NCBI RefSeq assembly: GCF_014651915.1
Contig: NZ_BMXU01000001.1
Coordinates: 1,495,501-1,559,500 of the forward strand
From: Parvularcula lutaonensis
Lineage (GTDB): Bacteria > Pseudomonadota > Alphaproteobacteria > Caulobacterales > Parvularculaceae
Length of the DNA: 64,000 nucleotides
Direction of reading: 5' to 3'
Both the position numbers and the translations under genes were made by a program. Shown here piece by piece: positions 1 through 64,000 of this stretch (position 1 is its first letter; each line of letters opens with the position of its first letter). The notes below the pieces were generated by a model. It was not told the origin of the DNA and made no database searches. It saw only the letters and a list, made by a program, of their open reading frames with translations.

Positions 1-455
1 GGATCGCGATTGTCGATCTCGACGTGCATCAGGGCGACGGCAATGCGGCTGTCCTTGCCGATAACCCCAATGTCCTGATCCTCGACGTCTTTGGCGAGAA
101 AAACTTCCCCTTCCGCAAAGTGCCGAGCGATATCGATGTTCCCCTCCCTGACAATTCCGAGGATGGGCTGTTCCTGAGGGCCATAGACGAACGCCTGCAG
201 GATATCTGGGCGTTCAAGCCTGACCTCGTTCTCTACCAGGCGGGCGTTGATCCGCTCAAGGAGGATAAGCTCGGACGGCTGGACATCAGCTTCGAAGGCC
301 TGCGCGCGCGGGACGAAATGGTGCTGGAAGGCTGCCGACGCCGCGGTATCCCCTGCTCCATGGCGATCGGTGGCGGCTACTCCATGCCGATCGAGCACAC
401 GGTCACGGCCTATGCAGGAACCTATGAGGTGGCAAAGGACGTGTACGGATGGTGA
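1..455 (+). CDS. Histone deacetylase-family protein (C-terminal part, cut by window edge)
   Basis: The reading frame is open from base 3, so the start lies outside the window; 150 residues are visible. The fragment opens with IVDLDVHQGDGNA, the metal/active-site stretch of class IV (HDAC11-like) deacetylase-fold hydrolases. It continues with a YQAGVDPL stretch and ends with a glycine-rich AIGGGYS loop, all in the order expected for the second half of the fold. Bacterial members hydrolyse acetyl-lysine-type or acetylpolyamine amides, and the substrate here cannot be told. It converges on the small membrane protein gene that follows on the other strand. I am sure of the superfamily, not the substrate. 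Confidence 0.85.
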   Translation, partial: IAIVDLDVHQGDGNAAVLADNPNVLILDVFGEKNFPFRKVPSDIDVPLPDNSEDGLFLRAIDERLQDIWAFKPDLVLYQAGVDPLKEDKLGRLDISFEGLRARDEMVLEGCRRRGIPCSMAIGGGYSMPIEHTVTAYAGTYEVAKDVYGW

Positions 456-458
456 GCT

Positions 459-983
459 CTATCGCTTGCGTCGCCTCACGTACCAAAATGCTCGCACGAT
501 GACATACATGAATGGCAGAGCGGTCATTAGCATGATTGCCTGAAGGCCCAACTCGGTCGCAGCAACGAGTGGTATCATACGGGATGACAGGGCAGTTAAA
601 CCCACGAGCACAAAGAAGTCCGTAAGCAGGCTTTTGCGCGCTGCTCGCTCTCCCAATTTATCATCCGTGTGTTGATGGCTGTCCGCTTCTGAATCGGGTA
701 CGACCTCTGACTGAGCACCAAAAGCCTGCTCATTCTGTTGCTTGAGCCAACGCGCCCCGTAGAGGATGCCAATCACGGCTGGCGTTCCGAACCAGATGAT
801 GACGAACAACCAAGTCGGGACCATCGGCCCGATGGGCGTGAACGCCCAGACTACGAAAATGACCGGCATGATCGCGAAAAGCCGCACGCTGCGATACATG
901 CTGTCAGCGTAGTTTCGCCAGCGCCTCGCACCGGGCTCGCCGATCGTTCGCTTGCGATACCAGATCGGCCCTTCAGAGGGCAC
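459..983 (-). CDS. Hypothetical membrane protein
   Basis: A 174-residue protein that I do not recognise. It has hydrophobic stretches at about residues 35-50 and 57-75, a charged, His/Gln-rich cytoplasmic-type stretch (about 85-110), two more hydrophobic stretches near 118-165, and a terminal basic VRRRKR. This suggests four membrane segments. The longest reading starts at a GTG (983) that overlaps the end of the threonine aldolase gene by 11 bases, which suggests coupling. An internal ATG at 899 is the alternative but has no visible ribosome site. It is the last gene of the leftward parA-parB-aldolase set. Confidence 0.55.
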   Translation of the reverse strand: MPSEGPIWYRKRTIGEPGARRWRNYADSMYRSVRLFAIMPVIFVVWAFTPIGPMVPTWLFVIIWFGTPAVIGILYGARWLKQQNEQAFGAQSEVVPDSEADSHQHTDDKLGERAARKSLLTDFFVLVGLTALSSRMIPLVAATELGLQAIMLMTALPFMYVIVRAFWYVRRRKR

Positions 984-2004
984 GCTTCAGTGCCTCGACC
1001 TGCTCGCCCGTCGTCTCCCAGCTGGTCACGAAGCGGCGGGCCTCGCCTGCATAGGGATCGCCCGGCTGGACCCAGTCGTAGAACTCGGCGCCAGCGTCGC
1101 GGAGAGACTTTGCACGGTCATGGGGCATGCGGACGAAGAGCTCATTGATCTGCGGCTCAACGAGCACTTCGCAATCATCAGTCGCGGCGAAAATGTCCGC
1201 TACCTCCGCGCATTTCGCCCTCGCCTCTTCGGCCAATGAGAGCCAGAGTCCTCCGCCGAAATAGGCAGGCCACTGGGCGGAGAAGAACCGCTGCTTGGAC
1301 GTGCCGAGCCCTGCCCGCTTGCAGCGGTAGGTCAGCTCCTCCGCGAGGCCTGTGTCAAAGACGACAACCGCCTCCGCCTGCAAACAGCCATTCTTGGTCG
1401 CGCCGAGCGAGAGGATGTCGACCCCTGCTTTCCAGGTCAGCTCGGCCGGCGTCGCGCCCGAGGCGTTGACCGCGCCGGCAAAGCGCGCGCCGTCCATATG
1501 CATCTTCATGCCGTATTGGTCAGCGACGTCCCTCAAGGCACGGATTTCCACGGACGTGTAGACCGTTCCCCACTCCGTCGCCTGGGTCAGGCTCAGGACG
1601 GAGGGTTTCACCCGGTGCGCCATCGGCGGATCGTAGGGCGCCATAGCCTCGCGCACGCTCTCGGGCGTCAGTTTGCCAAAGGCCCCTGCCGCAGGAATGA
1701 CTTTCGCGCCGCCGGTATAGAATTCGGGCGCGCCGCACTCGTCGATGAGGATGTGCGCATGCTCGTGGCAGATCGTGGCCCCAAAAGGTTGCGTCAGCAG
1801 GCTGAGCGCAATGCCATTGGCCGCCGATCCCGTGGGCACGAAAGCGAGCGCGGCTTCCTTCTCGAAGATCTCGGCAAAAAGCTTCCGCACACGGTCCGTT
1901 AGCTCATCATTGCCATAGGCCGGCGCGAACCCGCCATCGGCAGCAGCGATCGCCGCCATGATCTCTGGATGCACCCCGCCCCAATTGTCCGAGGTGAACA
2001 GCAT
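973..2004 (-). CDS. Low-specificity L-threonine aldolase / beta-eliminating lyase family
   Basis: A 343-residue PLP enzyme of fold type I. These enzymes cleave L-threonine or allo-threonine to glycine and acetaldehyde. Visible family marks are the N-terminal FTSDNWGGVHPEI, the MHMDGARFAGA substrate/PLP segment, and LGATKNGC, whose lysine is the expected Schiff-base residue. Length is normal. Its ATG shares one base (2004) with the TGA stop of parB, so translation is probably coupled to the partition gene. That is an odd partner, and I infer only co-transcription, not a shared role. A related beta-eliminating lyase activity cannot be excluded. Confidence 0.85.
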   Translation of the reverse strand: MLFTSDNWGGVHPEIMAAIAAADGGFAPAYGNDELTDRVRKLFAEIFEKEAALAFVPTGSAANGIALSLLTQPFGATICHEHAHILIDECGAPEFYTGGAKVIPAAGAFGKLTPESVREAMAPYDPPMAHRVKPSVLSLTQATEWGTVYTSVEIRALRDVADQYGMKMHMDGARFAGAVNASGATPAELTWKAGVDILSLGATKNGCLQAEAVVVFDTGLAEELTYRCKRAGLGTSKQRFFSAQWPAYFGGGLWLSLAEEARAKCAEVADIFAATDDCEVLVEPQINELFVRMPHDRAKSLRDAGAEFYDWVQPGDPYAGEARRFVTSWETTGEQVEALKRAL

Positions 2005-2879
2005 CAGATCGACGAACCCATCAGTCTACGGCAGATATCGTCAAGCTGGTCGAGATTGTCATATTTGAGGACGACCTGCCCTGCCCCGCCCTTCCCCTTG
2101 CGCGTGATATCGACATCCAGGCCGAGGGACTCGCGCAGGTCCTGTTCCAGCGCACGGGTGTCCGCATCCTTCGTTGCCTTCTGGATCGCCTTCGCCACTT
2201 TCTCGGTGCCCTGATCGTTCGCGGGCTTCTGGACCAGGCGCTCGGTTGCGCGGACGGATAGCCCGTCCTTCACCACCTTCTTTGCCGCTGCCAACGGGTC
2301 GTCAGCAGCCAGCAAAGCGCGTGCGTGGCCCATCGATAGCTCACCCGCCATCACCATGCCGCGAACCTCCGGCGGCAAGGCCGTCAGGCGAAGCATGTTG
2401 GACACATGGCTGCGGCTCTTGCCGACCGCCTCGGCGATCTCGGAGGCTTTCTTCCCGTACTGATCGGTCAGCCGCTGATAGGCATCCGCCTCTTCCATCG
2501 GATTGAGGTCGACACGCTGGACGTTCTCGATGAGGGCGATCTCAGCCGAGACCCCCTCCTCCACATCCTTGACGATCGCTGGAATGGTATGGAGCCCGGC
2601 GCGTTGGGATGCGCGCCAGCGACGCTCGCCTGCGATCAGGATGTATTTACCCGGAATGGCATCCTTGCGGACAAGGATCGGCTGGAGGACGCCGCGCGCT
2701 TCGATGGAGGACGCGAGTGCCGCCAGCTCTTCTTCGTCAAACTGCTTGCGCGGCTGGTCCTTGTCCGGCGCGATATCGGCAATATTGATCTCCGACGGGC
2801 GATGCTTGGGCTGACTGTCTGCCTGCGGAACATCACCGAGGATCGCTTCGAGACCGCGGCCGAGACCTTTCTTTGCCAT
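2004..2879 (-). CDS. parB: Chromosome partitioning protein ParB
   Basis: A 291-residue ParB/Spo0J-family protein. ParB is a CTP-dependent DNA clamp that loads at parS and partners ParA in origin segregation. The sequence shows the MAKKGLGRGLEA start, the N-terminal domain with IAGERRWRA (CTP-binding GERR box, about residues 82-90), the LIENVQR stretch, and a helix-turn-helix around EAVGKSRSHVSN that recognises parS. A C-terminal dimerisation domain follows. The start lies one base after the parA stop. Two perfect parS sites sit 2-3 kb upstream in mnmG. The gene is intact, unlike its parA neighbour. Confidence 0.97.
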   Translation of the reverse strand: MAKKGLGRGLEAILGDVPQADSQPKHRPSEINIADIAPDKDQPRKQFDEEELAALASSIEARGVLQPILVRKDAIPGKYILIAGERRWRASQRAGLHTIPAIVKDVEEGVSAEIALIENVQRVDLNPMEEADAYQRLTDQYGKKASEIAEAVGKSRSHVSNMLRLTALPPEVRGMVMAGELSMGHARALLAADDPLAAAKKVVKDGLSVRATERLVQKPANDQGTEKVAKAIQKATKDADTRALEQDLRESLGLDVDITRKGKGGAGQVVLKYDNLDQLDDICRRLMGSSI

Positions 2880-2880
2880 C

Positions 2881-3637
2881 TTACGCGGCCCTTTCCCGGC
2901 CGATCACTTCGCTGGCAAGCTGGACATAAGCCTGGCTGCCTGCGCATTTGAGGTCATAGAGGAGGGCGGGTTTGCCGTGGGACGGCGCTTCGGAAATCCG
3001 GACATTGCGCGGGATCGCCGTGCGGTAGACCTTGTCACCGAGATGGGCACGGACATCCGCCTCCACGTCAGCGCTCAGATTGTTCCGCCGATCATACATG
3101 GTGAGAACCACACCCTGCAACTCGAGCTGTGGATTAAGACGTGCACGAACGGTTTCGATCGTACGCATGATCTGGCTCAGTCCCTCGAGCGCGAAAAACT
3201 CGCATTGAAGAGGGATCAGCACGGCGTCCGCCGCCGTCATCGACCCGACAGTCAGAAGGCCGAGGGAAGGGGGGCAGTCGATGAGCACATAGGTGATATC
3301 GGGGCACTCAGCAGCGAGCCTGTCGATGGCTCGCTTCAGCCGATAATGACGCTGTGGGTCATCGAGCAGATCGATATCAGCTCCGGCCAGCTCCATACCC
3401 GCTGGCGCGACGAAGAGGCGGGGGACCGATGTCTTCTTGAGGATCGAGGAGAGGGGAACATCATCAACGAGCGCGTCATAGGTCGTACCCGTGCGCTCCG
3501 AAACGCCGACGCCGAGACCGGTCGAGGCGTTGCCCTGGGGATCGAGGTCAAGAATGGCGACGGTCTCGCCAACCGCGGCGAGGGCCGTCGACAGGTTGAT
3601 CGCTGTGGTCGATCGCGAGAACCCGCGGTTTGCTCAT
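2881..3637 (-). pseudogene. parA: parA with its Walker A region deleted and a frameshift
   Basis: ParA is the ATPase that moves ParB-bound origins. The ATG at 3637 shares one base with the rsmG stop and encodes MSKPRVLAI. The usual ANQKGGVGKT is then absent: the frame runs through DHSDQPVDG to a stop, while the true continuation TAINLSTALAAVGE resumes in another frame. From there to 2881 everything is normal, including LDLDPQGNAS, the Walker B stretch YVLIDCPPS and RRNNLSADV. About 29 nt are missing; restoring them gives 261 residues, the family's usual length. As read, the longest intact piece is 171 residues from 3396 and cannot bind ATP. It is either a real lesion or an assembly error. Confidence 0.88.
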
Positions 3638-4272
3638 CACTTCCTCTTTGGATCGCGGATCAGCAGGATCCGGGCGTCAGGATCGGTCTGACTGGCCATA
3701 CTTTCGAGATCAAAGGACCATCGTTCGCGCGCTTCGTCCACTTCTTGTTGTGCACGCTGCCCCTTGGGAAAGATCATCGTCCCACCCTCGGCAAGACGGG
3801 GAACGGCAAAATCCAGCAGGCCGGGCAGGGCGGTTACGGCGCGGGCGGTGATGGTATCGAAGCGGTCATGCTCCGGAAAGTTCTCCACACGCCGATTGCT
3901 GACAATGACGTTGCGAAGACCCGTGCGCTCAATCACGCGCTGCAGGAACGCCGCTTTCTTTCCCACGCTGTCGCAGAGTGACAGCCTGAGGGCAGGGACC
4001 CGGTCAGCGGCAAGAATGGCGAGAACCATGCCTGGAAATCCGGCGCCCGAGCCAAAGTCAAGGAGGCGCCGGGCGCTGTTGGGCAGCAGGGCCCAGAGCT
4101 GGGCGCTGTCTGCGTAGTGCCGCTCCCAACGCTCGGGCAGGCTTCCGCGCGCGACAATGTTGGTGTGCGCTGCTGTCTCGATCAGCTCAGCATCATAGGC
4201 ACGAAACCGGGCCCGCTCCTCAGGACTGGCGTCGATATGGGCGAAAAAGGCTTCTGCGGAATCAAGCGACAC
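3637..4272 (-). CDS. rsmG: 16S rRNA (guanine-N7) methyltransferase RsmG
   Basis: A 211-residue SAM-dependent methyltransferase (GidB), which methylates G527 of 16S rRNA. It shows the N-terminal stretch ending [18 protein letters not shown], then the SAM motif [17 protein letters not shown] (about residues 68-84). It keeps the classic position between mnmG and parA. Its 5' end overlaps the end of mnmG by 11 bases, and its TGA stop shares one base with the parA ATG, so the whole run is probably one transcript. Confidence 0.95.
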
Positions 4273-6139
4273 GATCGAGCTTCTTGAGATGAATGGCGAG
4301 AAGAGAAAGAGCAGCAGGCGTCATGCCCTCGATGCGAGCAGCTTGCCCCAGATTCTCCGGCCGCGCCTGCGCAAGACGTTCCTTGATCTCACTGGAAAGG
4401 CCACCCAGCGCCCTGAAGTCAAAGCCTGAGGGAATCGCAAGCCTTTCGTCGCGCTTGAAGGCTTCGATGTCAGCATGCTGGCGCTCGAGAAAGCCCGAAT
4501 AGGTCGCATCCGCTTCGAGCTTCGCCCGCTCGTCATTGCTCGCTTCGGCCAGGCGCGGGAAGTGTTCCGTCAGCTCGTCATAACTGGTGCCCGGAAGGGA
4601 GAGAAGGGTGAGGACAGACCGATGGCGGCCATCCTGCTTCACGCTGAGACCCATCTTTGCCGCTTCATTGGGTGTGACAGTCGTTTCCTCTGCCCATTGT
4701 CGCAGGGCGTTCCAGCGCTGCTGTTTCACGTGAAACGCTTCGGCCCGCTCCTCCGAGACAATTCCATGAGCTTCGCCAAGCGGGGTCAGCCGATCGTCAG
4801 CATTGTCGGCCCGCAGGGACAGACGATACTCCGCCCGCGACGTGAACATGCGATAGGGCTCTGAAACCCCTCGCGTAATGAGATCGTCTATGAGAACACC
4901 AATATACCCTTCGCTGCGATCCATAACGAACGGGTGAGCCTTGTCCCCGATCGCAGCATTGACCCCGGCAACCAGGCCTTGGGCTCCTGCCTCTTCATAG
5001 CCCGTGGTGCCGTTGATTTGCCCGGCGAGAAAAAGGCCCGGTAGGGCCTTTACCTGCAACCGCCGGTCCAAGGCGCGCGGATCGACGTAATCATACTCGA
5101 TCGCGTAGCCATGCTGCTTGATGGTGACATCCTCCAGTCCAGGGATCGTCCTTATCAGAGCGTCCTGAACGTCGGCGGGCAGGGACGTCGAGATCCCGTT
5201 CGGGTAAACCGTGTCGTCTTCCAAACCTTCCGGCTCGAGAAAGATCTGATGGCTCTGCTTGTCCGCAAAGCGGACGATCTTGTCCTCGATCGATGGGCAG
5301 TATCGAGGACCCTTCCCCGCAAGAGCGCCGGAATAGACCGCTGATTTCCCGAGATTTTCCCTGATAATGGCGTGAGTCCGCTCATTGGTCGCGGTGATGC
5401 CGCATGCAATCTGCGGAACCTCGATCTTTCGCGTGAGAAACGAAAACGGCACCGGCTGATCATCGGCAGGTTGCATCTCAAGGCCCGACCAATCGATAGT
5501 CTCGCCGTCCAGACGGGCGGGCGTGCCGGTCTTTAGCCTGCCTAATGGCAATTCCATTGCTTCCAGGCGCGCACCAAGACGGTTGGCGGGGGATTCGCCA
5601 ATCCGGCCTGCGGGGATTCGTTCGTCGCCGCGGTGGATCACGCCCCGCAGAAAGGTCCCGGTCGTCAGCACAACTGCGTCGGCTTCGATCGCGTGGCCAT
5701 TGTCGAGAATGACTCCGCGGCAAACCCCATCCCGGACGACCAGATCCTCCACCGCGCCTTCAACGACTGACAGGCCCTCTTGCTCCTGGATGAATCGCTG
5801 GATCGCCGCGCGGTACAGGGCTCGGTCTGCTTGGGCTCGCGGACCCCGAACAGCAGGCCCTTTCGACCGGTTGAGAAGGCGGAATTGGATGCCCGAAACG
5901 TCAATCGCCCGGCCCATGAGGCCGTCGAGCGCGTCGATTTCCCTCACCAAATGGCCTTTTCCGACCCCGCCGATGGCCGGGTTGCACGACATCTCGCCGA
6001 TCGTGCTGATTTTGTGCGTAACGAGAAGAGTGCTCGCCCCAGCCCGCGCTGCGGCTGCGGCAGCCTCGCATCCAGCATGCCCGCCGCCTATGACGATGAC
6101 GGTCCGATCCTTGGCTTCCGCGCGTTTCACGTGAAACAC
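4262..6139 (-). CDS. mnmG: tRNA uridine 5-carboxymethylaminomethyl modification enzyme MnmG
   Basis: A 625-residue FAD protein (GidA) that works with MnmE to make cmnm5U34 in the tRNA wobble position. It has the N-terminal dinucleotide motif [12 protein letters not shown], the [13 protein letters not shown] signature, and the C-terminal helical domain with [10 protein letters not shown]. The start codon lies inside a parS site (6123-6138), so the first codons ATG TTT CAC GTG AAA are part of the ParB-binding palindrome. A second parS is embedded further along the coding sequence. It begins immediately after the mnmE stop. Confidence 0.97.
4722..4737. promoter_or_regulatory. parS site inside mnmG
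   Basis: The 16-mer TGTTTCACGTGAAACG contains the perfect palindrome GTTTCACGTGAAAC, the conserved ParB nucleation site. It lies within the mnmG coding sequence, about 1.8 kb upstream of parB's start and about 6 kb from the probable replication origin. Confidence 0.93.
6123..6138. promoter_or_regulatory. parS site at the mnmG start codon
   Basis: CGTTTCACGTGAAACA is a second perfect parS palindrome. On the minus strand it overlaps the mnmG ATG, so it supplies the second to fourth codons as well as a ParB-binding site. It is 1.4 kb from the other parS. Confidence 0.93.
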
Positions 6140-7441
6140 CTATTTCCCAATGCAGAAAGAAGAAAAGATATCGTCCAGGATGTCGTCGGGCGCAATACGT
6201 CCGGTCAACTCTTCAAGTCGTGTCGAAGCGGCCCGAAGCGCCTCGGCGCCCATCTCGGGAGCGATCTGCGCAACATGCTCGAAGCGATCGAGCTCATCCA
6301 GAGCTCGCAGAAGGAGAGCCTGTTGCCGTTCCGTCGCCGCGAGGCCCGGGGCGGCAACCTCGTTGAGGTGAGCGACCAGCTTCCCGTGAAGCCTCTCTAT
6401 CGTTTCGGGTGAATGAACGCTCACAGCCTCGCTATCGGAAGCCTGAACAAGATCGGCTTTGGTCCGAACGACGATATCACCTTCACGGGAATGGGCGGCG
6501 AGCCATTCCGGAAGCGGGTCTTTTCCGGCAGGAAAGCACAACAGACGGAGATCCGCATCCTTGGCGGCTGAACGCGCCCGCTCGATTCCTTGCGACTCGA
6601 CGGCCGACGCCGTCTCGTCCCTCACGCCGGCCATATCCAGGAAGGTCACGAGATGCCCACCGATCTCGACACGATGAGAGACAATGTCGCGCGTGGTTCC
6701 CGCCTCATCCGAGACGATCGCGCGGTCTTCCCTGACCAACGCATTGAATAGCGTGGATTTTCCAGCGTTGGGCGGCCCGAGCAACGCCACCTTCACGCCG
6801 TCCGACACCCTTCGCGTACGAGAAAATGAAGCGACGGTCTCTGCGATGGATGCACGAACCGACTCGACGAAGGGCTGCGCACCGGCCGCGATCTCACCGG
6901 GCACGTCTTCTTCGTCGGGAAAATCGACCGCTGCGTCGAGCTTCGCCATGGCCCGGACGAGATCAGCCCGCCACTGGTCCGCCTGGTCACGCAAGCTGCC
7001 ACGGTAATGGGCCATGGCCTGCCGGTGCTGGAGCAGCGTTTCGGCCTCGAGTAGGTCAGCGAGCCCCTCGGCCTGAGTCAGGTCGAGCTTGCCGTTCGCA
7101 AAAGCGCGCGTGGTGAACGCACCGGGTCCCGCGGGCTCTAGGCCCAGCGCTATAAGCTCATCCGAGAGGCGGGCCTCCACCGCCGGTGATCCGTGCAGTT
7201 GCAGCTCCACCACATCTTCGCCGGTGAAGCTGTTCGGAGCAGGAAACCAGAGTGCGAGCCCGTCGTCGATGAGCTCGCCCTGCCTGGAACGGACGAAAAC
7301 GCGCTTGGCAAAGCGGGGCTTCGGAAGGTTTCCCGTCAGTTTTTCAAGGGTTTGCCCCGCTAGCGGGCCAGAAATCCGGAACACCGCAACGCCACAGCGC
7401 CCTTGGCCCGAGGCCCGGGCAAAAATCGTCGAGGCGCTCAA
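6140..7441 (-). CDS. mnmE: tRNA modification GTPase MnmE
   Basis: A 433-residue GTPase (TrmE/ThdF), the partner of MnmG. The sequence has the N-terminal folate-binding domain (FARASGQGRCGVAVFRISG, LQLHGSPAV), the G1 loop LLGPPNAGKST (about residues 221-231), the G3 DMAG motif, and the C-terminal FCIGK with the invariant cysteine of the CxGK tail. It starts at a TTG whose TTGA overlaps the TGA stop of the upstream DUF6489-like gene, so it is probably translated by coupling. Confidence 0.95.
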   Translation of the reverse strand: MSASTIFARASGQGRCGVAVFRISGPLAGQTLEKLTGNLPKPRFAKRVFVRSRQGELIDDGLALWFPAPNSFTGEDVVELQLHGSPAVEARLSDELIALGLEPAGPGAFTTRAFANGKLDLTQAEGLADLLEAETLLQHRQAMAHYRGSLRDQADQWRADLVRAMAKLDAAVDFPDEEDVPGEIAAGAQPFVESVRASIAETVASFSRTRRVSDGVKVALLGPPNAGKSTLFNALVREDRAIVSDEAGTTRDIVSHRVEIGGHLVTFLDMAGVRDETASAVESQGIERARSAAKDADLRLLCFPAGKDPLPEWLAAHSREGDIVVRTKADLVQASDSEAVSVHSPETIERLHGKLVAHLNEVAAPGLAATERQQALLLRALDELDRFEHVAQIAPEMGAEALRAASTRLEELTGRIAPDDILDDIFSSFCIGK

Positions 7442-7680
7442 TCCTTGTCCTGAGCTTTCAGCGCCTGGGCCATCATCGCCTGCATCGCTTCGAAGGATTG
7501 TCCCCCGGCAAGCATGGCCCTCTCCCAGAAACGGGCAGGATCGGAGAGGGTGTCGATATTCTCCTCCATCCGTGCCTTCAGGGAGTCCGTCATCACCTGG
7601 TTCACAGCCGTAAGGTCGGGCAGGCCGAGAAAGGTCCGGGCCTCCTCCGGGGTGCAGTCAATGTCGATCGTGATCTTCAT
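7438..7680 (-). CDS. Small conserved protein (DUF6489-like)
   Basis: An 80-residue acidic protein starting MKITIDIDCTPEEARTFLG. It resembles the small DUF6489 family found beside rho and mnmE in alphaproteobacteria; function unknown. I chose the ATG at 7680 because the conserved MKITI start is there and a GAGGGG stretch lies directly upstream; an earlier ATG at 7710 is less likely. It follows the rho terminator and leads into mnmE with an overlap. Confidence 0.75.
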   Translation of the reverse strand: MKITIDIDCTPEEARTFLGLPDLTAVNQVMTDSLKARMEENIDTLSDPARFWERAMLAGGQSFEAMQAMMAQALKAQDKD

Positions 7681-7721
7681 CCCCTCGGCAAACGCTCCTC
7701 GGCTTTCCAAGTCAAGACAAG

Positions 7722-7750
7722 AAAAAAGCCGCCCGGCGAAGGGCGGCTTT
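7722..7750 (-). terminator. Intrinsic terminator after rho
   Basis: On the minus strand a perfect stem of GCCGCCC with GGGCGGC (arms 7728-7734 and 7741-7747, extended by AAA/TTT) around a 6-base loop is followed by six T (7722-7727). It lies 24 bases past the rho stop, between rho and the DUF6489-like gene. Confidence 0.88.
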
Positions 7751-7773
7751 GTGAATCAGCGCGTGGCTGCCTC

Positions 7774-9063
7774 TTAGGTGTTCATCGAGTCGAAGAAGTC
7801 CTTGTTGGTCTTCGTCTGACGGAGTTTCTCGAGGAGGAAATCGATCGAGTCCTGCGGGTTCATCGGCGACAGGATGCGGCGGAGAACGAAGATTTTCGCA
7901 AGCTCGTCCTTCGGGACGAGGCGGTCCTCGTTCCGGGTCCCGGACTTGGCGATGTCGATGGCCGGGAAGACGCGCTTGTCGGCCACCTTCCGGTCCAGGA
8001 CGATTTCGGAGTTACCCGTGCCCTTGAACTCCTCGAACACAACCTCATCCATGCGCGAGCCAGTGTCGATGAGAGCCGTCGCGATGATGGTCAGCGAGCC
8101 GCCCTCTTCGATGTTCCGCGCGGCACCGAAGAAACGCTTTGGCCGTTGCAATGCGTTGGCATCGACACCGCCGGTGAGAACCTTGCCGGAGCTCGGCACG
8201 GTCGCGTTGTAAGCTCGGCCCAGGCGGGTGATGGAATCGAGCAGGATGACGACATCGCGACCATGCTCGACCAGGCGTTTCGCCTTTTCGATCACCATTT
8301 CAGACACTTGAACGTGGCGCGTGGCAGGTTCGTCAAAGGTCGAGGAAACGACCTCACCTTTGACCGAGCGCTGCATGTCCGTCACTTCCTCCGGGCGCTC
8401 ATCAATGAGAAGCACGATGAGGTAGCATTCGGGATGGTTCGCCGTGATCGCGTGGGCGATGTTCTGCAGAAGGACCGTCTTACCTGTCCGTGGCGGCGCC
8501 ACGATGAGTGAGCGCTGGCCTTTGCCAATCGGCGCGACGATGTCGATCACCCGGTTGGAGAGGTCCTTCTTTTCTTTCGACTTCAGTGTCTCTTCCGAGA
8601 TCACCTCCATATGGAGGCGCTCGTCCGGATAGAGCGGCGTCAGGTTGTCGAAATGGACCTTGAGCCGGGCCTTTTCGGGCTCTTCGAAATTGATGGTGTC
8701 AAGGCTGGTGAGGGCGAAGTAGCGCTCGCCTTCCTTGGGGCTCCGGATCTCGCCGAAGACGGTATCACCCGTCTTGAGCGTGTATTTCCGGATCATCTGC
8801 GGTGAGACGTAGATGTCGTCGGGGCCGGCGAGATAGTTCGCGTCCGGTGAGCGGAGGAAACCGAAACCGTCGGGCAGGATCTCGAGAACGCCCGAGCCCT
8901 TGATCTCGACTTCTTCGTCGGCAAGCTCACGCAGGATTGCGAAAAGGAGGTCCTGCTTGCGCAGCGCGGAGGCGTTATCGACGCCAACCTCTTCGGCGAA
9001 GCTGACGAGGTCCTGCGGGGTTTTTTCCTTGAGCTCGTCAAGGGTGATGCGTTCGGGAAGCAT
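7774..9063 (-). CDS. rho: Transcription termination factor Rho
   Basis: A 429-residue hexameric RNA helicase that ends transcription. It has the N-terminal Rho domain ([13 protein letters not shown]), the RNA-binding cold-shock-like domain around [13 protein letters not shown], the Walker A stretch [18 protein letters not shown] (about residues 175-190), and Walker B followed by [10 protein letters not shown]. Length is typical. It sits between hemJ/hemE and mnmE, as in Caulobacter and relatives. About 200 bases of leader/intergenic sequence (9064-9263) separate it from hemJ and presumably carry its promoter. Confidence 0.97.
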
Positions 9064-9263
9064 AGGGGGTCCACGGAAAGGAGCGGCCAGAACGGCGCTA
9101 TGGACTAAACGAGGGGAAATGACACGGCGAGGACCGCCGATAACGTTGAGTTAGTGTCCGCTTACCCGTCCGTCAACCTTGGCGCGCCTGCCAAGAAGCG
9201 CTCATGCGGTGTGCTGCGCGACCATTCCGCGAAGTCGCCCGTCGAATGCGCAGGGCAAGCGCA

Positions 9264-9713
9264 TCACTGCATGAGCGGCTTCAGGATCACCATAAAGACG
9301 ATGATGGCCATGAGGCCAAACGGGATCTCGTTGGCCACGCGCCAGAATTTCTCGCTGCGCGGTTTCTCTCCGGCAGCGAACTTCTTGCGGCTGGCGGAAA
9401 GAAAGCCGTGGAAGCCCGACAGGATGATGACCGCCACGAACTTGATGATGAACCAGCCATCATTACCCCAATCCGGCATCGCCGCGACCATCAGCAGACC
9501 GAACACCCACGTCGCGATCATCGCCGGGTTCATGATGAGCTTGAGAAGCTTCTTCTCCATCACCGTGAAGAGGCGCGCAGCTTCACCGTTCGGCTCCGCC
9601 TGGAAATGGTAGACGAAGAGCCGGGGCAGGTAGAGAAGCCCCGCCATCCACGCCGTGAAGGCGAGGATGTGGAACACTTTCAGCCAGTTGTAGAAGGGTG
9701 CGAGCCAGTCCAT
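9264..9713 (-). CDS. hemJ: Protoporphyrinogen IX oxidase HemJ
   Basis: A 149-residue membrane protein with about four hydrophobic segments. HemJ converts protoporphyrinogen IX to protoporphyrin IX and replaces HemG/HemY in most alphaproteobacteria. The N-terminal WLKVFHILAFTAWMAGL carries the conserved essential histidine, and SGFHGFLSASRKKF and the ILKPL tail are typical. The ATG at 9713 gives the usual start MDWLAPFYNW. It lies 10 bases after the hemE stop, so the two haem genes form an operon. Confidence 0.92.
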   Translation of the reverse strand: MDWLAPFYNWLKVFHILAFTAWMAGLLYLPRLFVYHFQAEPNGEAARLFTVMEKKLLKLIMNPAMIATWVFGLLMVAAMPDWGNDGWFIIKFVAVIILSGFHGFLSASRKKFAAGEKPRSEKFWRVANEIPFGLMAIIVFMVILKPLMQ

Positions 9714-9723
9714 TTTGCGGGCC

Positions 9724-10767
9724 TTAGTCGCCCCGGACGATCTTGACCACCTCTGCGACATGTTCAGGCGGCGTTTCGGGCACGAAACCATGCCCGAGAT
9801 TCAAGATATACGGGACGCCGTCGAAGGTTTTCACCAGATATTCGACGGCCTCGCGCATGGCCTTACCGCCTTCGACCACGAGAAGCGGATCAAGACCGCC
9901 CTGGAGCGCGACATGGGGGGACAGGGTCTTCTTCGCCCACTCCATCGGCATTTGCGTGTCCATCGCGAGCCCCTCGAAACTGCCTTCGATGGCCACTGCC
10001 TCGTAGAGCGCGCCCGCGCCCTTGGGGAAGTAGAGGATCGGCACATCCGTCTTCTCGCGCACCCGGCGGGCGATCTCCATGTTGGCTTCAAGGCACAGCT
10101 CCCGGAAGACGTTCTCCGGCAACCCCGCGGCCCAGCTGTCGAAGAGTTTCAGCGCATCCGCGCCGGCCTCTGCCTGGGCGATCAGGTAGTCGGCGGTGGC
10201 GCTGACCAGCATCGCCATCAGGTCCCGGACCATTTGCGGTTCGCGATAGAAGAGCTGGCGCGCCGCGGAGGGGTCCTTCGTCCCCTGACCGTTGATCATG
10301 TAGGTGGCCACCGTCCAAGGAGAGCCGGCAAAGCCGATCAGCGTCTTGTCATCATCAAGACCGGCCCGGACCAGCCGGACCGTTTCATAAACCGGCGAAA
10401 GCCGCTCCGCCGCCTTGTCGGCCGAGAGCGTCTTCATCAGGTCCGCACTGACCACAGGTTCGAGCTTCGGACCTTCGCCCTTCACGAAGCGCACATTCTG
10501 GCCCATGGCATGAGGGATCAGGAGGATGTCGGCGAAAAGGATGGCCGCATCCATACCGAAGCGCCTGATTGGCTGCAGCGTCACTTCCGCTGCGTCTTCA
10601 GGCGTGAGGCAGAACTCGATGAAGCCCGGATGCCTCGCCCGGACATCCCGGTACTCCTTCAGATACCGACCAGCCTGACGCATGAACCAGATGGGGGGGC
10701 GGGATTGAGGATGGCCATGGAGGACCTGAAGGAGGGGCTGGGAGCCCCCAGAAACTGAAGAAACCAA
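9724..10767 (-). CDS. hemE: Uroporphyrinogen decarboxylase HemE
   Basis: A 347-residue haem-pathway enzyme that converts uroporphyrinogen III to coproporphyrinogen III. The signature PPIWFMRQAGRYLKEYR (about residues 24-40), the GFAGSPWTV segment, and the C-terminal NLGHGFVPETPPEHV are all present. The only start consistent with the conserved N-terminus is a TTG at 10767; an in-frame TAG lies 18 bases upstream and no Shine-Dalgarno sequence is obvious. It is transcribed away from the candidate replication origin that begins right at its 5' end, as in Caulobacter. Confidence 0.94.
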   Translation of the reverse strand: MVSSVSGGSQPLLQVLHGHPQSRPPIWFMRQAGRYLKEYRDVRARHPGFIEFCLTPEDAAEVTLQPIRRFGMDAAILFADILLIPHAMGQNVRFVKGEGPKLEPVVSADLMKTLSADKAAERLSPVYETVRLVRAGLDDDKTLIGFAGSPWTVATYMINGQGTKDPSAARQLFYREPQMVRDLMAMLVSATADYLIAQAEAGADALKLFDSWAAGLPENVFRELCLEANMEIARRVREKTDVPILYFPKGAGALYEAVAIEGSFEGLAMDTQMPMEWAKKTLSPHVALQGGLDPLLVVEGGKAMREAVEYLVKTFDGVPYILNLGHGFVPETPPEHVAEVVKIVRGD

Positions 10768-10799
10768 AGTTTGAGTCCGAGTCTATTGGTGGGGGAAAC

Positions 10800-10808
10800 T
10801 GTGGGTAA
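10800..10808 (-). promoter_or_regulatory. DnaA box (one mismatch)
   Basis: On the minus strand this reads TTACCCACA, one change from the consensus TTATCCACA. It is the best DnaA box in the candidate origin and lies next to hemE. Confidence 0.6.
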
Positions 10809-10912
10809 TCCCTCGTAGGGCCACTTTCCAACAAATTTCACAGGATAGCGAGCGAATGGGGAAATCCGGTTTCCACCGCCGTATGGCCAGCGGAATCGCT
10901 GTCCAGAAAAAG

Positions 10913-10927
10913 TTACCAAAGTCTTAA
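10913..10927 (+). promoter_or_regulatory. CtrA-type site TTAC-N7-TTAA
   Basis: TTAC, seven bases, then TTAA (followed by CC) differs by one base from the CtrA consensus TTAA-N7-TTAA. In Caulobacter, CtrA binds such sites in the origin to repress replication. Only one full-length site is visible here, so the call is moderate. Confidence 0.5.
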
Positions 10928-10937
10928 CCCGGACATA

Positions 10938-10954
10938 CCCCGGCAGTACCGGGG
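10938..10954. repeat. Inverted repeat in candidate origin
   Basis: CCCCGG, five bases, CCGGGG: a perfect 6-base inverted repeat, directly followed by another, AT-flanked inverted repeat. Both lie in the non-coding origin candidate. Confidence 0.6.
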
Positions 10955-10961
10955 GAAAACT

Positions 10962-10985
10962 TTTTGCCGGGGAAAACCGGCAAAA
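10962..10985. repeat. Inverted repeat TTTTGCCGG/CCGGCAAAA in candidate origin
   Basis: A perfect 9-base inverted repeat with a 6-base spacer (GGAAAA). It could be a protein-binding palindrome of the origin. It is unlikely to be a terminator for hemE because it lies upstream of that gene. Confidence 0.65.
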
Positions 10986-11043
10986 TCTGAGGCAAAGGTG
11001 GATGACCTTCCCGCCGGGTCGGGGTATGGGCGAAAGTCGTAGG

Positions 11044-11052
11044 TTATGAACA
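11044..11052 (+). promoter_or_regulatory. DnaA-box-like site
   Basis: TTATGAACA matches TTATNCACA except at one position. It lies 12 bases before the PPSR start, at the right edge of the candidate origin. Confidence 0.45.
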
Positions 11053-11064
11053 ACTGGTTGACGG

Positions 11065-11928
11065 ATGGATCAGGCGGCGAGGGCTGACAAGACGAAAGCC
11101 GCGCGGCGGACTTTCTTTCACGTGCATCTCGTCTCCGACTCGACGGGCGAGACGCTCAGCACGCTGCTGAAATCGGTGGCAGCGCGATTTCCTTCGGCCA
11201 AACCTCTCGAGCACGTCGCGTCCCTGGTGAGGAGCCATACCCAGCTTGACAGCGTTCTTGCGCGGATCGAACAGGCGCCGGGTCTTGTCATGTACACCGT
11301 CGTCGATCCCGGTATGCGGCGCCGCCTCGAAGTGAAGTGTGCGGAGCTTCAGGTCCCCGCGATCTCCTGTCTCGATCCGCTTCTCAATGCCTTCGCGGAT
11401 TATCTCGGTCTCGAACAGACTCGTCAGGCGGGGATGCAGCACGAGCTCGATGAAGACTATTTCCGAAGGATCGGCGCGATCGATTTCACCCTCGCCCATG
11501 ATGACGGCCAGAACACCTGGAACCTCGAGGCGGCGGATGTCGTCCTTGTGGGGGTGAGCAGGACCTCGAAGACGCCCACCTGCATGTATCTGGCGAACAA
11601 GGGCATCAAGGCCGCGAACGTCCCCTTGGTCCCCGGCGTTGATCCTCCCCCGGAACTTGAGAAGCTGCGGAAGCCCCTGGTCGTCGGTCTGACCGCGAAC
11701 CCTGACAGGCTCGCTGCGATCAGGACTTCGCGCCTGTCGAATCTCGGATCGGAAGACCGCGCGCAGAGTTACACCGACGGCGCCGCCGTGCGCGACGAGG
11801 TAACGAAGGCCAAGCGTCTATTCGTCAAGAACGGCTGGCCGATGATCGACGTGACCAAGCGGTCCGTCGAGGAAACTGCAGCCAAGATCCTGACATTGCT
11901 GAGTATTCGCCGGGGAGGGGAAGGATGA
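11065..11928 (+). CDS. PEP synthase regulatory protein, kinase/pyrophosphorylase (PPSR, DUF299)
   Basis: A 287-residue DUF299 protein. The family switches PEP synthase or pyruvate phosphate dikinase off and on by ADP-dependent phosphorylation and phosphate-dependent dephosphorylation. The N-terminal FHVHLVSDSTGETL and the P-loop-like LVGVSRTSKTPTCMYLAN (about residues 155-172) are diagnostic. It is the first gene to the right of the origin, the position of CC_0001 in Caulobacter. The ATG at 11065 has no clear ribosome site. Its TGA stop overlaps the maf ATG (ATGA). Confidence 0.92.
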   Translation: MDQAARADKTKAARRTFFHVHLVSDSTGETLSTLLKSVAARFPSAKPLEHVASLVRSHTQLDSVLARIEQAPGLVMYTVVDPGMRRRLEVKCAELQVPAISCLDPLLNAFADYLGLEQTRQAGMQHELDEDYFRRIGAIDFTLAHDDGQNTWNLEAADVVLVGVSRTSKTPTCMYLANKGIKAANVPLVPGVDPPPELEKLRKPLVVGLTANPDRLAAIRTSRLSNLGSEDRAQSYTDGAAVRDEVTKAKRLFVKNGWPMIDVTKRSVEETAAKILTLLSIRRGGEG

Positions 11929-12509
11929 CCGACATCGTCCTCGCATCAGGAAGCCGCTCGCGCCGCGAGATCCTCGAGCGTGCGGGCATCCCGTTCCGGG
12001 TCATGAGGCCCGATGTCGACGAAGACGCGCTTAAACTTCAGCTTACTGAGAAGTCCCCCGCCGATCTCGCCATTGCCCTAGCCGAAGCGAAGGGGCTGTC
12101 CCTTGACCTGCCCGGCGCGATCGTGATCGGTGCGGACCAGGTTATGGAGTTCGAGGGCCAGCCATTCGACAAGCCCGGATCGATGGATGAGCTCCGTTCC
12201 CGGCTACTCGATATGGCGGGCAAGCCGCACCACCTGCGGGGCGGCGTGATCCTGGTGCGGAATGGATCCGTCATCGAAAGGATCCGCGAAACATCCACCC
12301 TCTGGATGCGGAACGTTTCCAGGAGCGAAGTCGATAGCTATCTGGAGACGGTTGGAGAAGACGTGCTCTCCACCGTCGGCGGCTACATGCTGGAAGGCTT
12401 GGGCGTACGTCTTTTCGACCGGGTCGACGGCGATTTCTTCTCCATTCTCGGCCTGCCGCTTTTTCCTGTTCTCCGTGTCCTGCGTCGTGAAGGAGCGATT
12501 CCCTGGTGA
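11925..12509 (+). CDS. maf: Maf-family nucleotide pyrophosphatase
   Basis: A 194-residue Maf protein, a house-cleaning hydrolase of non-canonical or excess nucleoside triphosphates (dTTP/UTP type). It starts with the signature LASGSRSRREILERAG and has the IVIGADQVMEFEG motif with the catalytic aspartate. ATGA overlap with PPSR upstream and GTGA overlap with aroE downstream show a coupled operon. Confidence 0.93.
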   Translation: MTDIVLASGSRSRREILERAGIPFRVMRPDVDEDALKLQLTEKSPADLAIALAEAKGLSLDLPGAIVIGADQVMEFEGQPFDKPGSMDELRSRLLDMAGKPHHLRGGVILVRNGSVIERIRETSTLWMRNVSRSEVDSYLETVGEDVLSTVGGYMLEGLGVRLFDRVDGDFFSILGLPLFPVLRVLRREGAIPW

Positions 12510-13315
12510 TCCGCGCCGGTGTCATTGGCCACCCTGTCAGCCACAGCCTCAGCCCACGGATCCATAACCGCTGGTTCGAGGAAACCGAGATCGACGGCCG
12601 CTACGAAGCGATTGATGCCCGGCCCGAGGATTTCGTCGAAGCCGTGAGGCGCGCAGCCGGTGATGGCTTCGTCGCGCTGAATGTTACCATTCCGCATAAG
12701 GAAAAAGCGCTGGAGATCGCCGATGAGGCGAGCCCTTCGGCGAGGGCAATAGGCGCCGCGAACCTCCTTGTTTTCAGGGACGGCAAGATCTTCGCCGAAA
12801 ATACCGACTGGTGCGGATTTGCCGAGGCGGTGGAGCGTGAGGGCGGTTCCCTGGCAGGGGACACTGCGGTCGTTCTTGGCGCGGGCGGCGCCGCGGCGGG
12901 CATCCTTTATGCGCTGCAGGATTTCGAGAACGTTTTGCTTGCGAACCGAACCCGAGCGCGGGCAGAAGCGCTCGCGGGGCGCTTTCCCAATGTGACGGTC
13001 GTCGATTGGGAGAAGAAGCTCGAGCTCGGTGCGACGGAATCGGGGCTCTTCGTCAACACGACCAGTCTTGGCATGGCGGGCTACCCGACCCTCGGCATGA
13101 TCCTTGGCGATCCAGGACCGGCAATGGTGGTCGATATCGTCTATGCACCGATGGAGACCAAGCTGATCCGCGCCGCCCGGAAGGCGGGCAAGCCCGTCGC
13201 CAACGGCCTGTCCATGCTGGTCTGGCAGGCGGTGCCGAGCTTCGAGGCTTTTGCCGGTATTCCGCCGAAGCGCCCGGCGGCAACGCTCGCGGATCTCGAG
13301 GCGGAGCTGTCATGA
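12506..13315 (+). CDS. aroE: Shikimate dehydrogenase
   Basis: A 269-residue NADPH-dependent enzyme of the shikimate pathway (3-dehydroshikimate to shikimate). It has the substrate-binding GVIGHPVSHSLSPRIHN, the catalytic lysine in TIPHKEKAL, the ENTDWCGF stretch, and the nucleotide motif VVLGAGGAAAGILYAL. It starts at a GTG overlapping the maf stop (GTGA), with AAGGAG about 10 bases upstream. The stop overlaps the coaE ATG. Confidence 0.95.
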   Translation: MIRAGVIGHPVSHSLSPRIHNRWFEETEIDGRYEAIDARPEDFVEAVRRAAGDGFVALNVTIPHKEKALEIADEASPSARAIGAANLLVFRDGKIFAENTDWCGFAEAVEREGGSLAGDTAVVLGAGGAAAGILYALQDFENVLLANRTRARAEALAGRFPNVTVVDWEKKLELGATESGLFVNTTSLGMAGYPTLGMILGDPGPAMVVDIVYAPMETKLIRAARKAGKPVANGLSMLVWQAVPSFEAFAGIPPKRPAATLADLEAELS

Positions 13316-13935
13316 TCGTCGTCGGCCTCACAGGCTCCATCGGCATGGGCAAGAGCACCACGGCGAAGATGTTCGCCGATGCCGGCGCGGCCGTCTGGGA
13401 TGCAGACGCTGCGGTGCACAGGCTTTATGCCCCCGGCGGCAAGGGGGTAGAGGCGGTGCTCTCGATCTTTCCCGAGGCTCGTAGCGAAGAGGGTGGCGTC
13501 GATCGCGCGAAGCTTTCGGCACTCACCCTCGGTGCCCCCGACCGTCTGAAGCGGCTTGAGGAGATCGTTCACCCCCTCGTGCGTGAGGACCAGGCCGCCT
13601 TCCTCAAATCTGCCGAAGAGGACGGTGCCGAGATCGCCGTTCTCGACATCCCCCTTCTCGTCGAAGGCGGGATGCAGGACCTCTTCAGGGAAGTGGTCGT
13701 AGTCACCGCCGATCCGGAAGTCAGGCGCCGGCGCGTGCTGGCCCGACCGGGCATGACCGAGGAGAAGCTCGACGCCATCCTCGCACGGCAGGCTCCGGAG
13801 GAAGAGCGCTTGCGGCATGCGACCTTCACTGTCCGCACTGATGCCGGGCTTGATGCTGCACGGGCTGAGGTCGAAGCCATCATGGCGGCACTTCGGGAGA
13901 AGTACGGGCTTTCCAGCCAGTCCGAACAGGGGTGA
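13312..13935 (+). CDS. coaE: Dephospho-CoA kinase
   Basis: A 207-residue P-loop kinase catalysing the last step of coenzyme A synthesis. It has Walker A VGLTGSIGMGKSTTA at residues 3-17, the DADAAVHRLYAPGG segment that binds the substrate, and the LDIPLLVEGG lid region. ATGA overlap with aroE fixes the start at 13312; a longer upstream reading in this frame is only the shadow of aroE. Confidence 0.95.
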   Translation: MIVVGLTGSIGMGKSTTAKMFADAGAAVWDADAAVHRLYAPGGKGVEAVLSIFPEARSEEGGVDRAKLSALTLGAPDRLKRLEEIVHPLVREDQAAFLKSAEEDGAEIAVLDIPLLVEGGMQDLFREVVVVTADPEVRRRRVLARPGMTEEKLDAILARQAPEEERLRHATFTVRTDAGLDAARAEVEAIMAALREKYGLSSQSEQG

Positions 13936-13943
13936 TATCCACC

Positions 13944-14651
13944 ATGGTCCGGCAAGTCATTTTCGATACCGAAACAACTGGTTTCTCACCACAGGACGGT
14001 GATCGTCTCATCGAGATCGGCGCGATCGAAATGATCGATGGCAACCTGACGGGTGAAAGCTTCCACCGCTACGTCAATCCCGAGCGCGACGTGCCGATGG
14101 AGGCCTATCGGGTGCACCGGATCTCGACGGAGATGCTGCAGGACAAGCCGCTCTTCAGGGACCCTTCGGTTGGCGAAGCGTTTCTCGCTTTCATCGAGGG
14201 GGCGGAGCTGATCGCCCACAATGCGCCTTTCGATGTCGGTTTCATCAATGCCGAACTCGACATTGCAGGGCTTCCCGCGCTGACGAACAAGGTCATCGAC
14301 ACGGTTCCGATGGCACGGCGGAAGTTTCCTGGCGCTCCTGCATCTCTCGATGCGCTCTGCCAGAGGTTCGGCATCTCCAAGGCCGAGCGTGACGAGAAGG
14401 GCCACGGCGCGCTTCTCGACGCTGAACTCCTCGCGAGGGTCTATATCGAGCTGACCGGCGGTCGGCAGGCGAGTTTCCTGTCTGCATCGACGTCTTCCCG
14501 GTCCGCGCCCGGTGACGCGGGCGGCGATCGCGCCGTCACCTACCAGCGCCCGCGCCCGCTGCCTCCGCGCATCACCGATGAGGAAAGGGCGGCCCACAGG
14601 GCCTTCATCGAAGAGCTGGGCACGCCGATCTGGGCCAAGCTCCAGGGTTGA
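13944..14651 (+). CDS. dnaQ: DNA polymerase III epsilon subunit (proofreading 3'-5' exonuclease)
   Basis: A DEDDh exonuclease of about 235 residues. Exo I IFDTETTGF, Exo II around LIAHNAPFDVGFINAEL, and Exo III with HGALLDAELLARVY are all present. The C-terminal tail (about 180-235) binds the polymerase subunit in the family. I chose the ATG at 13944, which follows an AGGGG stretch; a GTG at 13932 overlapping the coaE stop is an alternative adding four residues. It is the last gene of the rightward origin operon. Confidence 0.93.
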   Translation: MVRQVIFDTETTGFSPQDGDRLIEIGAIEMIDGNLTGESFHRYVNPERDVPMEAYRVHRISTEMLQDKPLFRDPSVGEAFLAFIEGAELIAHNAPFDVGFINAELDIAGLPALTNKVIDTVPMARRKFPGAPASLDALCQRFGISKAERDEKGHGALLDAELLARVYIELTGGRQASFLSASTSSRSAPGDAGGDRAVTYQRPRPLPPRITDEERAAHRAFIEELGTPIWAKLQG

Positions 14652-14655
14652 GGGG

Positions 14656-15492
14656 TCAGAGGCCGCTGGGGGGATCGACCTTCAGGATGCCATGCTGCTC
14701 CCGGTCGCGGATGACCCGTTTCACGATGTCTTCGGAAACCTGGTTCTCGCTGGCGGCGAAGGCGTAGACCATCGCCGTATCGGCAAGGATATTGATCTGC
14801 CGCGGGATACCGTTCGAGGCATCATGGATGCGGTCGACGGCTTCGGGAACGAAGATCTGCGGATTGCCGCCGGATGCAGCAAGGCGAGCGCTGATATAGT
14901 CGCCCGTCTCGTCCCGGTTGAAGGCACGGAGATGGTAATGGGCCACCACGCGCTGCCTGAACTGCGCAAGCTGCGGCATGTTGAGAAGCGCACCGAGCTC
15001 GGGTTGGCCGAACAGCACGAGCTGCAAGACGGGCCGTCCGCCTGACTGGCGTTCGGCAAGGACCCGGATCCGCTCGAGAAGGCGCGCTTCGAGAAGCTGG
15101 GCTTCGTCGATGAACAGGACGGCCTTGCGCCCCGCATTGCGGTTCTGGGCGAGGAACTTGTCGAGCTGGCTCAGGGACTGGCTGGCCGAGTTCGACTTCG
15201 TTTCGATTCCGAAGCCGTAAAGGATCCAAGCCGCAACATCGTTCTCATAGCCGATGTCGCCGGTCAGCGCTCCAAAGCGGTTGCCGTCACGATGCCGGCG
15301 GGCCAGGTCGTGCAGCAGGGTGGTCTTGCCCGAGCCGATTTCACCGGTGATGACCACGGTGCCATTGCCCGAGGTCAGGCCATAGGCAAGCATGGTCCGG
15401 GCCATCTTGTGGCCGTCGGACCAGAACAGCATGTCCGGCTCCGGATGGCTTGCGAAGGGTTTCCTCGAAAGCCCGAAATGCTTCTCGTACAT
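14656..15492 (-). CDS. ExeA/GspA-like AAA ATPase (exosortase-associated type)
   Basis: A 278-residue ATPase beginning MYEKHFGLSRKPFASHPEPD, the signature of ExeA/GspA-type ATPases. It has Walker A ITGEIGSGKTTLL (about residues 48-60), Walker B AVLFIDEAQLLEA, and the IPRQINILAD arginine segment. Close relatives sit in exopolysaccharide/exosortase loci (XrtA-associated ATPase). There is no transmembrane or peptidoglycan-binding C-terminal part, unlike true ExeA. It starts 41 bases after a TPR lipoprotein gene, a pairing also seen in PEP-CTERM/EPS loci. No exosortase gene is visible in the window. Confidence 0.8.
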   Translation of the reverse strand: MYEKHFGLSRKPFASHPEPDMLFWSDGHKMARTMLAYGLTSGNGTVVITGEIGSGKTTLLHDLARRHRDGNRFGALTGDIGYENDVAAWILYGFGIETKSNSASQSLSQLDKFLAQNRNAGRKAVLFIDEAQLLEARLLERIRVLAERQSGGRPVLQLVLFGQPELGALLNMPQLAQFRQRVVAHYHLRAFNRDETGDYISARLAASGGNPQIFVPEAVDRIHDASNGIPRQINILADTAMVYAFAASENQVSEDIVKRVIRDREQHGILKVDPPSGL

Positions 15493-15533
15493 CGTGTCCC
15501 CTCGGCGTTACGCCCGAGTTTGCCCTGCGGCGT

Positions 15534-17906
15534 TTACAGTTCGGCGATAGCCGCCTTGATGGCCTCTTCGCTGACCACGTCGGTCTTGCCGGGAGCTTCC
15601 AGCGCCTTTTCGAAAGCAGCCCGCGCAGTTTCCGTATCCCCATTTGCGGCGGCGATCACGCCCCGATGGTAGAAGATTTCGGCGTTCGGCGTATCGGTGC
15701 GGGCAGCGATTTCGCTGTATTCGAGAGCCTTCTCCAGCTCGCCGTTGCGGTAATAGGCCCAGGCCAGCGTGTCCGCGAGGAAGGGCTGCTCTGTGCCTTC
15801 GAAACGTTTGGCGATTTCGAGCGCCTGGGCTGGGTCATCGTCGAGATCAAGCATCAGGGCTGCGAGATTGTTCGCGGCAAGGTCGCCGAGCTGCTCGTCT
15901 TCGTAGAGCGTCATCAGGACATCCCGCGCGGCAGCGCGATCGTTCTCATTCAGGAGCTGGTTGGCGCGCAGCAGGCGGAGGGTCGTCGTGTCCTCCGCTT
16001 TCTCGATGCCCTCGAGGATGGCCTGATTGGCCGCTTCTTCCTGCCCCTGGGCAATCAGGGCGTTGTAGAGGATGACATAGAGACCTTCCTGTTCCGGGAA
16101 GGCGTCGACCCCGCTCCGGGCCGCCTCCGCAGCGGCATCGACGTTGTTCTGGCTCGTCTCGAACTGGCTCAGCAGGACGAAGCTGTCCGGGTATTCGCCA
16201 CGGGCGGCCTGTGCCTGAAGGAATTCGCGCAGCTCGTCCGTCCGCCGGAGCTGCGACAGCGCCTGGGCCCGGATGCGGATCGCCTGCGGGTCGTTCTGGC
16301 CGTCCTCGGGCAGGCGATCGAGTTCTGCAAGCGCATCTTCGTACCGCTGCTGCTGCATCAGCGAAGCCGCGAGAATGCGGCGCGCGTCGACATCGTCCGG
16401 GTCCGCGCGAAGCAGCGAACGGGCCACGACCTCGGCTTCATCGGCCCGGTTCTGCGCGACGAGGACGCGGGCGCTTTCGCGCTGGATCTGGGGCGTCGCG
16501 TCCGGCGTCTGGGCGAAGCGAAGGGTAAGGTCCGAAGCCTCGTCGGTCTTGCCGTTGCGCAGGAGCATCGCCCGGTAGGCCTGGAACAGGTTCGGCGACA
16601 GCCCGATCCGGTCGATGGCCTGGGCGAGCTGGGCTTCGGCAAAGGGCGCGCGGCCATTCTCTTCGTAGGCAAGGCCGAGAAGGATCAGGGCCGCTTCATT
16701 GTTCGGATCGCCGTTCAGGGCGGTGCGCAGTGTTTCGATGGCCGGCTCGACGTCGCCCTGTGCAAGCTGGATCTTGGCCTTGAGGGTGAGGGCCTTGGGG
16801 TCTTCCGGGTCCGTCTCGAGGACATCTTCGGCATACCGGCTGGCCTCGTCGAGATCGCGGCGGGCAAAGGCGCGCTCACCAAGGTCGACCTTGGCCTGGT
16901 TGCGGATCTCCAGGGGGCGCTCATCATCATTGGCAAGGCGTGTCAGCTCTTCGAGGCAGCGTTCGTCCTCGCCAATCTCGCAGAGGAAGGCCGGGACGGC
17001 GAAGACAAGGTCCGTGTCCGGATACTGAGCGACGAGTTCGCGCAGCTCGGCCTCGGCGGTGGCATCGTCCTCTTGCTCGCGGATGATGCCAATAAGGCGA
17101 CCGACGGCCTCGGTCTGGTCCTCGAGAAGCGGGATCGCCGCCTCGAACTGCTTCCGGGCACCATCGAGGTCGCCCCGGGCGGTGATCAGGAACTCGCCAT
17201 AACGCTGACGGTAGAAACCGTTCTCAGGGCTTGCTTCGACAAGGGCCGCGAAGGTTTCGTCCATTGCCGTGATGTCCTGACGGCGCTGGGCCAGCAGCAG
17301 CTTGACCACCAGCAGGGCCTCGGAATCCGGCTCTGCCGCGAGGCCCTCGTCGATGATCGCCTGAGCCCGGTCGAATTCCTCGTCACGGACATAGCGCGCG
17401 GCGAGGAGGTTGCGGACCTCGACATTGTCCGGGTCCGCGGCGAGGGCCTTTTCAAGGGTCTCGCTCGCCTCGTCGAGATTGTTCTGGAGCACAAGAGCCG
17501 CGCCCTTGACGGTCAGCGCCTCGATATTGTCGGGCTCCGCTGCAAGCACCTGGTTCGCCCGTTCGAGGGCGTCATCAGGCTCGCCAGCGAGCAGGTTGAG
17601 CCGTGCGATCTTCGCGATCGCCTCGTAGTTGTTCGGCTCGAGGGTGACGAGACGCTGCAGGAACCGAAGCTGGTCGCCATAGCGCTCCTGACGTTCGGCC
17701 ACCTCGGCGGCACCGCGCAGGGCAACGACATTGTTCGGGTCGTTCTGCAGGGCGTTCTGGAATTGGAGCTTGGCCCGCTGGAGCTGTCCCTCATCGAGAT
17801 AGTCTTGCGCGTTTTCTGCGAAACGGACGGCCTTGTCCTCGCCGCTCTCACAGGCGACCAGGGCCAGCGCAGTGAGGGACGCGCCGAGCAGTTTCCAGGT
17901 TTTCAT
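15534..17906 (-). CDS. TPR-repeat lipoprotein (PrsT-like)
   Basis: A 790-residue predicted lipoprotein. The ATG at 17906 gives MKTWKLLGASLTALALVAC with a lipobox ending at Cys19. The rest is almost wholly tandem TPR units of about 34 residues (for example AKLQFQNALQNDPNNVVALRG and later repeats), very acidic and alanine-rich. Size, lipobox and the neighbouring ExeA-like ATPase match the PrsT protein of PEP-CTERM/exopolysaccharide systems, but no PEP-CTERM sorting gene is seen. Probable role: outer-membrane or periplasmic scaffold for polysaccharide or envelope assembly; this is inference from layout. Confidence 0.75.
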   Translation of the reverse strand: MKTWKLLGASLTALALVACESGEDKAVRFAENAQDYLDEGQLQRAKLQFQNALQNDPNNVVALRGAAEVAERQERYGDQLRFLQRLVTLEPNNYEAIAKIARLNLLAGEPDDALERANQVLAAEPDNIEALTVKGAALVLQNNLDEASETLEKALAADPDNVEVRNLLAARYVRDEEFDRAQAIIDEGLAAEPDSEALLVVKLLLAQRRQDITAMDETFAALVEASPENGFYRQRYGEFLITARGDLDGARKQFEAAIPLLEDQTEAVGRLIGIIREQEDDATAEAELRELVAQYPDTDLVFAVPAFLCEIGEDERCLEELTRLANDDERPLEIRNQAKVDLGERAFARRDLDEASRYAEDVLETDPEDPKALTLKAKIQLAQGDVEPAIETLRTALNGDPNNEAALILLGLAYEENGRAPFAEAQLAQAIDRIGLSPNLFQAYRAMLLRNGKTDEASDLTLRFAQTPDATPQIQRESARVLVAQNRADEAEVVARSLLRADPDDVDARRILAASLMQQQRYEDALAELDRLPEDGQNDPQAIRIRAQALSQLRRTDELREFLQAQAARGEYPDSFVLLSQFETSQNNVDAAAEAARSGVDAFPEQEGLYVILYNALIAQGQEEAANQAILEGIEKAEDTTTLRLLRANQLLNENDRAAARDVLMTLYEDEQLGDLAANNLAALMLDLDDDPAQALEIAKRFEGTEQPFLADTLAWAYYRNGELEKALEYSEIAARTDTPNAEIFYHRGVIAAANGDTETARAAFEKALEAPGKTDVVSEEAIKAAIAEL

Positions 17907-18006
17907 CGCTTTACCATCCGGTTTCAGGTGTCTTCGACCAAGACTGACAGCAGGTCTCATGCCGCTCTTGGCTGATTTTGCAAAGGTTTCGTTATAGTCG
18001 GCTGCA

Positions 18007-18252
18007 TCAGCTGAAGTCGTAGGCCCTGCCACCCTTTTCCCAGTCGCCATAGCGCGTGGGTTCGGCCTTTCTGTCACCGCCATTGACCTCTTTCGGCACA
18101 TCGGCACGGGCATCGATCGCATCGCGCCGGGCACGGGCCTCCCGCAGGATCTCGATCTCCTTGTCCGTCAGCTTCCGGCCGTTCGCGAAGAGGGGAATCC
18201 CGTCTTCGGTCTTGGGCACGGGTTCCAGTTCCTTGTCGCCAGTATCGGTCAC
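18007..18252 (-). CDS. DUF1674 / SDHAF4-type succinate dehydrogenase assembly factor
   Basis: An 81-residue protein whose C-terminus [16 protein letters not shown] matches the DUF1674 (SDHAF4) signature. In mitochondria SDHAF4 binds flavinylated SdhA and promotes succinate dehydrogenase assembly; bacterial members are presumed to do the same. It starts at a GTG (18252) with GAGGAA about 10 bases upstream. It is divergent from htpX across about 75 bases that must hold both promoters. Confidence 0.85.
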
Positions 18253-18326
18253 GGTTGCGTGTTCCTCTTCAAACAGCGGCGCGGAGAACTAACCTAGCGT
18301 CGAGAGATAAAGACACCATCAGACCA

Positions 18327-19241
18327 ATGAACGCAAATTTCCGCACCCTCGTCCTGATGGCCCTGATGACGGCGATCTTCGGCACCGTCGGTGCCCTGAT
18401 CGGTGGCAGGGGCGGCATGATCCTCGCGCTTGCCTTCGCCGCGGCGAGCAACCTTTACGCCTATTGGAATGCCGACAAGATCGTCCTGCGCATGTACCGG
18501 GCGCGGGAAATCGGTCCCGACGAACCGGATCCGCGCCTCCGGCGCTTTGCCGAAGGGGTGGCTGGCCTCGCTGCAAGGGCAGGTCTGCCGACGCCGAGGA
18601 CCTACATCATCGACCAGGCCCAGCCCAATGCTTTCGCTACCGGAAGGAACCCCCAGAATGCTGCTGTTGCCGCGACGACGGGGCTGCTGGAAACCCTCAC
18701 GGAAGAAGAGGTGATGGGCGTCATGGCCCATGAGCTCGCCCATGTCATGAACCGCGACACGCTGACCATGACGATGACCGCGACGCTCGCCGGTGCGATC
18801 TCGGCGCTTGCCAATTTTGCGATGTTCTTCGGTGGCAGGCGGGACGAGGGCGTCAACCCGATCGCCATGATCGCCATCGTGCTGCTGGCCCCGATTGCCG
18901 CGAGCCTCGTCCAGCTGGCGATCAGCCGGACGCGTGAATACCAGGCGGACAGGATCGGCGCGGAGATTTGCGGTCGTCCCGACTGGCTCGCTTCGGCGCT
19001 CGCAAAGATCTCCAGCAAGGCAGCGCGGACGCCAATGCCGCTGGCGGAGCGCAATCCGGCATCGGGCCAGATGATGATCGTCAATCCGCTATCGGGCGGC
19101 GGCGTCTCAGCCCTGTTCTCGACTCACCCGCCGGTTGAAGACAGGATCCAGAGGCTCCTCGCCATGGCGAACGGCGGTGGACACCCGTCGGTCCCGCCGC
19201 AGCGGGCGCGCCCGGCACCGCAGCGCGGCCCTTGGGGTTAG
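18327..19241 (+). CDS. htpX: Membrane zinc metalloprotease HtpX
   Basis: A 304-residue M48B protease for membrane protein quality control. Two N-terminal membrane segments (about residues 7-45) are followed by the zinc motif [13 protein letters not shown] (HEXXH) and two more hydrophobic segments. The third ligand region [14 protein letters not shown] and a C-terminal [13 protein letters not shown] are present. The start MNANFRT at 18327 is the family start; upstream in-frame codons are not conserved. The proline/arginine-rich tail is short. Confidence 0.94.
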
Positions 19242-19244
19242 CCC

Positions 19245-19706
19245 CTATTCCTTCTCGGTCGTTTCGCCCTCGGAACCCTCTTCCTCCGTCTTTTCGGACG
19301 TCGGTTCTTCGGCATCATCATCAAGGTCGTTGGCCACTTCGGCGCTCGGTGTCTTGAGGGTCGGTGCCGCCGCCGGAGGGTGCGACGGAGCGTTGAGGCC
19401 CGAGCTCATCGTGTCGCCGTCGCGGATGCCCGAGCGCAGGTGATCGTCGATGGACAGCACCGCCATGATGAGCTCCGCGCCGACACGCAGCAAAAGCAGG
19501 GAGACAATGAACTCGAGCGGGATACGCACGACGAACTTGCCGAGTCCCAGCCAGAACTTGCCGCCGAACATCTGGCCCACGGCGACGCCGAGGTCATAGA
19601 GCGTCGTCATCATGAGCAGGAACAGGAGGACGTAATAGACGAACTTCACGAGTCCGCGCCCGAGGTGCTCCTCGAAGCTCAGGAAACGGCCGATCAGTTC
19701 AGACAT
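19245..19706 (-). CDS. DUF4282-type small membrane protein
   Basis: A 153-residue protein with two hydrophobic segments (about residues 20-45 and 58-85) and a DUF4282-like core (FLSFE, YDLGVAVGQM, RIPLEFIVSLLLLRVGAELI). A long acidic, disordered C-terminal tail rich in Glu, Thr and Ser follows. The ATG at 19706 has GAGGAG about 8 bases upstream. It follows polA on the same strand with a 78-base gap. Function unknown. Confidence 0.75.
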   Translation of the reverse strand: MSELIGRFLSFEEHLGRGLVKFVYYVLLFLLMMTTLYDLGVAVGQMFGGKFWLGLGKFVVRIPLEFIVSLLLLRVGAELIMAVLSIDDHLRSGIRDGDTMSSGLNAPSHPPAAAPTLKTPSAEVANDLDDDAEEPTSEKTEEEGSEGETTEKE

Positions 19707-19784
19707 CGCGATACTCCTCGTTCGGTTCCGCTGCGCTAGCGGCTTGCGCTGGCCGGTGGAAGCCCCCGCCCGCTGGATCACGCG

Positions 19785-22595
19785 TCAGTGGGCTTCTTCC
19801 CAGTTGGGCGCGGCATTGGCGTCGACCTCAAGGGGGACCGAGAACTCCGCAGCAGGCGCCGCGGCATTCTCCATGACCTCCTTCACCACCGCGCAGGTTG
19901 CCTCCGCCTCGTCCTCCGGGCATTCGAGGACAAGCTCGTCATGCACCTGGAGCAGCATCCTCGCGCCGAGACCTGCCTCCTGGAGGGCTGGGGGCACACG
20001 GACCATGGCGCGCTTGACGACATCCGCTGCGGTGCCTTGGATCGGCGCGTTGATCGCCTGGCGTTCGGCAAAGGCGCGCATGTTGGGCTGCTTGGCGTTG
20101 ATGCCTGGGATATGGGTTTTCCGCCCAAAGACTGTCTCGGTGTAACCGTTCTCTTTCGCCGCGGCGACTGTCTCGTCCATGTAACGGCGGATGCCCGGGA
20201 ACTTCGCGAAATAGCTGTCGATGTAATCCTTCGCCACGCTGCGGTCGATGCCGAGGCGCGACGATAGTCCGAAGGCGGAAATTCCGTAGATGATCCCGAA
20301 ATTTATCGTCTTGGCGGAGCGGCGGAGATCCGGTGTCACGTCATCGAGCGGCACGCCGAACACCTCCGATGCCGTCAGCGCGTGGACGTCGATCCCTTCG
20401 TTGAAGGCCCGCGCCAGCTCCGGGACGTTGCCGATATGGGCAAGGAGGCGAAGCTCGATCTGCGAGTAGTCGGCGGAGACGATCAGGTTCCCTTTCTCCG
20501 CGATGAAAGCGCGCCGGATCTTGCGTCCTTCTTCAGTCCGTATCGGGATGTTTTGCAGGTTGGGATCGTTGGACGAGAGCCGGCCGGTGTTGGTGGATGC
20601 CAGCGAGAAGCTCGTATGCACCCGGCCCGTCTCGGGATGAATGGCCTCGACAAGGGCATCGGCATAAGTCGATTTGAGCTTTGACATCTGGCGCCAGCCG
20701 AGAACTGCCTTGGGAACCTCGTGGCCCTCGGCAGCGAGCTCCTCGAGAAGATCCGCACCCGTGGCCCAGGCGCCGGTCTTTGTCTTCTTGCCGCCGGGTA
20801 GCCCGAGCTTGCCGAACAGGATTTCGCCGATCTGCTTGGGCGAGCCGAGATTGAATTTTTCGCCGGCCGCCTCGTAGGCCTCTTGTTCATACATCGCCAT
20901 CTTCTGGGCGAACTCTGAGGAAAGACGGGAAAGCTCGTCCCGGTCGACCTTGATGCCCTCGCGCTCCATCCGGGCAATGACGGGAACGAGGGGGCGTTCG
21001 ATGCGTTCGTAAACGGTCAGCATACTGTCTTCAAGCAGTTTCCTGCGGAGGACAAGGCCCAGGCGCTGGGTCACATCGGCGTCCTCGGCCGCGTATTTCG
21101 TCGCATCGGGTATCGGGATCTGGTCGAAGGTCTTCTGTTTCTTGCCCTTGCCAGCAAGATCCGTAAACGGAATGCAAGTATGGCCGAGGTGGCGCTCGGC
21201 AAGCTCGTCCATGCCGTGGCCACCTTCGCCGCATTCGAGGACATAAGACATCAGCATGGTGTCATCCACGGGCGAGAGCGTCGCCCCGTGGCGCGCGAGC
21301 ACAACGAGGTCGTATTTGAGGTTCTGGCCAACCTTGACCACCGAAGGATCGGTGAAGATTCCCTCGAGGGCTTCGAGCACTTCGTTCGTGTCCAGTTGTT
21401 TCTCATCGCTCGCGTCACCGAGATCGAGACCATCCGCACCATGAAGAAGCGGCACATAAACCGCATCGCCCGGCGCCGCTGCGAGGCAGATGCCCACGAG
21501 TCGCGCGCGCATCGCGTTGAGGCTGTCGGTCTCGGTGTCGGCCGCGAGGGTTCCGAACTCATAGGCCCGATCAATGAACGCCCTCAGGTCTTCCATCGTG
21601 AAGATCGCCCTGTAGGCCGACGGGTCGATCTTGTTATCGAGTTCTTTCATCGCCGGGTTCCCTTCGCCGGAGGAGGCCTCGATCCCGCCGTCGTTTCGTA
21701 CCCGGTTCGTCAGTGTGGTGAGTTCCATCTCTTCGAGGAAGTCGACCAGCTTCTGGTGGTCGAACTCTGCGACACCGAACTCTTCGGGGTCCTCGAGGCC
21801 GTCCATATGGGCATCGAGGGTGACGAGCTTCTTCGACATCAGCGCATCGTCGGCGAAGGCGATCAGGTTTTCGCGACGCTTCTTCTGCTTGATGTTCTCT
21901 GCATTGGCGAGCAGTTCTTCGAGCGTTCCGTACTCGTTGAGAAGCTGGGCGGCTGTCTTCGGGCCGATGCCCGGAACGCCGGGAACATTGTCGGTGGAGT
22001 CCCCCATCAGGGCCTGCAGGTCGATCATCTTCTCGGGGCCGACGCCGAACTTCTCGATCACCCCTGCGGCGTCGATGATCTTGTTCTTCATCGGGTCGAA
22101 CATCACGACCTTGTCGTTCACAAGCTGGGTCAGGTCCTTGTCCGAGGAGACGATGACGACTTCCGCACCCTTCTCCGCCGCCATCCGGGCATAGGTGGCG
22201 ATGATATCGTCTGCCTCGAAGCCTTCTTCCTCCTTGCACGGAAGGCCGAAGGCGCGTGTCGCATCGCGAATGAGTGAGAATTGGGGCCGAAGGTCCTCCG
22301 GTGGCTCGTCTCGGTTGGCCTTGTAATCCGGATAAAGATCGTTGCGGAAGCTGTAGCCCGAATGGTCGAAGATGACCGCGAAGTGAGTGGGCGTGCCGAT
22401 ATGCTCGACCGCATCGTTGCTGGCATCGGACAACAGCTTCCACAGCATGTTGCAGAAGCCCGACACCGCACCAATGGGCAGGCCGTCGGACTTCCTCGTC
22501 AGCGGCGGCAGCGCATGGAAGGCGCGGAAGATATAGGCGGAGCCATCGACAAGGTAGAGACGGCTGTTCTCGTTCAGGGGGGCGTGCTTCGGCAT
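19785..22595 (-). CDS. polA: DNA polymerase I
   Basis: A 936-residue family A polymerase for Okazaki fragment maturation and repair. All three domains are present. They are a 5' nuclease (YLVDGSAYIFRAFHALPP start, VIVSSDKDLTQLV, GVPGIGPKTAAQLL), a 3'-5' exonuclease with its DTETDS motif apparently intact (around residue 350), and a polymerase with SADYSQIELRLLAHI, RRSAKTINFGIIYGIS and the final LQVHDELVLECP. Length is typical, and no disruptions are visible. Confidence 0.97.
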   Translation of the reverse strand: MPKHAPLNENSRLYLVDGSAYIFRAFHALPPLTRKSDGLPIGAVSGFCNMLWKLLSDASNDAVEHIGTPTHFAVIFDHSGYSFRNDLYPDYKANRDEPPEDLRPQFSLIRDATRAFGLPCKEEEGFEADDIIATYARMAAEKGAEVVIVSSDKDLTQLVNDKVVMFDPMKNKIIDAAGVIEKFGVGPEKMIDLQALMGDSTDNVPGVPGIGPKTAAQLLNEYGTLEELLANAENIKQKKRRENLIAFADDALMSKKLVTLDAHMDGLEDPEEFGVAEFDHQKLVDFLEEMELTTLTNRVRNDGGIEASSGEGNPAMKELDNKIDPSAYRAIFTMEDLRAFIDRAYEFGTLAADTETDSLNAMRARLVGICLAAAPGDAVYVPLLHGADGLDLGDASDEKQLDTNEVLEALEGIFTDPSVVKVGQNLKYDLVVLARHGATLSPVDDTMLMSYVLECGEGGHGMDELAERHLGHTCIPFTDLAGKGKKQKTFDQIPIPDATKYAAEDADVTQRLGLVLRRKLLEDSMLTVYERIERPLVPVIARMEREGIKVDRDELSRLSSEFAQKMAMYEQEAYEAAGEKFNLGSPKQIGEILFGKLGLPGGKKTKTGAWATGADLLEELAAEGHEVPKAVLGWRQMSKLKSTYADALVEAIHPETGRVHTSFSLASTNTGRLSSNDPNLQNIPIRTEEGRKIRRAFIAEKGNLIVSADYSQIELRLLAHIGNVPELARAFNEGIDVHALTASEVFGVPLDDVTPDLRRSAKTINFGIIYGISAFGLSSRLGIDRSVAKDYIDSYFAKFPGIRRYMDETVAAAKENGYTETVFGRKTHIPGINAKQPNMRAFAERQAINAPIQGTAADVVKRAMVRVPPALQEAGLGARMLLQVHDELVLECPEDEAEATCAVVKEVMENAAAPAAEFSVPLEVDANAAPNWEEAH

Positions 22596-22648
22596 GGCCG
22601 CGTCTCTAGCGGTCCTTGGCCGAAGTCACAAAGGAAACGAGCGGTGCG

Positions 22649-23950
22649 TTACGCCGCGCCGACGACCTTGAGGGCGTGCCCCTTCTGGCTCTCGCGCTCT
22701 TCTTCGGGGTCGAAGCGATCGGCGATGAACTTGGCGAGGCGCGGCTGGATTTCGTTTCGCCACTTCTTGCCGTTGAAGACGCCGTAGTGCCCCGCGCCCT
22801 TCTGGATGTAGTCGAGCTGGTCCTTGGCCGGAATGTTCGTGCAGAGATCGTGGGCGGCCTGCGTCTGGCCGATGCCCGAAATATCGTCCAGCTCGCCTTC
22901 GACGGTCATCAGCGCAATATCCTTGATCGCCGACGGGTCCACAACTTTGCCATTATGGGTGAAGAGACCGCGCGGCAGCAGGTACTCCTGGAAAACGTCG
23001 TGGATGGTCTGGAGATAGAACTCCGCCGTCATGTCACACACTGCGAGATACTCGTCGTAGAAGACCTCGTGTTTCTTGGCCGCGAAGTCGTCACCCTGCA
23101 GGATGTTGGCGTAGTAGTCGAAGCTCGCATTCACGTGCCGCTCCATGTTCATGGACATGAAGCTGAAAAGCTGGATGAAGCCCGGATAGACCCGCCGCGT
23201 GAAGCCTGCATAGGGGGCCGGCACGGTCTGGATCATGTTCTCCTCGAACCACTCGAAGGCTTTCTGCTCGGCCAGGAGGTTCGTCACCGTCGGCGACTTC
23301 CGGGCGTCGATCGGGGAGCCCATGAAGGTCATCGAGCGCGGGCGGGCCGGATCGTCCTCGGCCGCCATGACCGAGCAGGCCGCGAGCAGCGGCGGACCCG
23401 GCTGGCAGACGGCCATGGTATGGCTGCCCGGACCGATCATGCGAATGAACTCGATCAGGTAATCGATATAGGTGTTGAGGTCGAAACGGCCGAAGATCAC
23501 CGGAACGTCGCGGGCGTCTGTCCAGTCGGTGATAAACACCTCATGGCCCGGCAGCATCGCCTCGACGGTGCCGCGCAGCAGTGTCGCATGGTGCCCCGAC
23601 ATCGGTGCAACGATGAGGACGCGCGGTTGGGGTTCAAAGCTTTTGATTGTCGCAAGAACATTCGGATCGCGACGGAAACGAAGCAGGCGGCCAAAGGGTT
23701 TCTCGAGCACTGTCTCGACAGTGACAGGCACCTCGACGCCCTCGATTTCGGTCGTGGGCAAACGCCAGTCCGGCTTGCCATAGCGGCGCGTGGCCATCTC
23801 GAAGACGTTATGGCCGGCGATGAAGGCCCGGCTCGGCCAGCTGTCGCGGGCGATGTTGGCAGGATTGTCGACCAGGCTCGCGGTTGCACGGGCCATCTGC
23901 CTGACCGGTGCCATCAGCTGGTGTGCCGCTTCGTAAGCCGAATAGATCAT
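22649..23950 (-). CDS. phaZ: Intracellular polyhydroxyalkanoate depolymerase
   Basis: A 433-residue alpha/beta-hydrolase of the intracellular PHB depolymerase family, which mobilises PHA granules. The catalytic-cysteine box AVCQPGPPLLAA (CQPxxP type) is present, as are the N-terminal MIYSAYEAAHQ and the C-terminal GHYGVFNGKKWRNEI with the expected histidine. The ATG at 23950 has GAGG 6 bases upstream. It shows that the organism stores PHA, although no phaC or phasin is in the window. Confidence 0.92.
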   Translation of the reverse strand: MIYSAYEAAHQLMAPVRQMARATASLVDNPANIARDSWPSRAFIAGHNVFEMATRRYGKPDWRLPTTEIEGVEVPVTVETVLEKPFGRLLRFRRDPNVLATIKSFEPQPRVLIVAPMSGHHATLLRGTVEAMLPGHEVFITDWTDARDVPVIFGRFDLNTYIDYLIEFIRMIGPGSHTMAVCQPGPPLLAACSVMAAEDDPARPRSMTFMGSPIDARKSPTVTNLLAEQKAFEWFEENMIQTVPAPYAGFTRRVYPGFIQLFSFMSMNMERHVNASFDYYANILQGDDFAAKKHEVFYDEYLAVCDMTAEFYLQTIHDVFQEYLLPRGLFTHNGKVVDPSAIKDIALMTVEGELDDISGIGQTQAAHDLCTNIPAKDQLDYIQKGAGHYGVFNGKKWRNEIQPRLAKFIADRFDPEEERESQKGHALKVVGAA

Positions 23951-24041
23951 ATCAAACCTCGGGTGCCTGATGCTCTGGATGTGCGATGCAACACGAGAAC
24001 GCAGAATTCCGCAATCTTTATGAAGGTCGCGTGAACAACAG

Positions 24042-24614
24042 CTAGAGGCGGGCCTTGATCCGCGCGGCAATGACCGCAGGGTCCATGTCGTCATTGAAGG
24101 CAACGATTGGCTGCCCCGAGGCGTCGGTCAGGAAGAAAAGCGACTGATGGTCAACGGTATAGCCGACAGCACTGTCCTTGAGGGGCACCTTCGCGGCAAA
24201 AACGCGCATCCGGTTGCGGGCGTCCTTCAGCTCCTCCTCGCTTCCTGTGAGGCCGAGGATCCTCGGATCGAAGGAAAGATGCGCGCGCAGCCGCTCGGCG
24301 GTGTCCCGCTCGGGATCCACCGTAATGAAGAGGGGTTGCACGTCGCCCGCATCGCGTCCCAGCTGGTCGAGGGTCGCCGTCATCACGCCCAAGGCTGCAG
24401 GACAGACATCAGGACAACTCGTGAAGCCAAAATAGATCAGCATCGGTTTGCCCTCGAAACGTTCGTCGCTAGCAGGTTCGCCATACATGTCGATAAGGTC
24501 GAACTCAGCGGAGAAGGCTTCGTTGAGCTCGATCTCGCCGCGCGGCGGGGTGTCCTCGGTGCAGGCTGCTGCAAGAAGGAAGAAGGCGGGGATGAGATAA
24601 TTCGTCCTGATCAT
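24042..24614 (-). CDS. SCO1/SenC/PrrC-family copper protein
   Basis: A 190-residue thioredoxin-fold lipoprotein (lipobox ending at Cys18). SCO proteins bring copper to the CuA/CuB centres of haem-copper oxidases and also act as redox proteins. The metal motif FTSCPDVCP (Cys67, Cys71) and the distal histidine in YTVDHQSLFF are present. It is transcribed divergently from regB with only 40 bases between start codons. This links it to redox signalling as in Rhodobacter (senC/prrC), although there senC is joined to regA. Confidence 0.93.
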   Translation of the reverse strand: MIRTNYLIPAFFLLAAACTEDTPPRGEIELNEAFSAEFDLIDMYGEPASDERFEGKPMLIYFGFTSCPDVCPAALGVMTATLDQLGRDAGDVQPLFITVDPERDTAERLRAHLSFDPRILGLTGSEEELKDARNRMRVFAAKVPLKDSAVGYTVDHQSLFFLTDASGQPIVAFNDDMDPAVIAARIKARL

Positions 24615-24654
24615 GGGTCTTCTTATAAGCATCGCGCGGGAGCAAAGTAGGCCC

Positions 24655-25983
24655 ATGGCACCGATTGCGTTCGAACATCCGTCCATTCTTCGCCAGGGGA
24701 CCCTCACCGGGCTGCGTTGGTTCGCGATCCTGGGCCAGCTGATCGTCCTCGTGGTGGTGAAGTTCGGCTTCGGTTTCGAGATGCCCCTCGGCGGCATCCT
24801 GCTGGCGATCGCTGCGGGCGTGGTCGTCAATCTCTACGCAACGTTGAGCTTCAGCCCGGCCCAGCCGATGAAGCCCACCGAAGTCACGGCCTATCTCTGC
24901 TTCGACACGTTGCAGATCGCGACGATCCTCTACTTCACCGGTGGCATCCAGAATCCCTTCGCGCTCTGGCTCATCATGCAGGCAATGCTGGCGGCCTCGA
25001 GCCTGCGTCTCAGGCACGCGGCAATCGTCATCGGGCTGGTCGTGGCCTGCTATACGTTCCTGGCGCTTTGGCACATGCCGCTGCCGTGGACGACGACCGA
25101 TGGCTTCGCGGTGCCGCAGGTTTACAATCTCGGTCTTTGGATCGCGCTCGTGATGGGGGTTGCGTTCACGTCGGCCTATGCGTGGCGGGTGACGCAGGAA
25201 CGGGTGAAGCTGGCACAGGCGCTGACCGCGACGCAAATGGCTCTCAGTCGTGAAGAGCGCCTGACCGCACTAGACGGACTTGCCGCCGCCGCCGCCCATG
25301 AGCTCGGAACCCCGCTCGGGACCATCCAGGTCACGGCCCGCGAGATGGAGAGGGAGCTGCCCGAGGGTCCCCTGAAGGAAGACGCGGCGCTCCTGATCTC
25401 CCAGACCCAGCGCTGCCAACGCATCCTGCGGCGGCTTTCGGAGGCCGGTCAGGCCGGCGACGCGGTGCATAATGTCATCTCGCTCGACAGCCTGCTGCGC
25501 GAGGCCGCGCGGCCCTTCATCGAAAGCCCCGGCAAGGCCATCGAATTCAGTTTCGATCCCGAAAGCGGCCCGCTCCCAGAGAGGCTTCAGCGCCAGCCCG
25601 AGATTATATACGGCCTCCGCAACCTGATCGAGAACGCCACCAAATATGCCGAAAGCCGCGTCGATATCAGCGCGGCTTGGCGGGACGGCCGTCTCGAAGT
25701 GAAAATCAGCGATGACGGTCCGGGGATTCCGAACGAGACGATGCTCCGCCTAGGTGAGCCTTATCCGCGAAGCCCGGCGAAACACTCCGATGGCAAGGGC
25801 GGGCTTGGCCTCGGGTTCTTCATTGCCAAGACCCTGCTGGAGCGGACCGGCGGCGCGCTGCGTTTCGGGAACAATACGGGACGGAAGGGCGCATGGGTCG
25901 CAGTGTCCTGGCCTCTGGCCAAGCTTACCGAGAACCCCAAATCAGTTCCAGATGTATCCCCGAGGGAAGTGTACGCAACATGA
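24655..25983 (+). CDS. regB: Redox sensor histidine kinase RegB/PrrB/ActS
   Basis: A 442-residue membrane kinase with about six N-terminal membrane segments (residues 20-175). The quinone-binding heptapeptide GGIQNPF sits at 96-102. The H-box AAHELGTPLGTI has the phosphorylated His215, and the redox-active cysteine lies at Cys254 (QRCQRIL), equivalent to Cys265 of Rhodobacter RegB. An HATPase domain (LIENATKYA, DDGPGIP, GGLGLGFFIAKTLLE) follows. All sensing residues are intact. Its stop overlaps the regA ATG (ATGA), so the pair is co-translated. Confidence 0.95.
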   Translation: MAPIAFEHPSILRQGTLTGLRWFAILGQLIVLVVVKFGFGFEMPLGGILLAIAAGVVVNLYATLSFSPAQPMKPTEVTAYLCFDTLQIATILYFTGGIQNPFALWLIMQAMLAASSLRLRHAAIVIGLVVACYTFLALWHMPLPWTTTDGFAVPQVYNLGLWIALVMGVAFTSAYAWRVTQERVKLAQALTATQMALSREERLTALDGLAAAAAHELGTPLGTIQVTAREMERELPEGPLKEDAALLISQTQRCQRILRRLSEAGQAGDAVHNVISLDSLLREAARPFIESPGKAIEFSFDPESGPLPERLQRQPEIIYGLRNLIENATKYAESRVDISAAWRDGRLEVKISDDGPGIPNETMLRLGEPYPRSPAKHSDGKGGLGLGFFIAKTLLERTGGALRFGNNTGRKGAWVAVSWPLAKLTENPKSVPDVSPREVYAT

Positions 25984-26528
25984 CAGAAATCCGAGATCTC
26001 CCAGACGATGCCAGTTGCCTGATCGTCGATGATGACCAGCCTTTCCGCACCCGCCTCGGTCGGGCGATGGAGAAGCGCGGCTTCAAGCCTGTCCTCGCGG
26101 AGGGAGTCAACGAAGCCAAGGCCCTGATCCGGCAGAACCCGCCGTCCTTCGCCGTCGTGGACCTGCGCCTTGACGACGGCGACGGCATCGACGTCGTGAA
26201 TTTCCTGCATGAACAGCGGGCCGACAGCCGCGCGGTGATCCTGACCGGCTATGGCAACATCACCACTGCCGTCGCCGCGGTGAAGGCTGGTGCCATCGAC
26301 TATCTCGCCAAGCCTGCCGATGCCGACGATGTGCAGAAGGCCCTTCTCGCCCGCGAAGGCGAGTTTCCCGAGCCACCTGAAAACCCGATGTCGGCTGACC
26401 GGGTCCGGTGGGAGCACATCCAGCGCGTCTACGAGCTTTGCGGCCATAACGTGTCGGAGACGGCCCGGCGCCTCGGCATGCACCGCAGGACCCTGCAGCG
26501 GATCCTCGCCAAGCGCGCACCGCAGTGA
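25980..26528 (+). CDS. regA: Response regulator RegA/PrrA/ActR
   Basis: A 182-residue regulator with a receiver domain (phospho-acceptor Asp61 in VVDLRLDDGDG, Thr in ILTGYGN, Lys in YLAKPAD). The compact Fis-type helix-turn-helix NVSETARRLGMHRRTLQRIL at the C-terminus is nearly invariant in the RegA family. RegA controls respiratory, photosynthetic, nitrogen and carbon fixation genes in response to redox state. The ATG at 25980 overlaps the regB stop. Confidence 0.95.
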   Translation: MTEIRDLPDDASCLIVDDDQPFRTRLGRAMEKRGFKPVLAEGVNEAKALIRQNPPSFAVVDLRLDDGDGIDVVNFLHEQRADSRAVILTGYGNITTAVAAVKAGAIDYLAKPADADDVQKALLAREGEFPEPPENPMSADRVRWEHIQRVYELCGHNVSETARRLGMHRRTLQRILAKRAPQ

Positions 26529-26595
26529 CTGCGCTGTAGAGATGAAACCACCGCGGGGCTGGCGCCCCCGGCGGTCCTCAGGCAGCGACCACAGG

Positions 26596-28914
26596 CTAGA
26601 GCTGCGGACGGCCTTTCGAGGTCTCTGCCCATTCCCGATGCTCGGTATCGAGCTCATAGGCGGCGATCGCGGCGAGGGTGAGGATATCGTTGACCTGGAC
26701 GCCGGTCTGGACGATCTGCACCGGCTTGGACAGGCCGATGAGGATCGGGCCGATCACCGTCGCGCCGCCGATCTCGGCGAGTAGCTTCGATGCGATGCCG
26801 CCAGAGTGGAGCCCAGGCATGATGAGAAGGTTCGCATCGCCCGTCAGCCTGCTGAACGGATAGATCTCGCGAAGACGGCTGTTCAGCGCCATGCGTGGGG
26901 TCATCTCGCCTTCATATTCGAAATCGATATCCGGTCGGGCGTCGAGGATCTTCACGGCGTTCGAGATCCGCCGCATGTGCTCCGTGTCAGGATTTCCGAA
27001 GTTCGAATGGGACGTGAGGGCCACACGCGGCTCGAAGCCGAGCTGCCTGACGGCATGGGCGGACTGGACCGCGATGTCTGCAAGTTCTTCCGATGTCGGA
27101 TATTCTGCAATTGACGTATCGGCCATGAAGACCGTTCGGCCCTTGGCCAGGATCACCGACATGCCGATCACGCGCTCGCCGGGCCTCGGATCGAGCGCGA
27201 GACGGACGTTCCTGAGCGCGACGTTGTAGTGACGGGTCACCCCTGTGACCATGCCGTCAGCGTGGCCACAGGCGAGCATGCATGCCCCAAACGCGTTGCG
27301 GTCCTGGTTCACGAGGCGGCGACAGTCGCGCTCGAGATAGCCTTCGCGCTGCAATCGCCCGTAGAGATGCGCCGTGTACTGCTGGGTCTGCGCTGACTCC
27401 CGCGCGTTCCAGATTTCGATATTGTGGTTGGCGCTCAGTCCGAGGGTTTCCATAGTCCGGCGGACCTTGTCGTCGCGGCCGATCAGGATCGCCTGGCCGA
27501 GGCCCTGTCCTTGGAAGCTGTGCGCCGCGCGGATAACCTGCTCTTCCTCGCCCTCGGCGAAGACGATGCGCTTCTTCGTCTCGCCCGAGCGCACGGTGGC
27601 ATAGACCTTCTGGAGAAACGCCGCTGACGGATCGAGACGGGTCGCCAGCTTGTGTTGGTAGGCGTCGAAGTCGGTGATGGGCTGCCGCGCCACGCCCGTC
27701 TCGCATGCCGCCTTGGCCACCGCAGGGGGGATCTTGGAGATCAAGCGCGGGTCGAACGGTGTCGGGATGATATAGCCGGGGCCGTATTGGAGGCGGGTGC
27801 CATAGGCGTTCGCCACCTCGTCCGGCACGTCTTCGCGGGCGAGCTCGGCCAGCGCCCGGGCGCAGGCGGCTTTCATCTCCTCATTGATTGTCCTTGCACG
27901 GACGTCGAGCGCCCCCCTGAATATGTAGGGAAAGCCCAAGACATTGTTGACCTGGTTCGGATAATCCGAGCGTCCTGTGGCCATGATCGCGTCGCCGCGC
28001 ACTTCGGCCACCTGCTCCGGCGTGATTTCCGGTGTCGGGTTCGCCATGGCAAAGATGATCGGGTTCGATGCCATGGAGCGGACCATCTCCTTGGTGAACG
28101 CTCCGCCTACGGACAGACCGATGGCGACATCGGCGCCGTCCATGGCCTCGGCAAGTGTCGTCTTGTCCGTGTCCACCGCGTGGGCTGACTGCCACTGGTT
28201 CATCGGCTTGTCGCGGCCGGGACGAAGGACGCCGGCGCGGTCGCACATCAGGACGTTCTCGTGCTTCACGCCAAGGGTCTTGATGAGGCTCACCACCGAG
28301 ATGGCCGATGACCCGGCGCCGGAGACGGCCACCTTCACGTCGCCGATCTTCTTGCCGACGATGTCGAGCGCATTCAGCAGTCCCGCTGCGGCGATGATCG
28401 CTGTCCCGTGCTGGTCATCGTGGAAGACCGGGATGTCCATCAGCTCTTTGAGCTTCGTCTCGATATAGAAGCTGTCCGGGGCCTGGATGTCTTCGAGGTT
28501 GATGCCGCCGAAGGACGGCCCGAGGTGCTTCACCGCATCGATGAAGGCGTCAGGGTCTTCCGTGTCCAGCTCGAGATCGATCGAGTCGATATCGGCGAAA
28601 CGCTTGAAGAGGACAGCCTTGCCTTCCATCACCGGCTTCGAGGCCAGCGCGCCGAGATTGCCCAGGCCCAGGATGGCGGTCCCGTTCGAGATCACCGCCA
28701 CCATGTTGCCCCGCGCCGTCAGGTCGTAGACGCTGTCGGGCTCCTCGGCGATCTTCTTCACCGGCACCGCGACGCCGGGCGAATAGGCGAGGGAGAGATC
28801 CCTCTGCGTCGCCATCGGCTTGGTCGGTGTGACCTCCAGTTTTCCGGGTTTCCCCTTGGAATGGAAATCGAGCGCTTCCTGATCGGTGAATTTCGTCGTT
28901 GTATCGTCGGCCAT
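26596..28914 (-). CDS. maeB: NADP-dependent malic enzyme with C-terminal phosphotransacetylase domain
   Basis: A 772-residue fusion typical of proteobacterial MaeB. The N-terminal malic enzyme domain (about 1-430) decarboxylates malate to pyruvate; SLAYSPGVAVPV, the IHDDQHGTA-like FHDDQHGTAI and the nucleotide region KVAVSGAGSSAIS are visible. The C-terminal domain (about 440-772) resembles phosphate acetyltransferase and is regulatory in the family. Converges with regA; the 26529-26595 gap contains a GC-rich imperfect hairpin but no T-run. Confidence 0.96.
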   Translation of the reverse strand: MADDTTTKFTDQEALDFHSKGKPGKLEVTPTKPMATQRDLSLAYSPGVAVPVKKIAEEPDSVYDLTARGNMVAVISNGTAILGLGNLGALASKPVMEGKAVLFKRFADIDSIDLELDTEDPDAFIDAVKHLGPSFGGINLEDIQAPDSFYIETKLKELMDIPVFHDDQHGTAIIAAAGLLNALDIVGKKIGDVKVAVSGAGSSAISVVSLIKTLGVKHENVLMCDRAGVLRPGRDKPMNQWQSAHAVDTDKTTLAEAMDGADVAIGLSVGGAFTKEMVRSMASNPIIFAMANPTPEITPEQVAEVRGDAIMATGRSDYPNQVNNVLGFPYIFRGALDVRARTINEEMKAACARALAELAREDVPDEVANAYGTRLQYGPGYIIPTPFDPRLISKIPPAVAKAACETGVARQPITDFDAYQHKLATRLDPSAAFLQKVYATVRSGETKKRIVFAEGEEEQVIRAAHSFQGQGLGQAILIGRDDKVRRTMETLGLSANHNIEIWNARESAQTQQYTAHLYGRLQREGYLERDCRRLVNQDRNAFGACMLACGHADGMVTGVTRHYNVALRNVRLALDPRPGERVIGMSVILAKGRTVFMADTSIAEYPTSEELADIAVQSAHAVRQLGFEPRVALTSHSNFGNPDTEHMRRISNAVKILDARPDIDFEYEGEMTPRMALNSRLREIYPFSRLTGDANLLIMPGLHSGGIASKLLAEIGGATVIGPILIGLSKPVQIVQTGVQVNDILTLAAIAAYELDTEHREWAETSKGRPQL

Positions 28915-28982
28915 GGCCCAGCCTTAACTGCGGTTGTTTCAAGGCACCAGCCACGATGCTTCGGGCGGTTCAACCCCAAATT

Positions 28983-29446
28983 TCACTCGGGCGCGAGGAC
29001 GGCGCACGCGGCCGGAGTGTATTGGTCCGTAAGCTGATAACCAAAGCGGGGCGCGCGCAGCTCCTCCCTTGCAACCGAGTCCTCAGGGTCGAAGCTGACA
29101 TCGCTATCGGTCGATCGCTGCGCCCGGCACCGGCGCATGGGAGAAGTTCGACATCCTGCCGTGCTTCACCTTCTTCGGCGGATCGGAGACATGCAGCGAA
29201 GCCCGAGGCTGCTGCGCCAATTGCGCCGCTTTTGCCGAATGCCTGTCGGTCTAGAAAACCAGCGACCGCGCTTCCGCCCGGTGCCCGCGCATTGCGACCG
29301 TCCGCGTCTCCGGCGCCCCGTCCTCCGTCACAGTGCCGAGCGTCGGCCAATGGAAGGGAGAGCGGCTATCATTCGCTCCGCGTGAAAGCGCGACCAATCC
29401 ACGATGCGATGTCGTGAGGCCCTGAAGGCAGGGCGGGGTCGTCCAT
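28983..29446 (-). pseudogene. Decayed pyridoxamine 5'-phosphate oxidase-family gene
   Basis: Pieces of one flavin-binding split-barrel protein can be read in order across three frames. An ATG at 29446 gives MDDPALPSGPHDIASWI and then reaches stops. After a frame change comes SRSPFHWPTLGTV, then EDGAPETRTVAMRG and SLVF. A TAG then stands where the family has His or Tyr before TDRHSAKAAQLAQQP and SLHVSDPPKK. After a further frame change comes VSFDPEDSVAREELRAPRFGYQ, ending at 28983. The order and motifs match the PNPOx family. It fills most of the otherwise empty 600 bases between maeB and nfu. At least two frameshifts and one stop make it non-functional unless the sequence is wrong. Confidence 0.8.
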
Positions 29447-29510
29447 AGGAAAGACAATTTGCCCGAAAACCTCCCTTGGCGAGCGCGGCATAAGGGTCCA
29501 CTTAGACGCC

Positions 29511-30095
29511 ATGTTCATTCGCACCGAAGACACGCCGAACCCGCAATCTCTGAAGTTCCTGCCTGACCAGCCGGTGCTGGGTCAGGGGCAGCTGGGGATG
29601 GATTTTCCGTCGCCCGGTGCCGCGAAGATTTCGCCGCTTGCGACGGCGCTTTTTGATGTCGACGGTGTCGTCTCGGTCTATCTCGGTGCGGACTTCGTCA
29701 CCGTGTCCAAGGACCAGACGGTGGACTGGGAGTCCATCAAACCAGCCATTCTCGGCACCATTGCCGATTTCCTCGCTGCGGGCATTCCCGTCGTCGACGA
29801 GCGCCAGGCCACCGCCACGGCAGGGACCACCACGCCCGAAGACTACACGGGCGAAGACCGCGAGATCGTCGAGCAGATCATCGAGCTTCTCGAGACCCGT
29901 GTCCGGCCGGCCGTGGCCCAGGATGGTGGCGACATCATCTTCCACCGCTACGAGCCGGGCGACGGCATCGTTTTCCTGACCATGCAGGGGGCCTGCGCTG
30001 GCTGTCCTTCGTCGACGATGACGCTCAAATCGGGGATCGAGAACCTTCTCAAGCACTACGTGCCCGAGGTGACGGCGGTCGAGGCCGTCGCCTGA
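29511..30095 (+). CDS. NfuA/NFU1-type iron-sulfur cluster carrier
   Basis: A 194-residue protein with an N-terminal Nfu_N domain (MFIRTEDTPNPQSLKF) and a C-terminal NifU-like domain with the cluster-binding CxxC in GACAGCPSSTMTLK (about residues 165-170). It delivers Fe-S clusters to target proteins. In alphaproteobacteria this type is mitochondrial-NFU1-like. It heads a rightward run with nitroreductase, tsaB, rimI and fur. Confidence 0.94.
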   Translation: MFIRTEDTPNPQSLKFLPDQPVLGQGQLGMDFPSPGAAKISPLATALFDVDGVVSVYLGADFVTVSKDQTVDWESIKPAILGTIADFLAAGIPVVDERQATATAGTTTPEDYTGEDREIVEQIIELLETRVRPAVAQDGGDIIFHRYEPGDGIVFLTMQGACAGCPSSTMTLKSGIENLLKHYVPEVTAVEAVA

Positions 30096-30174
30096 GGGCG
30101 CGGACGCCCGGCGCAACGGACTCTTGTCACCGGCTGCGATGACAACGCAGCCGCCGGGCGCTATCTGCCCCGAC

Positions 30175-30771
30175 ATGGACAGAACCATTCCCATCTCCGC
30201 CGAAGCCCAGGCCCAGATTTTCACCGAGGCCAGGACCCGCAACGCATGGTCGGACCGCAAGGTCACCGATGAGCAGGTCAGGCAGATCTACGACCTGATG
30301 AAATGGGGCCCGACGTCCGCCAACTGCCAGCCGGCGCGGTTCCTGTTTCTCCGGACCGAAGAGGCCAAGAAGAAGCTCGAGCCTTTCCTGATGGAGGGCA
30401 ACCGCGAGAAAACGATGGCGGCGCCGCTCGTCTGCATCATCGGCTACGATCTTGCGTTCTACGAAAGGCTGCCCGAGCTCTTCCCGCATACGGACGCCAA
30501 GTCCTGGTTCGAGGGCAATGACGACCTGATCCGGGAGACGGCGTTCCGCAACGGCACTCTCCAGGGCGCTTATCTGATGATCGCAGCGCGGGCGCTCGGC
30601 CTCGATTGCGGACCGATGTCGGGCTTTGATCAGGACGGGGTCAATGAAGCCTTCTTCGCTGGCACCACGGTGAAGGCCAACTGGATCTGCAATATCGGCT
30701 ACGGAACCGATGAAAACCTGTTCGAGCGCAGCCCGCGCCTGCCCTTCGACGAGGCGGCTGAGCTGCTATAG
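30175..30771 (+). CDS. Nitroreductase family, malonic semialdehyde reductase RutE/HadB type
   Basis: A 198-residue flavoprotein of the nitroreductase fold. The FMN-contact segment KWGPTSANCQPARFLF and the GLDCGPMSGFD stretch are typical of the RutE/HadB subgroup, which reduces malonic semialdehyde to 3-hydroxypropionate in pyrimidine breakdown. No other rut gene is nearby, so the true substrate is open. The start MDRTIPIS at 30175 fits the family. The stop TAG at 30769-30771 overlaps the apparent ATA start of tsaB. Confidence 0.85.
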   Translation: MDRTIPISAEAQAQIFTEARTRNAWSDRKVTDEQVRQIYDLMKWGPTSANCQPARFLFLRTEEAKKKLEPFLMEGNREKTMAAPLVCIIGYDLAFYERLPELFPHTDAKSWFEGNDDLIRETAFRNGTLQGAYLMIAARALGLDCGPMSGFDQDGVNEAFFAGTTVKANWICNIGYGTDENLFERSPRLPFDEAAELL

Positions 30772-31388
30772 CCCTCCTTGCGATCGATACCTGCCTCAGC
30801 GCGCTGACACTGGGCCTCAAGCTCGATGATGGAAGGACCGTTTCGGTCTCGGAAGAGATCGGTATCGGCCATGCCGAGCGCATCGCGCCCGCTTTTGCGC
30901 AGCTTCTTGCGGAAGCCGGGATCGCCCCTGACGCGATCGACCGCATTGGCGTGACCGTGGGGCCGGGTTCGTTCATGGGCCAGCGCGTCGGGATCGCCTT
31001 CGCCAAGGGCCTCGTCATGGGGACCGGCGCGGAAACCGTGGCGCTCACCACCCTCGAAGCCCTCGCTGAAACCGCCGGCTATCCGGTGGCCGTGGCCATC
31101 GATGCCCGCCGCGGCCAGGCTTATACCCAACGCTTTGGCAAGCGTGGCGGGGCCAAGGGCACGGCCAAGGTCCGTGACTATGCCGACACCCGTCGCTGGA
31201 TGGCCAAGCGGAGCCGGGTCGCGGGCTCGGGGGTTTCGGCGGCCGACCCCTCGCGCAACGCCGTGGGACCGCTGGTCCCGAGTGCTGCGGCGCTTCTCCG
31301 CCTGACCGAACAGCGCCACGTCTCGCCGCTCCGTACGCTTTACATGCGGGCGCCGGATGCCAAGCCCCCGTCGCGGCCGGCGCTGTGA
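30768..31388 (+). CDS. tsaB: tRNA threonylcarbamoyladenosine biosynthesis protein TsaB (no canonical start codon)
   Basis: TsaB is an ASKHA-fold partner of TsaD/TsaE in t6A37 synthesis. The frame reads ALLAIDTCLSALTLGLKL from 30771, the expected N-terminus. GVTVGPGSFMGQRVGIAFAKGL and a normal C-terminus follow, giving 206 residues. The in-frame codon where the start should be is ATA (30768), overlapping the TAG stop of the nitroreductase gene; an in-frame TGA at 30759 closes the frame upstream. The first canonical start is GTG 30951, which would remove 61 conserved residues. Either ATA is used, or the start has mutated, or the read is wrong. The stop overlaps the rimI GTG. Confidence 0.85.
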   Translation: MALLAIDTCLSALTLGLKLDDGRTVSVSEEIGIGHAERIAPAFAQLLAEAGIAPDAIDRIGVTVGPGSFMGQRVGIAFAKGLVMGTGAETVALTTLEALAETAGYPVAVAIDARRGQAYTQRFGKRGGAKGTAKVRDYADTRRWMAKRSRVAGSGVSAADPSRNAVGPLVPSAAALLRLTEQRHVSPLRTLYMRAPDAKPPSRPAL

Positions 31389-31834
31389 CGATCCGGGTGG
31401 CGCAGCCGGGTGACGCGGCGACGCTTGCCCGCATTCACGCAAAGGTGTTCCCCGAAGGCCCCTGGGATGAGCAATTCTGGCGCGAGACCATCATCAACCG
31501 CTTCGACACGGTGCTTCTCCTGGGGGATCCGCCGCGCGCCCTTTCTGCATTCAGGCTTCTCGGCGACGAGGCGGAGATCCTGACGATCGGAACCCTCGCC
31601 CCCCGTCAGGGCGACGGAGCGGCCCTGATCGAGGGGATCATCATGAGCGCAACCGCCGCGGGTGTCCGGCGCTTGTTTCTCGAAGTGAGCACGTCCAATA
31701 AGGCTGCGCGGGCGCTCTACCGGCGCTTTGGATTTGAAGAGGCCGGCAAGCGCCTTGGCTATTACCGCGACGGCTCGGACGCAGCGATCCTGCGCCTTGT
31801 CCTCGCCGAGGAGGAAACGGATGGACCGTCTTGA
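31385..31834 (+). CDS. rimI: Ribosomal-protein-alanine N-acetyltransferase RimI-like (GNAT)
   Basis: A 149-residue GNAT protein. The acetyl-CoA-binding loop is degenerate for the family, reading LAPRQGDGAALIEG, and the C-terminal part shows LEVSTSNKAARALYRRFGFEEAGKRLGYY, the usual RimI ending. It starts at a GTG overlapping the tsaB stop (GTGA). The tsaB-rimI pairing is conserved in bacteria. The 3' end overlaps the start of fur by 14 bases. Confidence 0.85.
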   Translation: MTIRVAQPGDAATLARIHAKVFPEGPWDEQFWRETIINRFDTVLLLGDPPRALSAFRLLGDEAEILTIGTLAPRQGDGAALIEGIIMSATAAGVRRLFLEVSTSNKAARALYRRFGFEEAGKRLGYYRDGSDAAILRLVLAEEETDGPS

Positions 31835-32243
31835 GAAGATCTGCGCCGAAAAGGGCCTGCGGATGACGGACCAGCGGCGTGTCATCACAAGGGTCATTTC
31901 GGAAGCGGAAGACCATCCCGACGTTGAAGAGATCCATCGCCGCGCCTCGGAAATCGACAGCCGCATCTCCATCGCCACGGTGTACCGGACCATGCGGCTT
32001 CTCGAGGACTACGACGTGGTCCAGCGCCATGACTTCCAGGACGGCCATGGCCGCGCTCGCTATGAAGAAGCCAGCGACGACCACCACGACCATCTCATCA
32101 ATGTGAAGAACGGAGAGGTGATCGAGTTCGTCAATGACGAGATCGAGAAGCTCCAGGAGAAGATCGCTCGCGAGCATGGTTTCAAGCTGGTCGACCACCG
32201 GCTGGAGCTCTACGGCATCCCTCTCGACGAGAACGACGCCTAG
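31821..32243 (+). CDS. fur: Fur-family metal regulator (Fur/Mur)
   Basis: A 140-residue ferric uptake regulator family protein. It has the N-terminal winged helix (GLRMTDQRRVITRVI, DVEEIHRRA, ISIATVYRTMRLLED) and the metal-binding HDHLINVKNGEVIEF segment. It lacks the Irr haem motif and looks like the Fur/Mur branch, which in several alphaproteobacteria senses manganese. ATG 31821 follows GAGGAG. It ends the nfu-tsaB-rimI-fur run and converges on the isomerase gene, overlapping it by four bases. Confidence 0.92.
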   Translation: MDRLEKICAEKGLRMTDQRRVITRVISEAEDHPDVEEIHRRASEIDSRISIATVYRTMRLLEDYDVVQRHDFQDGHGRARYEEASDDHHDHLINVKNGEVIEFVNDEIEKLQEKIAREHGFKLVDHRLELYGIPLDENDA

Positions 32244-32815
32244 GCCAGGATTTCCGCCAGCAATTCGAACCGGTCATGGCCCCAGAATTTCTGGGTCCTT
32301 TTGCCGTCGTCGAGTACCGCGAAGGGCACGCCGAAGACTTGGTCTCTCTCGATCAGAGCGCGATCTGCGTCGGTCGCCCCCTCCGGTGCGCGCCCAAGAT
32401 CGGTGTGGGCATCGAGACCCGCTCGCTCGGCACAGGACTTGAGGCACTCCGGATCGGCAATGTCTTCACTCCGGCCCCAACGGGCATCGGACACGGCGAG
32501 CGCGAATTCCAGACCCTTGCCTGCTTCCCGCGCGGCATGGAACGCGGTGATCGAAGGGCTGTAGTCGGGCTCGGGCCGAAGGGGCGGAGCGATGGGCAGG
32601 CCGGCCCGCATCGTCATTCTCGGGGCATCTTCGAGCATGTAGCGGAGCTTGGGTTTCGAGTCGGTCGGATTGAGAAATGGGGCATCCCCCGGCGGGCCGT
32701 CAAAGACATGGAGACTGGTGGATACCTTCGCCGGCAGGCCCTCCCGCGCCACGAGGCGGAGCCCCAGCCGTGAATAAGGGCTGCGGGGGTGAAAGTAGAG
32801 ACGCAGACAGGTCAT
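32240..32815 (-). CDS. 2-hydroxychromene-2-carboxylate isomerase / DsbA-like (kappa GST) protein
   Basis: A 191-residue thioredoxin-fold protein. The start LRLYFHPRSPYSRLGL matches the HCCA isomerase/kappa-GST group, where a serine replaces the DsbA cysteines, and the C-terminal DQVFGVPFAVLDDGKRTQKFWGHDRFELL is the usual family ending. The physiological substrate is unknown when no aromatic degradation genes are nearby, as here. ATG 32815 has AAGGAG about 8 bases upstream. Confidence 0.85.
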   Translation of the reverse strand: MTCLRLYFHPRSPYSRLGLRLVAREGLPAKVSTSLHVFDGPPGDAPFLNPTDSKPKLRYMLEDAPRMTMRAGLPIAPPLRPEPDYSPSITAFHAAREAGKGLEFALAVSDARWGRSEDIADPECLKSCAERAGLDAHTDLGRAPEGATDADRALIERDQVFGVPFAVLDDGKRTQKFWGHDRFELLAEILA

Positions 32816-32907
32816 CGAGAAGCTCCTTGACGGCCAATCCCTAGGCGTGACCGGACGGGGCGAGAACGGGTTTCTGCAGCCAGGCGCGGTTAGCTCGCGG
32901 AGGACAT

Positions 32908-33109
32908 GGCCATACCGCCGGCGACGGAAGTATGGCCCGCGAACCCCACATCCTCCCTCTGTCTCCCTCTGCCATGGACCCCAGCGATCGCTCGAAACCT
33001 TCGCGGCCATACCGTCCGGGCGCGCGTGCCAGTGCGGCATGACCGGCATTGCCGGGCGCGCGAGGAACTCATGCCGGGCCTGGGGGGTGTACGGGGTCTC
33101 GGTATGGCC
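32908..33109. repeat. GGCCATACCG, two direct copies and one inverted
   Basis: Exact 10-mers at 32908-32917 and 33005-33014 (plus) and the reverse complement at 33100-33109. Three copies of one 10-mer within 200 bases of non-coding DNA are more than expected by chance, but no known motif is recognised. Confidence 0.4.
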
Positions 33110-33501
33110 AGTTCGCGACATCGCGCTTTCTGATGAGAGAATGCCGGGCGAGGTTCACGAAGCTCCAGCGCCCTGCTAGACTTTACAATCTGACCTGTTT
33201 GGACGTGTAAGAATTGACCATACGACACGATAGAGTTCGATCGGAGCCGCGCCGCGAGTTACGTGCAGTGCAGCAAAGCGGGCTGAGGACCGGACCGTCA
33301 GCCTGCCCGAAGCGGGATGGTCCAGCGCGCGGCCTCTTGCTGGCAGGCTCTGCGTGAACTACGGCGTGGCAAGCTGGCATGGCCGTGAAGAGGGTCATTG
33401 TTTTTGCGTCGCCGAAAGTCGGCGGTGCGAAAGGGGAAGTCGGCACGGGTTATGCGGTCTTGAAGGCGCAGGGCGGTCCTGCCGCCACGAGATCGGGGGA
33501 T

Positions 33502-33529
33502 AGCGCTCAATCCCTAGCGGAGCGCTTTT
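33502..33529 (+). terminator. Hairpin with short T-run (first of two tandem)
   Basis: AGCGCTC (33502-33508) pairs perfectly with GAGCGCT (33520-33526) and is followed by TTT. It precedes a stronger terminator by a few bases, both facing right. Confidence 0.55.
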
Positions 33530-33533
33530 GACT

Positions 33534-33565
33534 GGCGAGGGCCTTTCGGGGTCCTCGCCTTTTTT
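33534..33565 (+). terminator. Intrinsic terminator
   Basis: GGCGAGG (33534-33540) pairs with CCTCGCC (33553-33559), followed by six T. The T-run is only on the plus strand, so it ends rightward transcription from the unassigned region and touches the stop of the convergent acetyltransferase gene. Confidence 0.8.
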
Positions 33566-34092
33566 CATTCCCGGCCGGGCTGGCGTCCAAAGAGGAATTC
33601 GCGGTCGGCATGGTTCCCGACCATGTATTTGTATTCCTTGATCTTGTCGAAGCCGTAGCGGCGGTAGAGGCGCTGCGCGCCATGGTTCTCGGAATAGACA
33701 CTGATATAGAGGGGCCCGTATTGCCGCTTGAGCCAGCCGAGCGCCTTCTCGAGCAGCTTCACGCCCAGCCCTTGGCCCTGGTGGGACTTGAGGACGTAAA
33801 GCCGGCCGAGTTCGCCTGCGTTCGCTGCCATGTCGTCCACCGGGAGACTGCACGGGCCAGCGACCGCATAGCCAACCGCCTCGCCGCGAGGGGTCCGTGC
33901 GATCCACACCGCCGAACCTGCGTCCGACAAGATCTGCTCATAGGCGGCAACGCTGTGCGCTTTGGCGAGGAACAGTTGCAGGTCTTCGAGGCTGTAGAGA
34001 TGCGCGAAGGTTTCGCTGAAGCTCCGCGCGCCAAGATCCGCGAGATCCGCCTCGTCGCCCGGACCGGCCCTCGTGATCACCGCTTCAGCCAT
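33565..34092 (-). CDS. GNAT-family N-acetyltransferase
   Basis: A 175-residue acetyltransferase. The acetyl-CoA loop LYVLKSHQGQGLGVKLLEKAL (V-x-x-x-x-R/Q-G-x-G-x type, about residues 99-119) and the C-terminal SENHGAQRLYRRYGFDKIKEYKYMVG are clear. Members of this group acetylate polyamines, antibiotics or protein N-termini; the substrate here is unknown. The ATG at 34092 gives MAEAVITRAGPGDEADL, a normal GNAT start; an upstream ATG is less likely. It is divergent from the DUF4153 gene. Confidence 0.85.
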   Translation of the reverse strand: MAEAVITRAGPGDEADLADLGARSFSETFAHLYSLEDLQLFLAKAHSVAAYEQILSDAGSAVWIARTPRGEAVGYAVAGPCSLPVDDMAANAGELGRLYVLKSHQGQGLGVKLLEKALGWLKRQYGPLYISVYSENHGAQRLYRRYGFDKIKEYKYMVGNHADREFLFGRQPGRE

Positions 34093-34224
34093 GACTTTCC
34101 ATGCCAGCATTCGCAGCGGCTCTCAATCGGCCACCCGCGACCTTTGCGCCGCTCGCTGCAGGCGGCGCTTGTGCGTTGAAAGAACAGGCATGACATGCTG
34201 TTAAGGCTCAAGGGAGTAGGGCGC

Positions 34225-35961
34225 ATGGATATCCAGATCGACGAGCGGGTTCCGCGGGGCGGGCACAGCCTGATGACCGTCTTCGGACTGCCAGGGGCAG
34301 TTCTCGGCTATCTCATCTGGGTCAATGGCGACCTCATCGACAAGGCGGGCGGCGACCCGGACCCGACCCTTCTGGCAATGATCTTCGGGCTTCTTTTCGG
34401 GGGCGCAACATATTTCCTGACGGTCCTCAAGGGCCAGATCGTCAGGTCTGCATTGGCCGGTGCCATCGTCGCGCTCATCACCGGAGGCCTCTACCGCATC
34501 GGCGTCACCGCAGAAGGCGGGGCGCTGTCGGACGGTGTCCTGCCCTTCCTTGCCTGCGCCGTGATCGTCACGGTGCTGCTGCCTTTCCTGAGGGCGGCGT
34601 CGAAGGGGAACAGCTTCTTCGACTACCGCCCGCTCTATGCCGATGCGTGGACCATTCCCGTGCTTGTCGGGGTGGCGCAGGTCTTTGTCTTGGTCGGCAT
34701 GCTGCTGGCCGCGCTGGTGGCGGCGCTCTTTGCCTTCATCGGGCTTGAGTTCCTTCGGGACCTGATGAGCGAAGGTTGGTTCATCGTCACCTATTTCGGC
34801 CTTCTCGAAGCGGTCGGCATCGGTGTCGTGCGCCAGCGCGAGTCCGCCGTGCTGGCGGCGCGGTCGATCAAGATGGCGCTGATCCGGGTTACGGCGCCGG
34901 TCTTTGCCGCCTGCGCCACGGTCTTTGTCGGCGCGGTGATGATCCGGGGCTTCGGCTCGCTCATCGAGGGGCTGTCGCCGGTGGGTACGCTGACCGCGGC
35001 CGCCGCGGCCTCGATCATCATGATCAACGCCATCGTCGCCGACGAGGGCAGGCCGCAAAATGCCCTGTTCGGTGCCACGGCGCGGCTCCTTGGCATTCTT
35101 CTCGTCTTCCTGATGGCGCTCGCCGTTTATGGCCTGTGGATGCGGATCGATAGCGAAGGCCTGACGCCGAACCGCATTGTTGCCGGTGTGCCGGTGCTGG
35201 TGTTCGCGCTCTACGCCCCGATCTACGCCGCGGCGGCACTGGCCGAGCGCTGGGTGATCCTGCGCCAGGGCAATATTGTCATGTCGGCCGTCCTGGTGGC
35301 CATTGCCGTCTTCATCTGCACCCCGCTCTTCAAGCCTTACACGTGGTCCGTGGAAAGCCAGCTCGCGATCATGCGCGCGGCCCCCGAGGAGGTGACGTCG
35401 AGCGATCTCGTCTACCTCCGCGACAAGCTGGGCGCTCCGGGCGAGCGGGCCTTCGCGGAGCTTCGCGCCGGGCAGGGCGTGCTGGCGGAGCGGGCCGCGG
35501 CCATCGGCGACCGCCCCGCCTACCAAATCCGCCCCGATGAGACAGGCGCGCCGGGCCGGGTTGATGTGTTCCCGAAAGACCGGGAGGTGCCGCAGGCGCT
35601 GAAGGATCTCGCCCTCAAGAACATTGTCGTCGAGGAGGACGCGGTCATCGTCTTCTTCGAGGATCGGCCGCTCGCCATGGTCATGCACCAGAATTACGGC
35701 AGCCTGCGCATCGCATTCTACCGCGAGGAGGATGGCAGGTGGACGCTGTTCACCCAGACGGCGCTTTACGTGCCGGAGGACCGGGAGGCGGAACTGATGG
35801 ACGCTGCGCGCCGCGGCGAGGTCGCCTTCGAACGCCGCAGCTATGATGTTCCCGTCATCGACGGTTCGCCGATCCCGGACACGTTCCGGCAGCTCGAAAC
35901 TTACCGCGTCGACGAGGCCCCCACAGAAAGCTTGGGTCCGGAGGAAGGGGACGCTAACTGA
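34225..35961 (+). CDS. Large membrane protein, DUF4153-like
   Basis: A 578-residue protein with about ten to twelve hydrophobic segments in residues 15-400 and a soluble C-terminal third (about 400-578) that starts SVESQLAIMRAA. The layout resembles DUF4153 proteins, whose role is unknown. ATG 34225 is preceded by AAGGGAG about 9 bases upstream. It is followed 26 bases later by oligopeptidase B on the same strand. Confidence 0.7.
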   Translation: MDIQIDERVPRGGHSLMTVFGLPGAVLGYLIWVNGDLIDKAGGDPDPTLLAMIFGLLFGGATYFLTVLKGQIVRSALAGAIVALITGGLYRIGVTAEGGALSDGVLPFLACAVIVTVLLPFLRAASKGNSFFDYRPLYADAWTIPVLVGVAQVFVLVGMLLAALVAALFAFIGLEFLRDLMSEGWFIVTYFGLLEAVGIGVVRQRESAVLAARSIKMALIRVTAPVFAACATVFVGAVMIRGFGSLIEGLSPVGTLTAAAAASIIMINAIVADEGRPQNALFGATARLLGILLVFLMALAVYGLWMRIDSEGLTPNRIVAGVPVLVFALYAPIYAAAALAERWVILRQGNIVMSAVLVAIAVFICTPLFKPYTWSVESQLAIMRAAPEEVTSSDLVYLRDKLGAPGERAFAELRAGQGVLAERAAAIGDRPAYQIRPDETGAPGRVDVFPKDREVPQALKDLALKNIVVEEDAVIVFFEDRPLAMVMHQNYGSLRIAFYREEDGRWTLFTQTALYVPEDREAELMDAARRGEVAFERRSYDVPVIDGSPIPDTFRQLETYRVDEAPTESLGPEEGDAN

Positions 35962-35987
35962 CGGCTCCCTTGAAGGATGGAGCCCTG

Positions 35988-38087
35988 ATGACCGACGCGC
36001 CTGTTGCCGAGAAGCGCCCCTTTGAACTGACCCAGCACGGTGAGACCCGTGTCGATCCCTATCACTGGATGCGCGACGACAACTGGCAGGAGGTCCTGCG
36101 CGACCCCACGCTGCTGCGCGATGACGTGCGCGCGCATCTCGAGGCCGAAAACGCCTATTACAAGGCGCAGACGGACCATCTCGAGGACCTGAGGACGGCG
36201 CTGTTCCAGGAAATGCGTGGGCGGATCAAGGAAGACGAAAGCACCGTTCCGATGCGCGACGGCCCCTTCGAATACTATGTCCGCTACCGCGAGGGTGGTC
36301 AGTACCCGATTTATGCCCGCCGCAGGTCCGAGAGCGATCCCGAAGACATCATGCTCGACGGCGATAAGGAAGGCGAGGGCAAGGACTTCTTCTCGATCGG
36401 CGGGGTCGATGTCTCCTGGGACCATGAACTGATGGCCTATGGTGTCGATACGCTGGGTTCGGAATATTACGACCTGCACGTCCGCCGACTGGCCGATGGC
36501 AAGGAATTCGACGACGTCATTCCGTCGACCGACGGTTCTGTTGTCTGGTCCAAGGACAACAAGGGTTTCTTCTATGTCGAGCGGGACGACAACCAGCGTC
36601 CCAAACGGGTGAAGTATCACAGGCTCGGGGACAATCCGCAGGATGACCGTCTTGTCTACGAGGAAGACGATGATGGCATGTTCCTCAGCATCGGCGAGAC
36701 GTCCTCGGACAAGTTCCTGACCATCACGGTCAGCAACGGCACCACGTCAGAGGATCATGTGATCCCCCTCGACCAGCCCGACGCCGAGCCAAGGGTGATC
36801 GAGCCGCGCCAGCACGGTGTCCTCTATTTCGTCGACCATCGTGAGGGCGTGTTCTACATCCATACGAATGCGGACGGTGCCGTCGATTTCAAGATCGTGA
36901 CCGCGCCTGAAGACGCGCCGGGCCGCGAGAACTGGAAGGACTGGCTCCCCCATGCCAGCGGGACTTACGTGTCCGGCATGGTTTGCTTCAAGGACTGGAT
37001 CGTCCGTGAAGAGAGGCGGAATGCGAAGCCCCGCATCATTGTCGGGCGCTATGACCGCACGGGCGAGCACGAGATCGGGTTCGACCAGGACGCCTATGCC
37101 CTTTCGCTCATGGGGTGGGGGGAATTCGACACCGACGTCATCCGCTTCGCCTATGAAAGCCCCAGCCAGCCGAGCCAGGTCTTCGACTATGACATGGCAA
37201 GTCGTGTCCGTACCCTGAGGAAGACACAAGAAGTGCCCTCGGGCCACAATCCGGATGCCTACACGGTTGAACGGATCGAAGCCAAGGCACGGGACGGGGA
37301 GAGCATCCCCGTCGTCCTTCTCCGCCGCCGTGACGTGACGCCCGATGGCAACCTGCCCGTCGTCCTCTACGGATATGGTTCGTACGGGATCTATATCGAG
37401 GACGATTTCTCGACCCATGTCCTCAGCCTCGTCGACCGGGGTGCGGTTTTTGCCGTCGCGCATATCCGGGGCGGGTCGGCCAAGGGGCGGCAGTGGTATC
37501 TCGATGGCAAGCTCGACAAGAAAGAGAACACCTTCACCGACTTCAACGATGCCGCCCAGGCCCTGATCGATGCAGGGTACACGAAGCGCGGGCGAATCGT
37601 CGGTTATGGCGGCTCGGCAGGTGGCCTTCTCGTTGGGGCGGCGGTGAATCTCGATCCAGGTCTTTATGGCGGCATCATCGGTGCCGTGCCTTTTGTCGAC
37701 GTCCTCAGCACGATTTCCGACGACACCCTGCCCCTCACCCCGCCCGAGTGGGAGGAATGGGGCAATCCGATCACCGAGAAGTCGGCCTATGAGACGATCA
37801 GCAGGTACTCGCCCTACGACAACATCCGCGCCGGCGAAGCCTATCCGCCCATTCTCGCCACGGGCGGGCTGACCGATTATCGCGTCACCTACTGGGAGCC
37901 CGCCAAGTGGATTGCGCGGCTCCGTGAGGAGACCACCGGCGGGCCGTTCCTCCTGCGCATGAACATGACGGCGGGCCATGGCGGCTCGGCGGCGCGGTTC
38001 GAGCGCCTCAAGGAGCGCGCGGCGGACTATGCCTTCGCCCTCGATGTCCTGGGTCTCAAAGACGCCGAGCCGGACCGCGGCCTCTGA
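35988..38087 (+). CDS. ptrB: Oligopeptidase B (S9A prolyl oligopeptidase family)
   Basis: A 699-residue cytosolic serine peptidase with trypsin-like specificity for short peptides. The N-terminal VDPYHWMRDDNW begins the beta-propeller. The catalytic domain has LYGYGSYG, the nucleophile in GYGGSAGGLL, the aspartate in GGLTDYRV.YWEPAKW and the histidine in TAGHGG. Length matches the family. No signal peptide. ATG 35988 follows GAAGGATGGAG. Confidence 0.94.
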   Translation: MTDAPVAEKRPFELTQHGETRVDPYHWMRDDNWQEVLRDPTLLRDDVRAHLEAENAYYKAQTDHLEDLRTALFQEMRGRIKEDESTVPMRDGPFEYYVRYREGGQYPIYARRRSESDPEDIMLDGDKEGEGKDFFSIGGVDVSWDHELMAYGVDTLGSEYYDLHVRRLADGKEFDDVIPSTDGSVVWSKDNKGFFYVERDDNQRPKRVKYHRLGDNPQDDRLVYEEDDDGMFLSIGETSSDKFLTITVSNGTTSEDHVIPLDQPDAEPRVIEPRQHGVLYFVDHREGVFYIHTNADGAVDFKIVTAPEDAPGRENWKDWLPHASGTYVSGMVCFKDWIVREERRNAKPRIIVGRYDRTGEHEIGFDQDAYALSLMGWGEFDTDVIRFAYESPSQPSQVFDYDMASRVRTLRKTQEVPSGHNPDAYTVERIEAKARDGESIPVVLLRRRDVTPDGNLPVVLYGYGSYGIYIEDDFSTHVLSLVDRGAVFAVAHIRGGSAKGRQWYLDGKLDKKENTFTDFNDAAQALIDAGYTKRGRIVGYGGSAGGLLVGAAVNLDPGLYGGIIGAVPFVDVLSTISDDTLPLTPPEWEEWGNPITEKSAYETISRYSPYDNIRAGEAYPPILATGGLTDYRVTYWEPAKWIARLREETTGGPFLLRMNMTAGHGGSAARFERLKERAADYAFALDVLGLKDAEPDRGL

Positions 38088-38160
38088 TGACTGCGCCTGC
38101 GGCTTCGCCCTCGCCGGCGTGGCCGCTACATGAACCTGAAAAGTTTCAAGGGAGAGCCCT

Positions 38161-39285
38161 ATGCTGACCAGCCTCATCGCCCTCGCCGCGCTTGCCGCGC
38201 AGGATGTCCCCGAGGCTCCCGAGCCCGCGCCTCATTCCTTCGACATCGAAGTGATCGCGGACATGGAGGAGCCCTGGGCGCTCGCATTCCTGCCGGACGG
38301 CCGGATGCTGGTGACGGAGAAGGCCGGCAGGCTGCTCGTCGTGAACGGCGATGGCGAGGTCGAGACGGATGTCTCCGGCGTTCCCGAGGTCGACTATGGC
38401 GGGCAGGGCGGTCTTGGTGATGTCGTTCTCCACCCGGACTTCGCCGAGAACGGGATGATCTACCTTTCCTATGCCGAGGCCGGGCGCCGCAACCGCCGCG
38501 GTGCCGCAGTGGGCCGCGGTGTCCTCGACCTGGAAAATGGAACGCTCGAAGATTTTGAGGTCATCTGGCGACAAAACCCGAAAGTGACGGGCCGGGGCCA
38601 TTACGGCCACCGCCTCGCATTCACTCCCGACGGGGAATATCTTTTCATCAGCTCCGGCGAGCGGCAGAAATTCAACCCCGCCCAGGCGATGAACATGAAC
38701 CTCGGCAAGATCGTCCGTGTCTACCCGGACGGCTCGATCCCCGAGGACAACCCCTTCTATGACCAGGGCGGCGTGACCCGCGAGATCTGGACCCTCGGCA
38801 TGCGGAACCCGCTCGGTCTCGACTTCGACGCCGAGGGCAATCTGTGGGAGGTCGAGATGGGCCCCCGCCACGGCGACGAGTTCCAGCGGATCGAGAAGGG
38901 CGAGAACTACGGCTACCCGAAAGTCTCCATGGGCGATCACTATTCGGGCCGCGAAATCCCTGACCATTCCGAAGGCGACGGCTTCCGCGCCCCGGACGAG
39001 TATTGGGTGCCCGCGATCAGCCCGTCCTCGCTCCTGATGTACAAGGGTGACATGTTCCCCGAATGGACCGGCTCGGCGCTGATCGGCGCTCTTTCCGGCC
39101 AGGCGCTGGTCCGCGTCACCCTGGATTGCGACACCGATCCAGACGGCGTCTGCGAGGCGGAGCGCTTCGACATGGGTGCCCGGATCCGCGCGGTGGATGA
39201 AGCCGCCGACGGATCGGTCTACCTGATGGAGGACGGCGGCGAACGCGGCGAAGGCCGCATCCTGCGCCTGACGCCGAAGAACTGA
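38161..39285 (+). CDS. PQQ-dependent aldose sugar dehydrogenase-like protein (Asd/YliI family)
   Basis: A 374-residue six-bladed propeller protein, exported by a short N-terminal signal (about residues 1-14, ending ALAAQD). Family members oxidise aldoses in the periplasm with PQQ. Typical segments are [70 protein letters not shown] and [19 protein letters not shown] precedes the ATG. A terminator follows within about 35 bases of the stop. Confidence 0.9.
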
Positions 39286-39319
39286 CCTTGATCTGACGCG
39301 CCTCAGACGCCACGAAACC

Positions 39320-39348
39320 AAGGCGGGGCCGCAGGCTCCGCCTTTTTT
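39320..39348 (+). terminator. Intrinsic terminator after the sugar dehydrogenase
   Basis: AAGGCGGGGCC pairs with GGCTCCGCCTT around a short GCA loop (one mismatch in the arm) and is followed by a run of T (39343-39348). It lies between the sugar dehydrogenase stop and bioB. Confidence 0.85.
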
Positions 39349-39364
39349 GTCCAGGAGTTCCCCG

Positions 39365-40342
39365 ATGCCGCTCGATACCCCGCCAGCGACCCGCACCGAC
39401 TGGACGCGCGAGGAGATCGGAGCGCTCTTCGACCTGCCGTTTACGGAGCTTCTCTTCCGTGCGGCGGAGGTTCATCGGAGCCATTTCGATCCCACCGAGA
39501 TCGAGGCCGCCCAGCTCCTTTCCATCAAGACCGGCGGCTGCCCCGAGGACTGCGGCTATTGCAGCCAGTCGTCGAAGTTCGACACCGGCCTCAAGGCCTC
39601 CAAGCTGATGGATACGGAGCAGGTGCTCGCCGATGCCGCGCGGGCCAAGGCGGGAGGGGCAACCCGCTTCTGCATGGGCGCCGCCTGGCGTAGTCCCAAG
39701 GACCGGGACATGCCCGCGCTCGAAGCGATGATCCGCGGCGTCAGGGACATGGGTCTCGAGACCTGCATGACCCTCGGTATGCTGACCGATGACCAGGCGA
39801 AGAAGCTCGCGGATGCCGGCCTCGATTACTACAACCACAATATCGACACGTCAGAAGAGCATTATGGGAAGGTCATCACCACGCGGAGCTTCGCGGACAG
39901 GATCCGGACGCTGGAGACGGTGCGGAAGGCGGGCATCAACACCTGCTGCGGCGGCATCCTCGGCCTCGGCGAGACGCGCACCGACCGGGTGAGCTTCGTG
40001 CATACCCTCGCCACCCTGCCCGAGCATCCGGGCAGCGTGCCGATCAACGCGCTTGTTCCCATCGAGGGCACGCCGCTGTCGATGGCCGAGCCTGTCGAAC
40101 CCATCGAGCTTGTCCGCACCATCGCCGCCTGCCGCATCACCATGCCCCAGAGCGTGGTGCGCCTTTCCGCGGGTCGCGAGGACATGTCGGACGAAACCCA
40201 GGCCCTTGCCTTCCTCGCTGGCGCCAATTCGATCTTCGTCGGCGACGCGCTCCTGACGACCCCGAACCCCGAGCCGAAATCCGATGCCGCGCTCTTCGCC
40301 AGGCTCGGCCTCAGGCCCGCAAAAGCGAGCCCTCGCGCCTGA
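39365..40342 (+). CDS. bioB: Biotin synthase
   Basis: A 325-residue radical-SAM enzyme that inserts sulfur into dethiobiotin. The SAM cluster motif CPEDCGYC lies in [17 protein letters not shown] (about residues 53-60). [13 protein letters not shown], the second-cluster region around [11 protein letters not shown] and the conserved arginine in VRLSAGRE are present. Start 39365 gives [19 protein letters not shown] lies just upstream. It is alone, without bioFDA neighbours. Confidence 0.96.
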
Positions 40343-40408
40343 ACCTCTTTTCATGTTCTTCGATAATCCCCATCTTGAGCATTCAGGACTCTGGAGGAGG
40401 AAGGGCAC

Positions 40409-40837
40409 ATGGATTTCGACCTGTTCGGCTACGGCCAGATCGGCGTTTTCGGGTTCGTCTTGGCGATCATCCTGATCGGCAGTTTTTTCAACTATCTGAA
40501 GGTTCGTTCGAACAACGAAACGATCCGCGCGCTTGCTGCGTCAGGCCAAGGCATCGACCCTGAGCTTCTCGGCCATCTCAAGCGTGAGAGCGGCGAGACC
40601 GGTCCCGGGATGGTGATCGCCGGCTTCATCACCGTGGCGGTCGCCATCGGCCTTTATTTCTTCGGCAGCCAGCTCGGCGTTGCCACGGGCGATGACCAGG
40701 TCGGCCCGGTCTTCCGCGCGATTGCCATGATCCCCGGCTTCGTCGGTGCAGCGCTTCTCGTCGCGGGCCTGTTCATCACCGTCTTCCGCAAACGCGGCAA
40801 AGGCGCCGCCGTGCCCGACGAAGAACTCGGCTTCTGA
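40409..40837 (+). CDS. Small membrane protein (DUF6249-like)
   Basis: A 142-residue protein with an N-terminal membrane segment (about 10-30), a soluble stretch with NNETIRALAASGQGIDPELLGHL, and two to three C-terminal hydrophobic segments. The layout resembles the DUF6249 group; function unknown. A strong GGAGGAGGAA ribosome site precedes the ATG. Confidence 0.6.
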   Translation: MDFDLFGYGQIGVFGFVLAIILIGSFFNYLKVRSNNETIRALAASGQGIDPELLGHLKRESGETGPGMVIAGFITVAVAIGLYFFGSQLGVATGDDQVGPVFRAIAMIPGFVGAALLVAGLFITVFRKRGKGAAVPDEELGF

Positions 40838-40896
40838 TTTGGCGAGGGGCCCTCGGGCCTGCTACTCTACCGGGAAAAGTCCACCGGGAGGACGCC

Positions 40897-41265
40897 ATGC
40901 GTGACTACACCACTTTCGAGCAGTTCTGGCCCCATTACCTGCGTGAGCACGCCAGGCCGGGCACGCGGATGTATCACTATATCGGCACGGGCCTCGGCCT
41001 CGTCGCCATCGCGGCGGCCATTGTCACTGGAAACTGGCTCTTGGTCCTTCTGGTCCCGCTGCTCGGCTACGGCTTCGCCTGGGTCAGTCACGCCTTTGTC
41101 GAGCGGAACAAGCCTGCGACCTTCACCTATCCGCTCTGGTCGTTGATGAGCGATTACAGGATGTTCTTCCTTGCGATCTCTGGCCGGTTGAAGCCTGAGC
41201 TCGACAAGGCCGGCGTCACGTCGCAGCGGGCAGGGGACGAACTTCCGACTTCACCCAGTCAATGA
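40897..41265 (+). CDS. DUF962 / Mpo1-like membrane protein
   Basis: A 122-residue protein with MYHYIGTGLGL, two membrane segments (about 30-65) and VERNKPATFTYPLWSLMSDYRMF, matching the DUF962/Mpo1 family. Yeast Mpo1 is an Fe(II) dioxygenase in 2-hydroxy fatty acid alpha-oxidation; bacterial roles are untested. GGGAGG lies just upstream of the ATG. Its 3' end overlaps the convergent LysR gene by 50 bases. Confidence 0.82.
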   Translation: MRDYTTFEQFWPHYLREHARPGTRMYHYIGTGLGLVAIAAAIVTGNWLLVLLVPLLGYGFAWVSHAFVERNKPATFTYPLWSLMSDYRMFFLAISGRLKPELDKAGVTSQRAGDELPTSPSQ

Positions 41266-42121
41266 AGGCCTTCACGTCCGGCAGCGCGGCTTTCGCCTCC
41301 GGATAGACGAGCCAATAGGCGAAATCGGTCGGCGTCTCGTGCCCGAAAGGGATGACGAGGCGCGCCGCTTCGAGGTCCGCCACGGCGAGGGCATAGCGGG
41401 CGAGCGCCACGCCCTTGCCTGCCACCGCCGCTTCGATCACCAGCGAAGACTGGTTGAAACGCGGGCCCCTTGAGCCGTCAGCATCTTCCACGCCCGCCGC
41501 GCGCAGCCACATCTGCCAGGTCGGCACGCCCTCGCGATCGCTGTCGTCATGGATCAGCGTCTGCTTGGCGAGGTCGGCAGGCTCATCGAGCTGGTGGTCC
41601 TTGAGAAGGCTCGGTGCACAGACCGGAACGATGCTTTCGGTCATCAAACGTTCTGCGACAAGGCCATCATAGCCGCCGCGGCCGAAGCGGATCGCGACAT
41701 CCACGTCCGCGGTGGCGAAATCCACCACTTCCATGTCGGCATGCACATAGACGTCGAGATGGGGGTGTTTTTCCTGGAAAGCGTCAAGCCGTGGCACCAG
41801 CCATTTCGACGCGAAGCTCGGCGCCACGGACACCGTCACCCGCGACGGACCCGACCCCGCCTGCATCAGGCGGACACCGGTGGCGAGGCGGTCGAAGCCC
41901 TCACGCATATGGGGCAGGGCTGCGAGCCCGGCCTCCGTTAGCTCGAGCCCTTTCGGATCGCGCTTGAAAAGCGGTGCCTCCAGCCAGCTTTCGAGGATGC
42001 GCATCTGTTGGCTGATCGCGCCGGGGGTCACGTTCAGCTCATCCGCCGCACGAGAAAAACTAAGGTGTCGCCCCGCAGCCTCGAAGGCGCGAAGGGCGTT
42101 GAGGGGTGGAAGCCTGCGCAT
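41216..42121 (-). CDS. LysR-family regulator, GcvA-like
   Basis: A 301-residue LysR regulator beginning MRRLPPLNALRAFEAAGRHLSFSRAADELNVTPGAISQQ (read in two halves), the GcvA-type winged helix, followed by an effector domain with APSFASKWLVPRL and ADVDVAIRFGRG. The ATG at 42121 matches the family start. It is divergent from cysG with 116 bases between, which contain repeated ATAGG/CCTAT half-sites, so it may control the sulfate reduction operon. Confidence 0.88.
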   Translation of the reverse strand: MRRLPPLNALRAFEAAGRHLSFSRAADELNVTPGAISQQMRILESWLEAPLFKRDPKGLELTEAGLAALPHMREGFDRLATGVRLMQAGSGPSRVTVSVAPSFASKWLVPRLDAFQEKHPHLDVYVHADMEVVDFATADVDVAIRFGRGGYDGLVAERLMTESIVPVCAPSLLKDHQLDEPADLAKQTLIHDDSDREGVPTWQMWLRAAGVEDADGSRGPRFNQSSLVIEAAVAGKGVALARYALAVADLEAARLVIPFGHETPTDFAYWLVYPEAKAALPDVKAFIDWVKSEVRPLPAAT

Positions 42122-42197
42122 AAAATCGTGTCCCTTGAGGAAACCTAACGTGCACTCGGACGAACATTCGTTTGCTGTCCCGGTTTTGTCACTCCAC

Positions 42198-42225
42198 ATA
42201 GGCAATCGACACCCTATCGAATAGG
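42198..42225. promoter_or_regulatory. Candidate LysR operator, ATAGG/CCTAT half-sites
   Basis: ATAGG (42198-42202), CCTAT (42213-42217) and ATAGG (42221-42225) form two overlapping inverted repeats with 10- and 3-base spacers, directly upstream of the cysG ATG and facing the divergent LysR gene. LysR proteins bind such dyads, but the match to this regulator is inferred only from position. Confidence 0.4.
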
Positions 42226-42237
42226 TTTTCTATCACC

Positions 42238-43623
42238 ATGCGGTATTTTCCAGCCTTTATGGACCTGCAAGGCGCGACTGTCCTGCTTTCAGGCGGCGGG
42301 GAGCTGGCCCTGCGCAAGGCGCGGCTGCTTCTTCCTTCGGGCGCGCGGATCGTGGCCTTCAGCGCTTCTGAAAACAGCCCCCTTGCAAGGGAGCTGGGTG
42401 GGCAGGTGATCCTGCGCGCCGGGCCCCTGAGCGACACCGCCTTTGCCGAGAACCCGAAGCTGCTGGTCGCCGCGACCGGCGACGAGGCCGAGGATGAACG
42501 GGCAGCGAAGCTGGGCCGCGCTCATGGCGTGCCGGTGAACGCCGTGGACATGCCCCATCTGTGCGATGTGGTGATCCCGTCGATCGTCCACCGCGGCGAT
42601 CTGGTGGTCGGCATTTCGACCGGTGGTGCCGCCCCGGTCATCGGCCGCCGCCTGCGCGAGCGGCTGGAGCAGATGCTGCCCGCCAGGCTTGGCGAAGTCA
42701 TCCGTTTTGGCAAAGAACGTCGCGGGATCGTTTCGGAAGCGATCCAAGGCAAGGGCCGGCGCGCATTCTGGGAGCGCTTCTATTCCGGTCCTGCCGCCGA
42801 GGCTGTCATGGCCGGTGACGAGGCGCGGGCCGAAAGCCTCTTTCGCGAGGAGCTCGAAGGCGAGACCCCCGGCCATGTCCACATTGTCGGAGCTGGCCCT
42901 GGCGATCCTGAGCTCCTGACCCTGAAAGCCCTGCGCGTCTGCCAGGAGGCGGACGTGATCCTCCACGACAACCTTGTCTCGGACGAGATTCTTGCGCTTT
43001 GCCGCCGCGATGCCGAGCGCATCTATGTCGGCAAGAAGCGCAGCGATCATGCCGTGCCGCAGGCCGAGATCGGCGCGCTGATGGTGCGCCTTGCCCGTGA
43101 GGGGAAGCGCGTCGTCCGCCTGAAGGGCGGTGACCCCTTCATCTTCGGTCGCGGCGGGGAGGAGCTCGAAGCCCTGCAGGCCGAAGGCATCTCCGCGACG
43201 GTGGTGCCCGGCATCTCGGCGGCGCTGGGCTGCGCGGCCAACGCAGAAGTGCCGCTGACCCATCGCGGGCTCAGCCAGTCCGTCACCTTTGTCACGGCGG
43301 AGGCTGGCGGCGGCGGTGCCCCGGACATCGACTGGGCATCGCTCGCGAAGCTCCGCGGCACGATCGTCGTCTACATGGGCGTGCGCCGCGCGGGCGATGT
43401 TGCAGGCGATCTCCTCAAGGGCGGCCTTGATGCGTCGACCCCGGTTGCCGTGGTCGCTGACGGGACGCGCGACACCGAGCGTGTGATCCGCGCCGATCTT
43501 GCGACCCTTGGCGATGCGGCAGCGCAAATCTCCGCCCCCGGACTTCTCATCATCGGCGAGGTGGCCGCCAAGGCCAAAGGCGAGGATCTCCTCGCCCTCG
43601 CAAGCCAGAGGCAAGCAGCATGA
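42238..43623 (+). CDS. cysG: Siroheme synthase CysG
   Basis: A 461-residue fusion. The N-terminal part (about 1-205) is the precorrin-2 dehydrogenase/ferrochelatase with VLLSGGGELALRKARLLL. The C-terminal part (about 215-455) is uroporphyrinogen III methyltransferase with VGAGPGDPELLTLKAL, RLKGGDPFIFGRGGEE and VVPGISAALGCAA. It makes the siroheme cofactor for the sulfite reductase encoded two genes downstream. No clear ribosome site. Its stop overlaps the DUF2849 ATG (ATGA). Confidence 0.96.
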   Translation: MRYFPAFMDLQGATVLLSGGGELALRKARLLLPSGARIVAFSASENSPLARELGGQVILRAGPLSDTAFAENPKLLVAATGDEAEDERAAKLGRAHGVPVNAVDMPHLCDVVIPSIVHRGDLVVGISTGGAAPVIGRRLRERLEQMLPARLGEVIRFGKERRGIVSEAIQGKGRRAFWERFYSGPAAEAVMAGDEARAESLFREELEGETPGHVHIVGAGPGDPELLTLKALRVCQEADVILHDNLVSDEILALCRRDAERIYVGKKRSDHAVPQAEIGALMVRLAREGKRVVRLKGGDPFIFGRGGEELEALQAEGISATVVPGISAALGCAANAEVPLTHRGLSQSVTFVTAEAGGGGAPDIDWASLAKLRGTIVVYMGVRRAGDVAGDLLKGGLDASTPVAVVADGTRDTERVIRADLATLGDAAAQISAPGLLIIGEVAAKAKGEDLLALASQRQAA

Positions 43624-43991
43624 GCCAGACCGAAGCGACCCCGAGAGCGGCCGAACAGCCGGTCAAGATCTCCGCAGGCGGCGTCAAGAAAGCCAAAGCC
43701 GCCGGTACGAAGGTCATCACCGCCAACGACCTCTTCTCAGGTGCCGTCGTCTATTGGAAAGCCGACGGTTCCTGGACGGAGGAACTGGACGAGGCCCAGA
43801 TCCTCGAAGGCCCCGCCGCGCTCGATGCGCTACAAAGGGCGGTCGCCGACGAAGCGAACGCGGTCGGCCCATACCTGATGGATGTGGAGGACGACCACGC
43901 CCCTGCGGGCCGTGGGCGCCTGCGCGAGACCATCCGCAAGGCCGGGCCCACCATCCATCCCCAGTTCGGCCGCCAGGCGCAAAGGTTGTAG
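43620..43991 (+). CDS. DUF2849 protein of the sulfite reductase operon
   Basis: A 123-residue soluble protein with VITANDLFSGAVVYW and GPYLMDVEDDHAPAGRGRLRETIR, matching DUF2849. The family is found almost only between cysG and cysI in alphaproteobacteria, so it is presumably an accessory of sulfite reduction; no activity is known. ATGA overlap with cysG, and cysI begins 4 bases after its stop. Confidence 0.85.
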   Translation: MSQTEATPRAAEQPVKISAGGVKKAKAAGTKVITANDLFSGAVVYWKADGSWTEELDEAQILEGPAALDALQRAVADEANAVGPYLMDVEDDHAPAGRGRLRETIRKAGPTIHPQFGRQAQRL

Positions 43992-43995
43992 CCTG

Positions 43996-45669
43996 ATGTA
44001 CCGGTATGACGACATCGACCGCGCGATGGTGGCCGACCGGGTGGCCGAATTCCGGCGCCAGGTCGAACGCCGCATCGCAGGCGACCTCACCGAGGAAGAG
44101 TTCAAGCCGCTGCGGCTGATGAACGGCCTCTACCTCCAGCTCCATGCCTATATGCTGCGAGTCGCGGTGCCCTATGGCACGCTCAACCCGCGCCAGCTGC
44201 GCGTCCTCGCGACGATCGCGCGCGACTATGACAAGGGCTATGCCCATGTCAGCACACGGCAGAACTTCCAGTTCAACTGGCCGAAGCTGAAGGATGTGCC
44301 GGACATCCTGGATCTCCTCGCCGAAGCCGAGATGCACGCCATCCAGACTTCCGGCAACTGCATCCGCAACACGACAACGGACCCCTTTGCCGGTGCTGCC
44401 AGGGATGAGGTCGAAGACCCGCGCATCACCTGCGAGATCATCCGTCAGTGGTCGACCTTCCACCCCGAATTCACCTTCCTGCCGCGGAAGTTCAAGATCG
44501 CCGTCAGCGCGACCGAGCATGACCGCGCTGCGATCGCCGTCCATGACATCGGCCTGCAGATCGTCCGCAACGCCGTGGGCGAGCCGGGCTACCGCGTCCT
44601 CGTCGGCGGGGGGCAGGGAAGGACGCCCCATATCGGCCAGTGGATCCGCGAATTCCTTCCGCAGGCGGAGCTCCTGAGCTATCTCGAGGCGATCCTGCGC
44701 GTCTACAACGTCTACGGACGGCGGGACAACATGTACAAGGCGCGGATCAAGGTTCTCGTCAACGAGATGGGCATCGATGCGTTCCGCGACGCGGTGGAAG
44801 ACGAGTTCGCGCACTTCCGCGCGATGGGCCCCGGCGGCTCCGTCGATCTTCCTGCCGAAGAACGGGCGCGTATCGCAGGTTTCTTCGCCCCGCCCGCCTT
44901 CGAGGACGCACTGGCCTTTTCCGAAAGCTTCGACGACGCCCTCGCCACCGACCAGCGCTTTGCTTCCTGGGTGCGCAGCAACGTTCATCCGCATAAGGTG
45001 CAAGGCTACGTCTCTGCCACCATCTCGCTGAAGCCTGAAGGCGCACCGCCAGGCGACATTACGGATACCCAGCTCGAAGCCGTCGCGGACATCGCGGAGG
45101 CGTATGCGCTCTCCGACATCCGCACGACCCACGAGCAGAACATGGTCCTGCCCCATGTGAAGCTCGATGATCTCCATGCAGTCTGGCAGGGCCTGGACGA
45201 AGCGGGCCTCGGCACGCCGAACCACGGCCTCATTTCCGACATCATCGCCTGCCCGGGCCTCGATTACTGCAATCTTGCCAACACCCGCTCGATCCCGGTC
45301 GCGAACCGGATCCAGGAACGCTTCTCCGACCTCGAGCACCAGGCCATGATCGGTGAACTGAAGATCAAGATCTCCGGCTGCATCAATGCCTGCGGCCATC
45401 ACCATGTCGGCCATATCGGCATCCTCGGCGTCGACAAGAAAGGCGAGGAATTCTACCAACTCACCCTTGGCGGCTCGGCGGACGAGAACGCTTCGATCGG
45501 AGAGATTGTCGGTCGTGGTCTGTCCACGGATGAAGTCGTTGACGCCGTGGAGAGGGTGGTCGAGCGCTATCTCGAGCTGCGAAGCTCCGAAAGCGAGCGC
45601 TTCATCGACACCTATCGTCGCCTCGGCGCGGATCCGTTCAAGGAGGCGCTCTATGCCGAAGCTCTTTAG
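43996..45669 (+). CDS. cysI: Assimilatory sulfite (nitrite/sulfite) reductase hemoprotein
   Basis: A 557-residue siroheme/[4Fe-4S] reductase converting sulfite to sulfide. The ligand motifs CPGLDYC (around residue 420) and CINACGHHHVGHIG (around 460-475) are intact, as are the siroheme-binding HVSTRQNFQFNW and NVHPHK segments. No flavoprotein cysJ is present nearby, so the electron donor is probably ferredoxin. The ATG at 43996 gives MYRYDDIDRAMV. Its 3' end overlaps the DUF934 gene by 17 bases. Confidence 0.95.
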   Translation: MYRYDDIDRAMVADRVAEFRRQVERRIAGDLTEEEFKPLRLMNGLYLQLHAYMLRVAVPYGTLNPRQLRVLATIARDYDKGYAHVSTRQNFQFNWPKLKDVPDILDLLAEAEMHAIQTSGNCIRNTTTDPFAGAARDEVEDPRITCEIIRQWSTFHPEFTFLPRKFKIAVSATEHDRAAIAVHDIGLQIVRNAVGEPGYRVLVGGGQGRTPHIGQWIREFLPQAELLSYLEAILRVYNVYGRRDNMYKARIKVLVNEMGIDAFRDAVEDEFAHFRAMGPGGSVDLPAEERARIAGFFAPPAFEDALAFSESFDDALATDQRFASWVRSNVHPHKVQGYVSATISLKPEGAPPGDITDTQLEAVADIAEAYALSDIRTTHEQNMVLPHVKLDDLHAVWQGLDEAGLGTPNHGLISDIIACPGLDYCNLANTRSIPVANRIQERFSDLEHQAMIGELKIKISGCINACGHHHVGHIGILGVDKKGEEFYQLTLGGSADENASIGEIVGRGLSTDEVVDAVERVVERYLELRSSESERFIDTYRRLGADPFKEALYAEAL

Positions 45670-46051
45670 GCTCGCCGATGGCGCGGTCATCGATGTCGCG
45701 CCGGACGCGGATCTCGCGATCCCCCACGACGCCGACCTCATGGCCGGGGCGCCTGACCTGTCCAGTGCCAGGGTTGTCCGCATCGAGCTTCCGAAGTTCA
45801 AGGACGGCCGCGCCTTGACCCAGGCCCGGCTGCTGCGCCAACGCCACGGCTATGGCGGAGAGATCCGCGCAGGCGGACACGTCATTCCCGACCAGGCGCA
45901 GTTCCTTGCGCGCCTCGGCGTCGATACCATTGAAATTCCGTCAGAGACGCGGGTGGAGGACTTCCGTTTCGCGTTGAAAGCCTACAGACACGCCTATCAG
46001 AGACCGGCGCAGGGACAGCCGGCATTCGCAATCCGGGGCGCTAGGGAATGA
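45653..46051 (+). CDS. DUF934 protein of the sulfite reductase operon
   Basis: A 132-residue protein with LPKFKDGRALTQARLLRQRHGYGGEIRAGGHVIPDQAQFLARLGVDTIE (read in parts), the hallmark of DUF934, a family linked to CysI and CysH. Often called a possible oxidoreductase, its activity is unproven. AAGGAGG precedes the ATG at 45653, which lies inside the end of cysI. The stop overlaps the cysH ATG (ATGA). Confidence 0.88.
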   Translation: MPKLFRLADGAVIDVAPDADLAIPHDADLMAGAPDLSSARVVRIELPKFKDGRALTQARLLRQRHGYGGEIRAGGHVIPDQAQFLARLGVDTIEIPSETRVEDFRFALKAYRHAYQRPAQGQPAFAIRGARE

Positions 46052-46767
46052 CAGCGGCCGTTCTGAAACTGCGCGGCGAGACCGCGCCTGAGGATCGTGC
46101 GCGCGCGCTGTCGGCGGAATATGCCGACGCCGACGCGCAGGCGATCCTCGAGCGTGCAATCCGCGAGGAGTTTGCGGGCGAAATCGCGCTCGTCAGCTCG
46201 TTCGGTGCGGAGTCGGCGGTCCTCCTTCATCTGGTCGCTTCGGTCGCGCCAGAGACCCCGGTGATCTTTCTCGACACCCAAAAGCACTTTGCCCAGACCT
46301 TGAGCTACCGGCGCAAGCTCGCTGCCAGGCTAGGCCTGACGGATGTCCGGGATATCCTTCCCGATACGGAGGAAGCGGCTGCGCAGGATCCCAACGGCGA
46401 CCTCTGGCGCCGCGATACCGATGCCTGCTGCGACCTGAGGAAAGTCCGTCCCCTGAAGACGGCGCTTGATGGCTTCGGCTCGTGGATCACCGGGCGCAAG
46501 GCGTTCCACGGCGGGGAGCGGATGCACCTTCCGGCGTTCGAGTGGAACGGCAGGCACTTCAAGGTGAACCCGCTGGTGCGCTGGACCCCTGAGGATGTCG
46601 CGGAATACCGCGCACGGCACGACCTTCCGGCCCATCCGCTGGTCGAGCAGGGCTATCCCTCGATCGGCTGCTGGCCCTGCACCCGCGCGGTGGAGGATGG
46701 TGAGGGTGTCCGCGCCGGCCGCTGGTCGAACTCCGACAAGGCCGAGTGCGGCATCCACGTCCGCTAG
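46048..46767 (+). CDS. cysH: Adenylyl-sulfate (APS) reductase CysH
   Basis: A 239-residue PP-loop reductase giving sulfite. It has SSFGAESAVLLHL, the cysteine pairs in DACCDLRKV and GCWPCTRAV, which bind a [4Fe-4S] cluster, and the catalytic cysteine in the C-terminal ECGIH. The CC...CxxC pattern marks the APS-using, thioredoxin-dependent type rather than the PAPS type of enterobacteria. Last gene of the cysG-DUF2849-cysI-DUF934-cysH operon. Confidence 0.93.
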   Translation: MTAAVLKLRGETAPEDRARALSAEYADADAQAILERAIREEFAGEIALVSSFGAESAVLLHLVASVAPETPVIFLDTQKHFAQTLSYRRKLAARLGLTDVRDILPDTEEAAAQDPNGDLWRRDTDACCDLRKVRPLKTALDGFGSWITGRKAFHGGERMHLPAFEWNGRHFKVNPLVRWTPEDVAEYRARHDLPAHPLVEQGYPSIGCWPCTRAVEDGEGVRAGRWSNSDKAECGIHVR

Positions 46768-46770
46768 GCG

Positions 46771-47442
46771 TCAGCTTTCCGCCCGTTCGGCCCTGAAGAC
46801 CTGCACCGACACGCCGGTCGCCACGACTGCCGTGCTGATCGCGCCGCCGACCAGGACGGCCGTTCCGAGCTTGGTGCTGCCCATCAGCAGGATCGCCAGG
46901 GCAATCGCCCCCGTGGCGACGAAAAGCCAGCCCGCCACGCGGTTGCTGGCGCGCCAGGCCCGCTCGTTGCGCAGGGTCCACGGGTTCCTGACCCCGATGA
47001 CCCAGTTCGGCCGCGACTTGCCGAGAAAATTGCCGATGACGATTAGCAGGAGGCTCGCCCCGGCCAGCACCGCCTTCATGGGAAGCTGGGCCAGCTCGCC
47101 GGATGCCGCGCCGGCATTGGCGTAGACGAGGCCCGCCTGGGCGACGGTCAGCAGCGCGAGGCTGCCAATCCAGCCTGCGAGGAACAGCCCCCGGCTCTCC
47201 CGGAGGGCCCGTGTCTGCCAGCCCGTCGCCGCGAAAACCGTGAAAAGCACCGTCATCAGGGCGCCAAGCGCGGGCAGGGCGAGCAAGGCCTCGTTGCGCG
47301 GGGAGAAGCGGTCAGGCTCGCCATTGATGGTCCAATGCCGGGCGATCTCGGTTCCCGGCTCGATGGCCTCGAAGCCGACGAGGGTGACCCCCGCCATGAC
47401 CACGCCGATTTGGGCGCTCGCCAGCAAGCCAGTCCTGATCAT
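46771..47442 (-). CDS. SdpI-family membrane protein
   Basis: A 223-residue protein with about six hydrophobic segments and the SdpI signature IVIGNFLGKSRPNWVIGVRNPWTLRNERAWRASNRVAGWLF (read in parts, about residues 133-172). In Bacillus, SdpI gives immunity to the SdpC killing toxin and signals to SdpR. Here the start overlaps the end of an ArsR-type gene by 4 bases, reproducing the SdpR-SdpI pair, but no sdpABC genes are visible. Confidence 0.85.
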   Translation of the reverse strand: MIRTGLLASAQIGVVMAGVTLVGFEAIEPGTEIARHWTINGEPDRFSPRNEALLALPALGALMTVLFTVFAATGWQTRALRESRGLFLAGWIGSLALLTVAQAGLVYANAGAASGELAQLPMKAVLAGASLLLIVIGNFLGKSRPNWVIGVRNPWTLRNERAWRASNRVAGWLFVATGAIALAILLMGSTKLGTAVLVGGAISTAVVATGVSVQVFRAERAES

Positions 47443-47729
47443 GGCGTCTCTCCCTTTGGTTTGCCCGATGGCCGCCCGATCCTGAGGACATCCATCAGGC
47501 CGGTCAGGGCCTCCTCGGCCACAGACAGGTTGAGGTGGTAGATCACCTTCGCCCCCTCACGCTCGGACGCGACGAGACCGGCTTCGCGCAAGACAGCGAA
47601 GTGGCCGGACAGGGTGGGCTTCGAAAGATCGAACGCATCGGCAAGCTCGCCCGCGCTCTTCGGCCCGTCCCGCAGCATGGCGAGGATCTCCCGGCGCACC
47701 GGACTGGCAAGGGCCTGGTAGACATCCAT
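47439..47729 (-). CDS. ArsR-family repressor (SdpR-like)
   Basis: A 96-residue winged-helix repressor: YQALASPVRREILAMLRDGPKSAGELADAFDLSKPTLSGHFAVLREAGLV (read in parts). It has no ArsR metal-binding CxC, matching SdpR-type members that are inactivated by their SdpI partner. It is translated with the SdpI-like gene. A perfect palindrome lies 12 bases upstream of the ATG; no Shine-Dalgarno is visible. Confidence 0.88.
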   Translation of the reverse strand: MDVYQALASPVRREILAMLRDGPKSAGELADAFDLSKPTLSGHFAVLREAGLVASEREGAKVIYHLNLSVAEEALTGLMDVLRIGRPSGKPKGETP

Positions 47730-47741
47730 ATTCGGAAGTTA

Positions 47742-47751
47742 GGAAATTTCC
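47742..47751. promoter_or_regulatory. Candidate operator of the sdpR-like repressor
   Basis: GGAAATTTCC, a perfect 10-base palindrome in a short AT-rich stretch, with another GGAA 4 bases away, directly upstream of the repressor gene. It is probably an autoregulatory site. Confidence 0.45.
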
Positions 47752-47810
47752 AAAATAAAGCAAGCACGAGGTCCCTTGCGCGCCGGGGGCCTCGGGCCTA
47801 GCTCCCTCCC

Positions 47811-48185
47811 ATGGCATCCCGTTTCAACCATACGTCGAAAGCGCCGTCCCAGCGGCAGCTTCGCGCCGGCGAGCTGATCCGCCACGAACTCGCGCAGATC
47901 CTGCAGCGCGAAGAGGTGCATGACGACACCCTGTCCGGCCTCAACATCACGGTGACGGAGGTCCAGACGTCGCCGGATCTCAAGCACGCCAATGTCTATG
48001 TCACGACCCTCGGGGGCATCGATGTCGACGGCGCTGTGCACAAATTGACGGTCGCCTCGAGGACCATCCGCCGGACCCTCGCGCCCAAGCTGGCGCTGAA
48101 ATTCATCCCGGAGCTGCGCTTCCGCAAGGATGACAGCTTCGACAATGCAGACCGGATTTCGGAGCTTCTGCGCAAGGACCGCTAG
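47811..48185 (+). CDS. rbfA: Ribosome-binding factor A
   Basis: A 124-residue KH-fold factor that matures the 30S subunit (16S 5' end). SQRQLRAGELIRHELAQIL, ITVTEVQTSPDLKHANVYVT and the final FRKDDSFDNADRISELL are typical. It precedes truB, its usual neighbour, with one unrecognised gene between them. Confidence 0.95.
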   Translation: MASRFNHTSKAPSQRQLRAGELIRHELAQILQREEVHDDTLSGLNITVTEVQTSPDLKHANVYVTTLGGIDVDGAVHKLTVASRTIRRTLAPKLALKFIPELRFRKDDSFDNADRISELLRKDR

Positions 48186-48270
48186 CCGCACCCCCAACGA
48201 AATGTTAATAGATGTTTGACGGCAGGGCCTGCTCGGGTCACAACTAGCCCTGCAGGTCTTGGAGGGTGGC

Positions 48271-48654
48271 ATGTTTTTCCGGCGTAAGAAGCACGAGGAC
48301 GATTCCGATCTTCGCGAAGAATTCCAGACGGTGAAGGCCACCGTCGAGGGCAGCCAGCCTGGTGCGGTCGAAGAAAGCCCGGCCGGTGAGGCTGTCTTCA
48401 ATGCTCCGGTGTCCACGGATGCCGCAATCCGCCTCTTCCCGGGCTTCGAGCGCGAGGATTTCGAGGTCGGTTTCGCCCCCGATTCCGCCGCGCCAAGCCT
48501 CATGATGCGCTGGAAGGACGGCGGTGAGTGGTTCACCGTGCCGAGCATGTTCAACCGCGCCGTTCTCTCGGCGATGGACGAGCGCGAAAGCGCCAATGAC
48601 CTCAACCGCCTGCTGCGCAGCTACGGCTACGATGTCGAGGTGCCGGGCGAGTAA
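48271..48654 (+). CDS. Hypothetical protein between rbfA and truB
   Basis: A 127-residue soluble, acidic protein starting MFFRRKKHEDDSD. I do not recognise it. The N-terminal third is low-complexity and charged; the rest (from about residue 48) contains AAIRLFPGFEREDFEVGFAPD and a C-terminal helix SANDLNRLLRSYGYDVEV. GGAGGG lies about 6 bases before the ATG, so it is surely expressed. It ends before a terminator. Confidence 0.65.
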   Translation: MFFRRKKHEDDSDLREEFQTVKATVEGSQPGAVEESPAGEAVFNAPVSTDAAIRLFPGFEREDFEVGFAPDSAAPSLMMRWKDGGEWFTVPSMFNRAVLSAMDERESANDLNRLLRSYGYDVEVPGE

Positions 48655-48679
48655 ACGGACCGCCTGGTTCTGCTTGACG

Positions 48680-48714
48680 AAAAGGGCCGGGGCGCATAGC
48701 CCGCGGCCCTTTCC
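48680..48714 (+). terminator. Probable terminator before truB
   Basis: AAAGGGCCG...GGC and GCC...CGGCCCTTT form a long, slightly imperfect GC-rich stem (about 48681-48712) ending in TTT CC TT. It sits between the unrecognised gene and truB. Confidence 0.6.
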
Positions 48715-48735
48715 TTATTGCGGAGACGATGGCGC

Positions 48736-49698
48736 ATGGCGCGGCGGAAAAAGGGCCGGAAGGTCCATGGCTGGCTGATCCTCGACAAGCCCTACGACTA
48801 TGGCTCGACAGAGGCCGTTTCGAGAATGAAATGGTTTGGCGAGGCCCAGAAGGCAGGCCATGCCGGCACCCTTGATCCGCTGGCGACGGGCATCCTGCCC
48901 ATCGCCTTCGGTGAGGCGACCAAGACGGTTCCCTTCGTCCAGGACGGCATCAAGACCTATCGCTTCACCGCCCGCTGGGGCGTGCGCACCGCCACCGATG
49001 ACCGCGAAGGCGAGGTTGTCGAGGAAAGCGCCGTTCGCCCTGACCGCGAGGCGATCGAGGCTGTCCTTCCGGACTTCATCGGCACCATCGAGCAGGTCCC
49101 GCCGCAGTTCTCCGCCATCCTCGTCAATGGCGAGCGCGCCTATGACCTCGCCCGCGACGGCGAGGAGGTGAAGCTCAAGCCCCGCGAGGTGGAAATCGAC
49201 AGCTTCGACCTCATCGACATGCCCGACGCCGACCATGCGGTCTTCGAGGCGGTCGTCGGCAAGGGGACCTATGTCCGCGCCCTCGTCCGCGACATCGCCG
49301 AGAAGCTCGGCACCGTCGCGCATGTCTCCGAACTCCGCCGCACCCGCGTGGGTCCGTTCGGCGAAGACCAGGCTGTGACCATGGAGGAAGTGACCGGCCA
49401 TCCGGTCTCGGAAAAGATCCCCGCCGACGCCCGCGACCACGCTCGCTTCGACGAGCACCTCGTGCCCATCGGCGATGCCATGGCGGACTATCCCAAGGAA
49501 AAGGTGTCGAGCTTCGAGGCCAACCGCCTGCGCTCGGGCCAAGCGGTCATGCTGACCCCGGTCAGGGCAAAAGCCCTCCGCGCGGGCGAGGCGGGACTTC
49601 TCGACGTGGTGCTGGCCGAGGACGACAGCGGTGAGGTCGCCCTCTGCCGGCTGGACGGCCTCGCCCTCCAGCCCTCGAAGGTGTTCCAGCTCGGCTAG
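48736..49698 (+). CDS. truB: tRNA pseudouridine-55 synthase TruB
   Basis: A 320-residue pseudouridine synthase. [15 protein letters not shown], then [25 protein letters not shown] with the catalytic aspartate (about residue 46), [15 protein letters not shown] and the [18 protein letters not shown] box are all present. ATG 48736 gives [13 protein letters not shown]. It lies just after a terminator, so it probably has its own promoter. Confidence 0.96.
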
Positions 49699-49701
49699 GC
49701 G

Positions 49702-49860
49702 TCAGCCCTGGCCGTCGCCTTCCTCGTCGGTTTTCTCCTCGCCGGTCTTGGCGACCTCGCCTTCGGCTTTCACCCGCTCCTGGATGCGCTTCTCATTGTC
49801 GAGGCGCTCCTCGCGGTAGCGGTCCATGGTGCTGTCATCTTGCATCGGCAGTTCACGCAT
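49702..49860 (-). CDS. Small highly charged protein
   Basis: A 52-residue protein, [19 protein letters not shown]..., almost all Glu, Lys, Arg, Asp and Gly after residue 15; probably helical or disordered. AAGGAG sits about 9 bases upstream of the ATG, which supports real expression. It follows the 92-residue gene by 11 bases. Function unknown. Confidence 0.5.
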
Positions 49861-49871
49861 CGTCGTTCTCC

Positions 49872-50150
49872 TTATTGGCTGCTGCGGTCGATGAATTTCA
49901 CGAAGCGGCTCTTCGAGCCGTCGGAGGTCTCGTCCTGCAGGAGGGCGGCGAGGTTCTTCTCCTCGAAGTGATCGAAGAAGGTGTCCCAGCTGACGGTCTC
50001 GAGATTGTCCTCGTCCTGGAACTTGATCTTCAGGATCACGCCCTTCTGCTCGTCGTTCAACGTTTCGCCCACGAAAGCAGGCTGGCCTCCACGGGCTTCT
50101 GCCCAGGATTTGATCGTGTCGTGGTCGGTCGTCTTGATCGCTTCGCTCAT
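49872..50150 (-). CDS. Conserved hypothetical protein
   Basis: A 92-residue soluble protein: [22 protein letters not shown], then [27 protein letters not shown] and a C-terminal SRFVKFIDR. This small family is widespread and sometimes annotated as 1,4-alpha-glucan branching enzyme, a name its size cannot justify. Activity is unknown. Divergent from the amidohydrolase pair. Confidence 0.7.
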
Positions 50151-50264
50151 CAGGAACCTCCTGCTCCAGCGGACACGGCGCGTTCGGCGAGCGTTCCGGC
50201 GTTGCCCTCACGCCTCCGTTCCCTCACAGAGTTCCGCAGAACGAGCGAAGGAGGATCCTCCCGG

Positions 50265-51653
50265 ATGATAAGGCGTTTATTGGTGGGGGCTGGGTGCCTG
50301 GGTCTTGTGGCCTGCGGCGGCGGCAGCGACGAAGCGGGTGAAGAGAGCATCTGGGCGAAGGATCCCTTCCCCTCGACCTACAAGCCCTATCCGTCAGAAA
50401 ACTTCGCGATCACCAACGCGACGATTCTCGACGGCCGCGGCGGCAGGATCGAGCGCGGCACCGTCGTCATCACCGATGGCGAGATCGCGGAGGTCGGGGC
50501 ATCCGTCCGCGTGCCCCGTGGCCATGAGGAGATCGACGCCGAGGGCAAGTTCGTCACGCCGGGCATCATCGACCTTCACAGCCACCTGGGTGTCTATCCC
50601 AGCCCGTCCAATGCCTCGACCTCCGACGGCAACGAGGCCACTTCGCCGAACACTGCCGGTGTGTGGGCAGAGCATTCGATCTTCCCGCAGGATCCGGGCT
50701 TCGGGCGGGCGTTGGCCGGGGGCGTGACATCCCTCCACATCATGCCGGGCTCCGCCAACCTCTTCGGCGGCAGGACGGTCACGGTCAAGAACGTCCCTTC
50801 ACGGACGGTTCAGGGCATGAAGTTCCCGAACGCGCCCCATGGAATCAAGATGGCGTGCGGCGAAAACCCCAAGCGTGTCTATGGTGGCCGCGGCGGCCCC
50901 GGCACGCGCATGGGCAACTTCCGCGGCTACCGCCAGGCATGGGCCGACGCCGAAGCCTATAAACGCGAATGGGACGCCTACGCATCGAAGAAGGAAAACG
51001 GCGAAGGCGGATCGCCGCCGCGCCGGGACCTCGACAAGGAAACCCTCGCGGGAGTCCTCAATGGGGACATCCTCGTCCACATGCACTGCTATCGCGGCGA
51101 CGAGATGGTCCAGGTCCTCGATATGGCCGAGGAGTTCGACTACGAGATTTCGACCTTCCACCACGCGATCGAAGCCTACAAGGTCGCCGACTACCTCGCG
51201 GAGAACGATGTCTGCGCTGCCGTCTGGGCCGACTGGTGGGGCTTCAAACTGGAAGCTTATGACAGCGTTCGCGCGAATGCGGCCCTCGTCGCCAACCAGC
51301 CTGACAGCTGCGTGGTCATCCACTCCGACGACCCGACGGGCGTGCAGCGCCTCAACCAAGAAGCGGCGAAGGCCATGGCCGACGGCGCTGCCATCGGCAT
51401 TGATATCGCGCCCGAGCAGGCCATCACCTGGATCACCCGGAACCCGGCCAGGGCTGCTGGCATCCTCGACCAGACCGGGACCCTCGAAGAGGGCAAGGAC
51501 GCCGACATCGTTCTTTGGGACAATGATCCGTTCTCGGTCTATGCCCGGCCACAACGGGTCTATATCGACGGCGCGCTGATGTATGACCGCGAGGAGGGCG
51601 TGGAGCCTGTCTTCGATTTCGAGCTGGGCCAATCTGCACGGGAGGACGCATGA
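50265..51653 (+). CDS. Secreted amidohydrolase lipoprotein (imidazolonepropionase-like), likely active
   Basis: A 462-residue amidohydrolase with a lipobox ending at Cys17 (GCLGLVAC). The metal ligands of the family are in place: HSH at 105-107, histidines in [12 protein letters not shown] (272/274) and [12 protein letters not shown] (299/300), and the aspartate in VIHSDDP (355/356). The C-terminal [19 protein letters not shown] is typical. Family members hydrolyse cyclic amides or dipeptides in the envelope. GGAGG precedes the ATG. The stop overlaps the start of a paralogue (ATGA). Confidence 0.88.
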
Positions 51654-52951
51654 CCATGCTGAGAACCATCCTGACCTCCGCCCTCGCTGCCATCAGTGTT
51701 CTGAGCATGGCTTCGGCACAGGAAGGCATCGTCGCGATCACCAATGGCGAGCTGCATATGACTTCGCCGGATGGTGATGTCATTCTGGACGGAACCATCC
51801 TGATGCGGAATGGTCGCATCGCGGCTGTCGGTCGTGACATCGATATTCCTGCGGGTGCGCAGGTCATCGACGCTGGCGGCAACCCCGTCACGCCGGGCTT
51901 CTTCGCTTCGCAATCGGGCATTGGCCTGACCGAGATCGGTGCGGTCCAAGAAGCCAATGACGTGAGCACCGATAATGACAGCCTTTCGGCTGCGCTGCGT
52001 GCCATCGACGGCTTCAACTATGACAGCTCGGTCTTCGACATCACCCGTGCGGGAGGCATCACACGGGCCTATGTCGCGCCCAATGCCGGCGAGACGCTGT
52101 TCGGCGGCTGCGGCGTCGTCATCGCCATGGTTCGCGGGACCGAAGCCATTACGGAGGAGTGCATCGGCCAAACCGCGGTCCTTGGCGAAAGCGCGGCCCG
52201 CCGCACAGGCGGCTCACGGCAGGCGGCCTTCGCCACCTTCCGCCGGGCGCTGGACGATGCGATCCTCTACGATCAGGACCCGGACGCCTATGCCGAGAGC
52301 GATCACCACAACCGCCTTTCGGTCGAGGACGCCAGGGGCCTGGCGCCTGCAGCGACGGGTGAGGAGCTTCTCCTCATCCGTGTCGAAGGTGCCTCGGACA
52401 TCCGCCGGGTGCTCGACCTCCAGGAGCAGTATGATCTCGATCTCGTGCTCGTCGGCGCGACAGAAGCCTACCGTCTGGCCGATGAGCTGGCCGAGGCGGG
52501 GATCCCGGTCATCGTCAACCCGCTCTCCAACCTGCCTTCGAATTTCGAGCAGATGGGGGCTACACTGACGAATGCTGCCAGGCTTGCCGAGGCGGGCGTC
52601 ACTGTCAGTTTCTTCGATGACGGTATCGGATACACGCATAACGCCCGCCTGCTACCGCAGCTTGCGGGCAATGCCGTGGCCAATGGCATGACCCATGCCG
52701 ATGCCATGCGTGCCGTCACGCTGACGCCTGCGGAGATTTTCGGGCTTGGCCGCGAGCTTGGCACCCTCGAACGCGGCAAGCTGGCCGATATCGTGGTCTG
52801 GGACGGCGATCCTTTCGAGGTCACCGTGCGCCCCACCCACGTCTTCATCGAGGGCGAGGAGACGAGTCTCGAAAACCGCCAGACCAAGCTCGCTGAACGG
52901 TACAAGGACCTCAAGCGCGCCGAGCGTCCTCTTCAGTACAGGAACCAATAG
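51650..52951 (+). CDS. Amidohydrolase paralogue lacking metal ligands (probable pseudoenzyme partner)
   Basis: A 433-residue exported protein (signal peptide about 1-23, ending ASAQ). It has the same composite beta-domain and C-terminal [19 protein letters not shown] as the preceding gene. However, [11 protein letters not shown] of the partner becomes [11 protein letters not shown], so both histidines of HxH (positions 88 and 90 here) are lost. LVHMH becomes LIRVE, and the HSDDP region becomes FFDDG. It is coupled to the active paralogue by an ATGA overlap. Likely role: a structural or regulatory subunit of a heteromer; this is inference. Confidence 0.85.
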
Positions 52952-53312
52952 GTCCTATCGAAGCTGCCCCTCTCCCTGCACGGGAGAGGGGAGTTATCCC
53001 CGCCCATCCTACATCTCTTGTCCTACCCGTCCTTGCTGCTGGACAGGACAAGCCGGTTCGTGACGGTTTGGCAGCCTGGCGGTTCTCCTGTACGTGCACG
53101 AATGACAATTGTGGCGCCAGGACGAGGGCTTAAAGTGCTCTGTGGGCCCTTCGCTAGAAAGCCGGGAGCTGACGAACGAGCCCGCAAATAACATACCTAG
53201 CAAGCGCGGCTCTGCCGTCCGCTCCGCTACCTGTCACCCAGTCCTCAAGACGCGAAGCGACAGGACGCCTGAAAGAAGCAACCGCCCACGGGCGGGCCTT
53301 CGTGCTGGGCGT
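52952..53312. other. 361-base gap: one strong hairpin, no gene seen
   Basis: Between the amidohydrolase pair and the convergent HPr gene. Apart from the hairpin at 52967-52991 and a small GC-rich hairpin near 53289-53303 close to the HPr stop, I see no credible frame, RNA or motif. The middle part has scattered stops on both strands. Confidence 0.5.
52967..52991. terminator. Perfect 10-bp hairpin after the amidohydrolase operon
   Basis: CCCCTCTCCC and GGGAGAGGGG around TGCAC. There is no T-run, so it may act as a transcript-end stabiliser, Rho-assisted end or REP-like element rather than a classical intrinsic terminator. Confidence 0.5.
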
Positions 53313-53588
53313 TCAGTCGTCCTCGTGAAACCCGGCTGCGATCAGGTCGCCGATCGTCCTGACTGCTTCGTCCGCATCAGGACCTTCGGCCGCGACTGTG
53401 ACCTCGCTGCCCTTTCCCGCGCCCAGCATCAAGAGCGCCATCAGAGAGCGCGCACCGACAGTGGTGCCTCCCTTGGAGATCGTTATCCGTGCGTCGAAGG
53501 GCGCAGCGGTTTCGCAGATCTTCGCAGCCGCGCGGGCGTGAAGGCCGCGAACATTTACGACGGTGACGCGCCGCTCTTTGGTGGTCAC
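53313..53588 (-). CDS. ptsH: HPr phosphocarrier of the alphaproteobacterial PTS
   Basis: A 91-residue HPr. His17 in VRGLHARAA is the phosphoryl acceptor from enzyme I, and Ser48 in ARSLMALLMLG is the HPrK target. It starts at a GTG overlapping the stop of the EIIA gene (GTGA). With EIIA-Man and HPrK but no sugar permease in sight, this is the regulatory-type PTS of alphaproteobacteria. HPr-Ser/His phosphorylation is thought to feed into metabolism and envelope signalling. Confidence 0.94.
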   Translation of the reverse strand: MTTKERRVTVVNVRGLHARAAAKICETAAPFDARITISKGGTTVGARSLMALLMLGAGKGSEVTVAAEGPDADEAVRTIGDLIAAGFHEDD

Positions 53589-54004
53589 CTGCCGCCCTCT
53601 TCGCCCCGCAGCACCCACGAGGCGACGGAGATGTATTTCCGCCCGGCGTCATGGGCGTCTTTCACCGCATCGGCCATCTTGGTCTTTGTGCGGTAGCCCT
53701 CGGGCGCGAGCTTGATCAGCATCGGGAGGTTGACCCCGGCGATGACCTCGGACTGCGCCTCCTCCATCACCGCGATGGCGAGGTTTGAAGGCGTGCCGCC
53801 GAACATGTCGGTGAGGATGATGGCGCCGTCATCGCCTCCCGCTTCCTTGGCGGCACGGACGATGTCCCTGCGGCGCTTTTCCATGTCGTCGTCGGCGTCG
53901 ATGCAGACAGCCCGCATCCCCGGCTGGGGGCCAACAACGTGAAAAGCCGCCTGGAGGAGTTCCTTGGCGAGATTGCCATGGGTGACAATGACGATACCGA
54001 TCAT
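53585..54004 (-). CDS. PTS EIIA component, mannose type (regulatory)
   Basis: A 139-residue EIIA-Man-fold protein. His9 in VIVTHGNLAKELL is the phosphorylation site, and IILTDMFGGTPSNLA is the second signature. No EIIB/C/D genes are adjacent, so it is a regulatory orphan, as in other alphaproteobacteria. The ATG at 54004 follows hprK by about 20 bases. Confidence 0.92.
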   Translation of the reverse strand: MIGIVIVTHGNLAKELLQAAFHVVGPQPGMRAVCIDADDDMEKRRRDIVRAAKEAGGDDGAIILTDMFGGTPSNLAIAVMEEAQSEVIAGVNLPMLIKLAPEGYRTKTKMADAVKDAHDAGRKYISVASWVLRGEEGGR

Positions 54005-54026
54005 GCGCAGCGCATCCTGATGTGGT

Positions 54027-54482
54027 CTAGCGGTCGGGTCCGGGTTCAAATCCGCACCACAATGAGTGCCCGGATGCAAGAGACCTCAGCGCAAGGCGCA
54101 GCGATGCCGCTGTGACGAGCTTGGGGTCCGCAGGCACTTCCTTGGCCTGTTCCAGCCCCGGCTGTTGGGTTTCCGGCTGTTCGGTCGGGCCGAGCCTGAC
54201 AATGTAGTCGATGCCCATCGGAGGGGCCTGGCGCACCTCGGCGATCCCCATGCCCCGCAAATGGAGGAGGGGGCCTGCAGCCGGTGTTTCCGCCCAGCCC
54301 TCGCCGTCGAACTGCACGAGGTCATCGGCGATCAGCCCGGTGCGCTGGTGCGGGCAGTGGGCGATCAGCTCCGCGGCCAGCCGGGATTTCCCGCAGCCCG
54401 GTGGGCCAACAAGGAGAACGCCGCGCAAGGGGCCCTCCGCATCGAGAGCGACGCCGAGCGCGGTGCCGTGCAGGCTGCTCAA
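54027..54482 (-). CDS. hprK: HPr kinase/phosphorylase, short alphaproteobacterial form
   Basis: A 151-residue protein with only the C-terminal catalytic domain of HPrK. The P-loop LVGPPGCGKS is at about 24-33, followed by GLIADDLVQF (catalytic aspartates) and LRGMGIAEV, the family signature. The N-terminal domain of the Bacillus enzyme is absent, which is normal for this lineage. It starts at a TTG within TTGA, overlapping the chvG stop, so translation depends on coupling. Confidence 0.92.
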   Translation of the reverse strand: MSSLHGTALGVALDAEGPLRGVLLVGPPGCGKSRLAAELIAHCPHQRTGLIADDLVQFDGEGWAETPAAGPLLHLRGMGIAEVRQAPPMGIDYIVRLGPTEQPETQQPGLEQAKEVPADPKLVTAASLRLALRSLASGHSLWCGFEPGPDR

Positions 54483-56152
54483 CGCGCCGGGCTCCGGTGC
54501 AGGGGAATCTCCACGCAGAAGCGCGCTCCGCCGTTCTCGACCGAGACGTTCTCCGCCCATATCCGGCCGCCATGGCTCTCGACGATCTGCCGCGCGATGG
54601 CGAGGCCGAGGCCGGAGTTCGAGCCGAAAGTTGCCCCCTCGGGTCGCGAGGTGGTGTAGAAACGGTCGAAGATGCTTTCCAGGTTCTCAGGCGGCACGCC
54701 CGGGCCCTCATCGGTGACAGTGACAAGAACGCAGTGCTGCCGTGCCTGCCGGGATTTCTCAAGCGCCACGGACACCGCGGCATTCTGCGGCGAGAAGCTG
54801 ACGGCGTTGTCGATCAGGTTGCGGATGACCCGGCCAAGGGCCGCGGGCGCTGCGAACACGCGGGAGTCCTCGCCTTCGAGATCGTCCCAGAAATTGACCT
54901 GGGGGCCACCGGCGCTGGTCACGGCGCGGTAGCTGCCGACAATGTCGCCTATCAGTTTTGCCAGCGAAATGACTTCGCGGGTCTCTGTCGCAAGCTGGGC
55001 ATCAAGGCGCGACGCGGAGGAGATATCGGAGATCAGCCTGTCCATCCGCTCCACGTCATTGGCGATGACTTCGAGAAGACGGGCGCGCTGCTCGTCGGTC
55101 TTGCATTTGTCCATCGTCTCGATGGCACTCTTGATCGAGGTCAGCGGGTTCTTGAGCTCGTGGGAGACGTCGGCGGCAAAGCTGTCGATGGACTCGATCC
55201 TGTCCACCAGTGCCTGGGTCATCGCGCGGAAGGCACGGGAGAGGCGTCCGACCTCGTCGCGGCGCTGGTCGAAATCGGGGATGCGCACCTGGCCCGCGCG
55301 CCCGACGGAGCTGCGCACTTTCTCCGCGGCATAGGCAAGCTGGCGCAGCGGCCTGCTCACCGCAGCGGTGAGGGTCAGCGCGGAGAAGCTCGCCAGCCCG
55401 AAGGTCAGGAATGCGATCGGCAGCATGGCTTTGCGGACCCGGTGGCTGACGACATCGATCCTGTCGCTCTCGGCGATCAGCACGCCGCGGAGCTGTCCGT
55501 CCTCGACGACGGGCAAGCTGACCGAGGCGACGAGGGTGCCGTCCTGCTTGCGTCTGAGCGCTTTGGGGGCACCGCCGAGTCCGCGGGCGATCCGCTCGGC
55601 CTCCGCATCGCGATCGAGGTCCGAGATCCGCTCGCGGATGGGAAGCTCGAAGAGGAAGTGTTCGACCCATTCGGACAAGCTTCGCCCCATGACCTGGTGC
55701 ATGGCGCCAGAGGGGAGCTTTTCCGGGATCGGAACCGCGACGGGAGCGCCCCCGTTCTTGTCGGTCGTTTCGGCAACGAAAGAGGCAACCCCGCCGTCCA
55801 CGGCGTAAAGCGCGACGCGACCATCAAAGCCTGCGGCGGCCTCTTCCATGACGACCAGTGCCGCCAGCGGGTCACGCAGGCAGCTGCGCGAGCCGCAACT
55901 GCCAAGGCCATTTTCCGACACGGCCGCTCGGGCAAGCACGGCCTGCCGCTCGACCAGTTCGAGCCGGGCATCGAGCAGGCCGTCGCGATAGGCCATCAGG
56001 CCGAGAGCGCCGAAGGTCAGGAGGATAAGGCCGAGCGTGTTCCCGATCAGCAGCGCGCCAGAGAAGCGGGAGCGGCTGAACCGGCTGCGCTTGAGCCTGG
56101 TCGTCCGGATGGGAGCAGGTCGGTCGGCTGGCTGGGTGAGGGTCGCCCCCAT
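54479..56152 (-). CDS. chvG: Sensor histidine kinase ChvG
   Basis: A 557-residue kinase with membrane segments at about 34-54 and 243-264 flanking a 190-residue periplasmic sensor domain. A HAMP linker, the H-box DVSHELKNPLTSI with His331, and an HATPase domain (LIDNAVSFS, DEGPGVP, GLGLAIARQIVESHGG) follow. ChvG/ChvI responds to acid and envelope stress and is held by ExoR in rhizobia. Two cysteines close together in the periplasmic part (86 and 91) could form a disulfide. Starts 4 bases after the chvI stop. Confidence 0.94.
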   Translation of the reverse strand: MGATLTQPADRPAPIRTTRLKRSRFSRSRFSGALLIGNTLGLILLTFGALGLMAYRDGLLDARLELVERQAVLARAAVSENGLGSCGSRSCLRDPLAALVVMEEAAAGFDGRVALYAVDGGVASFVAETTDKNGGAPVAVPIPEKLPSGAMHQVMGRSLSEWVEHFLFELPIRERISDLDRDAEAERIARGLGGAPKALRRKQDGTLVASVSLPVVEDGQLRGVLIAESDRIDVVSHRVRKAMLPIAFLTFGLASFSALTLTAAVSRPLRQLAYAAEKVRSSVGRAGQVRIPDFDQRRDEVGRLSRAFRAMTQALVDRIESIDSFAADVSHELKNPLTSIKSAIETMDKCKTDEQRARLLEVIANDVERMDRLISDISSASRLDAQLATETREVISLAKLIGDIVGSYRAVTSAGGPQVNFWDDLEGEDSRVFAAPAALGRVIRNLIDNAVSFSPQNAAVSVALEKSRQARQHCVLVTVTDEGPGVPPENLESIFDRFYTTSRPEGATFGSNSGLGLAIARQIVESHGGRIWAENVSVENGGARFCVEIPLHRSPAR

Positions 56153-56155
56153 GGG

Positions 56156-56851
56156 CTAGTCGCTCTTGTATTTGTAGCCGACGCCATAGAGCGTCTCGAT
56201 ACCATCGAAGCTGCTGTCGACCTGGCGGAATTTCTTGCGGATCCGCTTGATATGGCTGTCGATGGTCCGGTCATCGACATAGACCTGGTCGTCATAGGCC
56301 GCATCCATCAGCGCGTCGCGTGACTTCACGAAGCCCGGTCGCGCCGCGAGGGCGTGAAGGATCATGAACTCGGTCACGGTCAGGGTGACGCTCTCACCCT
56401 TCCAGCTACAGGCGTGCTGGGGTGGGTCGAGGGTGAGGCTGCCGCGGCGGAGAACCTGGTCGGCATCGCCTTCCCGCTGGGAAGGGGCCGTGGAAGCGCG
56501 ACGGAGGACGGCCTTCACGCGTTCGAGCAACAGGCGCTGGCTGAAAGGCTTCTTGACGTAGTCGTCCGCGCCCATCGTGAGGCCGAGCATCTCGTCGATC
56601 TCCTCGTCCTTCGAGGTGAGGAAGATGAACGGCACCGAGCTCTCGGTACGCAGGCGGCGGAGCAGCTCCACCCCGTCCATGCGCGGCATTTTCACGTCGG
56701 AAAGGACGAGGTCTGGCGATTTCGCGAGAATACCGTCGAGTGCGGATGCACCATCGGTGAAGGTCGTGACGCCGTAGCCCTCCGCCTCGAGCGCGATCGA
56801 GACCGAGGTCAGGATGTTCTCGTCGTCATCGATCAGGGCAATCGACGCCAT
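56156..56851 (-). CDS. chvI: Response regulator ChvI
   Basis: A 231-residue OmpR-type regulator. The receiver has phospho-acceptor Asp52 ([13 protein letters not shown]), the threonine in FLTSKD and the lysine in VKKPFS. The winged helix has [19 protein letters not shown] and [19 protein letters not shown], the ChvI hallmark. The ATG at 56851 has GGGAGAG 6-7 bases upstream; in-frame starts at 56857 and 56866 are possible. First gene of chvI-chvG-hprK-EIIA-ptsH. Confidence 0.94.
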
Positions 56852-56948
56852 GCCCATCTCTCCCACACCTACCCACAGACCATGACGGCTAGCAGGGAAA
56901 GATCAGCGGGCTGTTAATTGATAACGGAGGATTGGAGTTGAACTCTCC

Positions 56949-56960
56949 GCAATAAGTATC
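56949..56960 (+). promoter_or_regulatory. GCAATAAGTATC motif before the OxyR-like gene
   Basis: GCAATAAGTATC, followed by CTATG, lies 45 bases upstream of the OxyR-like start. The same core (GCAATAAG-C-TATC) recurs just downstream of the gene at 57967-57979. It may be a binding site for the encoded LysR protein. Confidence 0.4.
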
Positions 56961-57004
56961 CTATGTGTTTCAGCAAGAGCGATAGTTTTTTCCAAAGGAC
57001 GCCC

Positions 57005-57937
57005 GTGACCTCGATCACCCATGACGTGACCATCCGCCAGCTCCGCTACGTCGTCGCCCTGGGCGCGACCCTCAGTTTCCGGCGCGGAGCGGAACGGTGC
57101 GGCATCAGCCAGCCCTCCTTCAGCGCGCAGATCAAGCTGCTCGAGGAAGCGCTGGGCGTGAAGGTCGCCGAAAGGGGCAGCGGAGCGGTGGCCCTGACCC
57201 CGGCAGGGCGTGAGGTGATCGCTGCAGCCATCGACATTCTCGACCGGGTGGACGGGCTGAAGCGCACAGCTGAAAGGGGTCCGCTCTCGGGGGTCCTTCG
57301 CCTGGGGGTGAAGGCGACACTGGGCCCCTACATCATGCCGCGGGTGGTGCGGCGGCTTCACCAGACCCACCCGCATCTTCGGCTCTTCATCCGCGAAGGC
57401 CCGCCTGTCGATCTCGAGCGCGAGCTGGTGGAAGGGCTTCACGACGTGGTCCTTGCCCAGCTTCCCCTCGGCTCTGCGGACGTGCAGTCGGTCCGGCTTT
57501 TCCGCGAGACCCTCTTCCTTGCCGTGGCCGCCGACCATCCCTTGGCGGGCCGCGAACGGTTCTCTCCCGAGGATCTTCGCGGGCTCGACGTGCTGACGCT
57601 CAGCCCGCGTTTCCACCTGCATGACCAGGTGCTGCGGCTTTGCGAGGAGCATGGCGCGCGCCTCATGCGCGACTACGAGGGCACGAGTCTCGATGCCCTG
57701 CGCCAGATGGTGGGCATGGGGCTGGGAGCGACGTTCCTGCCGGCGATCTACGCTGCGTCGGAGGTCCGCGACCAGGGCGACGTTGCTGTCCTGCGCCCGC
57801 ACAAGGTCCAGCTGGCCCGCTCGATCGGCCTTGCCTGGCGCAAAAGCTCGTCCTTGGATGATGCCTATGGCGCCATTGCCGACGCGGTCAGCGCCGTGGT
57901 CAGGGACGAGCTGAGCGGTGTCGCATCCGAGCGCTAG
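57005..57937 (+). CDS. OxyR-like LysR regulator without the peroxidatic cysteine
   Basis: A 310-residue LysR protein of the OxyR branch: TIRQLRYVVALGATLSFRRGAERCGISQPSFSAQIKLLEE (read in parts) and a type-2 periplasmic-binding domain. At the OxyR redox switch (HCLRDQAMGFC in E. coli) it reads FHLHDQVLRLC. Cys199 is replaced by His204 and His198 by Phe, while the resolving cysteine is kept (Cys213). It therefore cannot form the OxyR disulfide. The GTG at 57005 has AAAGGA 5 bases upstream and is preferred over an ATG at 56963. Confidence 0.85.
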   Translation: MTSITHDVTIRQLRYVVALGATLSFRRGAERCGISQPSFSAQIKLLEEALGVKVAERGSGAVALTPAGREVIAAAIDILDRVDGLKRTAERGPLSGVLRLGVKATLGPYIMPRVVRRLHQTHPHLRLFIREGPPVDLERELVEGLHDVVLAQLPLGSADVQSVRLFRETLFLAVAADHPLAGRERFSPEDLRGLDVLTLSPRFHLHDQVLRLCEEHGARLMRDYEGTSLDALRQMVGMGLGATFLPAIYAASEVRDQGDVAVLRPHKVQLARSIGLAWRKSSSLDDAYGAIADAVSAVVRDELSGVASER

Positions 57938-57963
57938 CGCGATCCGGCGCCCCTTTGCGCGCC

Positions 57964-57978
57964 ATAGCAATAAGCTAT
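57964..57978. promoter_or_regulatory. ATAG-N7-CTAT palindrome downstream of the OxyR-like gene
   Basis: ATAGC-AATAA-GCTAT is a perfect inverted repeat with the ATAG-N7-CTAT spacing of OxyR half-operators. A further CTAT lies at 57996-57999. It precedes the candidate structured RNA by about 40 bases. Confidence 0.5.
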
Positions 57979-58009
57979 CGGGATTGCGGCAAGCGCTATG
58001 TTTACAGTA

Positions 58010-58190
58010 TCAGGAAGGCGTGGATCGAGGAACTGAACGCCGCTTGCCCCAGAGGCGTTGATGTCCCCCTGCCTCGGTCCGCCCGACCCGGACGTCCAGG
58101 GCAAAGACCAGCCCTCCTGCCCCTGGGCGTCCTAACATTGTGTTGCACCGACGACTGGCGGCGATGGCCTTCCCCATCGCCGCCTTTTTT
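58010..58190 (+). ncRNA. Candidate structured small RNA between the OxyR-like gene and the pterin dehydratase
   Basis: The stretch has no convincing protein frame but folds well. AACGCC/GGCGTT (58036-58041 with 58054-58059) gives one hairpin. A 12-bp stem with one G-U pair (58090-58101 with 58121-58132) gives another. A strong rightward intrinsic terminator follows. An ATAG-N7-CTAT motif and a weak promoter-like TTGCGG-N15-CAGTAT lie upstream. The 5' end is approximate. It could be an OxyS-like regulatory RNA, a 6S-like RNA, or simply the long 3' region of the regulator's mRNA. Confidence 0.4.
58157..58190 (+). terminator. Strong intrinsic terminator
   Basis: GGCGGCGATGG and CCATCGCCGCC form a perfect 11-bp stem with a short loop, followed by six T (58185-58190). 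It faces right, more than 200 bases beyond the OxyR-like stop, and protects the convergent pterin dehydratase gene. Confidence 0.92.
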
Positions 58191-58202
58191 GCCTTAGCCG
58201 TG

Positions 58203-58493
58203 TCAGGACCGGAGGCTGTCGAGGAATTCGGCCATGGCGACGTCGCGTTCCGAAAGGCCGTCCGCATCATGGGTCGTCAGGGTGACCTCGACCCGGTTGT
58301 AGACATTGAACCATTCAGGATGATGGTCATGCTTGTCGGCATAGAGCGCCACACGACTCATGAAGCCCCAGGCTTCGTTGAAATCCTTGAACTGCAGCGT
58401 CGTTTGCGCGGCGTCCTTGCCCTCTGCCTCCTTCCACTCTGGGTGGTCGGAAAAGAACTGCGCGCGGGCCTCGGGGGAGAGTTTCTGAACCAT
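58203..58493 (-). CDS. phhB: Pterin-4a-carbinolamine dehydratase
   Basis: A 96-residue PCD/DCoH-fold enzyme that recycles tetrahydrobiopterin-type cofactors, normally for phenylalanine hydroxylase. The catalytic [25 protein letters not shown] (read in parts, about residues 52-76) is intact. No phhA is in the window. It starts [14 protein letters not shown], preceded by 137 bases shared with the divergent DUF1036 gene. Confidence 0.93.
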
Positions 58494-58630
58494 GGGACCG
58501 AGCTAGGGCGCAGCGAACGCGCCGCCAAGACCCATCGCTGCGGCTGCCCCTCCGGAGCGGGGGAGGCAAAGGCTCCGCCAGAGGGCTCGCCGGTCCTTCC
58601 AGATGACAGTTTGGACCGTGAGGCGCGGGA

Positions 58631-59779
58631 ATGCTTGATCGGCGGGCGCGAATGAAGGACAAGCTCTGGAAGCCTATGGTGAACGGCGACGGGGCTGCCT
58701 TGACGATCACACGCAAACTTCCGGGACTTGTCGGTCTCGTCCTCCTGGCACTCGGGGCAGCCGGTTTCGGCGGCGCCGCGAAGGCCGACTATAAACTCTG
58801 CAACAAGACGAGTTATGCGCTCTCCGCGTCGCTCGGTTTCGTGGAGGAGGAGAACCTGCTGACGCGCGGCTGGTGGCGGCTTCGCCCCGGCGAGTGCAAG
58901 ACGGTCATCTCCGCCGACGTCCAGCCGGGCCGCTATTACGTCTATGCCGAAGCGATTCCGGGGCACCGGGGGGACCTCAAGACCTGGTCCGGTGAAACGC
59001 CGCTCTGTGTCCAGAACGACAGCCTGTTCACCCTTCGCGACCAGTCGGTCTGCAAGGAGGACCCCCAGCGCACGCGCGACTTCAACGCCGTCGACGTGAC
59101 GGGGGAAGATGGTGGCAACTACACCACCGATTTCACCGACGAGAACAACTACACCACCTACCAGGCGCAGATCGCCGGCGTGCAACGTCTTCTTTCAGAC
59201 GTAGGCTTCGACATCGGGACGATCGACGGCCAGCTCGGCGCGACCACGAAGTCTGCCCTGCGCCAGTACAGGCGCTCGCGCGGCCTCGGCCAGGACGGCG
59301 TGGTCGACAACCAGGTGATCGATGCGCTCATCACCGAGGCGAACAACGAGGACGCCAAGCTCGGCTTCTTTTTCTGCAACGAAACGATGCTGCCTGTCTG
59401 GGCCGCTTTCGCCCAGCCCGCGGACGGGAGCGAAGGCTACCGATCGTCAGGCTGGTGGCTGCTGGATTCGGGTTCCTGCGCCAAGGTCCGCCGCGGCGCG
59501 CTGACGGCTGAACCCTATTACGTCTATGGCATCATGCAGGCCGAAGACCAGGAGCTGACCCTTGCCGGGGGCGACACGCAGTTCTGCGTCGCCGCGGTGC
59601 AGTTCGACGCCCGCTCGGACATCGCCTGCGAAGAGTCGGGCTTCGATACAGCGCGGTTCCGCCGCATCGATACCGGTGGGGAGAAGGCGTGGACGTTTGT
59701 CTTCAGGGCCGAGCAGTTCAACCAGGATCTCGTGCAGCAGGCCGATCAGCCCGCGCCCGAACCCGCCCCGGCGCAGTGA
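58631..59779 (+). CDS. Exported protein with two DUF1036 domains around a peptidoglycan-binding domain
   Basis: A 382-residue protein with an N-terminal export signal (hydrophobic stretch about 32-50, ending AAKADY). A DUF1036 domain follows (KLCNKTSYALSASLGF, GWWRLRPGECKTV, RYYVYAEA), then a PG_binding_1 domain (VQRLLSDVGFDIGTIDGQLG, about 180-225), then a second DUF1036 domain (FFCNETMLPVWAAFA, GWWLLDSGSCAKV, PYYVYGIM). Paired cysteines in each domain suggest disulfides. Function unknown; probably a cell-wall-associated periplasmic protein. The start could also be 58652. Its stop overlaps the next gene (GTGA). Confidence 0.8.
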   Translation: MLDRRARMKDKLWKPMVNGDGAALTITRKLPGLVGLVLLALGAAGFGGAAKADYKLCNKTSYALSASLGFVEEENLLTRGWWRLRPGECKTVISADVQPGRYYVYAEAIPGHRGDLKTWSGETPLCVQNDSLFTLRDQSVCKEDPQRTRDFNAVDVTGEDGGNYTTDFTDENNYTTYQAQIAGVQRLLSDVGFDIGTIDGQLGATTKSALRQYRRSRGLGQDGVVDNQVIDALITEANNEDAKLGFFFCNETMLPVWAAFAQPADGSEGYRSSGWWLLDSGSCAKVRRGALTAEPYYVYGIMQAEDQELTLAGGDTQFCVAAVQFDARSDIACEESGFDTARFRRIDTGGEKAWTFVFRAEQFNQDLVQQADQPAPEPAPAQ

Positions 59780-60498
59780 CTGGTCCGCTGAAGGCCGGCT
59801 TCGACGGCGTCACCGATTGGGTCTTCGACCTCGACAACACCCTGTACCCTGCAGGTTGCAATCTCTTTGCGGAGATTGACCAGCGGATGACCGCCTATGT
59901 TATGGAGGTGATCGGCTGCGATCATGCCGAGGCGCGCCGTGTGCAGAAGGACCTTTATGTGGAGCACGGCACAACCCTGGCCGGGCTGATGAAGGAGCAT
60001 GACGTCGATCCGCATGCCTTCATGGACTATGTGCACGAGATCAGCCTTGATCCGTTGACAGTGGATCCGGGCCTGCGCGAGGCGCTGCTCGCGCTGCCGG
60101 GGCGGAAATTCGTCCACACCAATGGCAGCGTGAAGCATGCGGAGAATGTCCTCGGCGCACTGGGCCTCACGGATGTCATGGATGATATCTTCGATGTGGA
60201 AATGGGCGGTTGGGTGCCCAAGCCCCATGCCCAGAACTACGACCTGTTCCGTGAGCGGACAAAACTCGATCCGGCCAAGGCCGCCATGTTCGAGGATATG
60301 GTGGTGAACCTCGAAATTCCCCACGAGATAGGCATGACGACCGTGCTCGTGACGACCGACGCGCCGTGGATCGAAGACGAACCGGCATCGAAACGGCCCG
60401 GCGCCGGGCATGAGGATGCAGGGCATATCCATCACATCACGGGCGACCTGACATCTTTCCTCAGGGCGCTGACGACAGAACAACCGGAGACAGCATGA
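59776..60498 (+). CDS. HAD-family pyrimidine 5'-nucleotidase
   Basis: A 240-residue HAD hydrolase of the SDT1/pyrimidine 5'-nucleotidase type. Motif I is [12 protein letters not shown], motif II FVHTNGS, the motif III lysine lies around [12 protein letters not shown], and motif IV is [14 protein letters not shown]. The gene often stands next to dapD in alphaproteobacteria, as here. It starts at a GTG overlapping the previous stop, and its own stop overlaps the dapD ATG (ATGA). Confidence 0.88.
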
Positions 60499-61307
60499 AC
60501 GAGAACCAGGCCCGCGAGATCATCGATGCCGCTTTTGATAGCGGTGACGATGGAGCTGAAGTCCGCGATGCGGTGGATTTTGCCCTTGCCGGTCTTGATG
60601 ACGGGAGCTTTCGCGTTGCCTCCCGGGAAGACGGTCAGTGGACGGTGCATCAGTGGCTCAAGAAGGCGGTGCTTCTGTCCTTTCGCCTGACGCCCAACGC
60701 ACCCATTGACGGCGGACCCGGTGGCGGTCGCTGGTTCGACAAGGTGCCCTCGAAATTCGAGGGCTGGGACCAGGCGGCTTTCGAAGCCGCGGGTTTCCGC
60801 GCCGTTCCCCCCTGTGCCGTCCGCCGGGGGAGCTTCATTGCCAAGGGCGCGGTGCTGATGCCGTCTTACGTCAATATCGGCGCTTATGTCGGTGAGCGGA
60901 CGATGGTCGATACCTGGTCGACGATCGGTTCCTGCGCCCAGATCGGCGCGGATTGCCATATCTCGGGAGGCGTCGGCATCGGAGGCGTGCTCGAGCCGCT
61001 GCAGGCAGGGCCGGTCATCATCGAGGACAACGTCTTCATCGGTGCCCGCTCGGAAGTTGCGGAGGGCGTCATCGTCCGCGAGGGCGCGGTGATCTCGATG
61101 GGCGTCTTCCTCGGTGCTTCGACCAAGATCGTCGACCGTGCCTCGGGCGAGATCAGCTATGGCGAGGTGCCGCCCTACGCTGTGGTCGTGCCGGGCACGC
61201 TGCCGAGTGAGAAGGGCGGGCCGTCGCTGGCCTGTGCCGTGATCGTGAAAACCGTGGACGAGCGCACGCGCGCCAAGACCGGTATCAACGAGATTCTGCG
61301 CGGCTGA
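60495..61307 (+). CDS. dapD: Tetrahydrodipicolinate N-succinyltransferase
   Basis: A 270-residue left-handed beta-helix acyltransferase of the succinylase lysine/diaminopimelate route. [34 protein letters not shown] (read in parts) shows the hexapeptide repeats. [23 protein letters not shown] and the C-terminal [14 protein letters not shown] are typical. ATGA overlap with the HAD gene. Confidence 0.96.
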
Positions 61308-61361
61308 GTTTTCAAGGTCGCTCGCTCAACCGGGCTGTCAAGTCTTGTTCCATCTCGGCTG

Positions 61362-61375
61362 TTTCGTTTACGAAA
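61362..61375. promoter_or_regulatory. Candidate MarR operator
   Basis: TTTCGT-TT-ACGAAA, a perfect 14-base palindrome, lies 21 bases before the MarR ATG in the only gap between dapD and marR. MarR proteins usually repress themselves through such dyads. Confidence 0.55.
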
Positions 61376-61396
61376 TGGCGCGAACGGGAGTGCGTA

Positions 61397-61744
61397 ATGA
61401 GCCAGCAGGATCTTTTGACGCCGTGGCGGGATGTCATGGTGGAGCTTGTTCGTGACGACCAGCCTGACCTGTCGATGCGCCAGTGGGCGCTGCTGTTGAC
61501 CGTCTACCTGACACCCGGGCCGCATACCGTGCGTCGTCTTTCCGAAGACCTCGAAGTGCCCAAGCCAGCGATCAGCCGGGCGCTCGACGCGCTGTCGATC
61601 CATGGTTTCGTGAAGCGGGAGCGCGACCAGGGCGACCGCCGGGTGGTGCTGGTGCGCAAGACGGCAGAGGGGTCGCAATTCATCGACCGCTTCGCTGCCG
61701 CGGTGGATGCCAGCGAGCGGTCCGCGGATCTCGGTTACTACTGA
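61397..61744 (+). CDS. MarR-family regulator
   Basis: A 115-residue winged-helix protein, shorter than the usual 140-150. The DNA-binding part is complete: SMRQWALLLTVYL, TVRRLSEDLEVPKPAISRALDALSIHGFV and RERDQGDRRVVLV in the wing. The C-terminal dimerisation helix is short (FIDRFAAAVDASERSA). Effector unknown. Preceded by a perfect palindrome, followed by a bidirectional terminator. Confidence 0.87.
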   Translation: MSQQDLLTPWRDVMVELVRDDQPDLSMRQWALLLTVYLTPGPHTVRRLSEDLEVPKPAISRALDALSIHGFVKRERDQGDRRVVLVRKTAEGSQFIDRFAAAVDASERSADLGYY

Positions 61745-61767
61745 TCTCTGTCCACCGGAACAAAAAG

Positions 61768-61793
61768 AAGGCCGCCCGAGGGCGGCCTGTTTC
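61768..61793. terminator. Terminator between marR and the cytochrome c gene
   Basis: AGGCCGCC and GGCGGCCT form a perfect stem with a 5-base loop around 61769-61788. It is flanked by a GTTT on the right and by AAAAAG on the left (TTTTT on the minus strand), so it can serve both convergent genes. Confidence 0.75.
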
Positions 61794-61813
61794 ACGTTCG
61801 CTGGGGGAAACGC

Positions 61814-62569
61814 CTAGCGCTCCGACGGCTCGTCATCGGTGGAGGCGGTGGGCTGGACATCCTCCATCGTGTTGACCGTGCTGTCATCGAGCTCGGCCTC
61901 GCCTGGTCCAGGCACTTCGAAGTCGGCGCGGTCAGCAGCGCTTTCAGCCGCTTCCTCCATTGGCGTGTCGCCTTCGGCCATCTCCTCCGAAGTGACGCAT
62001 TCGGGGAAGGGGACCGGGTCGCCCGAGGTCAGGGTGCCGAGATAGGCAAGAATGTCGGCGCGTTTGTTATCCTTGCGGATCTTCTGCGCCATCTGGGTGC
62101 CCGGGACATAAGCCTGGCTGTCATAGAGATACTGGTCGAGTTTTTCGTAGGTCCACTCGCCCTCCATCGAAGCGAGGGCCGAGGAGTAACTGTATCCTTC
62201 GACGCTGGCGATGTCGCGACCGACGACGTTCCAGAGCGCCGGACCGGTGCCGTTCGCACCGCCTTGGTCGAAGCTGTGACAGGAAGCGCAGATGCCGGCG
62301 CCGCGCTTGCCGCGCTCCGGATCGGCTTCGGCGAGGAGGCAGCCGAGGGAGACTTTTTCCTCCTCCTGGGCAGCGGCAGGGGCGCCGACAAGCTCTGAAT
62401 AAGGCGTATAGGCGAGACCGAACGGGTTCTCTTCATCGAAGTGATGGTCGCCATGATGCCCACTGGCGAGCGTGACGAACGTGTTGATGATCACCGGAAG
62501 CCCGATGAAGATGAGCAGCACGATCAGGATCGCTGCTGCAAGTTTGTTGGTGAAAAGCGGGTCTTTCAT
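61814..62569 (-). CDS. Membrane-anchored class I cytochrome c
   Basis: A 251-residue cytochrome. One N-terminal membrane anchor (about 10-33) is followed by a cytochrome c domain with the haem motif CASCH at 94-98, GTGPALWNVVGRDIAS, GTQMAQKIRKDNKRADILAYL and the methionine ligand in GTQM. A long acidic C-terminal extension (about 200-251) follows. It resembles CycM, which carries electrons from the bc1 complex to the terminal oxidase. ATG 62569; divergent from pheA. Confidence 0.92.
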   Translation of the reverse strand: MKDPLFTNKLAAAILIVLLIFIGLPVIINTFVTLASGHHGDHHFDEENPFGLAYTPYSELVGAPAAAQEEEKVSLGCLLAEADPERGKRGAGICASCHSFDQGGANGTGPALWNVVGRDIASVEGYSYSSALASMEGEWTYEKLDQYLYDSQAYVPGTQMAQKIRKDNKRADILAYLGTLTSGDPVPFPECVTSEEMAEGDTPMEEAAESAADRADFEVPGPGEAELDDSTVNTMEDVQPTASTDDEPSER

Positions 62570-62706
62570 TGTACGGGCCGGACCTTCAGTTCGCTTGACG
62601 GCGTCGATAACGCTCTGTGAGTTGCGCCGCACATAGCCGCCGAACCTCCAGACCGCAACGCGCGGATTGGCACCGAATTCGGGGATTTTGTTTAAGGAGT
62701 CGCTGC

Positions 62707-63555
62707 GTGGCGAAGATTGCGTACCAAGGAGAGCCCGGAGCCTTCAGCGAGCTGTGCTGTGCAGCCTTCGCACCGGCTTATGAACCTGTGGCTTTTCCGA
62801 CTTTCGACCAGGTCTTCCAGGCGGTGACGGCGGGGGAATGCCAGTCGGCCATGGTGCCGGTCGAAAATTCCCTCGCCGGCCGTGTGGATGACGTCTACCG
62901 CCTGCTGCCTGACCGCCAGGTTGCGGCTGTGGCCGAGCATTTCCTTCCGGTTCACATGCAGCTGATGGCCCTGCCTGACGCCGACCCCGCGAAGATTCGC
63001 ACCGTGCGCAGCCATCCGATGGCCCTTTCGCAATGCCGGAGATTTATCCGCGAGCGCGGCTACCTGCCCGAGGCGGCGCGCGACACGGCGGGTTCCGCAA
63101 GAGAGCTGCGGGACAATCCCGATCCCACCGTGGCGGTGATTGCCCCGCGCGGCGCGGCCGAACGCTATGGCCTGAAGATCATCCAGCCTGACTGCCAGGA
63201 CGAGGACCGCAACGTGACCCGCTTCCTGCGCCTCGTGCCGGAAGAGGGCGTGGTCTGGCCGAAGCGGAGCCCGGTGCCGATGCTGACGAGCTTCGTCTTC
63301 CGGGTGAGGAACATCCCGGCCGCGCTCTACAAGGCGCTGGGCGGTTTTGCCACGAATGGCGTCAACATGACGAAGCTCGAAAGCTATCAGGAAGACCACA
63401 GCTTCGAGGCCACCCGTTTCCAGGCAGAAGCCCAGGGCCACCCGGACGACCCGGCCATGGCACGGGCCCTTGAAGAGCTCGAATACTTCACCACCGACCG
63501 GAAGGTGATCGGCGTTTTCGCTGCGGATCCCTACCGGGTCAGCCGCGAGGCCTGA
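62707..63555 (+). CDS. pheA: Prephenate dehydratase
   Basis: A 282-residue monofunctional enzyme making phenylpyruvate for phenylalanine synthesis. It starts IAYQGEPGAFSELC, with MVPVENSLAGRVDDVY, then the catalytic NVTRFLRLV near residue 175, and an ACT domain (about 195-275) with the phenylalanine-binding FATNGVNMTKLESY. It starts at a GTG with AAGGAG 8 bases upstream; there is no chorismate mutase domain. Its 3' end overlaps the next convergent gene by 25 bases. Confidence 0.94.
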   Translation: MAKIAYQGEPGAFSELCCAAFAPAYEPVAFPTFDQVFQAVTAGECQSAMVPVENSLAGRVDDVYRLLPDRQVAAVAEHFLPVHMQLMALPDADPAKIRTVRSHPMALSQCRRFIRERGYLPEAARDTAGSARELRDNPDPTVAVIAPRGAAERYGLKIIQPDCQDEDRNVTRFLRLVPEEGVVWPKRSPVPMLTSFVFRVRNIPAALYKALGGFATNGVNMTKLESYQEDHSFEATRFQAEAQGHPDDPAMARALEELEYFTTDRKVIGVFAADPYRVSREA

Positions 63556-63818
63556 GCCTCGACCTTGTCCGGCACCAAGCGCTCGGTGGCCCGCTCGAGC
63601 TGGGCCTGCTGGCGCTCGACCACTTCGGCGAGCCGGGCGATCGTCTGCTGGTCTCGCTCACGTTCCTTCATCAGGGCATCGAGCTCGTCTTCGAGGTCCT
63701 TGCGGATTTCCGCGCGGATGCGGCCGTAGATGGCGCGGGCGGCGCCAGAGCCGGGGAGGGTATCGAGGGCGAACTCGCGAACGCTGTCGAGCCAGGACGG
63801 GCTACGTCTTGTCGTCAC
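63531..63818 (-). CDS. Small coiled-coil protein
   Basis: A 95-residue protein that I do not recognise. The N-terminal part has WLDSVREFALDTLPGSGAARAIYGRIR. From about residue 40 it is a long charged helix (IRKDLEDELDALMKERERD, QQTIARLAEVVERQQAQLE) that should form a coiled coil. I chose the GTG at 63818, which overlaps the upstream stop and has GGAGG about 8 bases before it, over an ATG at 63842. It is coupled to the partial gene next to it. Confidence 0.6.
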   Translation of the reverse strand: MTTRRSPSWLDSVREFALDTLPGSGAARAIYGRIRAEIRKDLEDELDALMKERERDQQTIARLAEVVERQQAQLERATERLVPDKVEAQASRLTR

Positions 63819-64000
63819 CGAAGACCTCCTCCGACTTCCCAAGCATGCGCTCGGCGTCCTCGATCGCTTTCTCGGCGCGGCTGCGGGTCTCGCGGCCCTT
63901 GCGCAGGGTCTCGTCGATGCCGGACCGGCGCTTGCGCAGCCATTCCTTGTAGTCGGGACCCAAAAGCTCCTTGTCGCTGACCCTCCTCAGGTCGCGAGCA
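63802..64000 (-). CDS. Hypothetical charged protein (C-terminal part, cut by window edge)
   Basis: The frame is open from the window edge and codes for at least 65 residues ending MLGKSEEVFGDDKT. It contains LLGPDYKEWLRKRRSGIDETL and then a very basic/acidic helix (RKGRETRSRAEKAIEDAER). I do not recognise it. It overlaps the following small coiled-coil gene by 17 bases, so the two are probably translated together. Confidence 0.55.
   Translation of the reverse strand, partial: ARDLRRVSDKELLGPDYKEWLRKRRSGIDETLRKGRETRSRAEKAIEDAERMLGKSEEVFGDDKT

Follow-up and report, generated by a model that had tools for sequence, protein, structure and literature searches.

The parA gene of the chromosomal partitioning locus is broken near its 5' end in the assembled sequence (2881 to 3637, minus strand), where 29 nt are absent and the reading frame is shifted, while the surrounding genes and the remainder of the ParA frame are intact. 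In the same-genus relatives G009, G003 and G001 the absent nucleotides encode the ATP-binding loop ANQKGGVGKT. The lesion is real in the assembled sequence and, judging from that sequence, would abolish ParA; as to its source, we lean toward an error of consensus or assembly. Positions refer throughout to the window, the whole stretch of 64,000 nt that was analysed (G000:C1:1495501-1559500), taken from a genome of 2,954,603 bp in 10 contigs that is 99.98% complete.

The broken parA in its locus

The ATG of parA (3637-3635, minus strand) opens a frame of 29 codons, the TGA of which ends at 3548 (3548 to 3637), and of its translation only MSKPRVLAI belongs to ParA, followed by 20 further residues and the stop. 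After these nine codons the coding sequence jumps into the frame that encodes the remaining ParA, with the junction at 3609/3610, to within 1-2 nt. This downstream frame on the minus strand comprises 250 codons and is preceded by a TGA overlapping the ATG (2884-3633, or 2881 to 3633 with its stop); it reads ANRGFSRS, then TTAINLSTALAAVGE, and proceeds to a normal end. By hand count the distance from the ATG to a common ACN-ACN-GCN-ATC block is 28 nt here and 57 nt in each of G009, G003 and G001, establishing that 29 nt are absent. Microhomology at the junction amounts to at most 1-2 nt. The initial annotation had described a parA without its Walker A box and with a frameshift, MSKPRVLAI giving way to ParA sequence in another frame and a P-loop of about 29 nt missing, and the frames and the sequences of relatives bear this out in each respect.

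The deviant Walker A motif KGGVGKT that marks chromosomal ParA/Soj proteins is thus missing from the window parA, as is a single open reading frame from the start codon. What lies behind the loop is readily recognized by PF13614, at E 1.1e-42 over profile positions 17-176. The first ATG, GTG or TTG of the downstream frame is found at 3396, 76 codons into the alignment, and the start-to-stop remainder of ParA is 171 aa (2881-3396). From the assembled sequence as given an ATP-binding ParA could not be made.

The rest of the locus has the appearance, by sequence, of an ordinary parABS system, with the gene order rsmG-parA-parB. The parB gene (2004 to 2879, minus strand), adjacent to parA, encodes a ParB/Spo0J-domain protein of 291 aa with a GERRWRA box and the N-terminus MAKKGLGRGLEAILGD; its match in G009 spans residues 1-291 with no internal stop, and its TIGR00180 score is 192.9 bits against a cut-off of 58.45. 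The first 20 residues, a region that we presume to contact ParA, are identical to those of G009. On the other side lies rsmG (gidB; 3637 to 4272, minus strand), whose TGA overlaps the parA ATG, and both the RsmG and ParB identities were confirmed by NCBIfam. Upstream of rsmG is a minus-strand frame at 4262 to 6139, which we take to be mnmG (gidA), and a consensus scan places two parS-like sites within it, at 4722 to 4737 and 6123 to 6138 (both plus strand), each one mismatch from TGTTTCACGTGAAACA. These are the only two sites in the genome at no more than two mismatches, and none of 100 shuffles of the window gave two or more matches at up to three mismatches. The further claim that parB and two parS sites had survived intact is therefore upheld, each site carrying a single mismatch.

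Conservation of the loop and of the rest of ParA

In order to establish how widely the loop is kept we have read 93 ParA loci. KGG[VT]GKT occurs in 90 of them; the three that lack it are the window itself and two duplicates of it. In each of 40 relatives the best match to PF13614 starts at profile position 1 or 2, while that of the window genome starts at 12. With the G009 ParA as query the match starts at residues 1-5 in 58 of 62 genomes of the family, and the four exceptions are the window genome, two genomes in which parA meets the end of a contig (in G064 the match stops at base 14217 of 14217, in G060 it begins at base 1) and G055, where a gap of N covers the loop. One of the 58, G066 (L148), retains the loop, and its parA shifts from one frame to another midway along the gene. 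Breaks near the 5' end of parA are thus seen in the assemblies of G055, G064 and G060 as well, with that of G066 lying further on; these are fragmented assemblies of 210, 290, 390 and 260 contigs, respectively, and the recurrence, which speaks for an error, may be chance.

Order-wide, 397 of 398 genomes of at least 95% completeness (the window genome included) match the G009 ParA at 1e-50, and among the matches listed (150 of the 397) all but those of the window genome and G064, 148 in number, start at residues 1-5. The one genome with no match at this threshold, G231, was considered as a ParA-less relative and rejected: its match to parB opens at residue 32 and a contig ends 15 bases away, which would place parA in the gap. 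A comparison with close relatives, as the initial annotation had proposed, finds the loop, among the 40 relatives, the 93 loci and the 62 family genomes compared, in every relative with a readable ParA N-terminus.

The ParA sequence behind the gap is 87-88% identical to that of G009, with dN 0.110, dS 1.07 and dN/dS about 0.1 (NG86), values close to those of the G009-G003 pair (dN 0.120, dS 1.21). At 70 columns that are conserved to at least 97% in 90 relatives it shows no deviation, as do 77 of the 90 relatives themselves. Relative-rate counts with six outgroups assign 5-11 amino-acid changes to the window branch and 4-9 to the G009 branch, the window branch being the more changed with four outgroups, the less changed with one and equal with one; these counts suggest no clear excess of change on the window branch, though they lean that way. 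Neutral evolution over the whole branch would have given about 84 changes at the 70 columns where zero are observed, a rough figure that uses dS/2 and ignores saturation, and any loss of constraint would on this rough estimate be limited to the last ~4% of the branch. The remaining ParA frame shows no sign of decay.

Assembly quality around parA

The quality of the assembly was gauged by a scan for lesions in which 400 kb of G009 were compared with 660 kb of the window contig, using 199 conserved G009 genes (at least 120 aa, 55% identity, 70% coverage). Four tests flagged 15 of the 199 in the window genome, and among the 11 that were read parA is the sole clear lesion. In six of the others the start codon had been set too far upstream, two look on visual inspection like open frames of the antisense strand, one shows a frame boundary assignable to neither genome, and the last is a gene without a usual start codon, which we take to be tsaB. 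The remaining four flagged genes, each a possible further lesion, contain in-frame gaps 9-14 residues long. With the two genomes exchanged, 33 of 191 genes were flagged, and the one that was read, G009:C1:887954-888975, is a frameshift in G009 in a gene that forms one open frame in the window genome.

When 29-nt deletions were simulated the four tests caught 467 of 583, a further 111 were detected by end loss alone and 5 were missed. In the real data end loss was seen in 42 of the 199 genes, with an open frame too short at the lost end in 17; from the listed values most of these genes seem to have late true starts or variable ends. The loss in parA, whose first start comes 76 codons late, exceeds every other N-terminal loss among the end-loss genes. 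We conclude that the region is clean, and that the parA gap is no part of a widespread scatter of indels.

The presumed tsaB, at 30768 on the plus strand of the window, has no ATG, GTG or TTG where G009 and G003 start; ATA stands at the aligned position, with an in-frame TGA just upstream. Either the gene uses a rare start codon or the sequence has a second, minor flaw here.

Origin of the gap

We infer that the gap is probably an error of consensus or assembly, favoured because the remaining gene is without sign of released selection; a misreading is likelier than the true death of a gene that is widely kept, undecayed and still provided with its full set of partners. The DNA of the cell would then be intact and the consensus wrong at one spot of parA, and ParA would work as in relatives, moving ParB-parS as a nucleoid-bound dimer that depends on ATP. 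Against such an error stand the good quality of the assembly and the fact that parA is the one clear lesion among 199 genes; a clean loss of 29 nt is, moreover, unusual for base calling, and no long repeat accounts for a collapse. The genome contains, at the DNA level, three other loops of the KGGVGK type, the closest of which (on contig C3) is one base off the G001 parA loop over 18 nt. It may match the missing bases of the window genome over all 18 nt, a length short for an assembler, and repeat collapse via another P-loop gene is a weakened but still conceivable cause. Slippage between direct repeats was likewise considered; both GCGATC copies that flank the junction are still present, and simple slippage between them would not yield it. 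Assembly error, one of the explanations offered initially, is strengthened by the undecayed state of the gene and weakened by the cleanness of its surroundings. The same lack of decay is equally compatible with a young mutation, and the lesion, one clean event where the sequence is otherwise accurate, speaks for a real deletion of 29 bp that arose very recently in the sequenced strain and was fixed in isolation or culture. Such a cell would have no working ParA and would survive with poor segregation or a suppressor. A recent deletion accounts for the sequence data no less well, and it is only the cost to be expected of it that makes it less likely; we regard it as possible, if the less credible of the two. 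PMC7022226 describes the system as not essential 'with a few exceptions' and lists the par genes as essential in two Alphaproteobacteria, Caulobacter crescentus and Hyphomonas neptunium. In H. neptunium, according to PMC6650430, in-frame deletions of parA and parB were unobtainable and ParA K18R, altered in a lysine of the Walker A alignment, was dominant negative. The expectation that loss of ParA would be harmful is supported by these reports for two related Alphaproteobacteria. Also against a recent deletion, every genome of the order that was searched has a ParA match except G231, where a contig ends, although small lesions would show only in the 150 of the 397 matches that are listed. A literature search on parA frameshifts gave nothing on point among the matches listed.

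An older loss, in a stable lineage whose chromosome is segregated with no ParA ATPase and that keeps ParB-parS and MipZ, appears decidedly improbable. ParB-parS would then serve other duties, such as condensin loading and MipZ-guided division. For this reading, parB, both parS-like sites and mipZ are all present, and the relative-rate counts point faintly towards more change on the window branch. There are also bacteria with parB and no parA: Table 1 of PMC7022226 lists Streptococcus pneumoniae as 'no parA'. The remnant of an old loss should nevertheless decay, and 70 of 70 conserved columns are unchanged. As for a second ParA, which the initial annotation had put forward as an explanation, searches of the genome yielded neither another chromosomal-type ParA, the broken gene being the sole match to the G009 ParA at 1e-50 or better, nor an intact parA copy on another contig, and a substitute of this type was rejected. 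The other PF13614 matches of the genome are MipZ, an ApbC/Mrp-type protein and two plasmid-type ParA proteins, one on contig C2 (L158:7837-9225, with a ParB-family neighbour at 6775-7815) and one on C3 (L159:6527-7837, neighbour at 5342-6358). The existence of these two genes speaks for a takeover by a plasmid-type ParA, which we consider hardly credible. Both have their own adjoining ParB-family genes, which score 87.5 and 81.7 bits with TIGR00180 (cut-off 58.45) and stay below the cut-off of PF02195, and PF13614 matches of like frame length (391-447 aa) are found in the genomes of G009 and G003, which also have an intact chromosomal parA. The best NCBIfam matches of the two plasmid-type proteins are RepA and SopA, under the respective cut-offs, and the one on C3 carries a MerR-type helix-turn-helix match. 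The pair on C2 (1.08 Mb) is situated near frames that we take to be serA- and serC-like, and C2 may be a chromid or the carrier of an integrated plasmid.

If the gap is an error, as we favour, this genome is not to be cited as ParA-less. A true deletion would represent a natural ParA-null among bacteria where the system is considered essential and would offer a new host for testing whether ParA is needed, and a true ParA-free lineage would be a relative of Caulobacter and Hyphomonas that divides its chromosome by a ParA-independent route. Parvularcula and Hyphomonas are placed in different orders at NCBI, Hyphomonas in Hyphomonadales, and no shared order with the window genome is therefore assumed for the studied species.

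The window genome resembles G066, G055, G064 and G060 in that its parA is not fully readable in the assembly, and differs from these fragmented genomes in its 10 contigs and, from G066 in particular, in that the latter keeps the loop and breaks further on. With the chromosomal ParABS systems of C. crescentus, H. neptunium and the sister genomes G009 and G003 it shares an adjacent parA-parB pair behind rsmG and a full ParB, and with H. neptunium, for which a table of PMC7022226 gives two parS sites, the number of such sites, which are parS-like in the window genome. Unlike the chromosomal ParABS of Alphaproteobacteria, however, the window parA is without the 29 nt that carry its ATP-binding loop and is shifted in frame.
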